NCBI GenBank assembly: GCA_019429125.1
Contig: JAHYJO010000013.1
Location: 1 to 46,275, forward strand
Length of the DNA: 46,275 nucleotides
From: Nanobdellati archaeon
GTDB taxonomy: Archaea > EX4484-52 > GLR71
Direction of reading: 5' to 3'
Positions 1 to 46,275 of this stretch are shown here, piece after piece; position 1 is the first letter of the stretch; the number at the start of each line of letters is the position of its first letter. Below the pieces are notes generated by a model. The model had not been told where the DNA came from and made no database searches. It saw only the letters and a program-made list of their open reading frames with translations. The position numbers were made by a program, and so were the translations under genes.

Positions 1-127
1 TTTCATTTATATCAAGATCTACTTTATTTATAATGTAATCATAACAAGTTTTAGAAAAATCTTGAATCCATGCTTCTACATCTTCTTTTGTATTTAAGTT
101 ATATTCTTTGATTATGTCTAGATCTAT
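1..127 (-). pseudogene. Truncated gene remnant at left edge, no start codon
   Basis: Read on the minus strand, positions 127 to 1 give an open frame of about 42 codons containing the stretch KEDVEAWIQDFSKTCYDYI and running off the window edge. The frame has no ATG, GTG or TTG codon, and an in-frame TGA lies just upstream of it (about position 135). It therefore looks like the 5'-truncated or start-less remains of a protein gene. The family is not recognised. A real gene starting at an unusual AUA or AUU codon, or a gene beginning outside the window in another arrangement, cannot be excluded. Confidence 0.35.
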
Positions 128-317
128 TATATATCACTATTGACTAGTAATTATTCAGTATTATTTTATATGCCTATCTATGCATATCAATCAAAAACTA
201 TTTAAAGATTGCTATGGTTTTTAATAAGGTGTATACTTACATGAACATAAAGGTTTTGTAAAATATGTTTCTTTACGCCTTTGCTCACGTTCAGATGTTC
301 AAATAGGGTTGATATGT

Positions 318-908
318 ATGGCAGATAAGAAAAATACTTCTAAAAAAGATATAGGTAACGAATCTGATAAAGATATTCAATCTGATAAAGATAATGTTCA
401 ATCTGATAAAGATAATGTTCAATCTGATAAAACTAATATCCAATCTGATAATGTTGCAGATGTTGATGAATATAAAGATAAATATATACTGGCGTTCAGT
501 CAGTTGCAGAGACTTCAGGCAGATTTTGATAATTATAGGAAACGTGTCCAAAAGGAAAAACTTGAGATAGGAAACCAAACTAAAGGACAGATGATACTGC
601 CTATTTTAGAGGTGATAGACAATCTTGAGAGAGCAATAAAATCTGCAAATAAATGTGAGGATGCAGCAGCACTTAAAAAAGGTGTGGAACTTACACTTAA
701 ACAGCTCAAAGATACGCTCGCAAAGGAAGGTCTTTCAGAAATTGTCTGTGTCGGTGAAAAATTTAATCCTGAAAAACATGAGGCACTACTTACAACTAAA
801 TCTGATGAGCATGAGGATAATATTATATTTGAAGAGCTTCAAAAAGGATATATATTTAATGAAAAGGTCATAAGACCTACAAAAGTAAAAGTTGTGAAAA
901 ATGATTGA
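318..908 (+). CDS. grpE: GrpE nucleotide exchange factor
   Basis: Cytosolic co-chaperone that releases ADP from DnaK. The first 50 or so residues are acidic and polar with a QSDKDNV-type repeat. A long helix follows (residues about 50-110, with ADFDNYRKRVQKE), then the compact GrpE wing ending in GYIFNEKVIRPTKVKVVK, a hallmark of the family. The frame can be extended to a TTG at 309, but ATG 318 (MADKK) is the better start. It is first in a grpE-dnaK-dnaJ order typical of bacteria; archaea with this set are thought to have acquired it from bacteria. No CIRCE-type operator was seen upstream. Confidence 0.95.
   Translation: MADKKNTSKKDIGNESDKDIQSDKDNVQSDKDNVQSDKTNIQSDNVADVDEYKDKYILAFSQLQRLQADFDNYRKRVQKEKLEIGNQTKGQMILPILEVIDNLERAIKSANKCEDAAALKKGVELTLKQLKDTLAKEGLSEIVCVGEKFNPEKHEALLTTKSDEHEDNIIFEELQKGYIFNEKVIRPTKVKVVKND
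361..456 (+). repeat. 21-bp tandem repeat within grpE
   Basis: Units begin with AATCTGATAA at 361, 379, 400, 421 and 442. The units at 379-399 and 400-420 are identical 21-mers, the 361 unit is 18 bp and the others are diverged. Unit lengths are multiples of three, so the frame is kept, adding copies of a QSDKDNV heptapeptide to the disordered N-terminus of GrpE. Confidence 0.9.
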
Positions 909-962
909 GTATAAAAGAATAATAAATAAATTAAAAATTATATTAAAAAAGGTGAATAACAT

Positions 963-2930
963 ATGGCAAAAACAATCGGAATTGATTTGGGTACTACAAA
1001 TTCTTGTATGGCTGTGATGGAAGGCGGAAAAGCTACAGTTATACCAAATGCAGAAGGTAACAGGACAACACCTTCAGTTGTTGCATTTACAAAAGATAGT
1101 GAGCGTGTCGTCGGGCAGATTGCTAAAAGACAGGCAATAACTAATCCTGAACATACAATATTCTCTATAAAAAGGTTTATGGGCCGTAAACTTGAGGATA
1201 AGGAAGTTGCAAAAGACAAAAAGCTTGTGCCTTATATATTAGGCAAGTCTGCAAATGGTGATGTGACTGTCAGCGGAAAAGATTCAAAACAGATGTCTCC
1301 TCCAGAAATATCAGCTATCATATTACAGAAGCTTAAAGCCGATGCTGAAGCTTATCTTGGCGAGACTGTCGATAAGGCAGTCATAACTGTTCCTGCATAC
1401 TTTAATGATTCACAGAGGCAGGCAACGAAAGATGCAGGTAAAATTGCAGGTCTTGAGGTATTAAGAATTATAAATGAACCTACAGCTGCTTCACTTGCGT
1501 ATGGTATTGATAAAAAAAAGAATGAGAAAGTCGCAATCTATGATCTTGGTGGCGGTACTTTTGACATATCTATCCTTGAACTTGGTGATGGTATATTTGA
1601 AGTAAAATCAACTAATGGTGACACTCATCTTGGTGGTGATGACTTTGATCAGCTTATAATTGATTACTTGATTACTGAATATAAGAAAGATCAGGGTATG
1701 GATCTTACAACAGACAAGAATGCACTTCAGAGACTTAAAGAAGCTGCTGAAAAGGCAAAGATTGAACTTTCAAGCGCTACAACTACTGAAATAAATATCC
1801 CTTACATCACTTCAGACAGTACGGGACCAAAACATCTTGTCATGACGCTTACACGAGCTCAACTTGAAAAGATTACAGGTGATCTTGTAGATAGTACAAT
1901 TGGACCATGCAAGTCTGCACTTAAAGATGCAGGACTTAATACCTCCGACATTGATGAAGTTATACTTGTTGGAGGACAGACCAGAATGCCTTTAGTTGTT
2001 GAGACTGTCAAGAAACTTTTCGGTAAGGAACCTAACAAGAGCGTAAACCCTGATGAAGTTGTTGCTATGGGTGCTGCTATTCAGGCGGGTGTACTTGGTG
2101 GTGAAGTCAAAGATGTACTTCTTTTAGATGTTACGCCATTATCGTTGGGTATTGAAACTTTAGGCAGTGTATTTACAAAACTAATAGAGAAAAATACAAC
2201 TATCCCTACTAAAAAATCACAGGTGTTCTCAACTGCTGCTGACAGTCAGACTGCAGTCACTATAAACGTGCTTCAGGGTGAACGTGTCATGGCTGTTGAC
2301 AATCATCCACTTGGACGATTTGATCTTGTAGGTATTCCACCAGCACCAAGAGGTATACCACAGATTGAGGTAACTTTCGATATTGATGCAAATGGAATAA
2401 TTCATGTGTCTGCAAAAGATATGGGTACTGGTAAAGAACAGAAGATATCAATCAAATCATCATCTGGTCTTTCTGAAGAAGATGTCGAAAAGATGGTAAA
2501 AGATGCTGAATCTCATGCGGATGAAGACAAGAAGATCAAAGAAGCAATAGATACACGAAATGAGGCAGATTCCATAATTAATGCATCTGAGAAAGCATTG
2601 AAAGAAGGTGGTGACAAGGTTGACAAGAATTTAAGGGCTAAGATTGAGACAGCCATTAAAACTCTTAAGGATGTTATTGCAGATACAAATGCTGGAACTG
2701 ATACTATTAAGGAAAAGACTGAAGCTTTGAATGCTGTAGTATATGAGTTCACAACTAAGATGTATGAAGCTACACAGGCTGAAGCTGAGGCAGGTTCTCA
2801 ATCATCGGATGCTGATGACAAGACAAAAGATGATGGAAAAGTTGTCGATGCTGAATTTAAGGTTGAAGATGAGAAAGAAAATATTGACGCTAAAGATACA
2901 AAAGCTGAAAAAGGTAAAGAGAAGAAGTGA
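963..2930 (+). CDS. dnaK: Molecular chaperone DnaK (Hsp70)
   Basis: ATP-dependent chaperone of the cytosol. The 655 residues match the usual family length. The nucleotide-binding domain carries the phosphate-1 motif [10 protein letters not shown] at residues 6-15 and the phosphate-2 motif DLGGGTFD at 194-201. The linker [13 protein letters not shown] starts at 384 and is followed by the substrate-binding domain. The tail is lysine- and aspartate-rich and keeps the bacterial-style VVDAEFK ending. An AAGGTG ribosome-binding site lies just upstream of the ATG. It sits 54 bp after grpE and 2 bp before the likely dnaJ start, so the three genes form one operon. Confidence 0.98.
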
Positions 2931-2932
2931 GC

Positions 2933-4063
2933 ATGTCTAAGAAAGATTATTATGGGACTCTCAATGTCTCAAAAGATGCGTCTCCTGACGAAATCAAGAA
3001 AGCATTCAGAACTCTTGCACGGAAGTATCATCCTGATGTGAATCAGGGTGATCCTAGTTCTGAAGCTAAATTCAAAGAGATAAATGAGGCTTTTGAAATC
3101 CTTGGCAACCCACAGAAGAAGGCACAGTATGATCAGTTCGGCTCGGCAGCATTTGATAGTCATGGCGGTTTTAGTGGGGGTGGTCAGGGTTCATCTTTTG
3201 AAGATATCTTTTCTGGTTTTGGGGACATCTTTGATATTTTTTCTGGAGGTCAGAGGTCTAGGAGCAGGAATGGTCCTCAGGCAGGTGCTGACCTTAAATA
3301 TGATCTTGATATAACTTTAGAAGAATCTTATAATGGGCTTGTGACAAAGATTGAAGTGCCTAGACTTGAGACTTGTAAGACCTGTGATGGCACGGGCGCA
3401 AAACCGGGCACTAGTTCTGAGACTTGCAGTAAATGTAATGGTACTGGTGAGGTAAGGCAGATTAGACGTACATTTATGGGTCAAGTTGTGACTATTGGTG
3501 TCTGTGATGCTTGCGATGGTCGCGGTAAACGAATTGATACGCCTTGTTCTCAATGTTCTGGTAAAGGCATTACACGAAATAAGAGGTCTATTGAAATTCA
3601 GGTCCCTAAAGGAATTGATTCAGGGCATCATCTTCGGGTTGAAGGTGAAGGAGATGCAGGGATTAAAGGTGGGCCTAGTGGTGATCTTTATCTTATAATT
3701 CATATCAAACCTCATACAATTTTTGAACGGCACGGAAATGACCTATTTTGTAAGACTTCTATCAGTTTTTCTCAGGCTGCTTTAGGTGACAAGATTGATA
3801 TCCCTACAATTGGTGGTAAAAATGCAAAGCTTAAGATTCCTGCTGGTACACAGAGCCATACTGTATTTAGATTGAAAGGCGAAGGCATGCCTGATGTTCA
3901 CGGGCGTGGTGTGGGTAATCTTATGATAAAAGTTGTTATACTGACACCTGAAAAATTAACTAGTGCACAGAAAAAGGCAATATTTGACCTTGCTGATGCA
4001 TCTGATGAGAATATACATGGGACTGAAACTGGGTTTTTTGAAAAGATGAAAGAGTTCTGGTAA
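2933..4063 (+). CDS. dnaJ: Co-chaperone DnaJ (Hsp40)
   Basis: Stimulates the DnaK ATPase and delivers substrates. The N-terminal J-domain has HPD at residues 33-35. A Gly/Phe-rich linker follows (about 75-105). The zinc domain starts at C148 and has all four CxxCxGxG repeats (CKTCDGTG, CSKCNGTG, CDACDGRG, CSQCSGKG), and the C-terminal peptide-binding domains are complete. At 376 aa this is a full type I DnaJ. A GTG at 2927 would give a start overlapping dnaK, but ATG 2933 (MSKKDYY) fits the family. The dnaK tail supplies the AAGAAG purine run upstream. Confidence 0.97.
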   Translation: MSKKDYYGTLNVSKDASPDEIKKAFRTLARKYHPDVNQGDPSSEAKFKEINEAFEILGNPQKKAQYDQFGSAAFDSHGGFSGGGQGSSFEDIFSGFGDIFDIFSGGQRSRSRNGPQAGADLKYDLDITLEESYNGLVTKIEVPRLETCKTCDGTGAKPGTSSETCSKCNGTGEVRQIRRTFMGQVVTIGVCDACDGRGKRIDTPCSQCSGKGITRNKRSIEIQVPKGIDSGHHLRVEGEGDAGIKGGPSGDLYLIIHIKPHTIFERHGNDLFCKTSISFSQAALGDKIDIPTIGGKNAKLKIPAGTQSHTVFRLKGEGMPDVHGRGVGNLMIKVVILTPEKLTSAQKKAIFDLADASDENIHGTETGFFEKMKEFW

Positions 4064-4328
4064 AAATTTATTTTTATAAATATTTTTTTCTAACTTGTTG
4101 TTATACCTGTTGTTGATGATAATTATTTGAATGATACTTTTTTTTAGATAAAGAACTTATTTTTGGTGCTGTAAAAATCATAGGTATATATAGTATCTAT
4201 TTGGTTTATGAGTTCTTATTTTTGTGAAAAAACTGTATTCTACTGTATATAAATGTATATAAAGCTATCTCGCTATATATTATATATTATTTGTAAGTGT
4301 TTTCTATAAGATTAAAAAGGTAATTAAT

Positions 4329-4568
4329 ATGGAAATCAAAGTTGATGAGAGAGTCAGAGACATTATAATGCGAGAGGGTAAAGATTTTCGTGTGTGTACA
4401 ACCTGCGGTGGAGCAGTCATACTTCCTGTAGAGGCTAAAATTCCTAAAGATTCAGACCATAAAATATCTATTGGGGATCAGACATTATTTATTTCAATTG
4501 TCCAAGCACAACATATTGAAGAAGTTACCGAAGACATGTTTTATAGATCTATCTGCTCTAATTTCTGA
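4329..4568 (+). CDS. Small CxxC protein of unknown function
   Basis: A 79-residue soluble protein. It has a short helical N-terminus, then CTTCGG at residues 23-28, a proline- and glutamate-containing middle, and a single further cysteine, C76, near the end. The CxxC-GG pair plus a distant cysteine could bind zinc or an Fe-S cluster, but the fourth ligand is not obvious. An AAGGT ribosome-binding site lies about 10 bp upstream of the ATG, and 265 bp of gene-free AT-rich sequence separates it from dnaJ. The next gene starts 23 bp downstream, suggesting co-transcription. I do not recognise the family with certainty. Confidence 0.7.
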   Translation: MEIKVDERVRDIIMREGKDFRVCTTCGGAVILPVEAKIPKDSDHKISIGDQTLFISIVQAQHIEEVTEDMFYRSICSNF

Positions 4569-4591
4569 TATAATTGTTTTGGACGATAATA

Positions 4592-5443
4592 ATGATTGAC
4601 GTTGTAGCGAAAAAAGAGACTTCTGAAACCCTTAAAGAAGAACGTGATAGCTTAAATTCTCAAGTCAAAGAACTAATTCTTAAAAGTCAAGAAGTATCCC
4701 TTAAATTAAGTGAGTTGCACGATGCTATTTTGCCTCTTAAAGAAAAAGAGAAAAGTCTTAATTCTATTGCGTTGTCATTGCAAAAACACCTTAAAATATT
4801 GAAGAATGATAAGAAACAATTTGCAAAGAAAGCTTCAGATATATCATCTAATCTTAAAAAGATGTATAAAGGTGAATCTTTTGAACCTGAAAAATTGATT
4901 GCAGAGATACAAAGATTAGATTGGATAGTGCAGACTGAAGTTTTATCAGGTAAAAAAGAAGATATTCTGAGTCGGAAAGTTATTGCGCTTGAAAAACAGC
5001 TCAGGCAAAGTGAACAGTATATGGCTGTCAAGTCTGAGATTGATTCGTTGCATGATAAGATGGATGACTTGCGTTATATTTCGGATATGCATGCTGATGT
5101 CATTAGTGATATTCTTGATAAAAAGTTTAAGTTGCAGAGTGAGATGTTTAAGACTATGCGCACGCTAAAAAAAGAACATCTTGCTATAGGTAAAATCAAT
5201 AAGGACATCAATGAGACTAAAAGAAAAGCTAATGTTGCTCATAAAAAACTTATTTTATTGATTAAAGGTAATAGAATTGAAAAGGATAAAAAGGATAAAC
5301 AAAGAAATAAAGAGAGAGACGAAAGACAGAAAATTATGATTGAACAGAAAAAAGAGGCTAAGGTCAAGGAGACTCGCGCAATTGATGAGTCTTATGACAA
5401 TCTTCTTGAACAGCTTAAGAAAAAAGGTAAGATTACTTTATAG
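4592..5443 (+). CDS. Coiled-coil protein, COG1340-like
   Basis: A 283-residue, highly charged protein that is coiled coil almost throughout (residues about 5-260), with no membrane segment and no cysteines. The ending DNLLEQLKKKGKITL resembles the Gly-Lys-Leu-Thr tail of the archaeal coiled-coil family COG1340. That family is common in archaea and its function is unknown. The frame could be extended to TTG 4574, but ATG 4592 gives the compact start MIDVVAKKE. Assignment to COG1340 is from overall character and the C-terminal motif, so moderately sure. Confidence 0.75.
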   Translation: MIDVVAKKETSETLKEERDSLNSQVKELILKSQEVSLKLSELHDAILPLKEKEKSLNSIALSLQKHLKILKNDKKQFAKKASDISSNLKKMYKGESFEPEKLIAEIQRLDWIVQTEVLSGKKEDILSRKVIALEKQLRQSEQYMAVKSEIDSLHDKMDDLRYISDMHADVISDILDKKFKLQSEMFKTMRTLKKEHLAIGKINKDINETKRKANVAHKKLILLIKGNRIEKDKKDKQRNKERDERQKIMIEQKKEAKVKETRAIDESYDNLLEQLKKKGKITL

Positions 5444-5536
5444 GTGGAAAATTCTTTTTTGATTTTTAATAAATAGATATATTTATATATTATTATGTAC
5501 TAAATAGTTATCAGTTAATAACAGATTGTGATTAAT

Positions 5537-5821
5537 ATGACTGTTGCGAAAGGATATAAGGATACTGAAATAGAACACTACCCTACATTGAATACGGTGT
5601 TTATGATTGAAGATACTTTAAAAAATATGGATGAAAGTATCATAACTGTTGCAGGTCTAAAAAAAATTTTACCTAAACAAGTTAATCATAATACATTAAA
5701 GGTAATATTGGTATATCTTGAAGAAAGTAATAAGATTGCTGTTAGCTTGAAGGGTATAACTTGGATACATAATGTTAATCCTAAATTGAATAAAGAGATT
5801 TCTACAGGTCTTGAATTATGA
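5537..5821 (+). CDS. Putative antitoxin, winged-helix type
   Basis: A 94-residue protein with a predicted helix-turn-helix or winged-helix arrangement (residues about 15-85). The segment VAGLKKILPKQVNHNTLKVIL fits helices 2-3 and VSLKGITWI fits a wing. Its stop overlaps the start of the next gene as ATGA (5818-5821), the usual arrangement of an antitoxin with its toxin. The downstream gene is a RelE/ParE-like toxin, so this protein most likely binds the toxin and the promoter of the pair. GTG 5528 is an alternative start. The role is inferred from context; the fold assignment is tentative. Confidence 0.65.
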   Translation: MTVAKGYKDTEIEHYPTLNTVFMIEDTLKNMDESIITVAGLKKILPKQVNHNTLKVILVYLEESNKIAVSLKGITWIHNVNPKLNKEISTGLEL

Positions 5822-6170
5822 AGGTTATTAAAGTTATTTTATCCCCTCAGGCAGAAGAAGTATATGAACAATTAAATAAAAAAGCATCTAAATCTAAAAC
5901 TGATAAAAGTATATTGAATGCGATTAATAAAAAAATAGAGTTCATAAAAGCTAATCTCCATTATGGAAATCCTATTTCAAAAAATGTATACCTAAAGAAT
6001 ATATTGAAAAGTATGGTATCAAAAATCTATTTAGAATAGAATTACCTAATTTTTGGAGAATGCTTTATACATTAACAGATGGAGAATCCAAAATGAAAAT
6101 AATAGCATTTGTTATTGATGTTATTGATCATGATAAATACAATAAAAAATTTGGTTATTATAATAAATAA
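5818..6170 (+). pseudogene. RelE/ParE-like toxin gene split by a -1 frameshift
   Basis: The first frame encodes 73 residues beginning MKVIKVILSPQAEEVYEQL and diverges after NPISK. From 5985 the -1 frame continues with IPKEYIEKYGIKNLFRIELP, then WRMLYTL and DHDKYNKKFGYYNK, ending at TAA 6170. The two parts together make a normal ribonuclease-type RelE-fold toxin of about 117 residues. The junction is an A6 run at 5979-5984. In the reading phase it is A_AAA_AAT, a canonical -1 slippery heptamer. It may be an inactivated toxin, a homopolymer sequencing error, or a genuinely recoded gene. The antitoxin frame upstream is intact. Confidence 0.8.
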
Positions 6171-6177
6171 GTTTTCT

Positions 6178-6185
6178 GAAAGTAT
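6178..6185. repeat. Left target-site duplication of MITE1 (GAAAGTAT)
   Basis: GAAAGTAT is found here and again at 6354-6361, exactly abutting the two ends of the 168-bp inverted-repeat element. An 8-bp duplication is what IS6-family transposition leaves. Confidence 0.85.
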
Positions 6186-6353
6186 GGCACAGTTCATTTT
6201 TGGAGTGATTTCAAACAAAATGTAGTTAATTAAATACCTTCATTTCTTTTTTAATTCGGCGTGAAATGTCTATATTGAATGGATTTCTGCAGGAGTTTAT
6301 AAACAAACAATATTTAAAAAATATTCAAAATCACTCACTTTTTGAACAGTGCC
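6186..6353. mobile_element. IS6-like MITE (MITE1), copy 1, 168 bp
   Basis: A non-coding element with imperfect terminal inverted repeats of about 30 bp. The left end is GGCACAGTTCATTTTTGGAG and the right end, read on the minus strand, is GGCACTGTTCAAAAAGTGAG; both continue into GTGATTT. The 8-bp direct repeats GAAAGTAT flank it. IS6-family (IS26-like) elements have ends of the GGCACTGTT type and make 8-bp duplications, so this is most likely a deletion derivative moved by an IS6-type transposase encoded elsewhere. It sits between the toxin remnant and gor. A diverged second copy lies at 16933-17097. Confidence 0.85.
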
Positions 6354-6361
6354 GAAAGTAT
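6354..6361. repeat. Right target-site duplication of MITE1 (GAAAGTAT)
   Basis: A perfect 8-bp copy of the sequence at 6178-6185, immediately outside the right end of the element. The last base borders the predicted gor promoter. Confidence 0.85.
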
Positions 6362-6364
6362 AAT

Positions 6365-6372
6365 AATATAAA
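6365..6372 (+). promoter_or_regulatory. Predicted TATA box of gor
   Basis: AATATAAA lies 24-31 bp upstream of the gor ATG, the right distance for a leaderless or very short-leader archaeal transcript. It starts only 4 bp after the MITE1 target duplication, so any BRE element would be formed by the duplicated target site and the end of the MITE. Confidence 0.5.
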
Positions 6373-6395
6373 CCGTCGATGATAATATTTATTGT

Positions 6396-8354
6396 ATGGT
6401 GGCTGATAAAAATATTCTGATTCTTGATGCAAGTGATAGTTCTTTTAAGGTTGAAACAGTGCCATCTGGGTCTGTGGGTCCAATTGATGTGTCAACTCAT
6501 TATCATCTTAATGTTCTTAAAAGTTATTTTAAAGGTGTCTATGACCCGGACAATGCGCTGATTTTTGGTTGCGGGCCTTTTGCAGGAGCTAAGATTGGTG
6601 GAGTGTATCGGGCGACATTTTTTGCGCGGTCTCCGGTATGGAAAGGTCTTTTCTCATCTAATATGGGTGGGACAGGGATTGCGCTTTACGGGTCTGGGTT
6701 TGATTTTTTTATGCTTCGCGGTCGGGCTGAAAAGCCGACTATTATTTCTGTAAGCTCAGTTGATGGTGTTGATAAGATTGAGTTTTTATCTATTACTTCT
6801 AAGAAATTGTCTTCTATCTTTTCAGGGTATAAAGGTGTTAAAGGGACTTATGCACTTGAAAGGTTTGCATTTGATATTTTTAAGAATAATTTTAAGATTT
6901 CAACGGGGTTTGTGCCGGTTAGGTCTATGGCTGTTGGTCCTGCTGCGGAGGTAACTGATTTTTCTGGTATCTTGAGTACTTACATTAATAAAAAAGGTGA
7001 ATTTGAGGTAGGGCGTGAGGATTGGGCTGGTCGAGGTGGGTTCGGGTCATTAATGTTTCAAGCATATAATGTTGTTGCAGTTGTTATCGGTGGTAATGCT
7101 GATAAGCGTGTATTCTCTTTAGATTTGAAGGATTTGTCTGTTGTTAATACGATTTTTAATAAAGAGATGGGGGATGGTGTTGGTAAAGCTATGATGGATG
7201 CCACTTCTAAGTATCGGTATGTTGAAAAAGTCAAGAGTGGTGGGACTTTTGGTGTTAATTTTAGTAGCCTGGGCGAGTCTATGTTGTCTTATAACTGGAG
7301 TTCTGTCGGGTTTTCGGAAAGTAAACGGAAGAAAATTTATAATGATCTTGTATCTTCTGGTTATCTTCTCCAGTTTAATGAACGGGTCATAAAGACAAAG
7401 TCATGGAAGACTTGTGGTGAAGTTTGTCCTGCAATGTGTAAGAAGATAGATGGTATTCACAAGATTGATTATGAACCTTATGAGGCTAATGGTCCTAATT
7501 GTGGTATATTTGATCTTAAAGCTGTTGAGAGTCTTGTAAGGTTATGTGATGAGAATGGGTTTGATGCAATTCATATGGGGTCGGTGATTAGTTTTGTGAT
7601 TGAGGCTAAGTCTATTGGGCTTTTGACTGATGCTGAGGTTAAAGGTAAGGTTTCATCTCTTAATGATGTGATGGCCAATCCGACTGATGATACAAATGCT
7701 AAATTTGGCGCCACGGTTATTAAGATGGTTATTGATGGGGTTGGTATTGGTGGCGTTTTACGGCATGGACTTCGTGCCGGTTCAAAGGAGTTGGATGTGG
7801 TTTTTTCGTCTCGGGTTAAGGATGTCAGTTTTAATGATATTGCGGTTTATGTTGCAAATGGAACTGATGGTGAGATTGTGCCTAATCAATATTGGGTTCC
7901 TGGATTTTTTATTCCTTTACCGATTCAAGGTAAATTCTTGACTTATTACGGGTCTGATTTTCTTATGCCAGAACAATTGGGTGTAAAGAGCGCTCTTAGG
8001 TTCATAGAGGAGTTTCAGACTGATAATTTAGGTATCTGTAGATTCCATAGAGGTTGGTCTGAAAAGATGAAGGATGCGCTCTTAAATGCTGCTATTGGTG
8101 AATCCTTTGATGTTAAGTCAGTTATACAATCTATAATTGAATATGATAATAAGGTTGGTGCATTACCTTCAGTTCCTGAATCATTGCGTGTTAAAGATAT
8201 GCTTTATCATTATATTAAGAATATGAGTGTTAAGTTTCCAGAGAATAAGGATATTAGTGGATTGTTGTATGTGTTTGAGAAGGATATAGATTCTGGGGCT
8301 CTGTTGTATTTTAATTCTTCTAAGAAAGGGATTTCTAAAATTTTGGATATTTAA
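6396..8354 (+). CDS. gor: Glyceraldehyde-3-phosphate:ferredoxin oxidoreductase (AOR family)
   Basis: Tungsten-pterin enzyme that oxidises an aldehyde with ferredoxin as acceptor; the GAPOR branch converts glyceraldehyde-3-phosphate to 3-phosphoglycerate in modified glycolysis. The 652 residues match the length of GAPOR, and the N-terminal FGCGPFAG and SSNMGGTG segments resemble that branch more than AOR proper. The [4Fe-4S] ligands are visible: C340, C344 and C348 in CGEVCPAMC, and C548 in GICRFHRGW. Substrate specificity is inferred; another AOR-family aldehyde oxidoreductase is the alternative. The gene stands alone, downstream of MITE1. Confidence 0.85.
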   Translation: MVADKNILILDASDSSFKVETVPSGSVGPIDVSTHYHLNVLKSYFKGVYDPDNALIFGCGPFAGAKIGGVYRATFFARSPVWKGLFSSNMGGTGIALYGSGFDFFMLRGRAEKPTIISVSSVDGVDKIEFLSITSKKLSSIFSGYKGVKGTYALERFAFDIFKNNFKISTGFVPVRSMAVGPAAEVTDFSGILSTYINKKGEFEVGREDWAGRGGFGSLMFQAYNVVAVVIGGNADKRVFSLDLKDLSVVNTIFNKEMGDGVGKAMMDATSKYRYVEKVKSGGTFGVNFSSLGESMLSYNWSSVGFSESKRKKIYNDLVSSGYLLQFNERVIKTKSWKTCGEVCPAMCKKIDGIHKIDYEPYEANGPNCGIFDLKAVESLVRLCDENGFDAIHMGSVISFVIEAKSIGLLTDAEVKGKVSSLNDVMANPTDDTNAKFGATVIKMVIDGVGIGGVLRHGLRAGSKELDVVFSSRVKDVSFNDIAVYVANGTDGEIVPNQYWVPGFFIPLPIQGKFLTYYGSDFLMPEQLGVKSALRFIEEFQTDNLGICRFHRGWSEKMKDALLNAAIGESFDVKSVIQSIIEYDNKVGALPSVPESLRVKDMLYHYIKNMSVKFPENKDISGLLYVFEKDIDSGALLYFNSSKKGISKILDI

Positions 8355-8424
8355 TGTTTTTACAACCGAAATCAATATATACTCATTTGTGTATATTAAC
8401 TATACATTCGGGGGGATGGGATTT

Positions 8425-8568
8425 ATGAAATTAAAAGATATATTTAATACAAAAAATAGGTATCTATTAGGTTTAGTGTGTCTTAATTTTTTTAGTGTGG
8501 GTGTTTTGTTTTTGGACCGTAAATTTATTAGTGGAATACATTTGATTAAGAAAACTTTAGGTTTTTGA
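8425..8568 (+). CDS. Possible 47-aa membrane protein
   Basis: A short frame reads MKLKDIFNTKNRYLLGLVCL and then NFFSVGVLFLD, giving a basic N-terminus and one hydrophobic segment (residues about 13-31), and ends with KKTLGF. A very strong purine run, GGGGGGATGGG, precedes the ATG by about 5 bp; an in-frame ATG at 8416 lies inside it. A hairpin with a T-run follows the stop by 2 bp. Ribosome-binding site plus terminator make a real gene plausible. The family is unknown and codon use in so short a frame proves little. Confidence 0.45.
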   Translation: MKLKDIFNTKNRYLLGLVCLNFFSVGVLFLDRKFISGIHLIKKTLGF

Positions 8569-8570
8569 TT

Positions 8571-8588
8571 GGGTTCATAACCCTTTTT
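8571..8588 (+). terminator. Hairpin and T-run terminator
   Basis: GGGTT-CAT-AACCC forms a 5-bp stem with a 3-base loop, followed directly by TTTTT. It starts 2 bp after the stop of the 47-aa frame. It would also end transcripts reading through from gor. Confidence 0.55.
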
Positions 8589-8931
8589 GTTTAATTTTAT
8601 ATATCTAAAGTGATATATCTTGTAGCACGTATTTTGCATGATTTTTCTAAACTATTTGTATATAATAAGTCTTATTTATTTTTTATCGTTCGGTTTAAAG
8701 ATATAATATACATGTGCACCTGATGACATCTTAAATTTTATTTAATAAAAATACTTAAATCCATATATGCTGTTTTATTGGAGAGTTTATTAATTTGCAT
8801 ATATTCTTTTCTCGTTATTTCTCCATATGATTTGATTAAACTAATTGCTTTTTTTGTAGATTATTTAGTTTGATTCTAATTTTAGGAATTTTAGTGTAAT
8901 CACTCAGTTCTAAAAATATAAGTTTGAGTAA
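8589..8931. other. AT-rich gap between convergent genes
   Basis: These 343 bp lie between the + strand terminator and the 3' end of a minus-strand surface-protein gene. I see only AT-rich sequence with several T-runs and no open frame, RNA fold or repeat worth naming. Confidence 0.6.
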
Positions 8932-11031
8932 TTAAGAAAATGAGTTACTTTTTTTAGTTGGTTTTTTATCTTCTGTTTTAGATTCCTCTATAGATTCTTG
9001 ATTTTCTATGTTATTATTTTTTGTGTATTCATATTTCTCGGTTTTGGGTTTGTTTCTTTTTTTAAGTAAATACAAACCTATAATAAATAAGACAATTAAA
9101 ATAAATATTGATGTTTTTGAATCGTTTAATCTCTCAATATTAGCTGTGACAAAACCTGTTAATGGTGATACTTGCGCATCTGTAGTTGTATCTGTTGAAG
9201 TTGTAGTATCTATTGTTGATGTATCTGTCTCACTAGGAACTGTTGGTTCTATAATTTGATCAGGTATTGACTCCACATAGGTCTTTTTAATTTTATTATC
9301 TACACAATCTAATGAACATTCATTATAGTTTTCATTTGTCTGGCAGATGTTGTCACCACAGTATTCTAATATACCACAGTCTGCTTCACATCCAATGTCT
9401 GTCCTAGGATCATAATAGGTCTCTGTTGACTGACAGATGTTGTCTCCACAATAGGATTGTATTATGTGTCTACTACCTCTTGAAGGTGTAGTTGGTTCTT
9501 CAATTGGTGCAACATATGTGTCTTTTGTTGCTGTGTCAGTTCCCGTAAGACCTATGTTTCCAAATGAATCTGTTAATATGACTGAGACATTCAAAGTTCC
9601 GTCTGATAAATTTGAAACATCTATGTCTGTGATATTTATGTTACCTGAAATGTTGACTGTTGAAGTTCCTGTTAGGTTATTTGAAATACTATCTATAATT
9701 AGATAATTAATAATTGCGTTTGGTTCACCTGTACCTGTAATTGTTACTGATTCTTTGTTTGCAAATGTTATAGGATTAAGTAAGGTTATGTTTGGTGCAG
9801 TTGGGGCTGTTGTGTCTTTTGTTGCATTGTCAGTTCTTGCAAGACCTATGTTTCCTACTATATCTGTTAGTATTACTGAAACTGTTAAAGTTCCGTCTGC
9901 GAGAGTTGAAACATCTATGTCTGTGATATTTATGTTTCCTGAAATTTTGACGGTTGAATTTCCGGTTATGTTGTTTAAAAGACTATCAAAAATTAGATAA
10001 TTGATAATTGCATTTGGTTCGCCAGTGCCTGTGATTGTTATGGCCATCTCATTTGCAGGAATTATCGGATCAAGTAAGGTTATATTAGGTGCATTGGGTA
10101 AAGTTTCATCCCATACTAATGTCATTTCGTCATAACCTGTGTTTCCTACATTGTCTGTGACTGTTAATCTTATTGTGTATGTACCATCTGTATCTGCGGA
10201 GATTGTTGTTGTCTCTTCAGTTGGTGCTCCAAAAGTTATTATTCCTGGACCTGAGACATTTGTCCAGTTGTAAGATGCAACTCCTGAATATGTGTCTGTG
10301 GCTGTTGCAGTCTGCAATATTTCTGTATTTGTTGTCTTATCTGTTCCAGCATCAACTGTTGGGCCTGTCTTGTCTATTTTTATGATTGTTGTGGATGTTT
10401 CGGGTTCAGGTATATTCCTAGCTTTATCTGCAGTTGTATACATTAAGTATGTTATGCCCTCGTCGGAGAATATCATTTTTCCACCATAAATAATTGATGG
10501 ATAACAAGAATTTGTGCTAATACAGTATTTAGTAAAGGTTCTATCTGTTAGTGAACCTATATCACTAACCTCTAGGTTTATAGTTTGGCTGTTATTTTGC
10601 CAAATATTATCTTTTAGACTATAATCATCTGAGATTATAGGTTTTATCTTGTCAATCTGAATTAGATTTGAAGTCTTTATTGTTTCATTGTTTCCTGCAT
10701 TGTCTGTTGACTGATATCTTACATACACCTGACAAACTATATCAGGATTACAAGTTATATCAACTACAGTTCCAATCTGATTGGGTGCACAAGTATTGGC
10801 GCCAATACAGTATTTTGTCGTATTTACACCTGTATCGTCATCTGTTGCAGTCAAAAGTATGGTCTGATTGTAATTCGTCCATGTAGATGTAGAATTATCT
10901 GTTGTTGTTGGCGCGGTCTCATCAATTGCAAAAACAGGCACTGCGCTGATAGAAATAAAGATAAAGATGACTAAGAGTATATGTTTGTAAGCTCGTATGA
11001 AATTAAATCGTTTTGATCTCGTTTCTGACAT
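8932..11031 (-). CDS. Membrane-anchored surface protein with Ig-like repeats
   Basis: A 699-residue cell-surface protein. A signal peptide (residues about 15-35, ending AVPVFA) is followed by two modules of the TDDDTGVNTTKYC type. A PKD-like module follows (about 225-310), then two closely similar Ig-like modules (TITGTGEPNAIINYLI in both). Two CGDNICQ...C cysteine motifs come next (about 530-580), then a Thr/Ser-rich stretch, a C-terminal membrane segment (IFILIVLFIIGLYLL) and a lysine-rich cytoplasmic tail. The architecture suits an adhesin or S-layer-associated protein; the ligand is unknown. It is transcribed towards the convergent gap at its 3' end. Confidence 0.85.
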   Translation of the reverse strand: MSETRSKRFNFIRAYKHILLVIFIFISISAVPVFAIDETAPTTTDNSTSTWTNYNQTILLTATDDDTGVNTTKYCIGANTCAPNQIGTVVDITCNPDIVCQVYVRYQSTDNAGNNETIKTSNLIQIDKIKPIISDDYSLKDNIWQNNSQTINLEVSDIGSLTDRTFTKYCISTNSCYPSIIYGGKMIFSDEGITYLMYTTADKARNIPEPETSTTIIKIDKTGPTVDAGTDKTTNTEILQTATATDTYSGVASYNWTNVSGPGIITFGAPTEETTTISADTDGTYTIRLTVTDNVGNTGYDEMTLVWDETLPNAPNITLLDPIIPANEMAITITGTGEPNAIINYLIFDSLLNNITGNSTVKISGNINITDIDVSTLADGTLTVSVILTDIVGNIGLARTDNATKDTTAPTAPNITLLNPITFANKESVTITGTGEPNAIINYLIIDSISNNLTGTSTVNISGNINITDIDVSNLSDGTLNVSVILTDSFGNIGLTGTDTATKDTYVAPIEEPTTPSRGSRHIIQSYCGDNICQSTETYYDPRTDIGCEADCGILEYCGDNICQTNENYNECSLDCVDNKIKKTYVESIPDQIIEPTVPSETDTSTIDTTTSTDTTTDAQVSPLTGFVTANIERLNDSKTSIFILIVLFIIGLYLLKKRNKPKTEKYEYTKNNNIENQESIEESKTEDKKPTKKSNSFS

Positions 11032-11296
11032 AATTATTTAACTCTGCTTGGCGTTTTTGTTCACTAGTTAACAATAAATCATTTATTAGTAACAACAACA
11101 ATAGGTTTATTTGTGTGTGAAACTATATAAATGTGTGTTTTTTAGAATGTGAAATTCAATCAATCTTAATATTTGTGATTGCAATTTATTGATTAGTTAT
11201 GCTTAAAACTTAAAGGTATACAGGTCTGTATATCTAAATCTTTTTGAAAAAATGGATCTTTCTTAAAAACATTCCACTACTATTTTGGATAGGCAT

Positions 11297-11355
11297 GTTA
11301 CCTTTGAATGTAACATTTATGCATTTAAGCCTATTTTATCACGGTTGATTGTAAT
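11297..11355. repeat. Palindromic GTTAC-GTAAC repeat, two units, 3' side of ATPase
   Basis: Unit one is GTTACCTTTGAATGTAAC at 11297-11314. Unit two is the weaker ATCACGGTTGATTGTAAT at 11338-11355, overlapping the end of the ATPase pseudogene. They match the three units at 12664-12747 on its other side. The arms GTTAC and GTAAC are reverse complements, as in a dimeric-protein binding site. Confidence 0.75.
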
Positions 11356-12632
11356 AGATATTTCCATAAGGGTATGAATTGTATGTTATCTTTTTCAACT
11401 TCTAAATCTTTTGTTATTAAAATCATCTTTACAGGTTTATCTATAATTTCATTAAAACTTTTTAGTGCTCTTGTTTCACGTTCTGCTATATCATCAGCAT
11501 AGGTTACATTAATTGCAGTGAAACTATTATCTATTTCTTTAATTACAAAATCAACTTCGTGACCTTTTTCATTTTTCCAATAATAACAATCTTTATTTCG
11601 TCTTTTTAATTCTGTCATAACTAAATTCTCTGCAAGTTTCCCTTCATCTTTTGAAAAACTAAATGCAACAGCGTTTCTTAATCCATTGTCAATGCAATAA
11701 ATTTTTGATGGAAGATGTTTTTGTTCCCTAAAAGAATATGAAAAATAATCCATCTTGAAGAATAAGTATGCATCTATAAAATGAGATAAATATTCATTTA
11801 TTGTATCATATGATAAACCTATGGTCTCCCTTGTTTTTCTAAGTGATATAGGTTTTGTTATTTCAGTCATAAACAATTTTGCAAGACCAAGAGCTTTTTG
11901 TATATTTATGTTATGTCTTGTAAGTATATCTTTGAAAAGTATGTCTTCAAAATATTGCTTAAGTATTTTCATCTTGAAATTCTCATCTTTAAGAGTTATT
12001 TCTGGAAATCCCCCTTCTTTTGTGTAACGAGATAAAGTATTAAGTAAATTAATTCTTGTTTTTTCAGTAATTATGCCTTTACTTATCTTTTCTTAATCTA
12101 TTTTTTGACCAATGAAGGTTAAATATTCCTGAAAACTTAAGGGGTACATTTCAAAAGTTATATTTCTTCCAGTAAGGAGTGTACTATATTCTTTTTTTAG
12201 GAGATGTGAGCAGGAGCCCGATACTATGAATTTTTCATTTGAACTTATATCATATTTTTTTCGTATCCAAGATTCCCAACCATCTTTTTTGTGTATTTCA
12301 TCAAAAAATATGTATGCTTTTTGCTGTGGATTAATATTTAAACGGTATGTTTTGTATATATCCTCAATTGAAAATTTTTCAAGAGTCATATCATCAAAAT
12401 TTATAAAAAGTATCTGTTCTGGCTTTATGCCTTTTTTAAATAATCGGGCTATCATCTGATACATCAATGTACTTTTTCCACATCGTCTTATTCCACTTAT
12501 GACTGTCACTTCTTTTATATCAACAGAATCAATAATATCCTTATGTCATTTTCTTTCTATTCCTTTAAGATTATCAATTCTTGATAACTCTTCCCACCAT
12601 GGATTCCATTCTAATAGTGATGTTATGTCCAT
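11331..12632 (-). pseudogene. AAA+ ATPase with DUF4143 domain (COG1373), two internal stops
   Basis: One continuous frame of 433 codons from ATG 12632 is interrupted by TGA at about 12546-12548 and TAA at 12091-12093, with no frameshift. Before the first stop it reads MDITSLLEWNPWWEELSRID. After it come Walker A GIRRCGKST and Walker B YIFFDEIH, then the SGSCSHLL sensor region. The C-terminal DUF4143 part ends in a PDDEXK-like stretch (YYWKNEKGHEVDFVI). Length and order are normal for this archaeal family, which is often mobile and of unclear role. TGA and TAA both serve as normal stops in neighbouring genes, so recoding is unlikely. Confidence 0.88.
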
Positions 12633-12663
12633 ATTATATTATTTTTTGATGAATTATATATGT

Positions 12664-12747
12664 GTTACGGTTGACTGTAACAAATTATATACTTTTGTTA
12701 CGATTGACTGTAACAAATAAGGTCATTTTGTTACGATTGAATATAAC
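12664..12747. repeat. Three palindromic GTTAC-GTAAC repeats at 33-bp spacing
   Basis: Units are GTTACGGTTGACTGTAAC (12664-12681), GTTACGATTGACTGTAAC (12697-12714) and GTTACGATTGAATATAAC (12730-12747). Start-to-start distance is exactly 33 bp both times, near three helical turns. They lie just upstream of the ATPase pseudogene start, where operator sites would sit, and recur on its other side at 11297-11355. Confidence 0.88.
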
Positions 12748-12827
12748 AAACAAGAGAAATAACACTTCTAATATACATTTTATAAAAAATAAAAATTACA
12801 GAGAAAAAAGTACTCTGTATAAAAATA

Positions 12828-14459
12828 TCAATAAGAATGCTTTTTCGGCTTATTTTTGTGCAAGACCATAATAATACCTACTATTCCTAATAAAGATACT
12901 ATAATCATATATTTAGATATATTATTTACTGGTTCTTTTTCAGAACTATCGTTTGTGACAACTGATTTAACAGGACAGGATTCTATAATATCCCAGCCTT
13001 CAGGGATATCACAAGGTGTCGGATAAATTATACACTCGTATGTTTCAGTATTTATAGCTGTTGTCATGACTTGTGCGCACATGTCTGTCTCTTCAAAATT
13101 GATTCCATAAACTTCAGAAGTAAAAGATGATACAATATCTGCATCAACCGCGGCAGCAACTTCATAATCAATTATTAAAATATCTCCAGGACTTACTGTA
13201 TCAAAGATTATTGCAAACTCAGGGTCATCTTCAACAATCTCGACTCTTGCGCCAGGGGCTGTGACTTTGATGTCTTTTGCAGATAAAGCAAATGATTTAG
13301 GCACTACGTCATATAAAATAAAATTAGTCATCTTTTCTTTGCCTTTATATTTTATAGAGGTCTGCATATTTGATTGGCTACTGCCTACATTAATCTGTCT
13401 GTTCATGTCAATTTGAGTAGTTATTGATTCTGAGATACGCATCATGTCATTAATTATATCTTGTGCCATTATATCTTTTCCAAGCGCAGTTTCAAGGGCG
13501 GTTTGAAGTCTTATGTTTTCATTAAGGCCTGTTCCTGCTACAAGAACTTGTCTGTGTGTGGCTTCTTTTTTTGTAGCTGACATAATTGTGTTGTTTGGAT
13601 AGTCCATTGTTATGTTATCTATAGTGGTGTTATTGTTTATGGAGGTATTATCATCTGTCTTTTTTTTATTATTATAATCATTATCGGTGGTGTTAGTCGT
13701 ATTATTATTGGCTTTCTCGTTATTACCTCCTCCATCTGTTGCAGAAGTATCAGGTTCTGATATCTTTAGTATTGAAAGGGTTCGTGTAATATGTTCTTGC
13801 GGGTCTGTTGATGTCACTGTTATTGTGAAATCATTTGATGGGTAGGGAGTGTCTGCACTGAGTATCCAAGACAAATCATATTCACCTGTAATCGTTCCTA
13901 TATCATAGGTATTATTGCCTGATAGCATAGTCCAATTATCTGAATGATAATCTAAATATACAAAAATACCATCAATGGGGCCTGTGACTGAAATACTTAA
14001 TGTCAAGATTGTTGTGTCACTGTATGATACATTGTATTTGTCTGATGAAAATTCAAGGATCATGATAGGTGCTATATTAACAGTAATTATGCTTGGAGAT
14101 GTAGCAGTGACCAAAACCGAATCTGCCATAGACACTTCTATGTCAAAAGGGTTTTCATAAATGCCTGTATTGTCTGCTGTAACTGTGAAAAATATTTCTT
14201 TTGTGCTTGGTGTATCAAATACTAATTGTTCTACACAGATATCACAACTTAAACCGTCTGCCGGATAAAGTGTGACAGAAGCTGTACCTGCTTTATCAAC
14301 TGTAACTGATACTGGCACTATGAATGCTGAATCCCTATAGATCCCTGTTTCATATTCACCTATATCTGCCTCTAAGTTTGCTGCAAATACTGTGCAGACC
14401 ATAAATACTAATATCATAAGATATGTTGTAAACCCTAAAATTAATCTTTTATCTGACAT
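12828..14459 (-). CDS. Secreted membrane-anchored surface protein
   Basis: A 543-residue protein. The start chosen is ATG 14459 (MSDKRLILG), 10 bp after the upstream gene, because AAGGTG lies at the right distance; a longer frame would overlap that gene. A signal peptide ends at VFAA (about residue 28). Two or three beta-rich Ig-like modules follow, then an Asn/Thr-rich disordered linker (about 250-290). A further mixed domain and a C-terminal membrane anchor (MIIVSLLGIVGIIMVL) with a short lysine tail complete it. It probably forms an operon with the 799-residue surface protein. Its function is unknown. Confidence 0.82.
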   Translation of the reverse strand: MSDKRLILGFTTYLMILVFMVCTVFAANLEADIGEYETGIYRDSAFIVPVSVTVDKAGTASVTLYPADGLSCDICVEQLVFDTPSTKEIFFTVTADNTGIYENPFDIEVSMADSVLVTATSPSIITVNIAPIMILEFSSDKYNVSYSDTTILTLSISVTGPIDGIFVYLDYHSDNWTMLSGNNTYDIGTITGEYDLSWILSADTPYPSNDFTITVTSTDPQEHITRTLSILKISEPDTSATDGGGNNEKANNNTTNTTDNDYNNKKKTDDNTSINNNTTIDNITMDYPNNTIMSATKKEATHRQVLVAGTGLNENIRLQTALETALGKDIMAQDIINDMMRISESITTQIDMNRQINVGSSQSNMQTSIKYKGKEKMTNFILYDVVPKSFALSAKDIKVTAPGARVEIVEDDPEFAIIFDTVSPGDILIIDYEVAAAVDADIVSSFTSEVYGINFEETDMCAQVMTTAINTETYECIIYPTPCDIPEGWDIIESCPVKSVVTNDSSEKEPVNNISKYMIIVSLLGIVGIIMVLHKNKPKKHSY

Positions 14460-14469
14460 ATATAACACC

Positions 14470-16869
14470 TTACTTGAACCATCCATATGTATATTCATCA
14501 TCGCCATCAATGTCAATAGTTACATAATAGCCACCATTGGACCAACCTGAATATGGACTTTCAATTACAATTGTGCAATTGGTCTCTATCATTGTACAAG
14601 ATGAATTGCTAGTAATCTTTTTACCTGTCATTTTGTTTATGATTTTTTTAATTGATACTTCAAGACTTTCTCCCTTATTATTTGAGAGTCCAAATATTTC
14701 TACAATCATGTTAACATCATCTTTCGTATTGGCATAAATCTTGTCAGGATCTTCAAGAGTTACTTTTATAGTATGCATCTGTTCTCGGAACTGACCATAT
14801 CCTGTTGCATCAACTATATAATCACCATCATTATGGGTGACCTCTGCGTATATCCTAAATTCGACTGAATGATATCCTGTAACTGAGTCATTTGCTATGA
14901 ATGAGACTAATGTAGTATTCTCTGAATATGAACTATTAATCTCAATGTCAACCATATTTTCCGTAACTATATATTTTGAGTCGTGGATTGTTGTTTTAAT
15001 TATGTCTGCTGAGATTATATCTTCTGAAGGAATAATAACACCAGTCAAAGCATCAGTTGCTGTGACTTCAAAATAGACACGTGAACCAGGAACTATAATA
15101 TTATTATTTTCATCAAAAGATATCTGCTTGATGTCAAGATACATGTCATCAACTTTGAACGATGTGGATATTGTCTTGATTTCATCGTCAATATTTACGG
15201 ATGCAACCAATCTATAAATACCACCTGTGTCGGGTGTGTTGAAAATAATTACACATGACTTGTCACCGTAATCTTTCTTGAGGTGGTTACGTATTGTGTT
15301 TGGGATGTTCTTTTCAAAAATATAATCTGAAATGCTTAATGTGCGGTATATCTCCTCTTGAAAAATATCTATATTATTTTTATCATATAGTGCTTTAACA
15401 ATTATGTTTGATATGTCGCAATCATCTGTCATATCTTCAAGTTTAATACGTTTCTTGTCTTTTGTACCTTTGCCAGAGATTATAATTGCATTTTCCTGGC
15501 CTGGTGCAAAAATGTTTGCTGTACTAAAGTCTGCAGATATTGGATATGCTGATAGGTCATACTCTTCAATTTCAAAATTTATCTTTCGGACTTCTTGTGT
15601 ATCTTGATATTTGAATTTGAACTGGACTAAAAATTTACCTTTTATATCTGTTGGGATTGTATAACTTCCTGTGAAGATGCCATCTATGTATGGATTAAGG
15701 ATAAATTTCTCTAGAGTCTTGTGGCCTGAAATCTTTGCTTCGGTTTTTTCAAGATCTTCTGTGATAAGAGTGTCGTCTGAACTAAATACTGAAGCTTTCA
15801 TAAATATTGTGTCACCGGGATATACTTTAAATACTGGGTTTCCAGATGCGTCGACAACAGATACTTTAAGGCCAAAAAGCTCTATGCGGTATGATTCTGT
15901 TGCAAGATTATCATTGAATACCATCGTGTGTGTTCCTGGAGATTGTGATAATTGTAATGTGGTGCTTAAGAGTCCAAATTGCCCTGTCTGACCTAATAAT
16001 ATGTTTGATTGTTCAATATTACCTTCGGAGTCTATTAAGTTCATGACAATATTTTTGTGAAGTATAGGGTCAGCTTCAGAGTCTAATGCAAGGACTAAAA
16101 GTTCAGATTGGGTCTGTGGTGGTTCAAAAACGTGTTTGATTCGTTTTGCAAATATGACAAAATTACCTTTTGGGTCTATGTACCATATTGAATATTTTTC
16201 ATCTGCAATCTTAACACTTGAACCTTCTTCAAGATAATTTGTATTTGATGTGAAATCAGAATCCTCGTCAATATATAATCTGTCATATCTGCCTGTTGTG
16301 TTTTCGAGTAATATATAATACTGTTTAGTGTTTTGGGTGTATACTGTGGCTTTCGTATCCATCATAGCTGGATTTACAATTATTGAATAGTCTTCGGGTG
16401 CATTGAATGATGAAATTACAAAAGAGTCTTCTACAAGTTCTACTTGCATTGCTGCAATATTTTGGACTGGTAAAGGGACTGTAATTGATATGGATTTTGT
16501 GGCACTTGTTTCAAGGATTGTAACTACAACATCATATTGTCCTGCAATATATGGTGCGGGAAATGTTGAGGCAAAGAAACTGAATCTATCTGAAACCTCT
16601 GTAGTTTCAAAGACTGTAATCCCTTCTGAATTTATAAGTTTTACCGATACATTAGCATAACTTATAAAAGACATGCTCTGGAATGCAAAACCATATACTT
16701 TGATATTATTACCTCCAATATAGTTGGATGCATCTACACCTATGTTTAATACTATATTGTCTGCTAAGACTAGAGATGATAAAGTATATATTGCAATTAT
16801 TGCAAAAAGTACAAATATACTGTTTTTTATGTGTCTGTTATCAAAAAGATTTAATCCGAGCCGATTCAT
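14470..16869 (-). CDS. Large secreted beta-rich surface protein
   Basis: A 799-residue protein with an N-terminal signal segment (residues about 16-36, ending SLVLA), then DNIVLNIGVDASNYIGGNNI, the first strand pair of a macroglobulin or Ig-like module. Several further beta-sandwich modules follow (for example KVYPGDTIFMKASVF near 350). There is no C-terminal membrane segment, so it is presumably released or held by a partner, plausibly the anchored protein encoded 10 bp downstream. A relic with a similar N-terminus lies nearby at 17220-17415. The family is not recognised beyond this architecture. Confidence 0.82.
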   Translation of the reverse strand: MNRLGLNLFDNRHIKNSIFVLFAIIAIYTLSSLVLADNIVLNIGVDASNYIGGNNIKVYGFAFQSMSFISYANVSVKLINSEGITVFETTEVSDRFSFFASTFPAPYIAGQYDVVVTILETSATKSISITVPLPVQNIAAMQVELVEDSFVISSFNAPEDYSIIVNPAMMDTKATVYTQNTKQYYILLENTTGRYDRLYIDEDSDFTSNTNYLEEGSSVKIADEKYSIWYIDPKGNFVIFAKRIKHVFEPPQTQSELLVLALDSEADPILHKNIVMNLIDSEGNIEQSNILLGQTGQFGLLSTTLQLSQSPGTHTMVFNDNLATESYRIELFGLKVSVVDASGNPVFKVYPGDTIFMKASVFSSDDTLITEDLEKTEAKISGHKTLEKFILNPYIDGIFTGSYTIPTDIKGKFLVQFKFKYQDTQEVRKINFEIEEYDLSAYPISADFSTANIFAPGQENAIIISGKGTKDKKRIKLEDMTDDCDISNIIVKALYDKNNIDIFQEEIYRTLSISDYIFEKNIPNTIRNHLKKDYGDKSCVIIFNTPDTGGIYRLVASVNIDDEIKTISTSFKVDDMYLDIKQISFDENNNIIVPGSRVYFEVTATDALTGVIIPSEDIISADIIKTTIHDSKYIVTENMVDIEINSSYSENTTLVSFIANDSVTGYHSVEFRIYAEVTHNDGDYIVDATGYGQFREQMHTIKVTLEDPDKIYANTKDDVNMIVEIFGLSNNKGESLEVSIKKIINKMTGKKITSNSSCTMIETNCTIVIESPYSGWSNGGYYVTIDIDGDDEYTYGWFK

Positions 16870-16908
16870 AATAATCTACCATTTATTAATTTTTAATTGT
16901 GTGTAATG

Positions 16909-16918
16909 TATATATATA
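16909..16918 (-). promoter_or_regulatory. Predicted TATA box of the surface-protein operon
   Basis: TATATATATA lies 40-49 bp upstream of the ATG at 16869 on the minus strand, leaving a short leader with a GGTAG purine patch. The MITE1 copy 2 begins 15 bp further upstream. Confidence 0.45.
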
Positions 16919-16932
16919 GGAAACGGTCGTAT

Positions 16933-17097
16933 GGAACTGTTAGTATTTTGAGTGATTTCAAAGAAATAGGGTTGATATTTAATTTTGGTAGTTTTGTTTA
17001 TATATATAAAATAGATATTTAACACATATATTTGGAATATTTATAAAAATAAACAACCTCTAAGAAATAAAAAATCATCCATTTTTTGAATTGAATT
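16933..17097. mobile_element. MITE1 copy 2, degraded, about 165 bp
   Basis: The left end GGAACTGTTAGTATTTTGAG followed by TGATTTCAAA matches copy 1 (GGCACAGTTCATTTTTGGAG, then TGATTTCAAA). The right end AAAATCATCCATTTTTTGAA matches AAAATCACTCACTTTTTGAA of copy 1. The interior TTTATAAA...AAACAA is also shared, and total length agrees within 3 bp. No target duplication is recognisable, which fits an old insertion. Confidence 0.7.
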
Positions 17098-17219
17098 TTT
17101 AATATGTTAATGATACCAGTACTACAAATGAATAGTAATATATATAGTTAATATTATCCATTTTTATTATATTTTACCAAGTTTATTTTATATCCAAAAT
17201 AAATAGGGGTTCTATAGAT

Positions 17220-17415
17220 TTGAAAACAAGCACATCATTCTTTGTAATTTTTGTTGCATCTATGTTTTTTATTACCTCCTGCATTTACAGATTATGTTGT
17301 ACTTAATATAGATATTGATTCACAGACTTATGATTTTTGAGATAATATGACCATTACTGGGTCTGCTTATAATAGTACAACCTTTTTGGGCAATGAGAAG
17401 GTGCGTATGAAATAG
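17220..17415 (+). pseudogene. Relic of a surface-protein gene, N-terminal part only
   Basis: From TTG 17220 the frame reads LKTSTSFFVIFVASMFFITS, a signal-peptide-like hydrophobic run. One base shift later it continues AFTDYVVLNIDIDSQTYDF, a TGA, then DNMTITGSAYNSTTFLGNEK up to TAG 17415. This parallels the N-terminus of the 799-residue surface protein (DNIVLNIGVDASNYIGGNNI). The TGA stands where a glycine (GGA) is expected in the YxxGDxxxI motif. So the relic has one indel, one nonsense change and has lost everything downstream. No other gene is visible between 17100 and 17530. Confidence 0.7.
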
Positions 17416-17516
17416 TCTTATTGGTAATTGTATGATGCTTATTTGCATTAATTGACTATATGTATTTTTTAAATATTTAAGAGTAATATCTCGCTTTAGA
17501 TTGCTAATCAATTAAA

Positions 17517-17527
17517 CTTATAAATAT
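17517..17527 (+). promoter_or_regulatory. Predicted TATA box of the HIT-PUA pair
   Basis: CTTATAAATAT is centred about 26 bp upstream of ATG 17548, which predicts a leaderless or nearly leaderless transcript. Confidence 0.5.
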
Positions 17528-17547
17528 ATGAATTGTTTATTTATATT

Positions 17548-18144
17548 ATGGTACAACTTACTCCTGAACAGATGGCACAACTGCAGCAGCTTTCACCAGA
17601 TCAGAGAGCGCAGGTAGAACAGAAACTTGCAGCTCAAAGTGGTATAGAACAGGCACCACAACAGCCACAGGAATGTATATTTTGTAAGATTGCAAAAGGC
17701 GAGATTCCTGCAAAGATAATAGCACATAATAATGATAGCATTGCTTTTTTGGATATACAGCCAAAATCACCAGGACATACTATAATTGTCACAAAAGCAC
17801 ACATAGGCATGAGTTCAGAATTAAGCGAGACACAAAAGGCAAGTGTACAGAGGTTGATTGATATCATATCACAGAAGATGATGACTAATCTTAAGGCTAC
17901 AGGGTACATAACTATCAATCCTAATGGTGTGAGTGCAGGCCAAGTTATGTCACATTATGCTGTGCATCTGATTCCTACATACGGACCATCACCTGATTTG
18001 CCTGTAATGAGCATATTGCAACATGCAAAAGTTCCTGAATTTATGACGGATTCTATATTTTCAGCATTGCAATCTGGAGTTCAGGCAGCAACACTACCTG
18101 TAGGGGCTCCACCACAACAAAATAATGCGGGTTTTTATTTTTGA
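17548..18144 (+). CDS. HIT-family protein with altered histidine triad
   Basis: HIT proteins hydrolyse nucleotidyl-phosphoramidates, AMP-lysine and similar substrates. Here a helical N-terminal extension (residues 1-40) precedes the HIT domain. The domain has the zinc-type CIFC (43-46), LDIQPKSPGHTII (69-81) and H85. The triad region reads QVMSHYAVHLIP: H136 and H140 are present but the middle position, normally the catalytic nucleophile, is A138. The protein may therefore bind nucleotide without the usual chemistry, or belong to a DPANN subfamily sharing this change. Start ATG 17548 is preferred over an upstream TTG. It is followed 6 bp later by the PUA gene. Confidence 0.9.
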   Translation: MVQLTPEQMAQLQQLSPDQRAQVEQKLAAQSGIEQAPQQPQECIFCKIAKGEIPAKIIAHNNDSIAFLDIQPKSPGHTIIVTKAHIGMSSELSETQKASVQRLIDIISQKMMTNLKATGYITINPNGVSAGQVMSHYAVHLIPTYGPSPDLPVMSILQHAKVPEFMTDSIFSALQSGVQAATLPVGAPPQQNNAGFYF

Positions 18145-18150
18145 GTTGAT

Positions 18151-18618
18151 ATGAAAAAAGAACAGTTGAACAAAAAAAATCTGAAAGATATTATAGACTG
18201 GCTTGATGAGACAGGATTAGTTTGTACTTTTTCCAAAAAAGATAAAGTTGAAAAACTAGATAATCATATACTTATTGTTAATGGAAATCTTGATTATATA
18301 GTTTATTCTGGTAAAGTTTACCCATCACTTAAACTTGTTCTAAAAGAAGGTGTTGACAAATTCAAACAGATTTTTGTTGATGCGGGTGCGATTAGGTTTA
18401 TGACCAAGGGCGCAGATGTCATGAGACCGGGCGTTACAAAAATTGATGATGATATCAATAAAGGTGACTTTATTGTTATAACTGATGATAGGTTCAATAA
18501 ACCGTTGGCTTGTGGGATTTCGGATTATGATTCGTTGGATATGCGCGCACTTGACAAAGGAAAGGTTGCAAAGAACATACATTTCGTAGGTGATGATGTC
18601 TGGAATGGGACATATTGA
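18151..18618 (+). CDS. PUA-domain RNA-binding protein (COG2016/MCT-1-like)
   Basis: A 155-residue protein with an alpha/beta pre-PUA region (1-75) and a PUA domain (about 76-155). Signature segments are FVDAGAIRFMTKGADVMRPG, the classic PUA entry strand and loop, and KPLACGISDYDS. The archaeal COG2016 family is related to eukaryotic MCT-1/DENR-partner proteins and is thought to act on tRNA or the ribosome. It lies 6 bp after the HIT gene and is almost certainly co-transcribed with it. Confidence 0.88.
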   Translation: MKKEQLNKKNLKDIIDWLDETGLVCTFSKKDKVEKLDNHILIVNGNLDYIVYSGKVYPSLKLVLKEGVDKFKQIFVDAGAIRFMTKGADVMRPGVTKIDDDINKGDFIVITDDRFNKPLACGISDYDSLDMRALDKGKVAKNIHFVGDDVWNGTY

Positions 18619-18654
18619 TATATATATATATATCTTGTCCAATTATAATATAAT

Positions 18655-19479
18655 ATGGCAGTTACAATCACTTTTGAAAAGAAACATTTCTTGATAGCAG
18701 GTTTAATTATTGCTATACCTTTTTTGTTGATTGCTATCAGCAATATTTTTGCTGCAACAACAATGCCAGCTGTAGGCCATTCTATCTCTGAACTCTTTGT
18801 TAATGATGATTTTGACTTAAATGGTAATAAGATTATTGGTTCTGGGAATATAACAATAACGGGTTCTGGTAATGGTATCATTTTTTCGGATAATACTATA
18901 CAGACAAGTGCAATAAATGAGGAATTAATAATACAATCCGTGAGTTTTGATATTTCTTATCCAGATGGACATAATAATATAATTCCAATAACTGTGAGTA
19001 ATTTGGATACCACTCGTTATACAGTTCCTGCTGGAAAAAATTTGTATATTACAAATCCTCAAATAATGGGCACTAATAGACTTTACATAGATAATAAAGC
19101 AATTCTTTATGGTACGTTTAATATGGAGGGTTTGAGTCTTGCACAACCAATCATTGTAGGTGAAGGTCAGAACGTTACTGCGAATGTATTTACAGTTGTA
19201 ATTAATGGTTTTTTGGTAGATTCAACAGTTGTTCCAATAACTGTGAGTAATTTGGATACCGCTCGTTATACAGTTCCTGCTGGAAAAAATTTGTATATTA
19301 CAAGTACTCATATACTAGGCAATAGGAATAGAATTTACATAGATGATAAAGCAATTCTTTATGGTACGTTTAATATGGAGGGTTTGAGTCTTGCACAACC
19401 AATCATTGTAGGTGAAGGTCAGAACGTTACTGCGAATGTATTTACAGTTGTAATTAATGGTTATCTAAGAGATATTTAA
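18655..19479 (+). CDS. Membrane-anchored fibre-like protein with tandem duplication
   Basis: A 274-residue protein with an N-terminal membrane segment (about residues 13-33). A short beta region follows containing GSGNGIIFSDNTIQTSA, a motif resembling the GI-F-DGT-QTSA turns of phage and archaeal tail-fibre or pilus-tip proteins. Two copies of an 83-84-residue beta module come next (each with PITVSNLDT, RYTVPAGKNLYIT and GTFNMEGLSLAQPIIVGEGQ). It is likely surface exposed and may bind a partner or receptor. A long TATATA tract at 18618-18633, between the two genes, is the probable promoter. The family is not recognised. Confidence 0.75.
   Translation: MAVTITFEKKHFLIAGLIIAIPFLLIAISNIFAATTMPAVGHSISELFVNDDFDLNGNKIIGSGNITITGSGNGIIFSDNTIQTSAINEELIIQSVSFDISYPDGHNNIIPITVSNLDTTRYTVPAGKNLYITNPQIMGTNRLYIDNKAILYGTFNMEGLSLAQPIIVGEGQNVTANVFTVVINGFLVDSTVVPITVSNLDTARYTVPAGKNLYITSTHILGNRNRIYIDDKAILYGTFNMEGLSLAQPIIVGEGQNVTANVFTVVINGYLRDI
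18985..19470 (+). repeat. Internal 249-252-bp tandem duplication
   Basis: Unit one starts at 18985 and unit two at 19234 with CCAATAACTGTGAGTAATTT. The last 112 bp of the two units (from 19099 and 19351) are identical, and the first 69 bp differ by about one base. Between them a block of about 50 bp differs strongly and has a 3-bp length difference. Confidence 0.9.
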
Positions 19480-19594
19480 AATATTGTGACTATAATTATA
19501 TACTAAGTTTAACTGTTTAATATCTATTTCGTTCTGAAAAACTATTCCTGAAATTATATATTATTTATTTAGATTATAACCTAATACTTAATAG

Positions 19595-19995
19595 TTTTAA
19601 CCTAACTTTGACATTTAGGACTTTTTTGTTTTTTTTGAGTTTTTTTAATACCTGAATTTGACAGAGATTAGTATGTTAATTGATTGCGTTTTTTATATTT
19701 TTTAACTTATTTTTTAATACCCAATTTGACAATTTGTATTCATAAATCAAAATAGGTTATTATAGATTGATCTATATTGAAATTCAGATTTAATCTAGTA
19801 AAAATTAAGAAAATTCACAAAAATTATGAAACAAATACGATATTTATTCTTATTTTTTACCATAAATTAACTTATTTTTAGTCCAAAAGCAAGAAAATTA
19901 TATGAAAAATAGAAGTAAAAGTACTAACAATAGCCAACTGTCAAATAGATATTCTGAATGAAATAGTTAACAAACTGTCAAACTTGGGTTTTAAA
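19595..19995. mobile_element. MITE2 copy A, about 400 bp, TTTGACA-rich inverted-repeat element
   Basis: The left end TTTTAACCTAACTTTGACAT and the right end, read on the minus strand, TTTAAAACCCAAGTTTGACA are inverted repeats. TTTGACA occurs three times in direct and two in inverted orientation. The ends and several internal blocks (TTTTTTTAATACCTGAATTTGACAG; TTCTGAATGAAATAG) are shared with the 196-bp copy at 30138-30333; copy A carries extra internal sequence. There is no coding capacity. It lies between two convergent genes and fills most of the 591-bp gap. No clear target duplication was found. Confidence 0.78.
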
Positions 19996-20070
19996 GTACA
20001 AATTTTCTAAAAATTCATCCCTAGTTTTCTCCAGAATACCAGATTACATTATTGTCTATCATTATAAACA

Positions 20071-21678
20071 TCATTTCAAACTGTCCAATATCTCTACAAC
20101 TCTCTTTTCACCAATCGCTTTTATAAATCCTGTAAGTCTTGGTCCGCGCTCTTGTCCAATCAGCGCAAGATAGAACCCTTTGAAGAAGTTTTTCATTTCA
20201 AGATTCTCTTTTTCTACAGTCTCTTTGAACATGCCGAAAAGGTCGTCTTCACTATAACTTTTAGCTTTTAGATTTTTTGCCACTAGTTTTAATGATTTTA
20301 TTTGCGCATCGGAAAGTTTGCGGATTATGTCTTTTGGGATTTTATTGTTTATTTTTATCTTGAACTGTTCTGTTGCATATTTGTCAAGCCATTTGTCTGC
20401 GCATTCAATTATCTTTTCTACACGCATGACATCAAAAGGCAGTGGGTCTTTGAAATCTTCAAGAATAATTTGTTTTGTGCGATCTTTATTCTGTGTGGCC
20501 TGTAATGTGTCACAGACTGTACGAAATGCGGGTTGTATAGGCAATTTTTTGGGGATTATAAAAGGTATTGATAGTCTGTAAACTCTTTTTAGATGCGCTA
20601 GTTTTTTTAGGTTATTTTCGTCTTCTAAGAAATATGCGCGTTCTGTCTTGTAGAAATCGTCATAAACCTTGAACAATTCATCATCAAAGGCGATTGCGAA
20701 TTCCTTGTTTGGTTTTGTGCCTGCGAATAGGAATCTTAATATTTCTGGTAAGTATACATCTAAGACATCCTGTACTGAGAATACATTCCCTAATGACCCG
20801 GACATTTTGCCGCCTATGCCTTTTAAGATTATGTAATCATACATTTTGTATATTGGAGGTTCAGTTAAAAATATGTGTTTGATAATTACTTTTGCTGTGT
20901 CTCTTGAACCGCCTGCGCTTGAATGTTCTTTGCCACCGGGTTCAAAGTCTACATTTTCAACATTCCATCTCATAGGCCAGTCCACTCGCCATAGTGGTTT
21001 TACTATACCTACTTTTCGAAAGTCAATTTTATTTTTGTTTCCGCACTTGCATTCGTATGAGATTTCGTATTCTTCGTCATAACCTGTTACTTTTGTGAAG
21101 TCTGTGCCACATTTCTCGCAGTAGACTTCAAGAGGTATCCAGTCTTTGACATGATCTTCTTTTCTGAACTTGTCAAGTATTTTTTTTAACCGTGCTCGGG
21201 CTTTAAGGGCAATTCTTATGTTTTCTGCATATGTGCACGACTTGAATTTTTCGTTCTGCCTTATGAACTCAATGTTTAAGTCAAGGTCTTTTAATGATTC
21301 TTCAAGTTCTTTTTCAAAATGATCAGCATATGAATCGTGGCAACCGTAAGGGTCTGGGACTGAGGACACTGGGTGTCCTATAAACTGTACAAGTCTTTCT
21401 TGTTCGGGTAGGTTTTTTGGGACTTTTCTGAATCGGTCGTAGTCATCCCAGGAATATATGAATCTTATCTTTTTACCACGGTATTCCATAGCTTTTACTA
21501 TGAGGTCTGTTGTTATTATCTCTCTGAAGTTGCCTATATGGACTGTTCCTGATGGTGTAATGCCAGATGCACATACATACTTTTTTTTGTCTCCTTTTTC
21601 AGTTATTATCTGGTCTGCAACCTGATCAGCCCAGTGAATGAGCTCTTCATTTTTTGGAGATTGATTTTTGTCTTCCAT
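20071..21678 (-). CDS. lysS: Lysyl-tRNA synthetase, class I
   Basis: Charges tRNA-Lys with lysine by the class I Rossmann-fold mechanism found in most archaea. The HIGH-type motif is HIGN at residues 47-50 (GTVHIGNFREI) and the KMSKS-type motif is KMSGS at 291-295. A zinc-binding pair CEKCG...CKCG lies near 180-210. At 535 residues it is full length with the alpha-helical anticodon-binding C-terminus. Its substrate, tRNA-Lys(UUU), is encoded on the same strand 1.0 kb upstream at 22682-22756, with only a broken protease gene between. Confidence 0.97.
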   Translation of the reverse strand: MEDKNQSPKNEELIHWADQVADQIITEKGDKKKYVCASGITPSGTVHIGNFREIITTDLIVKAMEYRGKKIRFIYSWDDYDRFRKVPKNLPEQERLVQFIGHPVSSVPDPYGCHDSYADHFEKELEESLKDLDLNIEFIRQNEKFKSCTYAENIRIALKARARLKKILDKFRKEDHVKDWIPLEVYCEKCGTDFTKVTGYDEEYEISYECKCGNKNKIDFRKVGIVKPLWRVDWPMRWNVENVDFEPGGKEHSSAGGSRDTAKVIIKHIFLTEPPIYKMYDYIILKGIGGKMSGSLGNVFSVQDVLDVYLPEILRFLFAGTKPNKEFAIAFDDELFKVYDDFYKTERAYFLEDENNLKKLAHLKRVYRLSIPFIIPKKLPIQPAFRTVCDTLQATQNKDRTKQIILEDFKDPLPFDVMRVEKIIECADKWLDKYATEQFKIKINNKIPKDIIRKLSDAQIKSLKLVAKNLKAKSYSEDDLFGMFKETVEKENLEMKNFFKGFYLALIGQERGPRLTGFIKAIGEKRVVEILDSLK

Positions 21679-21728
21679 AGATATCGCCTTAAAGGATGTA
21701 TAATATTTATGTAGAAAGGTTATAAATG

Positions 21729-22623
21729 TTAAAGTTTGCTATGTTTTGTTTCGATATCTCTTTGTAGGTCTGTAAGGGTGGTGTTTTTATTTTGACTAAC
21801 TTCTTCTTGTAGCCTATCAAATGGTTTATTAACCTTATGTGAATAATCCAATATTTCATCTTTAGTTTTTCTAGGATGCATGATACTATCTTCATTCTCA
21901 AAGTCATCAGGTAAATTATAGTCCATATGACCAAATTCGTGTGATAATGTCTGCATAGCAACTGATTTTTGTGTATCGATAGTTTTATCTTTAAAATTTA
22001 CCAATGAAATAGTTAACTGATGCCTTTTATCCTCAAATTCAGCATGAGACCCATAACCAAAAAAGCCCCGTCCAACAAAATGATAATCTAAAATATCCGT
22101 ATTATGAAGGATGAAGGCGTGGAGAAACTGTATGGTGATTGAGTAAAACCATTAATATATTACATTCGGGATTTTGCTCTTTTTCTTCTTTCCATAATTT
22201 TTTTTCAACCATGAAATGTAGTGCCTCAGGTGATTGTGAATTTTTAACATAATTATTCCATAATAGAGTCTTATATGCTTTTTTTGGAGTATTATCTTTT
22301 TTGGAATAGTCACCAAGGGTAACTATCGAATCATGAAATTCCACATTATCAGTACTATATTTTAACAGTATTTTTTTATCTATTTTATCTAGATATTCAA
22401 AAGAGTCATTGAATGTTTTATTATCCCATTCGAGATATTTATTGTTCCATGTCTGTAATGTTTTGTTATATTTTTCCAATTCTTCTGAATTAACATACAT
22501 AACTTTATTTATCACTTCATATCCCTGTTTTTCCAAACACTTTTGGATATAATCAATTACTGGTTTACGATTATCATTTTTATCAATTGGGTCTGTAAGC
22601 AAAATAAATTTTTTATTTTCCAT
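21729..22623 (-). pseudogene. Putative zinc metalloprotease broken by a 7-bp tandem duplication
   Basis: The first part (ATG 22623 to a TAA at 22102-22104) encodes 173 residues starting MENKKFILLTDPIDKNDNRK. The rest, in another frame, contains HEFGHMDYNLPDD and a Met-turn-like SIMHP and ends at 21729. A perfect 7-bp direct duplication, ATGAAGG at 22104-22110 and 22111-22117, lies at the junction. Removing one unit restores a single 295-residue frame running PRLHNTDILDYHFVGRGFFG through the zinc site. HExxH with downstream Asp and Met-turn suggests a zincin. No signal peptide is seen. The family is not identified further. Confidence 0.85.
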
Positions 22624-22681
22624 GGTTTAATTTAATTGAAGAAATTATTTAAATGCCATCTTTATTTAAGAAAAAAAAGAG

Positions 22682-22756
22682 TGAGCCCGAAGGGATTTGA
22701 ACCCTCGACACCCGGATTAAAAGTCCGGTGCTCTAGCCAGACTGAGCTACGAGCCC
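22682..22756 (-). tRNA. trnK-UUU: tRNA-Lys (anticodon UUU)
   Basis: 75 nt. The acceptor GGGCTCG pairs with CGGGCTC (two G-U pairs) and is followed by discriminator A; CCA is not encoded. The D arm is GCTC/GAGC. The anticodon stem is CCGGA/TCCGG around loop CTTTTAA, giving UUU. The T arm is GAGGG-TTCAAAT-CCCTT. There is no intron. Confidence 0.96.
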
Positions 22757-22784
22757 ACATAGATATGTGTTTTTGAAGTGAATT

Positions 22785-22793
22785 CTTTATATT
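22785..22793 (-). promoter_or_regulatory. Predicted TATA box of tRNA-Lys
   Basis: On the minus strand AATATAAAG lies about 29-37 bp upstream of the tRNA 5' end, the expected archaeal TATA position. Confidence 0.5.
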
Positions 22794-22885
22794 ATTATTG
22801 ATACCTTTATAAACTTTTAGGTTTGGCTGATACCAAATGATCTAATATATAAGAATAAGAGCATATTATTATAATAGGTGTTCTT

Positions 22886-23650
22886 ATGAAAAACAAGACA
22901 ATTCTATTTTCAGTACTGGTAATCACGCTATTGTTGATATCAGCAACTGTTGCAGCATATTGGATAATTCCTGCATCAGACATGGCTAAGAGCAAGGCAA
23001 AGGCTCCGGAAATGTCACCAGTCATAGATGAATATTGGGATATTGAAAAGATAGAGTTTGTACATAATTTTGATGCAAAACCTTCAAAACCTGGCAAGCC
23101 TTCAGGACAGGATTTATGCTACAAGCTGATGGGAATAAAATGGAAAACTCTTCCAGTATCATATACAATTAACCCTGTAAATCCATACAACCTTACTCCG
23201 GAATTTATAACTGGCGCCATCTCAAAATCTGCAGAAATCTGGGACTCTGAGACAACAGCTGAAATCTTCAGCGAGTCATATACAATTGATTATTCTGCTA
23301 CTTATGGTGTTCAAGATTATAAGAATAGTGTCGTATTTGGTAATGGTCTTGATTCAAATACAATAGCTGTGACAACTGTCTGGTATACACGGCGTGGAAA
23401 GCAGATTTTAGAGTTTGACATGAAATTCAATACAGATTATGTATGGGGGAATGCATCAGAGATGCCAGAAGTCATGGACCTTGAGAATATAGCGATTCAT
23501 GAGATAGGACATGCTTTTGGGCTTGCAGATATTTATACAATGTCTTGTTCAGCAGTTACTATGTATGGTTATTCTAGTTATGGTGAAACTAATAAACAGA
23601 CTCTTGAACAACCAGATATCACAGGGCTTCAAGCTATATATGGTCCTTGA
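22886..23650 (+). CDS. Matrixin-like secreted metalloprotease (M10)
   Basis: Extracellular zinc endopeptidase of the metzincin clan. A signal peptide covers residues 1-24 (MKNKTILFSVLVITLLLISA). The zinc site is HEIGHAFGLAD at 205-215: H205, catalytic E206, H209 and third ligand D215, which replaces the usual histidine as in several prokaryotic matrixins. The Met-turn is VTMYG with M226. The N-terminal half contains WKTLPVSYTINP, the first strand of the catalytic domain. The C-terminus ends at DITGLQAIYG as in minimal matrixins, so nothing follows the catalytic domain. A GGTG ribosome-binding site precedes the ATG. Confidence 0.9.
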   Translation: MKNKTILFSVLVITLLLISATVAAYWIIPASDMAKSKAKAPEMSPVIDEYWDIEKIEFVHNFDAKPSKPGKPSGQDLCYKLMGIKWKTLPVSYTINPVNPYNLTPEFITGAISKSAEIWDSETTAEIFSESYTIDYSATYGVQDYKNSVVFGNGLDSNTIAVTTVWYTRRGKQILEFDMKFNTDYVWGNASEMPEVMDLENIAIHEIGHAFGLADIYTMSCSAVTMYGYSSYGETNKQTLEQPDITGLQAIYGP

Positions 23651-23759
23651 AGGACTTTTTCTTTTCTTTTTTTGATTTCTTATTCAGATATATTTTTAAA
23701 AAGTAGATATATATGAAAAATATGAAAAGACAGAAATAAAAATTCAAAAAAAGTTAATC

Positions 23760-24173
23760 TCAAACGGGCAAAGGACAGCCACTAAGCTCTGAAAGTTTTG
23801 CAAATGTCTGTTCGCCTGGATAATTTGAGCCATCTATAAACCAGGTGGGATATCCAGTCACGCCAGCGTTCTTGCACTCAAATTCGTTGTCTGGGCATTC
23901 AACGTAGTCAACATAGTCAAATGACTTGCCAAACGCTTTTTTCTGGTTCTTGCAATGAGAACACCATTCTGCGCCATACATTTTTACGCCTTTATCTGTT
24001 AAACATTTTGCGAAGTCATCATATTGGGCAGGAGTATTCATTGCGGGGTTTTTTAGAGCTAATAGTATTGCAATAAGAATCAATAAAACTACTGCAACCA
24101 TCATGTATTTTTTACTGTTATCTACCTTGTAGTTGTCTTTTTTAACAGTTTTTTTATTTTTCTTTTGTACCAT
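23760..24173 (-). CDS. Membrane-anchored thioredoxin-like protein
   Basis: A 137-residue protein with a lysine-rich cytoplasmic N-terminus, a membrane segment at about 24-41, and an outward-facing thioredoxin-fold domain. The active site is WCSHC (C71 and C74), followed by GYPTWFI with the cis-proline characteristic of the fold. Additional cysteines (C57, and those in VECPDNEFEC) could form structural disulfides. It resembles the thioredoxin domain attached to VKOR proteins and probably supports disulfide formation in the many secreted proteins encoded nearby. Confidence 0.88.
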   Translation of the reverse strand: MVQKKNKKTVKKDNYKVDNSKKYMMVAVVLLILIAILLALKNPAMNTPAQYDDFAKCLTDKGVKMYGAEWCSHCKNQKKAFGKSFDYVDYVECPDNEFECKNAGVTGYPTWFIDGSNYPGEQTFAKLSELSGCPLPV

Positions 24174-24269
24174 GAGTTATGTTTGCGAGAAACAGATATA
24201 TATAATTAATCATTATTACTCATTAGGTTGAAAATATTGATGAAATCTGATTAAATTCAATTATCAGAT

Positions 24270-24668
24270 TTAATTGTTATTAATTTCTTTGAAGACTTGT
24301 ACAGGTTCATTTATGTAAATGTAACTTATGATTTTGTGATAGACAATACATTTGGGTGCCGGTGTGTGCATTTCTCCCTGATATTTGTTGTTGACATATT
24401 TTTTTCGGACTGTCTCAATAAGAGTAATACCATAATTGTCAACATTTAAGACTTTGCCTGAGACATATTCATTTATTATCAATTGATTTGAGACTTGGTC
24501 ATACAAGGATTTTACTTCAATTGTAACTTTTTTGCCTTTAAGTGTCTGAAGATGTTCTAAATTCTTGTTCATAGCATTTGTTATCGGATTGATGCAATCT
24601 ATATTTAGGTTATGCTTTCTGGATTTTGTGTCTTTTGTTTTTAGTTTGTTGAAAATGGAGAATGCCAT
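24270..24668 (-). CDS. Small protein with possible Sm-like fold
   Basis: A 132-residue soluble protein. The central part LKGKKVTIEVKS followed by VSGKVLNVDNYGITLIE resembles the Sm1 strands of LSm proteins, and a later KCIVYHKIISYIYI could be Sm2. It may be an RNA-binding or scaffold protein, but the match is by eye only. Start ATG 24668 (MAFSIF) is preferred over an upstream TTG. It lies 35 bp downstream of the acylphosphatase gene and is probably co-transcribed with it. Confidence 0.65.
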   Translation of the reverse strand: MAFSIFNKLKTKDTKSRKHNLNIDCINPITNAMNKNLEHLQTLKGKKVTIEVKSLYDQVSNQLIINEYVSGKVLNVDNYGITLIETVRKKYVNNKYQGEMHTPAPKCIVYHKIISYIYINEPVQVFKEINNN

Positions 24669-24703
24669 ACTCAATTATTGTTATATGAGACATATATAGT
24701 TTT

Positions 24704-24985
24704 TTAGAAATGTTTGTATTTAATGGTGAATGACGAAAAACCGGATATTAGTGGTAGGCGGGTTATCTTTATGTCATCTACTTTTGATTCTGGCGGGCCT
24801 TCTTTTAGTTTTTTGACAAAATTGTCTATATTTTCTTTTGAACCTTCAACTGTAATCTCAACCTGTCCTGTGTCAAGATTTCTGCACCAGCCCATAATCT
24901 TAAAATTATCTGCCCAGGTCTTGGCGAAGCGCCTGTAGCTTACCCTCTGCACTTTTCCTGTGACTAGGATGTTTAATTGGTACAT
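24704..24985 (-). CDS. acyP: Acylphosphatase
   Basis: Hydrolyses acyl phosphates. The 93 residues match the family length. The signature GKVQRVSYRRFAK holds the phosphate-binding loop and arginine, and GWCRNLDTGQVEITVEG holds the catalytic asparagine region. It is divergent from trmY, with only 37 bp between the starts, so the two promoters overlap. Confidence 0.93.
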   Translation of the reverse strand: MYQLNILVTGKVQRVSYRRFAKTWADNFKIMGWCRNLDTGQVEITVEGSKENIDNFVKKLKEGPPESKVDDIKITRLPLISGFSSFTIKYKHF

Positions 24986-25022
24986 GAGTGTTATTTATAA
25001 AACTCTCTTAATAAATTTTTGC

Positions 25023-25625
25023 ATGAGACATTTTTATGTGAAATCTACAATAGGCAAGACTTGCGGGGATTTCAATCTTAATGATACAGCAGGCGGTGCA
25101 GGACGGCTTGATATTATTGCGCGCTCTATCAATTCTGCGCTGTGGCTGTCACATTCGCTCAGGCGCGATGTAAATTTTCACACAATCCTTTTTGGTGAAC
25201 CAAACCCACCCATATATATCGAAATTGTTGGCGATAAAGTGCGCAAAGTCCAGCCGGATGAAAGAAATATCACAATTTTTATCAAGAAAGCAATTGAAAG
25301 ATTCAATGAAGGAAGATTTACACAGACTACACCTGGTATCTATTCTGGCAGGCGTACTTTTGACGAGATGATAGAAAAACATAAGGATTGTGACTTTTAT
25401 CTGTTGTCTGAGGGGGGCGCTGACATTTCTGACGTTGGGATATCAGACAATGCGTTCTTTATCCTTGGAGATAAAGAGGATTTAACGGCTGAAGAAATTG
25501 CAGTTTGTGAGAAGTATGGCGCTAAAAAAGTGTCACTTGGAAAGGTGCCGTATCTGTCTAGTCATTGCATAGGATTCTTGAATGTGTATCTTGATAGGGC
25601 TACTGAAAAGAAGTCTGTTGATTGA
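25023..25625 (+). CDS. trmY: tRNA (pseudouridine(54)-N1)-methyltransferase TrmY
   Basis: SPOUT-class, SAM-dependent enzyme that methylates pseudouridine 54 in the T loop of archaeal tRNA. Family signatures are FNLNDTAGGAGRLDIIARSI near the N-terminus, SHSLRRDV, VQPDERNI, YLLSEGGADI, and the C-terminal knot segments FFILGDKEDLT and SSHCIGFLNVYLDR. Start ATG 25023 (MRHFYVKST) matches family N-termini; a longer frame from 24960 would run into the acylphosphatase gene. Its substrate is made by Pus10, encoded 1.2 kb downstream. Confidence 0.95.
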   Translation: MRHFYVKSTIGKTCGDFNLNDTAGGAGRLDIIARSINSALWLSHSLRRDVNFHTILFGEPNPPIYIEIVGDKVRKVQPDERNITIFIKKAIERFNEGRFTQTTPGIYSGRRTFDEMIEKHKDCDFYLLSEGGADISDVGISDNAFFILGDKEDLTAEEIAVCEKYGAKKVSLGKVPYLSSHCIGFLNVYLDRATEKKSVD

Positions 25626-25638
25626 TTGGATTTTATAT

Positions 25639-26628
25639 TTATTTTATTTTTGAATTCCCAGATTTTCCTTTTTTATTTTTGATTCTTTTTGCAATAGTAA
25701 TATGGTTTGGAAAAAGTTCTTTTTTTATTTTACCACCTAAATCGTTATATATCTCTTGAAAATCTAACTTATAGTCATTAAGTTGACCTTTAATTATTCT
25801 ATTATTATATTCTTTTGAATAATGTTCTATCAATTCTAAAATATTATCAGTATGAATAGCGATAGAATCAAGATTGTTTGAGACCTTTACAAATTCTATT
25901 AGGGTAGGTGGTGCGTATTTGTTTAGGTATTTCTGCTTCAATAGATTGAACATTTTTGTAGGGGGGAATATTGTCTCTATATCTTGTTTTATGTAGTTCT
26001 TAATTGATTTATTCATATATGTAAATGAAAAATCATGTGATGCACCGTTAGTCCTTATTTGCGTATCAAGTTGATTAATTATTTCACAGAGTAAATTAAT
26101 TCCTGTTATAAATGTATATATTTTTTCAGGAGTAATCATATCTGTTTTTTTATTCCAAATGTCATGACTTTCATTTTTGATGTATGTGAAAATATCATCA
26201 GATATCTTATTTTTGTCAATAGTATGTCTGTTGTCATAAACCCATTTAAAAAATTGCGCCTTGTTATCATCTAGTTGTTCTTTTTTGTTATCAAATGGAT
26301 TCTCAATATTTGTAATCAGAAATAATTCAAGATACTGAGTAGGATTAATACTTAACTCAGATATATTTTTTGAACTAGAAGAATAATACTCCAAAAATTT
26401 AATTCTGTCCTCCTTCGAAATATCTAATTGGTACGCTTTTAGATTTTGTGTATTATTTTGTGGATAATGTCTATGTCTAAATTCTGGAGGGTCTAAATCA
26501 AGATCAGGCATTGGTGTGTATTGATTACTAATATCAAATCTTGTATTAATTTGAAAAGGGTTAAAAAATTCATATAATCCATTTGTCCTTTGATCTAAAT
26601 CAGTCGGATATCTCATATATATCATCAC
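25639..26628 (-). CDS. Hypothetical protein, mostly helical
   Basis: A 329-residue protein I do not recognise. The first 80 residues are rich in Pro, Asp, Tyr and His (MPDLDLDPPEFRHRHYPQNN). The rest looks helical and polar, with no membrane segment, no signal peptide, one cysteine and a lysine-rich C-terminus (RIKNKKGKSG). Two upstream in-frame ATGs give MMIYMRYP; the internal ATG for MRYP is an alternative start. It is convergent with trmY, with 13 bp between the stops, and divergent from pus10. No function is proposed. Confidence 0.65.
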   Translation of the reverse strand: MMIYMRYPTDLDQRTNGLYEFFNPFQINTRFDISNQYTPMPDLDLDPPEFRHRHYPQNNTQNLKAYQLDISKEDRIKFLEYYSSSSKNISELSINPTQYLELFLITNIENPFDNKKEQLDDNKAQFFKWVYDNRHTIDKNKISDDIFTYIKNESHDIWNKKTDMITPEKIYTFITGINLLCEIINQLDTQIRTNGASHDFSFTYMNKSIKNYIKQDIETIFPPTKMFNLLKQKYLNKYAPPTLIEFVKVSNNLDSIAIHTDNILELIEHYSKEYNNRIIKGQLNDYKLDFQEIYNDLGGKIKKELFPNHITIAKRIKNKKGKSGNSKIK

Positions 26629-26780
26629 TTATATGTTATAAATTTATATGTGCTAACTTGTTACATAGATTTATTTAGTATAAACATTTATTAATTTTTT
26701 ATAGATTTTATGTATTTGGATTCTTTTTCGTATTTTTTACACAATCCTTTTATAAAAATAATGTCCTCAATATTAATCTT

Positions 26781-28049
26781 ATGATAATTATTGACTTAGC
26801 TTCTAAAATCCTTGCAGATGGATATGTATGTGACCACTGTCTCGGGCGGCAGTTTGCAAAGCTCCTTTCAGGGTACAGCAATAAGGATCGTGGTAATATA
26901 GTCCGCAATGCTGTTGCTTTTGCGCTTGATTCAGGCGACACTATCAAAATAGATCCTGTCAACTTACAAGATATTAAATTCAGGACCTACAAGATTAAAA
27001 AGATGCAAGTTCCAGTCTGCAAAGTTTGTGATAATATATTTCTTCAAGTTCCTGAAAAAAGTGAACGGGTAATAGAAAACATTAAAGACTCAGAATTTGA
27101 TACAATACTTGTGGGTGCTCGGCTTTCGGGAAGACTTATAGATAACGAAGAACAACTTTGGGAATCTGTCGGTACTGAATTCTGTGAGTCTATCAAGATG
27201 GAACTATCAAGATTTATGGGACAGTTTATCACTACAAAAATCAAGAAAGATCTTGATCGCGCAAATCCACAGATTACAGTCGTTTATGATTTTGAGGAAA
27301 ATGATTTTGAGATAGGTATAGGTTCTCTATTTATTTATGGTAAATATAAGAAATTTATGCGCGGTATCCCACAGACTAAATGGCCATGCTCTAAATGCAG
27401 GGGTCTCGGTTGCGATTCTTGTGACTGGACGGGTAAACAGTACAAAGAGACAGTTGAAGAGTTGATTGCTGCACCTGTTCTTGAAGAGACCGAAGGTATC
27501 AATTCTAAATTCCATGGCGCTGGACGTGAAGACATTGATGCGCTTAATCTTTGTGGCAGGGAATTTGTCCTTGAAATACAGGAACCAGTAAAACGGTCCA
27601 TTGACCTTGTAAAACTTGAGAAAGAGATAAACAAGATTAATAAAGATAAAGTTTCAGTCTCAGAACTTGCTTTTTCTGATAAGAAAACTGTGGTTGACCT
27701 TAAAGAGAAAAAAGCTGACAAGACATACTTTGCAGTAGTTGAGCTTGATGCACCCATAACTGAAGCCGACATCAAAAAGATTGATGTTCTTAAAGGTAAG
27801 ATTATAAAGCAAGAGACTCCTGAACGGGTTACGCATAGAAGAGCTGACATTACACGGGAGCGAAAAGTAATTGATATCAGTTGCGAATTTATTGATTCTA
27901 AAAATATAAGGATTAAAGTTAAAGGGGAAGCAGGACTTTACATAAAAGAGCTTATATCATCTGATAACGGCCGAACTAAACCATCTGTGAGCGCTTTATT
28001 GGGTGTTGGTGCGACAGTAACTGCTCTTGATGTTGTTGATATTGAGTGA
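26781..28049 (+). CDS. pus10: tRNA pseudouridine synthase Pus10
   Basis: Makes pseudouridine 54 and 55 in archaeal tRNA. The N-terminal THUMP-containing domain starts with the zinc-binding CDHCLGRQF and a second pair CKVC. The catalytic domain has GREDIDAL with the catalytic aspartate at D251, preceded by the CSKCRGLGCDSCDWTGKQY zinc motif typical of archaeal Pus10. RRADITRERKV and GLYIKELISSDNGRTKPSVS in the C-terminal part complete the active site. At 422 residues it is full length. It heads the segment leading to rpl21e, rpoF and DUF655, and works with TrmY encoded nearby. Confidence 0.95.
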   Translation: MIIIDLASKILADGYVCDHCLGRQFAKLLSGYSNKDRGNIVRNAVAFALDSGDTIKIDPVNLQDIKFRTYKIKKMQVPVCKVCDNIFLQVPEKSERVIENIKDSEFDTILVGARLSGRLIDNEEQLWESVGTEFCESIKMELSRFMGQFITTKIKKDLDRANPQITVVYDFEENDFEIGIGSLFIYGKYKKFMRGIPQTKWPCSKCRGLGCDSCDWTGKQYKETVEELIAAPVLEETEGINSKFHGAGREDIDALNLCGREFVLEIQEPVKRSIDLVKLEKEINKINKDKVSVSELAFSDKKTVVDLKEKKADKTYFAVVELDAPITEADIKKIDVLKGKIIKQETPERVTHRRADITRERKVIDISCEFIDSKNIRIKVKGEAGLYIKELISSDNGRTKPSVSALLGVGATVTALDVVDIE

Positions 28050-28163
28050 ATATTTGCATTTGCTACAACCTGATTATCCCAAAACTTTATAAAAACAATA
28101 TGTCAATAATTATCATAAATCTTATGATTTTGTTAGAGTTACGTATAAAAACGGTGAAAAAAT

Positions 28164-28445
28164 ATGAAACGATCAAGAGGATTCAGAAGCGGGACACGAC
28201 GTCTATTATATATTGGAAGATCAGTTAGAAGGACTATAACTAAAACACTTAGAACTTTTGAAATCGGTGAGAAAGTATTGATTAAACATGATGCATCAGT
28301 CCAGAGCGGTATGCCACATCCAAAATTTTATGGACGTGTAGGTAATGTTGTTGAAAAACGAGGACTTTCATATCGTGTTGCTATAAAAGATGGTAACAAA
28401 GATAAGAGTCTTATTGCACGACCTGAACATATAAGGAAATTGTGA
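28164..28445 (+). CDS. rpl21e: 50S ribosomal protein L21e
   Basis: A 93-residue archaeal/eukaryotic large-subunit protein. The basic N-terminus MKRSRGFRSGTRR and the SH3-like core (FEIGEKVLIKHDASVQSGMP, FYGRVGNVVEKRG, IARPEHIRKL) are diagnostic. A GGTG ribosome-binding site is visible before the ATG. It is followed 12 bp later by rpoF, the conserved archaeal order. Confidence 0.97.
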   Translation: MKRSRGFRSGTRRLLYIGRSVRRTITKTLRTFEIGEKVLIKHDASVQSGMPHPKFYGRVGNVVEKRGLSYRVAIKDGNKDKSLIARPEHIRKL

Positions 28446-28457
28446 GTGGTGATTGAA

Positions 28458-28943
28458 ATGTTAAAGACACTTTCAGAGACTCCTGTAACATTTGCAGAAG
28501 CAAAAAGTATGCTTGAAGCAAAAGAAATAATGTTGCATGAAAATGACAAAGAATTAGGTCATGAACAAAGGATTACTCTTGAATATTTAAGGACAATTGC
28601 TGTACTTGATATAAATGTTGCAAAAGAGACATCAAAAGAACTTATTGAAGCAGTACCTATACTTAAAGATCATCAGGTAATGATGCTTGTAAATCTTCTT
28701 CCTGATTGTGCTGATGATGTTGAATTAATATTTGCAAAAGAGCGAATAAAACTAGATATAGACCAGACTAAAAAAATTGTAGACATAATAGTGAAAGTAA
28801 AACCTAAAAAAGTTGTCAAGGCAGTTGTTAAAGAAGAAAAGATAAAGTCTGTGGAGACAAAAACTGAAGAACCTTCTGAAGATAAGTCTGAAAAAGTTGC
28901 AGCTAAAAAAACAAAAAAAGAATCAAAAGAGAAAGGTCTATAA
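28458..28943 (+). CDS. rpoF: RNA polymerase subunit F (Rpb4-like)
   Basis: Forms the RNA polymerase stalk with RpoE (Rpb7). Residues 1-110 are the helical Rpb4 core (LSETPVTFAEAKSML, TLEYLRTI, and an HRDC-like end with VNLLPDCADDVELIFAKERI). An extra lysine/glutamate-rich tail of about 50 residues follows, longer than in most archaea. GGTGA lies 6 bp before ATG 28458, which decides the start over two GTG codons at 28446 and 28449. It sits between rpl21e and the DUF655 gene. Confidence 0.93.
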   Translation: MLKTLSETPVTFAEAKSMLEAKEIMLHENDKELGHEQRITLEYLRTIAVLDINVAKETSKELIEAVPILKDHQVMMLVNLLPDCADDVELIFAKERIKLDIDQTKKIVDIIVKVKPKKVVKAVVKEEKIKSVETKTEEPSEDKSEKVAAKKTKKESKEKGL

Positions 28944-28991
28944 ATAGATAACTGATTTAATTAATTAGATTAGATATTAAGGTGCAATATT

Positions 28992-29555
28992 ATGAAAGAT
29001 GAATATGGAATTGTATTGGATTTTCTTCATAGTGGGCACTCTGTAGATAGGAGAGCCACACCAATTGCACAAGTTATAGGCGATGCTAATTTTAATCTAT
29101 TAGAGGTTGAGCTTAAGGATGGTCATACTATTAAGCCTCTTGAAAGTGTGTATATAGGTACAGAAAAACGTGATATAGTCAAATCTATAAAGAAAAAGCT
29201 TATATATAATGACCTTACTGGAAACGCTCAAAATGAGATTGAAGATGCACTAAATATAATTATTGATCAAAAACAGAGCAGATTCATTGAATTTTTCAAT
29301 AAATCAGGACCATTGACCACAAGGCAACATCAGCTTGAGCTTTTGCCTGGGATTGGTAAGAAACATATGTGGGAAATACTTGATGAACGAAAAAAAGGAC
29401 CTTTCACTTCGTTTGAGGATATAAAGACTCGAGTCAAACTTCTTCCAAATCCAAAAAAATCAGTTGTAAAAAGGATAATTGAGGAACTTGAAGGTGATGC
29501 TAAATGGTATCTTTTCACAACACCACCTAAAGGTTACGGCGAAGATGAGTATTGA
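28992..29555 (+). CDS. DUF655 RNA-binding protein (COG1491)
   Basis: A 187-residue archaeal protein. The N-terminal OB-like part starts YGIVLDFLHSGH and includes ATPIAQVIGDANFNLLEVEL. The C-terminal part has the helix-hairpin-helix LELLPGIGKKHMWEILDER and ends YLFTTPPKGYGEDEY. Family members are predicted RNA-binding proteins and are encoded between rpoF and the rRNA dimethylase KsgA in many archaea. Here rpoF precedes it by 48 bp but ksgA does not follow; a different small gene does. Confidence 0.93.
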   Translation: MKDEYGIVLDFLHSGHSVDRRATPIAQVIGDANFNLLEVELKDGHTIKPLESVYIGTEKRDIVKSIKKKLIYNDLTGNAQNEIEDALNIIIDQKQSRFIEFFNKSGPLTTRQHQLELLPGIGKKHMWEILDERKKGPFTSFEDIKTRVKLLPNPKKSVVKRIIEELEGDAKWYLFTTPPKGYGEDEY

Positions 29556-29766
29556 TTTTTTTGTTAATTTTTATTCTTATTTATTTTTTTGGTATTATAT
29601 ATAGATTCAATCATTGATTTTTATAAAAATCTGGTTACTTCTGACAGTTATTATGATTGCGATAATCTTAAAGGCTATCTGATTGAACTTAACTAAAAAT
29701 TTTATTGTAAATATCTACACAATAACATATATATCTTTTTGTTACCAATATATTTTTGGTGATGTT

Positions 29767-30105
29767 ATGAATGAAAATATTCAGCTTGTGGATTTAGCAA
29801 AGATTGGGGACGAACTTGATACAGAATTTATTAAAGATGAAATATTAAAACATTTTGAAAAAATACAAAAAATTGATGACCGAACAAAACTTAAAGTATA
29901 TTTCAAGAGACTTCATGAAACTGTTACGGGTAGTGCAAAATATGAAGTTAATGTCACTGTTGATACACCTAAAAAGTCATTTAAATCTGGAAATATTGAG
30001 TTTTCGGTAATTGATGCAGTTACAAATGCAATGGAATCTGCTGAAAAAGAGACACGGAAATTTTTTGATAAGAAAAATTCAGAAAGGATAAATAAAACAA
30101 GATAA
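29767..30105 (+). CDS. Possible ribosome hibernation factor-like protein
   Basis: A 112-residue soluble protein with predicted order helix, strand, strand, strand, helix. ILKHFEKIQKIDDRTKLKVY, KYEVNVTVDTP and AVTNAMESAEKETRKFFDKK follow the layout of HPF/RaiA, which bind idle ribosomes. The resemblance is by pattern, not by diagnostic residues. GGTGA precedes ATG 29767 by 7 bp, which decides the start over an upstream extension. Its neighbourhood with ribosome and RNA polymerase genes is compatible. It is convergent with the next gene, with MITE2 copy B between. Confidence 0.55.
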   Translation: MNENIQLVDLAKIGDELDTEFIKDEILKHFEKIQKIDDRTKLKVYFKRLHETVTGSAKYEVNVTVDTPKKSFKSGNIEFSVIDAVTNAMESAEKETRKFFDKKNSERINKTR

Positions 30106-30137
30106 TATTCAAACCACAACCTACTATTTTTTTTCTT

Positions 30138-30333
30138 TTTTAACCCAACTTTGACATTTCGGATCTTTTTTGTTTTTTAGTGTTTTTTTAATACTTGAAT
30201 TTGACAGTTGGGCTAAAATTTACAAAAATTATGAAAGAAATTGCTCAAAATTGACTTATGTCAAATAGGTTTTCAGAATGAAATAGAGATTAAACTGTCA
30301 AACTTCGGTTAAACAGTCAAACTTAGGTTTTAA
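30138..30333. mobile_element. MITE2 copy B, 196 bp
   Basis: The left end TTTTAACCCAACTTTGACAT and the right end, read on the minus strand, TTAAAACCTAAGTTTGACTG are inverted repeats. Blocks shared with copy A (19595-19995) include TTTTTTTAATAC, CAAAAATTATGAAA, GTCAAATAG and AGAATGAAATAG. The right end carries a second, internal TGTCAAACTTCGGTTAAAC repeat. There is no coding capacity. It lies between convergent genes, and its right end overlaps the stop codon of the minus-strand gene at 30330. Confidence 0.78.
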
Positions 30334-31130
30334 CTGAAAAGATGTTTTAGGATATCTGAAAGTTTTTCAAATTTCTGCTTGACTAAAGAATTGTGGGTTT
30401 TTAGATTTTGTGTTCTTTTTTCTACTTCATCAATTTTTGCTGCTATATCTTCAGGATGTGCCATCTTAATCGATCTTGATATCCTTTTTAAAATCTCAAA
30501 GTCACGTTTTAATTCAGTCTTTGATTTTTCAATATTATATATTTTGTCTTTGCTTTTTGTTATTTCTGCTACTTTTGTGTCAACAATTGTCTTTATCTTA
30601 TCGGACTCTATCTTTATTTTCTTTTCTCTACCTTCAATCATATCTATTTGTTTTTCAAGTGTTGACTCTTCACTTTTTAGTTTTTTAACAAGAGTTACCA
30701 GTTCATCTTTTTTATGGTCATAATTTTTTAGGTCTTTATTGAACAATTCTATGTGATTTATATCTGAATTCAGTACATGCTCAAATGAACGTATGTGACC
30801 TTTTGAAACATTAAGCATTTTTTCTTCAGTATCAAGATCAGATTCAACAGATTCAATTGCATTATCTACATCTCTTTTGAGATCTTCAATTTTTCCTGTC
30901 TTGACTTTTAGATTCTTTTTTGTTGATTTGAATACAAGTTCTCCTTGACTATTATAACTTGTAGTTATCATTTTTGATTCTGAAAGTGCGTTTGCCCAAG
31001 ATTCTATTATTGAAGGTTTTATGTTTAGTTCTCTGGAGGCTTCACCAAGTGTTGTCTGACCTTCAGAACTTATAACTTCAAGAAGTTTGTCTATGCCTGT
31101 TAGTAATATTGTGTCTTTCCAATCTTCCAT
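30330..31130 (-). CDS. Winged-helix protein with long coiled coil
   Basis: A 266-residue cytosolic protein. Residues 1-70 form a winged-helix domain (IDKLLEVISSEGQTTLGEAS, then LNIKPSIIESWANALSESKM). Residues about 75-260 are a continuous charged coiled coil. It could be a regulator or a structural cytoplasmic partner of the pilin operon, from which it diverges with 106 bp between the starts. The stop codon TAA lies in the terminal repeat of MITE2 copy B, so the original C-terminus may have been altered by the insertion. The function is inferred from context only. Confidence 0.75.
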   Translation of the reverse strand: MEDWKDTILLTGIDKLLEVISSEGQTTLGEASRELNIKPSIIESWANALSESKMITTSYNSQGELVFKSTKKNLKVKTGKIEDLKRDVDNAIESVESDLDTEEKMLNVSKGHIRSFEHVLNSDINHIELFNKDLKNYDHKKDELVTLVKKLKSEESTLEKQIDMIEGREKKIKIESDKIKTIVDTKVAEITKSKDKIYNIEKSKTELKRDFEILKRISRSIKMAHPEDIAAKIDEVEKRTQNLKTHNSLVKQKFEKLSDILKHLFS

Positions 31131-31202
31131 CTGTTACCACTTCTTGATATTTGTATTGAGGGTGTTAATATATCTTTTTGATATTGTGGCTGTTAAACTA
31201 CA

Positions 31203-31212
31203 CTTATTTATA
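31203..31212 (+). promoter_or_regulatory. Predicted TATA box of the pilin operon
   Basis: CTTATTTATA lies 25-34 bp upstream of ATG 31237, consistent with a short or absent leader for the first pilin-like gene. Confidence 0.45.
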
Positions 31213-31236
31213 GGACTAAACACTAATTTAAATGAT

Positions 31237-31659
31237 ATGGAAAGGCGCGGACAATCTGGTCTGGAATATATGATGATTGTCATCATCGCAATGCTTCTTA
31301 TGACTCCGGCAATACAGAAAGGTACTACACTCTTATCAGATATGAAAATGGAAATTAATGTCATGCAAGCAAAAAATACTATTAATAGTATCAGTGATGC
31401 TGCCGAGTCTGTATTTGCGCAAGGTGAACCTGCAAAAATAACAATTCGTTCAAAGTTCCCTGAAAATATCAATCAATCTGTGGTAGGGCAGAGAGAAGTC
31501 ATGATACGCCTTAATTCCTATGGAGGTATGACGGACATTGTCAATCATTTCGAATTTAATGTTACGGGTACACTTCCACAACACAATGGATATTATGATA
31601 TAACAATACAGGCTATAAAGATATTAGGAGTCACCTGGGTAAACATAACAGGCGAATAG
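31237..31659 (+). CDS. Pilin-like protein with class III signal peptide (1 of 5)
   Basis: A 140-residue protein starting MERRGQSGLEYMMIVIIAML. The basic residues, GQSGLEY and hydrophobic helix form the archaeal class III signal recognised by FlaK/EppA-type peptidases, with cutting expected after Gly5. The remaining 110 residues are a beta-rich head (EPAKITIRSKFPENINQ, YYDITIQAIKI). A longer upstream frame exists but ATG 31237 puts the signal at the N-terminus. It is first in a five-gene operon and the smallest, so it is the best candidate for the major subunit. Confidence 0.88.
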   Translation: MERRGQSGLEYMMIVIIAMLLMTPAIQKGTTLLSDMKMEINVMQAKNTINSISDAAESVFAQGEPAKITIRSKFPENINQSVVGQREVMIRLNSYGGMTDIVNHFEFNVTGTLPQHNGYYDITIQAIKILGVTWVNITGE

Positions 31660-31673
31660 TTCTTTTTTAATAT

Positions 31674-34214
31674 ATGAGGATTGATGAAAATATGGTCTAT
31701 TTTGGAAAAAAAGGTCAAAGTGGGCTGGAGTTTATGATGCTTTCTATTTTTCTACTTGTCCTTTTTACTTCAAGTTACTCAATTATAAATAAGAATGGTG
31801 TGGATGTTCTCGATTATAAGAGAAATTACCTTGCCACATCTATTTCTGAAAAGATTGCTTATGAGACAAATATGGCCGTGACTTCAGGCTCTGGATACCT
31901 TAAGATGTTTTTTATACCTTATGATATTTATGGATATGATTACAACATAACATTTTCAAGAAGATCAGTATTTGTAGATTGGGTGGGTAATTCTCAGGCG
32001 TCACATATCGTAACAAGTAATTTTTCAGGTATGTTTCTTAAAGGGTATAATTACATTGAAAATGATGATGGTGTCATATCTCTCAATCCTGCATATACAC
32101 AGTCACCGTCTATAATTATGTCTTACATACCAAAATATCCAAGACCTGAAGATGATGTAATTATCCAGATATCTGCTGATGATGTGTATAATGGTAATAA
32201 GAACATTTATGGGTGCTATCTTTCTGATGACGAAGTGATATGGACGGATTTGGCAGCTATTGACGGCACATATAATGCGCCTATTGAAAGTGCAAGCATA
32301 AATTTAGGTAATATGTCAAGTTCAACATATACATATTATGCGAGATGCAATGACACTGACGGATTTATGAGTATGGATGAGGTTACATTTAGGGTATCCG
32401 CTTCTGGGTCTGGGTGGTGGAACAGTGATTGGAAATATAGAATTCCAATCAATATCACAGTTGATGATTACCAAAGATATAATTATCCTGTTAGATTGCG
32501 TATAAATTTCACTCAACAGCTTATCAATCTTGGTGACGGTTTTAGTTTTGACAATAATTCTATTCGGATTGTTGAATGGGATAGTGGTTTAGAGGTCAAT
32601 ATAGAGTCTCCTGTTAACTATAAGGAAATAATTAAGATTGACAAGTATTATCCTGACCTTTGGGACATGACAATTGATACTGGCACTACGCGGGTTGATT
32701 TCACAAACGGTGTTAACCAGACAGGAAATACATTTGGTGTTACAGGGGATGATGATGGCTGGGACTGGACAGATTCAGCAATTCTAGCGCCTTATGGACA
32801 TAATGATGCTCAAGCGGATTATTTTGCGTATTTTGGTGACCCTGATGGTTACTCTGACTTTGATACGGATGATGGTTCAGGGGCATTAAAACCTGATCTT
32901 CCTTCAGATTCAAAATATCTTGCAGTCATAATAGGTAACAGGTTAGATGATGTTAATACGGGTGATGATATACTTGACAGCGGTGCCTGGGGAACTAAAT
33001 TTTATATTGATGCTGAAATGTATTCTGCAATTGAGGCGGGAGGTAAGGCATATTTTTCTTTTGACTATTATGCTGATGACCTTGATGATGATCTTGAAGA
33101 GGGCGCATGGATAAAGGCACGGTTCGGCGATTCTACTGTGATGAATTATCTTGGTTCAGACCTTGACACTGGACATCCATATTCGGATAATACTTTAGAA
33201 ATATGGGCATCTGTAGATAACCCAAACAATGGGTGGGATGACCTTGTGGCTGGTGTGTTTAAGGAGGATGTTAGCAGATATATTACTAGTGCTGGATGGT
33301 ATTATCTTGACTTCGGGGGGAAGGTGGACTGGATGGATTCTGATTCGAACGGGCATAGTACTTCTGAAGGCCTGGGTGCATATTTTGATAATGTTGAACT
33401 TATGATTAAAAAAGAGACATCAACTTATAATAATGCACAAAATGCAACTCTTGATGTATATTTTAAGCTTGAAGGAACCACAGAAGTCGGTGAGATACGT
33501 AATTATTATTTATATTTCGGGTCAGATAATGTGTCTAAACCTGCATCTATTATCACAATGGATTATGATGTTGAATATTTCCATATAGGTTATTATTATA
33601 CTAATGCTAGCAAGATGGAAACTGCTCTTGATGCACTCATGACTGACAGGTGGATTACTTCGTGGATACGTACAAATACTGGAACTGTCTCACCTAACAT
33701 AAAAGTATCCACCATTGATCCTGATGTAAATGTTGTCATATTGGGCCAGTCTGACAGCCCTACATTCACTCTCAGCTCATGGATACAAAAAAATAATACA
33801 CTTATCATATTTTCTCCGAGCAAAGACCTAACTACTGACTTGCCCATATCAGGATATAGCTCAAGCAATCATGAGAAATATGGTGAACTTGCGACAACTG
33901 CATATACAGAGCATATAGAGACTGAATTAAGTAGGAACTCTATGAACTATGGATATCTCAATCTGGGATCACCAGGAATACATACTCAATCTTGCGTTGA
34001 AGCTGATGAGGGAGACAATCAAGTGATGATTAGCTATTGTGATTATTATGGTGGTGCTATAAGCCTCAATAATTATCCATCAACTTCATCAGAGACAAGT
34101 GCATATCCTAGTGCGTCTTCGGATATACTTGAACGATATATATGGAAACTTCTTTTTGAGAGGACTAACCAGCCTGCTATTTCTTTTGGGATGGTAGAAG
34201 AATATATAGGGTGA
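31674..34214 (+). CDS. Very large pilin-like protein with DUF2341 domain (2 of 5)
   Basis: An 846-residue protein. The class III signal GKKGQSGLEFMMLSIFLLVL is near the N-terminus; ATG 31692 is an alternative start closer to it. An Ig-like region covers about 130-240, then a DUF2341 domain begins at W248 (WWNSDWKYRIPINI). DUF2341 appears split: its second half (ATLDVYFKLEG ... NYYLYFGS) resumes near residue 590, after an inserted Asp/Tyr/Gly-rich jelly-roll-like domain. The C-terminal third looks alpha/beta. It is probably a pilus tip or minor pilin with an adhesive head. Confidence 0.85.
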   Translation: MRIDENMVYFGKKGQSGLEFMMLSIFLLVLFTSSYSIINKNGVDVLDYKRNYLATSISEKIAYETNMAVTSGSGYLKMFFIPYDIYGYDYNITFSRRSVFVDWVGNSQASHIVTSNFSGMFLKGYNYIENDDGVISLNPAYTQSPSIIMSYIPKYPRPEDDVIIQISADDVYNGNKNIYGCYLSDDEVIWTDLAAIDGTYNAPIESASINLGNMSSSTYTYYARCNDTDGFMSMDEVTFRVSASGSGWWNSDWKYRIPINITVDDYQRYNYPVRLRINFTQQLINLGDGFSFDNNSIRIVEWDSGLEVNIESPVNYKEIIKIDKYYPDLWDMTIDTGTTRVDFTNGVNQTGNTFGVTGDDDGWDWTDSAILAPYGHNDAQADYFAYFGDPDGYSDFDTDDGSGALKPDLPSDSKYLAVIIGNRLDDVNTGDDILDSGAWGTKFYIDAEMYSAIEAGGKAYFSFDYYADDLDDDLEEGAWIKARFGDSTVMNYLGSDLDTGHPYSDNTLEIWASVDNPNNGWDDLVAGVFKEDVSRYITSAGWYYLDFGGKVDWMDSDSNGHSTSEGLGAYFDNVELMIKKETSTYNNAQNATLDVYFKLEGTTEVGEIRNYYLYFGSDNVSKPASIITMDYDVEYFHIGYYYTNASKMETALDALMTDRWITSWIRTNTGTVSPNIKVSTIDPDVNVVILGQSDSPTFTLSSWIQKNNTLIIFSPSKDLTTDLPISGYSSSNHEKYGELATTAYTEHIETELSRNSMNYGYLNLGSPGIHTQSCVEADEGDNQVMISYCDYYGGAISLNNYPSTSSETSAYPSASSDILERYIWKLLFERTNQPAISFGMVEEYIG

Positions 34215-34221
34215 ATTATGT

Positions 34222-34722
34222 ATGATAAGATGGACTAAAAGAAAAGGGCAGACATTTACACCTGACTTTTTTGTGAGTGCAATCATATTCATATTTATAT
34301 TAAATGTAAGTTATCTAGCATGGAATAGTGCACAAGACATAGGTTCTGATTTTGAGACGGACTATATGCAGAAAAAAGTATTTTATATAACTGATATGAT
34401 TGCAAGGACACCTGGATATCCTTACGGGTGGAATAGCACAACTGTGGAACTTATAGGACTTTCAGACAGTTCCAATATGATTAATTACAGTAAATTTCTT
34501 GAACTTCAAAATGTCAGCTATGGTGGTATGACATTTTTATGGGGGATTAGTGACTATGACTTTAATCTTACAATCTCTGGCGAAACTACATATGAGACCA
34601 TAGGTAAATCAATCGATAATAATGCACGATATATAACACCTATTGAACGGGTTGTGCTTATTGATTATGGTAATGGGACAATAGATAAGGGATATTTGAA
34701 ATATACATTGTGGAAAATATGA
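34222..34722 (+). CDS. Pilin-like protein (3 of 5)
   Basis: A 166-residue protein beginning MIRWTKRKGQTFTPDFFVSA followed by IIFIFILNVSYLAW. The basic residues, KGQ and a hydrophobic helix form a class III-type signal, with a phenylalanine/threonine-rich +1 region instead of SGLEY. The remainder is a compact soluble head with three consecutive predicted strands. GGGTGA lies about 8 bp before the ATG. The stop overlaps the next start as ATGA at 34719-34722. Confidence 0.82.
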   Translation: MIRWTKRKGQTFTPDFFVSAIIFIFILNVSYLAWNSAQDIGSDFETDYMQKKVFYITDMIARTPGYPYGWNSTTVELIGLSDSSNMINYSKFLELQNVSYGGMTFLWGISDYDFNLTISGETTYETIGKSIDNNARYITPIERVVLIDYGNGTIDKGYLKYTLWKI

Positions 34723-36635
34723 ATATTATGACAAAACGTACAGGACTTATATTTACATTGGATGCGTTGATAGCTCTTATCTTAGTCATGGGGGTATATG
34801 TTTTTGTTATGGATTATAATTCTAGTCCATTGCAGCAGAAGACTAATTATCAGCAGTTACATTTTACTGCTGTAGATGGGATGAACATATTTTCAAAGAC
34901 TGTGTTTGATAATATAAATCAGACCCTGAGGGAACATATCTTGGAGAATACTGAAGTGGGTTCTTACGATATCAACAAGACTTTGCCAGATATCATAGGA
35001 AAACTGTGGGCATATAATGATACTGGTTATGCATCACTTATAGTTGAACAGTTCTTTGAAAATATAATACCTGCGCATTATGGTTATTCTGTCAAGATAA
35101 AAGGCGTTGTAGATGATACTTTGATATATGCATCATCTGGTTTACGTCCAGATATTGAGGTAAGCAAATTTTCAGTATCAAGCTATAGGATAATTTCTGG
35201 GTATGAGGAAGATATACCTTCTGAAAGTTTTGTGGCTTCTGCCTGGGCTGTTGAAGCACGAAAAAATTCAACTAAGATTTTCCCTTTCAATCTTGGGGGG
35301 GGTGGTTGGGGCGGTGAAAATTTTACAGTTGATAAATATTTCACGTTGCCTCAAAATACAACCATTAGTGAGGCTACATTTGTTTTTTCATTTCATTATT
35401 ACCCTGACATTGAGGAAATATTGGTCAATGGTGAATCTTTTGATGAAAGTGATATCAATTGGATATATTATGAGTATGATTCTGGGGCAGGTTACGGTGC
35501 TTACGGTACAATAAACTCAACAAGACTCAAAGATAGCATTTCTGAAGAGGACAATCATATAAGGCTTATATTAAAAAATGGAGAATATAATTCGCATGTG
35601 CACCCTGGTATGTATCTTAAGGTACAGTATCAGTCTGATCTGCTTTATGAACCAATTCAAAAAAGATTTAGTTTGGATAATATGGTGGGGGCTGCTGCAG
35701 CATGGCAAGTACAGGCGTTCCATATACCAAAAGATGCTAATATAACAAATGCTACCTTACATATTGAAGGCCATCATGTAGACAAGAAAATCAGCATATG
35801 GGTGAATGATAATGAGATATATTCTGTTGTAAATCCATCTTCATCAAATGTCAATCTTAATTTTACGTTTTCAGAGATAATTAATGATATACATGCAACC
35901 TCTTCCAGTGGTTCATATTACAGTACTGGTGAGACTAATACGCTTGCAGTATATCTTGATATCAATCCAATGGGTAATCAGCCAGTTACGGGGGGTTCAG
36001 GGGAATGTGAGATATCAAATGAGTCGTATATTGAATTGGAATATACTGTTACTGGTGGGATACTTAGATACGGTATGATAGAAGTTACAGGTGTTGAGGA
36101 ATTCAATAATGGTGGACCTGAACTTATCAAAAAATCTAATTTTACTCTGCCTGATCGTGATATAACAAAAGCGTTTATTCATCTTGCACAATATTACAGT
36201 TGGATGGTTGCAATTGCTGTATGGAACGAAGATGAAGATGAACCCTCATGGCGAGGTAATGAGTGGGAAGAGTATCAGATATTTAAGTCACCAACCGGTC
36301 GTGCGGTGCCAACAGATATCTATGTACCACTTGACAGGCTGAATAAGGGAGAAGTCAACTGGATAAAGGTGCGTGATGGTTTTTTGGGTGGGAGTAGCGA
36401 CAATACTATACTTCCTGAATCAACTTTTGAGTTCAGCATACTTGTGCCCTCTATGGTTGGTTACGGTGATAATTTTCCTACTCGTGAAGATGCAATAACT
36501 GATGCAAACTCACGGCTTGATGACATATTAGGTGAATATGCTGAAGCTACAGCTATTGATAATGAAGCTATATCTATGTCGCAGGTACCTTGGATGTGGG
36601 GACCTGTATATCTTACTTTTGAGATATGGAAATAG
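34719..36635 (+). CDS. Large pilin-like protein with several beta modules (4 of 5)
   Basis: A 638-residue protein starting MNIMTKRTGLIFTLDALIAL and continuing ILVMGVYVFV. This is a class III-type signal of the KRTGLIFTLD variety used by minor pilins. At least three extracellular beta-sandwich modules follow (around 180-310, 320-450 and 460-600), each with strand patterns like TLPQNTTISEATFVFSFHYY. It starts within the ATGA overlap with the preceding gene; ATG 34728 is an alternative. The head is far larger than that of an ordinary pilin. Confidence 0.82.
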   Translation: MNIMTKRTGLIFTLDALIALILVMGVYVFVMDYNSSPLQQKTNYQQLHFTAVDGMNIFSKTVFDNINQTLREHILENTEVGSYDINKTLPDIIGKLWAYNDTGYASLIVEQFFENIIPAHYGYSVKIKGVVDDTLIYASSGLRPDIEVSKFSVSSYRIISGYEEDIPSESFVASAWAVEARKNSTKIFPFNLGGGGWGGENFTVDKYFTLPQNTTISEATFVFSFHYYPDIEEILVNGESFDESDINWIYYEYDSGAGYGAYGTINSTRLKDSISEEDNHIRLILKNGEYNSHVHPGMYLKVQYQSDLLYEPIQKRFSLDNMVGAAAAWQVQAFHIPKDANITNATLHIEGHHVDKKISIWVNDNEIYSVVNPSSSNVNLNFTFSEIINDIHATSSSGSYYSTGETNTLAVYLDINPMGNQPVTGGSGECEISNESYIELEYTVTGGILRYGMIEVTGVEEFNNGGPELIKKSNFTLPDRDITKAFIHLAQYYSWMVAIAVWNEDEDEPSWRGNEWEEYQIFKSPTGRAVPTDIYVPLDRLNKGEVNWIKVRDGFLGGSSDNTILPESTFEFSILVPSMVGYGDNFPTREDAITDANSRLDDILGEYAEATAIDNEAISMSQVPWMWGPVYLTFEIWK

Positions 36636-36646
36636 GATTTGATGAT

Positions 36647-37933
36647 ATGATTGAAATATTTATTACACGACGGAAAGGTTTTGTCTATTCATTATTTTCA
36701 GTACTTGTAATTGTGACTATCTTAGGTATGATTTCAATAAGCTCAAACAGTGACATGAACCGTGATCTTAAGATTAACATTGATGAAAAATTACGCACTG
36801 ATGAACTGTTCTATTTCAAAGAAGGGGCAAAACAGGATTTTAGCCGCAGTTCATACATTTCAGGGAAAAGAGCAGTTATTGCTTTGGTTGATAAAATATT
36901 GCGTGATGGTAATTATACAACTGGCTATTCTGATGATATTATCGAAGCTTTTTCTTTGAATGGCAATTATGGTAATATGACATCTACAATCATGGTAAAT
37001 TCTACAATTGTTGACTGGTCGGAAAGCATAAGTTATCTTGGTCAGTTGCATCGGATTTCAGTATCAATTGATGTGATAAATACGACTGTTGAATATAATG
37101 ATGCGTATTCCTTGAAAATGTCAAATTATGTCAATATCTCTGTGCTTGGAGACATTTTTGGTATACTGTTCAAAGATAAGATATATTCTGAAAATAAGAT
37201 TGGGATTGAAGCTGTTGAAGACCCGCTCATATCTATTGAAAGTTATGGGTATCTTAGGCAGATTGTAAATAGATGCAATGATACTCTTTATCCATATCAT
37301 GCGCAAAAAATATCTGATACTGGTATATTTAGTTATTCTGCTGTTGATAACTGGACAAGCGGGAGATTGAGTTTTGATATTGATGATCCTGACCCTGCTC
37401 TTAAGATACTTGTAATATCTGACATCCCTGCTGGACCTAACAATGCAGATGATTTTTTGGGAGTGGTAAGCGAGAATGTATCTGATGACGCGACAGGTAT
37501 TGATAATTATATATTTGGCGCAACTTCAGTTATTTTTAATATGTCTGGGCTTGTTTTTGAACCAATAATTGTAATGACTGATGATGAAGTTTGGGCAAGC
37601 TATATCTATGATGAGATAAATGTGTCTTGCTATTTTATAGATTCTTTAGGTCCATCTTTTTTAGACCGTGTTGAAGGGAATCTTGTAACTACTGAAAGAT
37701 ATAATATGACAGATGAGACAGTTGGTATAGCATCATTTATTACAGTCACTGAACTTCCGGAAGAGCTTCAGAATACATATTCTTCTGTTGATTTTATGTA
37801 TTTTAGTGAGGTTTCTGGGAAAAAAATTAAAGGTGTCACAGAAAGTAAGGCAGGGACTGATCTTGTCTTAGGGTTTCTTTTAGATGATGAACATGTATCT
37901 TTGTGGGGGCTTTCTGGGTTAGATTATTATTAA
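36647..37933 (+). CDS. Pilin-like protein (5 of 5)
   Basis: A 428-residue protein. The N-terminus MIEIFITRRKGFVYSLFSVL then VIVTILGMISI is a class III-like signal with RRKG before the hydrophobic helix. The extracellular part is mixed alpha/beta with several N-glycosylation-type sites. A frame from ATG 36626 overlaps the previous stop; ATG 36647 is preferred because GGAT lies about 7 bp before it and the signal is then terminal. It ends the operon, 27 bp before the convergent kinase-like gene. Confidence 0.82.
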   Translation: MIEIFITRRKGFVYSLFSVLVIVTILGMISISSNSDMNRDLKINIDEKLRTDELFYFKEGAKQDFSRSSYISGKRAVIALVDKILRDGNYTTGYSDDIIEAFSLNGNYGNMTSTIMVNSTIVDWSESISYLGQLHRISVSIDVINTTVEYNDAYSLKMSNYVNISVLGDIFGILFKDKIYSENKIGIEAVEDPLISIESYGYLRQIVNRCNDTLYPYHAQKISDTGIFSYSAVDNWTSGRLSFDIDDPDPALKILVISDIPAGPNNADDFLGVVSENVSDDATGIDNYIFGATSVIFNMSGLVFEPIIVMTDDEVWASYIYDEINVSCYFIDSLGPSFLDRVEGNLVTTERYNMTDETVGIASFITVTELPEELQNTYSSVDFMYFSEVSGKKIKGVTESKAGTDLVLGFLLDDEHVSLWGLSGLDYY

Positions 37934-37960
37934 TCTAACAATTATATATTATCCTTGTTC

Positions 37961-38794
37961 TCATAGCCTTAATCGTCTCGGTTTATTTTTTAACAAACTT
38001 CTCGCAGATTTTATTATGTGATTATTGTCAGAGTATAAATATTTTGAGGAATCGTCACCATTATATTCTATATTGTGCCTATAATTATTTAAAAATCGTT
38101 CAATGTTTTTTTTAAGGATATCATGTTTCTGCATATGTGCTACTATACGAATTATTTCACCTTCATAAGAACCATCATTTGTCACAAAATAGGCATTGCC
38201 AAAATCTAATAATTTTGCATGTTTTGTCACGGTATCAATCATAAGGTGATGTGGTATTTCTTCATTATATATGACACTTTTCTGATGCATCTCTGAAAAG
38301 ATATCTGCAACTATTTTTGCGTATATGGTCTGGTGTCGTTTTAAGAATCTAAAATTATTGTGATATGCTGGCATATAAGGTATGTATTCTTCTGAGATGA
38401 TATGTTCGTTACCTGAATTAATGCAGCACTTTAATTTTGGCATGAAACTTGAGTCTTTCAATTGTTCTATAATATTACATTCTTGTTTAGTTTGGGCATA
38501 TTTTATTATATATTGCGGGGTCTCGTCTTTATCTTTAATCAAAAAAACCAGATCATAATTGTTGGTATATAACCAATTATAGTTCTTATCATGTTTATTT
38601 AATCTACCATAATGTTTAAATTGGTGAACATTATCATCTGATTTTTCATCTCTTTTTGAATTTTTATATATTAAGATATCATTTATATCATTATCGGATA
38701 TTTTCATTTTATCAAAGGCAGGTCTTAGTTCTGTGATTAAATTAGGTATTATTTGTTTTGGTAGAGGTTTCCAAAAGTTATATTTTTCAGGCAT
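37961..38794 (-). CDS. Protein-kinase-like protein with degenerate catalytic loop
   Basis: A 277-residue protein with a eukaryotic-type kinase fold. The ATP-binding lysine is K98 in YIIKYA, a glutamate helix follows (QECNIIEQL, about 105-112), and the metal-binding motif is DFG at 197-199 in LLDFGNAYF. The catalytic loop is unusual: where kinases of this class have HGDLHPGN, this has YNEEIPHH (176-183), so the catalytic Asp aligns with E178 and the Asn with H183. It may be a pseudokinase or an atypical lipopolysaccharide/RIO-type kinase. The first 80 residues are unrelated to kinases. Confidence 0.75.
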   Translation of the reverse strand: MPEKYNFWKPLPKQIIPNLITELRPAFDKMKISDNDINDILIYKNSKRDEKSDDNVHQFKHYGRLNKHDKNYNWLYTNNYDLVFLIKDKDETPQYIIKYAQTKQECNIIEQLKDSSFMPKLKCCINSGNEHIISEEYIPYMPAYHNNFRFLKRHQTIYAKIVADIFSEMHQKSVIYNEEIPHHLMIDTVTKHAKLLDFGNAYFVTNDGSYEGEIIRIVAHMQKHDILKKNIERFLNNYRHNIEYNGDDSSKYLYSDNNHIIKSARSLLKNKPRRLRL

Positions 38795-38932
38795 GAATAT
38801 TATTTAATGGATATAGATTTATAAAAGTTATCATTTAGAAGTTATAAAATGTGATACCTATAATATTTTGTATAATGATTGATTATCCAATAAAATTTTT
38901 AACAATTAATATAAAATAGATACACTGTATTT

Positions 38933-39307
38933 TTATTTTATTCTTATACCTTTCTTTTTCAGCATATCTGCCTTTTTCTTTGAGCATCTCTCGCATCTGA
39001 ATTCTGGTTTTTTGTCATCTGTCCTGTCATAATTTTCAGACTTTACAAGACGGTAACCTCTCGAGACTTTGTTGCAGTCTGTGCATTTAATCTTTTCTTT
39101 GATTTCCCATCGTGTTGCAAGGTCATCTGTCGTAAATATGTATCTATCTACCCAGAAAAATATTAGTCCACCTATAAGGTTGGCTATAATTGTTGCTGTC
39201 CACCTATCTGTTGTAGATAACCATATCAGAACAAGTGCAAGTATGGGTGTGCTCAACTGCCACCTTGCAAGGTATAAGGTATATCGTTTAATGTTGACTT
39301 TCATCAT
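38933..39307 (-). CDS. Small membrane protein with zinc ribbon
   Basis: A 124-residue protein with two membrane segments (about 17-31 and 37-53, including ANLIGGLIFFWVDRYIF). A cytoplasmic zinc-ribbon pair follows, CTDC near residue 75 and CERC near 107, with a lysine-rich tail. Its start overlaps the stop of the signal peptidase gene as ATGA, so translation is coupled; a second ATG follows immediately at 39304. Pairing with signal peptidase suggests a membrane-associated accessory role, which is inference. The family is unknown. Confidence 0.75.
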   Translation of the reverse strand: MMKVNIKRYTLYLARWQLSTPILALVLIWLSTTDRWTATIIANLIGGLIFFWVDRYIFTTDDLATRWEIKEKIKCTDCNKVSRGYRLVKSENYDRTDDKKPEFRCERCSKKKADMLKKKGIRIK

Positions 39308-39804
39308 ATTATCAGATTTATAGCTTTCTCAAGAAGTATTCTTGGATAACCTAAATATGGAATTCTTAAAAGTGGTGTTCCGTGAACCCATTCAGGTTGT
39401 ACTACCCATGGGTCAGCTTTTGAGTTTGTGATTGTGTTGTCGCCTTTTGTCTTGAAAGAACCGTCATCATATATCTCAAAGACGCGGTGGATTATTAGTT
39501 TTCCCATTGGGGGGTAATAGTACACTATTATGTCACCGTTAACTATGGTTTCTGGGTCAATCCCTTTCAGGAATAACATGTCGCCAATTTGTAATGTGGG
39601 TATCATTGATCCTGAGACTACTGTCACTATAGGGTCTGGGGTTGCGAGGACAAATTTTAGTCCAGTGTAAATGAAGAGCGCGAAGAAGATTCCTAAGAAT
39701 ATGTATAATATGTCTCCTAGGAATTCATTTTTAATAAGTGTCCTTAATTTTTGTTGCAGTTTATTCTCTTTTTTTTGATTTGGCGCAAAATCTTTAGTTT
39801 CCAT
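39304..39804 (-). CDS. Signal peptidase I (archaeal/ER type)
   Basis: Removes Sec-type signal peptides on the outer face of the membrane. One N-terminal membrane segment lies at about 29-54. The catalytic serine is S66 in VVSGSMIPTL. The general-base position is H106 in IIHRV rather than lysine, as in the Sec11-like class, and D122 in KGDN completes the conserved set. At 166 residues it is normal for archaea. Likely substrates in this window include the matrixin and the three large surface proteins; class III pilins need a different peptidase. Confidence 0.93.
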   Translation of the reverse strand: METKDFAPNQKKENKLQQKLRTLIKNEFLGDILYIFLGIFFALFIYTGLKFVLATPDPIVTVVSGSMIPTLQIGDMLFLKGIDPETIVNGDIIVYYYPPMGKLIIHRVFEIYDDGSFKTKGDNTITNSKADPWVVQPEWVHGTPLLRIPYLGYPRILLEKAINLII

Positions 39805-39867
39805 AAGAACAACTCATTAGGATATTAAATATTTTTCAAGGATGTTTATATATATAGAGGATTGATT

Positions 39868-40014
39868 TTAGAAAGATGCACTTTTATAGCCTTCTTCTTT
39901 TACTATTTTTTTGAAATGTTCGATATCTATAGGATAATTTTGTTTATCTATAAAATATTCATCTATTATGTATAGTATATCATACAAATAGAGAGCTAAA
40001 CTGTTCATTGACAT
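39868..40014 (-). CDS. Small 48-aa protein
   Basis: A frame from ATG 40014 encodes 48 residues beginning MSMNSLALYLYDILYIIDEY and containing IDIEHFKKIVKEEGYKS. The composition is balanced and amphipathic, unlike random AT-rich translation, with acidic and lysine residues spaced as in helices. It lies 21 bp downstream of the metallopeptidase gene on the same strand and is probably co-transcribed. ATG 40008 is an alternative start. The family is unknown. Confidence 0.5.
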   Translation of the reverse strand: MSMNSLALYLYDILYIIDEYFIDKQNYPIDIEHFKKIVKEEGYKSASF

Positions 40015-40035
40015 AAAAATCAACTTTTATTGAAA

Positions 40036-41061
40036 TTAATGATATAGATTTCTTAAATATCTTTCATGAATTTCTTCTTGTTTTCTCAATAAATCCCAAA
40101 TATTTGTTATATTTGAAGAGAATATGTCTGCAAGCTGGAAATTTGTAGTATCAAATTGTGAGGTGATATCAGAATAAAATCCGGCTATACCTGCTGTGCC
40201 AAAAGTTCCTTGTGGCATTGTGTCTGTGTAGGGTATCTGTATTGGTGATATAGGTGTTGATGAACTATTTTCGGGATTATACATCTTAGTCTCAAGCTCT
40301 CTGTCAAGCATTTCTAAAGCATTGTAAACTTTTGCAAGGTCTATATCCAATTCTGCAAAGACTGAATTAAAAGAGTCCATAGCTTTAAAGAAGTCGCCAT
40401 AAGTTTCAAGAGCGTTGTAGAATGTTTCTTGTCCTTCTTCTATGTTGCCTTTACCAAGTACATAATATATGTTTTCAACTATACCTTTACATTTATCATA
40501 TACAGGGTCTGAAGTATTTAGATGTGCATTATATTGTTTCTCAAGTTGATTCATATATTCATTTATCATATACTCTGCAGTCAATTCTGCGTCACCTTCC
40601 CCGAAAGAGCGAAGCATGTTTGTTGAATATTCTAATTGTTCTCGATGCGCTAATTCATGAAGTGTAGTGTAAAGTGTATCGTTTGCAGAAAGATTGTTAT
40701 TATAAAATATGTCTGCATCTATAATCATTTCACCTGTTGAATCATATCCTATACTTGATTTAATCATGCCTGCAACACCGTAAGGTAAATTATCAACACC
40801 GTATACGTTTGTGTCATTGAAAATGTCTGCTATTTTGTCAGGATTTGAGGAATTGTCAAGATAAATTTGTTCTGCTATGTCTTTAACACCATATATATTA
40901 ATTGCAGCATCTAATCCACCTGCAGATTTTATATCTGAATAGATTGAACTGGTTGAAATAGAATCGTAGTTTATGCTTTTACTGTCTGCAGAAGTTGTAC
41001 TTAATGATGAATAAGTAGAACTACATGAACTACCACTGCAGGAGGCACAACTATCTGACAT
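40036..41061 (-). CDS. Putative zinc metallopeptidase with Cys/Ser-rich N-terminus
   Basis: A 341-residue protein with the zinc motif HELAH (H135, E136, H139), followed after about 15 residues by EGDAELTAEYM, where a glutamate (E155, E159 or E163) could be the third ligand, as in gluzincins. The first 25 residues are almost all Ser, Thr and Cys, with C5, C8 and C13. There is no signal peptide or membrane segment. The C-terminal half is helical. I do not recognise the family. It probably forms a unit with the 48-aa gene 21 bp downstream. Confidence 0.75.
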   Translation of the reverse strand: MSDSCASCSGSSCSSTYSSLSTTSADSKSINYDSISTSSIYSDIKSAGGLDAAINIYGVKDIAEQIYLDNSSNPDKIADIFNDTNVYGVDNLPYGVAGMIKSSIGYDSTGEMIIDADIFYNNNLSANDTLYTTLHELAHREQLEYSTNMLRSFGEGDAELTAEYMINEYMNQLEKQYNAHLNTSDPVYDKCKGIVENIYYVLGKGNIEEGQETFYNALETYGDFFKAMDSFNSVFAELDIDLAKVYNALEMLDRELETKMYNPENSSSTPISPIQIPYTDTMPQGTFGTAGIAGFYSDITSQFDTTNFQLADIFSSNITNIWDLLRKQEEIHERYLRNLYH

Positions 41062-41211
41062 AATAATGACCTATAGTATAAATTAGTATTATTTAACTTT
41101 AAATATGTTATTTATTTGACATTATTTGGTTTTTGTATGTTTTTTGGGGTTTTTGAATAATTTTGGTTTTTTTCAGTTATGTTTAATAAAAATTTGTATC
41201 TAATAATTGTT

Positions 41212-42585
41212 ATGGATAAAAAGACTGTGCCTATAATGGACAGACCAACACCGGAACAGATACAGCAGTATTACCTTCGTCCTGAGATATTGAAACATAT
41301 GTTTTCAATATGTTATAATAAAGAAATTGCGCCACGGTTTGATGCGTCCTATTATGGTAAAAGACCGGCTTCTGCACCGTTTTTAGGTGACCTTGAATAT
41401 ATGGTGAAACAGAAGGCTACATCGTTTCACGGGTCGGTTGAACTGTGGAAAAATCCCATGGCACTTTCAAGCGAACTCAATAAGATTGAACTTAATTCTT
41501 TGCGTTCTGGCTGGGACTTTATACTTGACATAGATTGTGATTTAGGTTTTGAGTATGCGCGCACAACTGCAATGCTTCTTGTGTCAGCTCTTGAGACATT
41601 CGGAATCAAGAATATCTCTGCAAAATTTAGTGGCAGTCGTGGTATTCATGTCGCAGTGTCACATAAATCTTTTCCTGAAACTATAAATGGAGTGCCAATA
41701 AGTCGTATGTATCCTGAACTTCCTAGAAATATGGTGGGGTTTTTGAGAGCTTTTATTAAGAAAAGGCTTGTTGAAAAATTCATTGAGATTGATGCATCTG
41801 TACAGCCACTTCTTAAAGAAGAAGGTTCTCTTGAACCTAATCCATATAATATTATCGATGTTGAAGAAAATTGGGGAGTTAGGCACCTGTTTAGATTCCC
41901 ATATTCTTTTAATGAGAAAACGTGGCTTGTGAGCAAGCCGATTCTAAAAGATAAGATAATCGATTTTAGGTATGATGATGCGCGATATGATAAGGTTAAA
42001 GGAGATATAGGGTTCCTTGAGACCTGGGAAGCAGATGAGGCATCAACTCTTGTTCTTGAGACTATGGATTGGGCGGAAGAACAGGATGAGATTAATGAGA
42101 AATTACAAAAGAACAAAAAGTCTGCATATGATGGGAAACGGTTTGATGGACCTCTGAAAAAGATTGAAGATACATATTTCCCGCCTTGTATCATAAATAT
42201 GCTTAACGGTGTTCTTGATGGACGAAAAAGGGCAATATTTGTGCTTATTAATTTTTTTATGACTTGCGGATGGGAGTTAAAAGAGATTGAAGACGAACTT
42301 CTTGAATGGAACAAGAGAAATCCAGATCCTATAAAGACTGTATATATATCAACACAGCTCAATTATGCTTTACAGAGAGAGAAACCAATCATGCCACCCA
42401 ATTGCCAGAATAAGGGGTATTATATGGATATGAAGGTATGTGTGCCGAACGGATTCTGTCCAAAGATTACGAATCCTGCAAGTTATGCAATTAAGAGAGC
42501 GGGTGTGTCTGATAAAGGTAAGAAGGACAAGACTAAGAAGATTGGTAAAAAAAGTGTGACGAAAAAAGAAATTAAGAGGAATTGA
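41212..42585 (+). CDS. priS: DNA primase, PriS-PriL fusion
   Basis: Makes RNA primers for DNA replication. The catalytic PriS domain (about 1-310) has the metal-binding DxD at D106 and D108 (FILDIDCD) and the nucleotide-binding SGSRGIHV at 140-147. The C-terminal part (about 320-440) resembles the PriL Fe-S domain, with four candidate cluster cysteines C326, C398, C410 and C416. Nanoarchaeum equitans has such a single-chain primase, and related DPANN archaea share the form. ATG 41212 is chosen over 41179 because it matches family N-termini. A lysine-rich tail of about 20 residues ends the protein. Confidence 0.92.
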   Translation: MDKKTVPIMDRPTPEQIQQYYLRPEILKHMFSICYNKEIAPRFDASYYGKRPASAPFLGDLEYMVKQKATSFHGSVELWKNPMALSSELNKIELNSLRSGWDFILDIDCDLGFEYARTTAMLLVSALETFGIKNISAKFSGSRGIHVAVSHKSFPETINGVPISRMYPELPRNMVGFLRAFIKKRLVEKFIEIDASVQPLLKEEGSLEPNPYNIIDVEENWGVRHLFRFPYSFNEKTWLVSKPILKDKIIDFRYDDARYDKVKGDIGFLETWEADEASTLVLETMDWAEEQDEINEKLQKNKKSAYDGKRFDGPLKKIEDTYFPPCIINMLNGVLDGRKRAIFVLINFFMTCGWELKEIEDELLEWNKRNPDPIKTVYISTQLNYALQREKPIMPPNCQNKGYYMDMKVCVPNGFCPKITNPASYAIKRAGVSDKGKKDKTKKIGKKSVTKKEIKRN

Positions 42586-42608
42586 TAAAGGGCTCTGTGA
42601 GTTTTAAA

Positions 42609-43331
42609 TCAACAGTTTTCCCATTCAAATTCTGTGTCATCTGTATCTTCTGTGCATCTGACTTTGTTGCTTACTATCTTATAATATTTTAAATTTGTGT
42701 TTTCAAGAACTTTTCTGTAATTACAACAGTAATAATTTGCGTAGTTGTTCTGTAATGCATAGTTATCAAGTTCAAGTTCTGAATATTTTTGTTTCTTTAA
42801 ATCTAAATCATTTTTGTACAGTTCTAATTCATTTGATAAGGTTGTTTTGGAAGTGTTGCAGTAGTTAAAATTTGTTTTGATGGATGTAAGTTCATTTGAA
42901 CATGTAATGTATTGTGAAGATAAAGTGTTTTTCTGTTGGATGCATGCTTCGGCAGTTGTTGATTTGCTTTCAAGTTCTATCTGGTACTGAGACAATTTTC
43001 CGGAATCGGTATTTAATTGGTTCTGGCACAGATAAAATTGCTTGTTTGCTTCAAATTTTGATAAGTCTGGAAAGTCTGAGTTTTGAGAAATAGCTTTGTC
43101 TTCTTGACTTAAAGTTAGGTTCCCTGTAATTTTCGATCCAATTAGTAATAGAACAAGAATAAGTGTTACTGAGATAAATAATGGTTTCTTTACTTTGTCA
43201 ATAATTTTTATAATAGGCGCATTAGTAGTATTTATAGTATGATTTGTTTTTTTATCTGCGATGTTTTTACAAGTATTTGATTTAGGTCTTTGTGTCTTAT
43301 TCTCTTTTGGTGTGAAATTATATCCTGCCAT
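42609..43331 (-). CDS. Single-pass membrane protein with extracellular coiled coil
   Basis: A 240-residue protein with a basic cytoplasmic N-terminus (about 1-48), one membrane segment (PLFISVTLILVLLLIG, about 49-65) and an outward coiled coil (about 85-210). The coiled coil holds regularly placed cysteines (LCQNQ, ACIQQ, TCSNE, YCNTS). A cysteine-containing end follows (YYCCNYR ... VRCTEDTDD ... ENC). The even number of extracellular cysteines suggests disulfide cross-linking. The family is not recognised. Confidence 0.72.
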   Translation of the reverse strand: MAGYNFTPKENKTQRPKSNTCKNIADKKTNHTINTTNAPIIKIIDKVKKPLFISVTLILVLLLIGSKITGNLTLSQEDKAISQNSDFPDLSKFEANKQFYLCQNQLNTDSGKLSQYQIELESKSTTAEACIQQKNTLSSQYITCSNELTSIKTNFNYCNTSKTTLSNELELYKNDLDLKKQKYSELELDNYALQNNYANYYCCNYRKVLENTNLKYYKIVSNKVRCTEDTDDTEFEWENC

Positions 43332-43408
43332 AGTATTATATTTGTGTCTAGGGTTTATAAATATTTACAAAAAAAGAATTGAAAAGAAAAAAGAAAAAAT
43401 TTTTAGGA

Positions 43409-45088
43409 TTACTCACATTCAATTGTCATTACAAGTTTGCCGTAAACTTTTTCACTTGAAAGGATACTACAGTCTGAAAAATCACCAGTAATACTATCAT
43501 TATTCTGTGTTGATTTTTTGTCAATAGTTGTATCTGTTACGGTAACACCTTTACCATCGGTATCAAGGTCATGCCACTGGAACAGTTTTACTTGTTCTGT
43601 CTTTGCATCTACAACTGCGACAGCTTTGAGTACCATCGCCTCATAGAATCCCGAATAGATAGGTATCACATAGAAATATCCATTGTCAATCCTCTTGAAT
43701 AGCGGCTGAAGCGGGTACCAGTCTGAATAAAGGCTGATTTCACCTCTTGCACCGTCAAGGGCACGTTCGGGACCTATTAGACCCATAGCTCTTGTGTCAT
43801 AGATTGTGACTTTTCCGTATTCTGTGCCTTCTGCCTCAATATCTATATAGTGAGTGATTGCTTTTCGTGTGTTGCCTTCAGGCTCTAATTGTATCAGTCC
43901 GAACAGGCGGTCATCTTCTTTATCATACTGGAAATAGAATTCTTTTGCAATCTCATAGACATTCTCATGTTGGAGATAATAGTTTATGAAACCTTTCCAG
44001 CTTGCGTATCTTGCCCAAATAATTGTTCGTTTCATTGAATAATCTTCATCAATCAATGCCTGGTTGTCAAGAAGCCACGCAGGTGCATTGCCTGAAGTTA
44101 TGTCATTTTCACTGTAAAATGCTTTTGTTCCGTCATTATAAAGTGCAACAATACCAACCTGCTTTGTATAGAATTTTGTGATAAATATTGTAGGTATCTC
44201 AAGCTTTACGGGTGCGAACCATACAGGTTCACTGTTATCATCATGGCTCAATACGGTGTCTCCAAAATTGAAATATGGGTAGCTTAACCAGTAATTTATG
44301 TTTACATCCCTTATCTTTCCTGAGAATATTATCTGGTATGCGAGAGGTATTAGGCCTTTTCTTTCTTCTGAGTATTCCATCGTTGTCTTTATCTTTGTCC
44401 TTTTTGATGGGTTCTGCGCATCTACCAATATGTATGCAGGTGATGGGTTGCCCATGTTGACAAGTCTTGTGGGTTCATAACCTATTACCCAATTTAGAGT
44501 ATTGTCTATCGGATAGATGCCATCCCAATCTCCTGAGAGTTTCCAGCCGGTCTCTGTGACCATAGTCTTTGGTATCTGGAGTGCATATTCTTGGGATACA
44601 AGACGCATATTTTTTATGTTGTCCCATTCTATGTCTTGTACACCTGTGTCTGTTTCTGGACTTACTATTACTATCTCAGCATTATCCATGTCATACCAGC
44701 CTACTTCCATAGGCGGTGCAAAGATTGTTGCAAATATGTTAAGGAAAAACAGTATCAATACCAGAGCAGTTATTATATGTGCCTTTGGCTTTTTTAGTTT
44801 TATTTTTGATGCGTCTTCAGTCATCATAGATGCTAGATTATCTAGACCTATGCTCTTTGACAGGCCTATTATGAATATGCGCAATATGACTGCAAATATT
44901 ATTGCACCAGTTGAGCTTATGCTTACAAGAACAATACCTACTACCCATGAAAACATGATATCTCGTATCAGACCTTTCTTGCCGAAATTGCTAAGTACAC
45001 CAAATACTGCGATACCACCGACTAGAAATGCCCAGAGGGTGTAGAAACCAACAAATCCTAGATTTGTGAAAATATCAATCCATAACAT
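43409..45088 (-). CDS. Membrane protein with large extracytoplasmic domain
   Basis: A 559-residue protein with three or four membrane segments in the first 125 residues (FVGFYTLWAFLVGGIAVFGV; MFSWVVGIVLVSISS; IITALVLILFFLNIFATIFA). A soluble domain of about 430 residues follows, with YDMDNAEIVIVSPE at its start and WYPLQPLFKRIDNGYFYVIP in its second half. That segment recalls the large UPF0182-type membrane proteins, but the resemblance is limited. It may be a cell-envelope processing or assembly protein; no catalytic motif was identified. Confidence 0.75.
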   Translation of the reverse strand: MLWIDIFTNLGFVGFYTLWAFLVGGIAVFGVLSNFGKKGLIRDIMFSWVVGIVLVSISSTGAIIFAVILRIFIIGLSKSIGLDNLASMMTEDASKIKLKKPKAHIITALVLILFFLNIFATIFAPPMEVGWYDMDNAEIVIVSPETDTGVQDIEWDNIKNMRLVSQEYALQIPKTMVTETGWKLSGDWDGIYPIDNTLNWVIGYEPTRLVNMGNPSPAYILVDAQNPSKRTKIKTTMEYSEERKGLIPLAYQIIFSGKIRDVNINYWLSYPYFNFGDTVLSHDDNSEPVWFAPVKLEIPTIFITKFYTKQVGIVALYNDGTKAFYSENDITSGNAPAWLLDNQALIDEDYSMKRTIIWARYASWKGFINYYLQHENVYEIAKEFYFQYDKEDDRLFGLIQLEPEGNTRKAITHYIDIEAEGTEYGKVTIYDTRAMGLIGPERALDGARGEISLYSDWYPLQPLFKRIDNGYFYVIPIYSGFYEAMVLKAVAVVDAKTEQVKLFQWHDLDTDGKGVTVTDTTIDKKSTQNNDSITGDFSDCSILSSEKVYGKLVMTIECE

Positions 45089-45181
45089 AAAAGTTAATTA
45101 GAGTTTTGATGTTTATATATGAATGTAGAAATTCCTATAAATATTAACCACTATTCTAAAATTTTTTGATAAGATACACAT

Positions 45182-46090
45182 TTAGATTACACGTACAATA
45201 GACACTATATATAATACTAAAAATATCACGCCGTCAAATTGCGTCAATTTGCGCCGTACTGTCACCATGTACAGAAGTAAGGTCAATATGATTAGAATTG
45301 GCATGGTTGTTATATAAAAGGATTTGATAATAGGGATTGTTGCCATAGTCGTCATTGCCCCCAACACAATTAAAGTATTGAAAAGGTTTGAACCTATTAT
45401 GTTTCCTACTGCAAGACCATGATGTTTCTTTCGCATTGCAATAAGTGAGGCTGTAAGTTCGGGAAGACTTGTGCCGATGGCTATGAATATGAAACCGAAT
45501 GCGCTTTTTGACATCCCTAAGGCTGTCAATATACCAATTCCTGATGAGATTAGGTAGTTTGCGCCAACTGTAAGTGCGACAAGACCTACGCCTAACAAAA
45601 TAAACTCTATGTTTTTTATGTTATCTTCAGTTTGCGGTATCTTTTGTTTCTTGTGCAACTTGACAGACCATGTTAGGTATATAGTATATGCACCTATGAA
45701 AAATATTCCTTCCATAAATGTCAACACATAATCTGCAAATGCTATTATTGTGGCCATGATTGAAAACATGAGAAAATAAATGTCTTGTTTTTTTACATTA
45801 CACCTTATGTATTTGGAATATAAGATTGTAGTTATGCCTAATACCAGGCCTATGTTTGCTATGTTTGATCCGATTATGTTTGATACTGCAATCTCGGGGG
45901 TTCTGTAATAGACTGCAGTCAATGATGATGCCAGTTCGGGTAGGCTTGTGCCTATTGCAACGATTGTCAGCCCTATAAGGAATTCTGAAATGTTATACTT
46001 TTTTGCTATTTTTATGGCGCTCTCTGTTGTGATATCTGCACCTTTTATTACTGCTAGAAGAGATATGATAAATATGATTATGTCAAACAT
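45182..46090 (-). CDS. Sodium/calcium exchanger (CaCA family)
   Basis: A 302-residue, ten-helix membrane antiporter exchanging Na+ for Ca2+. The two alpha-repeats are clear: GTSLPELASSL with NIIGSNIANIGLVLG in the first half, and GTSLPELTASL with NIIGSNLFNTLIVLG in the second. The glutamates of the two GTSLPEL motifs are the ion ligands in the related archaeal NCX_Mj. Start ATG 46090 (MFDIIIF) is preferred over an upstream ATG at 46135, which would add 15 unlikely residues. Confidence 0.93.
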   Translation of the reverse strand: MFDIIIFIISLLAVIKGADITTESAIKIAKKYNISEFLIGLTIVAIGTSLPELASSLTAVYYRTPEIAVSNIIGSNIANIGLVLGITTILYSKYIRCNVKKQDIYFLMFSIMATIIAFADYVLTFMEGIFFIGAYTIYLTWSVKLHKKQKIPQTEDNIKNIEFILLGVGLVALTVGANYLISSGIGILTALGMSKSAFGFIFIAIGTSLPELTASLIAMRKKHHGLAVGNIIGSNLFNTLIVLGAMTTMATIPIIKSFYITTMPILIILTLLLYMVTVRRKLTQFDGVIFLVLYIVSIVRVI

Positions 46091-46144
46091 GATAATGATT
46101 TGAGGGATAAAGATATATATACAAGATAAATGCAAAAAAATATT

Positions 46145-46275
46145 ATGAGTATTATCAAGAAATTGTTAGGTCTTGAAAATGAATATGTATGTCACATTTG
46201 TGGCAAGGTATTTACAAATCCGAGGGCATATAAGCTGCATAATGCAAATCATAAGATAATATTTACTAAAAATAT
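46145..46275 (+). CDS. C2H2 zinc-finger protein, cut by the window end
   Basis: The frame starts MSIIKKLLGLENEYVCHICG and continues KVFTNPRAYKLHNANH. C16, C19, H32 and H36 form a classic C2H2 finger with the expected aromatic and leucine core residues (F23, L31). The gene runs off the end after 43 codons. Single C2H2 fingers are known in small archaeal and viral DNA- or RNA-binding proteins. It is divergent from the exchanger gene, with 54 bp between starts. Confidence 0.75.
   Translation, partial: MSIIKKLLGLENEYVCHICGKVFTNPRAYKLHNANHKIIFTKN

Follow-up and report, generated by a model that had tools for sequence, protein, structure and literature searches.

Archaeal Lrp regulators bind palindromes two to three helical turns apart in their own promoters, and one dimer site adjoins the BRE on its upstream side (PMC2995911, PMC4046817). 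PDC-S01, a candidate defence system described as the fourth most common across prokaryotes (9986 in archaea and 29494 in bacteria), joins an ATPase to a PD-(D/E)XK-type domain, and most PDCs still await validation (PMC12988326). An antiviral function of the PDC-S01 family has candidate status. The window analysed here, a stretch of 46,275 nucleotides from a Nanobdellati archaeon (contig JAHYJO010000013.1), contains a pseudogene of this family preceded by evenly spaced palindromes. We propose that this locus belongs, in decayed form, to a widespread class of phased operator arrays of DUF4143 ATPases, which as far as searched is previously unreported: full-text searches of open-access papers gave no description of upstream arrays for DUF4143, COG1373, PF13635 or PDC-S01.

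The ATPase frame runs on the minus strand from an ATG at 12632 to a TAG at 11331-11333, and it is interrupted by an in-frame TGA (12546-12548) and an in-frame TAA (12093-12095), which make it a pseudogene as assembled. Both domains are present, namely the AAA_14 P-loop domain (PF13173, E=1.6e-38, positions 12093-12509) and the C-terminal DUF4143 domain (PF13635, E=4.4e-22, positions 11331-11972), and the PADLOC models for PDC-S01 match each half of the protein with E values of ~1e-46. The window ATPase is a decayed member of the PDC-S01/DUF4143 family, lacking a single intact frame. HTH Pfam matches fall inside the DUF4143 region, and a confident structure model (pLDDT 91.7) resembles RuvB, Orc1/Cdc6 and STAND proteins.

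Table 1. Features of the ATPase locus in the window.
Feature	Position	Strand	Match or basis	Remarks
Proximal putative operator palindrome GTTACGGTTGACTGTAAC	12664..12681		exact GTTACN8GTAAC	centre -40.5 relative to ATPase ATG
Second putative operator palindrome	12697..12714		exact GTTACN8GTAAC	+33 bp, centre -73.5
Third putative operator palindrome	12730..12747		1 mismatch	+33 bp, centre -106.5
TATA-box-like ATATATAA	12654..12661	-		directly after proximal palindrome, ~25 bp before ATG
AAA_14 + DUF4143 ATPase (PADLOC PDC-S01), pseudogene	11331..12632	-	Pfam, PADLOC, reading frame	
Degenerate palindrome ATCACGGTTGATTGTAAT	11338..11355		4 mismatches relative to GTTACGNTTGACTGTAAC	overlaps last ATPase codons (3' end)
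3'-side palindrome GTTACCTTTGAATGTAAC	11297..11314		exact	aligned with palindrome 1 (L207 1291) of the orthologous locus in G005
TATACAGGTCTGTATA element	11217..11232			common to window and G005 locus
Segment missing in orthologous locus of same-genus genome G006	11150..12778			29 bp there versus 1629 bp in the window

Upstream of the ATPase lie three GTTAC-N8-GTAAC palindromes with start-to-start distances of 33 and 33 bp, which bears out what an earlier, sequence-only reading of this DNA had reported. That reading had also described two palindromes at the 3' end of the gene. One of them is exact and the other does overlap the coding end, but the latter is degenerate and the two are 41 bp apart, not 33. 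The exact motif occurs three times in the window against 0.047 expected from base composition. When up to two mismatches are allowed, 11 matches are observed against 15 expected, and since there is no enrichment at this level, significance is restricted to the exact copies and their spacing. Throughout the genome, GTTACNNTTGANTGTAAC at up to one mismatch is found at the window's four sites and at one further site. A near-match at the start of an AlbA_2 gene (G000:C22:50760) was set aside as a lone site for which chance would suffice.

Since two palindromes of very different sequence, likewise 33 bp apart, accompany a second ATPase in the genome of the window (L010), the upstream regions of DUF4143 ATPases were surveyed in 61 genomes, using a score in which direct and palindromic matches are summed. 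Paired palindromes with a score of at least 30 were found in 26 of 87 archaeal DUF4143 ATPases, 24 of them at a spacing of 32-34 bp, and in none of 174 dinucleotide-shuffled upstream regions. All but one of the control genes scoring at least 27 at 31-35 bp were either ATPases that the filter had missed or divergent neighbours of an ATPase; a 202-aa gene with a score of 28 (L052), whose contig also has an ATPase, was the exception. In a set of 45 archaeal ATPases from named MAGs (Altiarchaeales, Hydrothermarchaeota, Thermoplasmatota, Methanoperedens, Micrarchaeota, Pacearchaeota, Woesearchaeota and others), 32 score at least 27 and 25 of these 32 peak at exactly 33 bp. Archaeal DUF4143 ATPases (PDC-S01) thus commonly have two to three palindromes spaced by 33±1 bp, or about three helical turns, with a detectable array in only ~40% of those tested, a share from which wrong start codons may hide some (as in L087). 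The idea that the palindromes arose by chance in AT-rich intergenic DNA has on its side the lack of enrichment at two mismatches in the window; in view of the shuffled regions and of the conservation of the motif within ATPase lineages, its probability is virtually negligible.

The spacing differs between groups. The archaeal family of G060 has a mode of 34-35 bp (L247-L274, L026, L028, L090), with palindrome centres often at -8 and -42, and a subset of Bacteroidota ATPases of 375-400 aa peaks at 32 bp. No array was found in the Bacteroidota DUF4143 type of 475-490 aa; instead, a lone palindrome, TAAGATCA...TGATCTTA, precedes the start codon by ~42 bp in two members (L285, L303). On Bacillota plasmids (L311, L312, L314, L315), a small sample, the best upstream palindrome pairs are 39-40 bp apart in four of four DUF4143 ATPases. 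The sister DUF234 ATPases of the same genomes show no 33-bp peak, an array being found in only 1 of 22, at 34 bp. Three of them (L227, L236, L237) have paired palindromes 15-16 bp apart near the start codon (L227, for example, has AATTCAGTAACTGAAT), and these may represent a second class of operator in the sister family. Intergenic repeats of the GATTTCTGATTTTCAATCAGAAAGCTTCGAATG type lie upstream of a DUF234-type ATPase near 7.5 kb in L016 (G000:C23). One small archaeal genome has five DUF4143 ATPase genes in tandem, all on the same strand (L062, G010:C9:1700-10900), and in a type I restriction system (L309, Treponema saccharophilum pTS1) such a gene separates hsdR from the DNA methyltransferase gene. 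In L345, a relic ATPase array is separated from an intact DUF4143 ATPase by a nucleotidyltransferase-like gene and a small adjoining gene (394-1303; MNT/HEPN-like by eye), which may form a toxin-antitoxin-type pair.

The arrays keep a fixed register with the promoter. A motif scan of 56 arrays gave 117 upstream sites (within 200 bp) and no downstream site. In 47 of 59 arrays, a palindrome centre falls between -51 and -37 relative to the ATG; measured from the centre of this proximal palindrome, TATA-like 8-mers are most frequent at +13 to +16. Family-wide, the TATA box is immediately preceded by the proximal palindrome, which lies in the BRE region, ~43 bp from the ATG. An alignment of 20 related upstream regions (A2) shows the same order, with a palindrome of nearly 30 bp (ACTAAAATTAAACTAYAGTTTAATTTTAGT) occurring twice at 33 bp, followed by the TATA box TTTATATA and the ATG. 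In the window, the TATA-like element begins 10.5 bp from the centre of the proximal palindrome, and the layout resembles that of Ss-LrpB, with palindromes two to three helical turns apart and a site directly upstream of the BRE/TATA region. Judged from sequence, the window palindromes are in operator position and match the family-wide layout, and the reading of the arrays as operators is well supported. The suggestion that they are more than an operator becomes unneeded, given this register with the TATA box. Archaeal activators also bind just upstream of the BRE, and the sign of the regulation is uncertain for this reason.

The sequence of the palindromes follows the lineage of the ATPase. 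The best similarity between 22-mer palindromes rises with protein identity, from 11.4-11.9 below 40% identity to 15.7 at 50-60% and 18.6 above 75%, and for pairs of ATPases in the same genome it is at chance level (mean 11.3, maximum 15). The nearest relative of the window ATPase that was found (L087, 55-61% identity) belongs to another family, and its array consists of GTTACGATGAACCGTAAC and GTTACGGCATACCGTAAC, both GTTACN8GTAAC, exactly 33 bp apart and with a centre at about -39.5 from the ATG. Within 1.35 Mb of compared DNA, the exact motif was found only there, at the window locus and at its counterpart in G005. These patterns bear on the possibility that a host-encoded regulator, Lrp-like or other, reads the arrays and that the ATPase is merely one of its target genes. 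The match to archaeal Lrp operators, with palindromes two to three turns apart beside the BRE, is what such a regulator would predict. Against it, six unrelated arrays occur in one genome (G033), where each ATPase has its own motif, related ATPases from different genomes, families and phyla have the palindrome sequence in common, and tandem arrays are found mostly at ATPase genes or their relics. One regulator per ATPase would be demanded, travelling along unlinked, and we regard this explanation as unlikely. Clustering of the neighbouring genes revealed no conserved neighbour or regulator, no family being present in more than 2 of 45 loci. Because the motif tracks the ATPase lineage and no neighbour gene family is conserved, the ATPase is the simplest reader of the array. 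Domain-wise and windowed analyses of co-variation with the motif did not single out the winged helix.

An order-wide scan of 34 genomes for tandem copies of three motifs (GTTAC, CGAT and TGAC) supported the co-occurrence of motif and DUF4143 ATPases that the sequence-only reading had proposed to check, most tandem arrays being placed at an ATPase gene or relic. GTTAC arrays were located in five genomes: at the window, at the L087 ATPase, in G011, at the orthologous locus of G005 and in G006:C9, where it stands solo between convergent genes. The CGAT array occurs in seven genomes, directly at an ATPase in six and ~280 bp upstream of one in the seventh; an eighth match, G001:C83, is an ATPase array of the TGAC type. 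Six genomes have the TGAC array, which lies at an ATPase in four; the others are G003 and G023, the latter a weak match with three mismatches near a DUF234-type ATPase. Reversed-pattern controls matched one genome (G019) in the GTTAC scan and none in the CGAT and TGAC scans. Repeats in relatives without any ATPase history, which would speak against the association, do occur in part: no ATPase or ATPase relic adjoins the solo arrays of G005 and G006:C9, whereas the GTTAC array of G011 is followed by an ATPase C-terminal relic ending in VKYVPLWKWLIHK and the TGAC array of G003 by a short one. The two relics indicate loss of the ATPase. From these genome comparisons, tandem arrays appear to be tied to ATPases and able to outlive them.

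This persistence would also suit an array that is primarily the site of action of the ATPase or its nuclease, comparable to an origin, a centromere or a self-recognition site, with promoter control secondary and related sites on invaders as targets. The likeness of the predicted structure to Orc1/Cdc6 and RuvB could point the same way, as could the PD-(D/E)XK-type domain to which the AAA domain of PDC-S01 is joined (PMC12988326). The fixed distance of the arrays to the TATA box and the ATG argues against this role, as does a search of 2.9 million viral contigs, in which three array motifs had no real match (the sole match was a GC-rich, GTTAC-rich stretch), and we consider it quite unlikely.

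The occurrence of palindromes on both sides of the ATPase had suggested that they are the boundaries of a mobile cassette carrying it. In favour of this idea, the presence of the ATPase is patchy within the genus, the solo array of G005 is located at the same locus, and the locus is empty in G006, where the genes on either side adjoin with ~29 bp at the breakpoints and no ATPase between them. But the palindromes are internal to the segment defined by this comparison, at distances of 147 bp and 31 bp from its edges (11150 and 12778), and neither a target-site duplication nor an integrase was found at the inserted segment. Since no downstream copies occur at the 56 other arrays and the sites keep the promoter register, boundary repeats are a very improbable explanation, and the proposal was rejected. 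The motif is tied to DUF4143 ATPases, and the companion proposal, that the sites are bound by the ATPase or a partner, was the better of the two ideas, the binding itself being a prediction.

The G005 locus offers a parallel to the 3' palindromes. It has no ATPase, and contains a palindrome pair at 33 bp, the TATACAGGTCTGTATA element and a truncated gene for an HATPase_c_4 and winged-helix protein (L207 545-1190, G005:C56), which lies where the window has the ATPase; the TATACAGGTCTGTATA element is located between the palindrome pair and this gene. Because positions 11217-11355 of the window align with this structure, the 3' pair represents an element of the locus that is older or has recombined. 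Recombination between the two sets of repeats may possibly have removed the ATPase in G005. A candidate ATPase relic just past the 3' pair of the window was deemed unreal, as it was a weak match of 30 aa (E=0.001) obtained with lenient settings.

We consider it probable that the arrays are cognate, cooperatively bound autoregulatory operators of the ATPase gene, read by the winged helix of the ATPase itself. Binding by the ATPase and negative autoregulation are the likely, predicted steps. The winged helix of the DUF4143 region would place an ATPase dimer on each palindrome, and binding would be cooperative along one face of the DNA. The bound ATPase would repress its own promoter, possibly with dual regulation by concentration, and a potentially harmful single-gene defence protein could thereby be kept low until a trigger removes it from the DNA. 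In the window, the gene has decayed while the array persists, and the 3' pair would be the leftover of an earlier arrangement at a turnover-prone locus. A further proposal, in which we place little confidence, sees in each PDC-S01 ATPase a sensor that binds specific DNA sequences, its operator mirroring a site sought on invaders or on itself. If so, the DNA-bound ATPase would repress its gene until drawn off to foreign DNA, and the array could be read as a recognition code, specific to the lineage, for a candidate defence family that is among the commonest uncharacterised ones.

Under the operator reading, the array names a short DNA duplex as the candidate recognition sequence of each ATPase, and it suggests that the ATPase controls its own dose. 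The array alone lets ATPase genes and deleted relics be found, and the spacing differences between groups (32, 33 and 34-35 bp) provide a natural series for helical phasing across lineages.

Among known systems, PDC-S01 (AAA_14 + DUF4143; COG1373) is matched strongly, through its own and Pfam models, by the halves of the window protein and by its relatives, although the window copy is a pseudogene. Like autoregulated defence and toxin-antitoxin operators, the palindromes cover the promoter of a potentially harmful gene, but no small repressor or antitoxin gene is linked to it here. The DUF234/ATPase_2 archaeal ATPases are sister AAA ATPases of the same genomes, some with start-codon palindromes (three at the 15-16-bp spacing), from which the DUF4143 arrays are distinguished by their 33-bp peak. 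Compared with Lrp operators, the gene here encodes an AAA ATPase with no Lrp protein at the locus, the motif varies by ATPase lineage and binding is predicted; what the arrays have in common with Ss-LrpB boxes 1-3 and the Ptr2 and LysM sites is several palindromes in the gene's own control region, one of them by the BRE.
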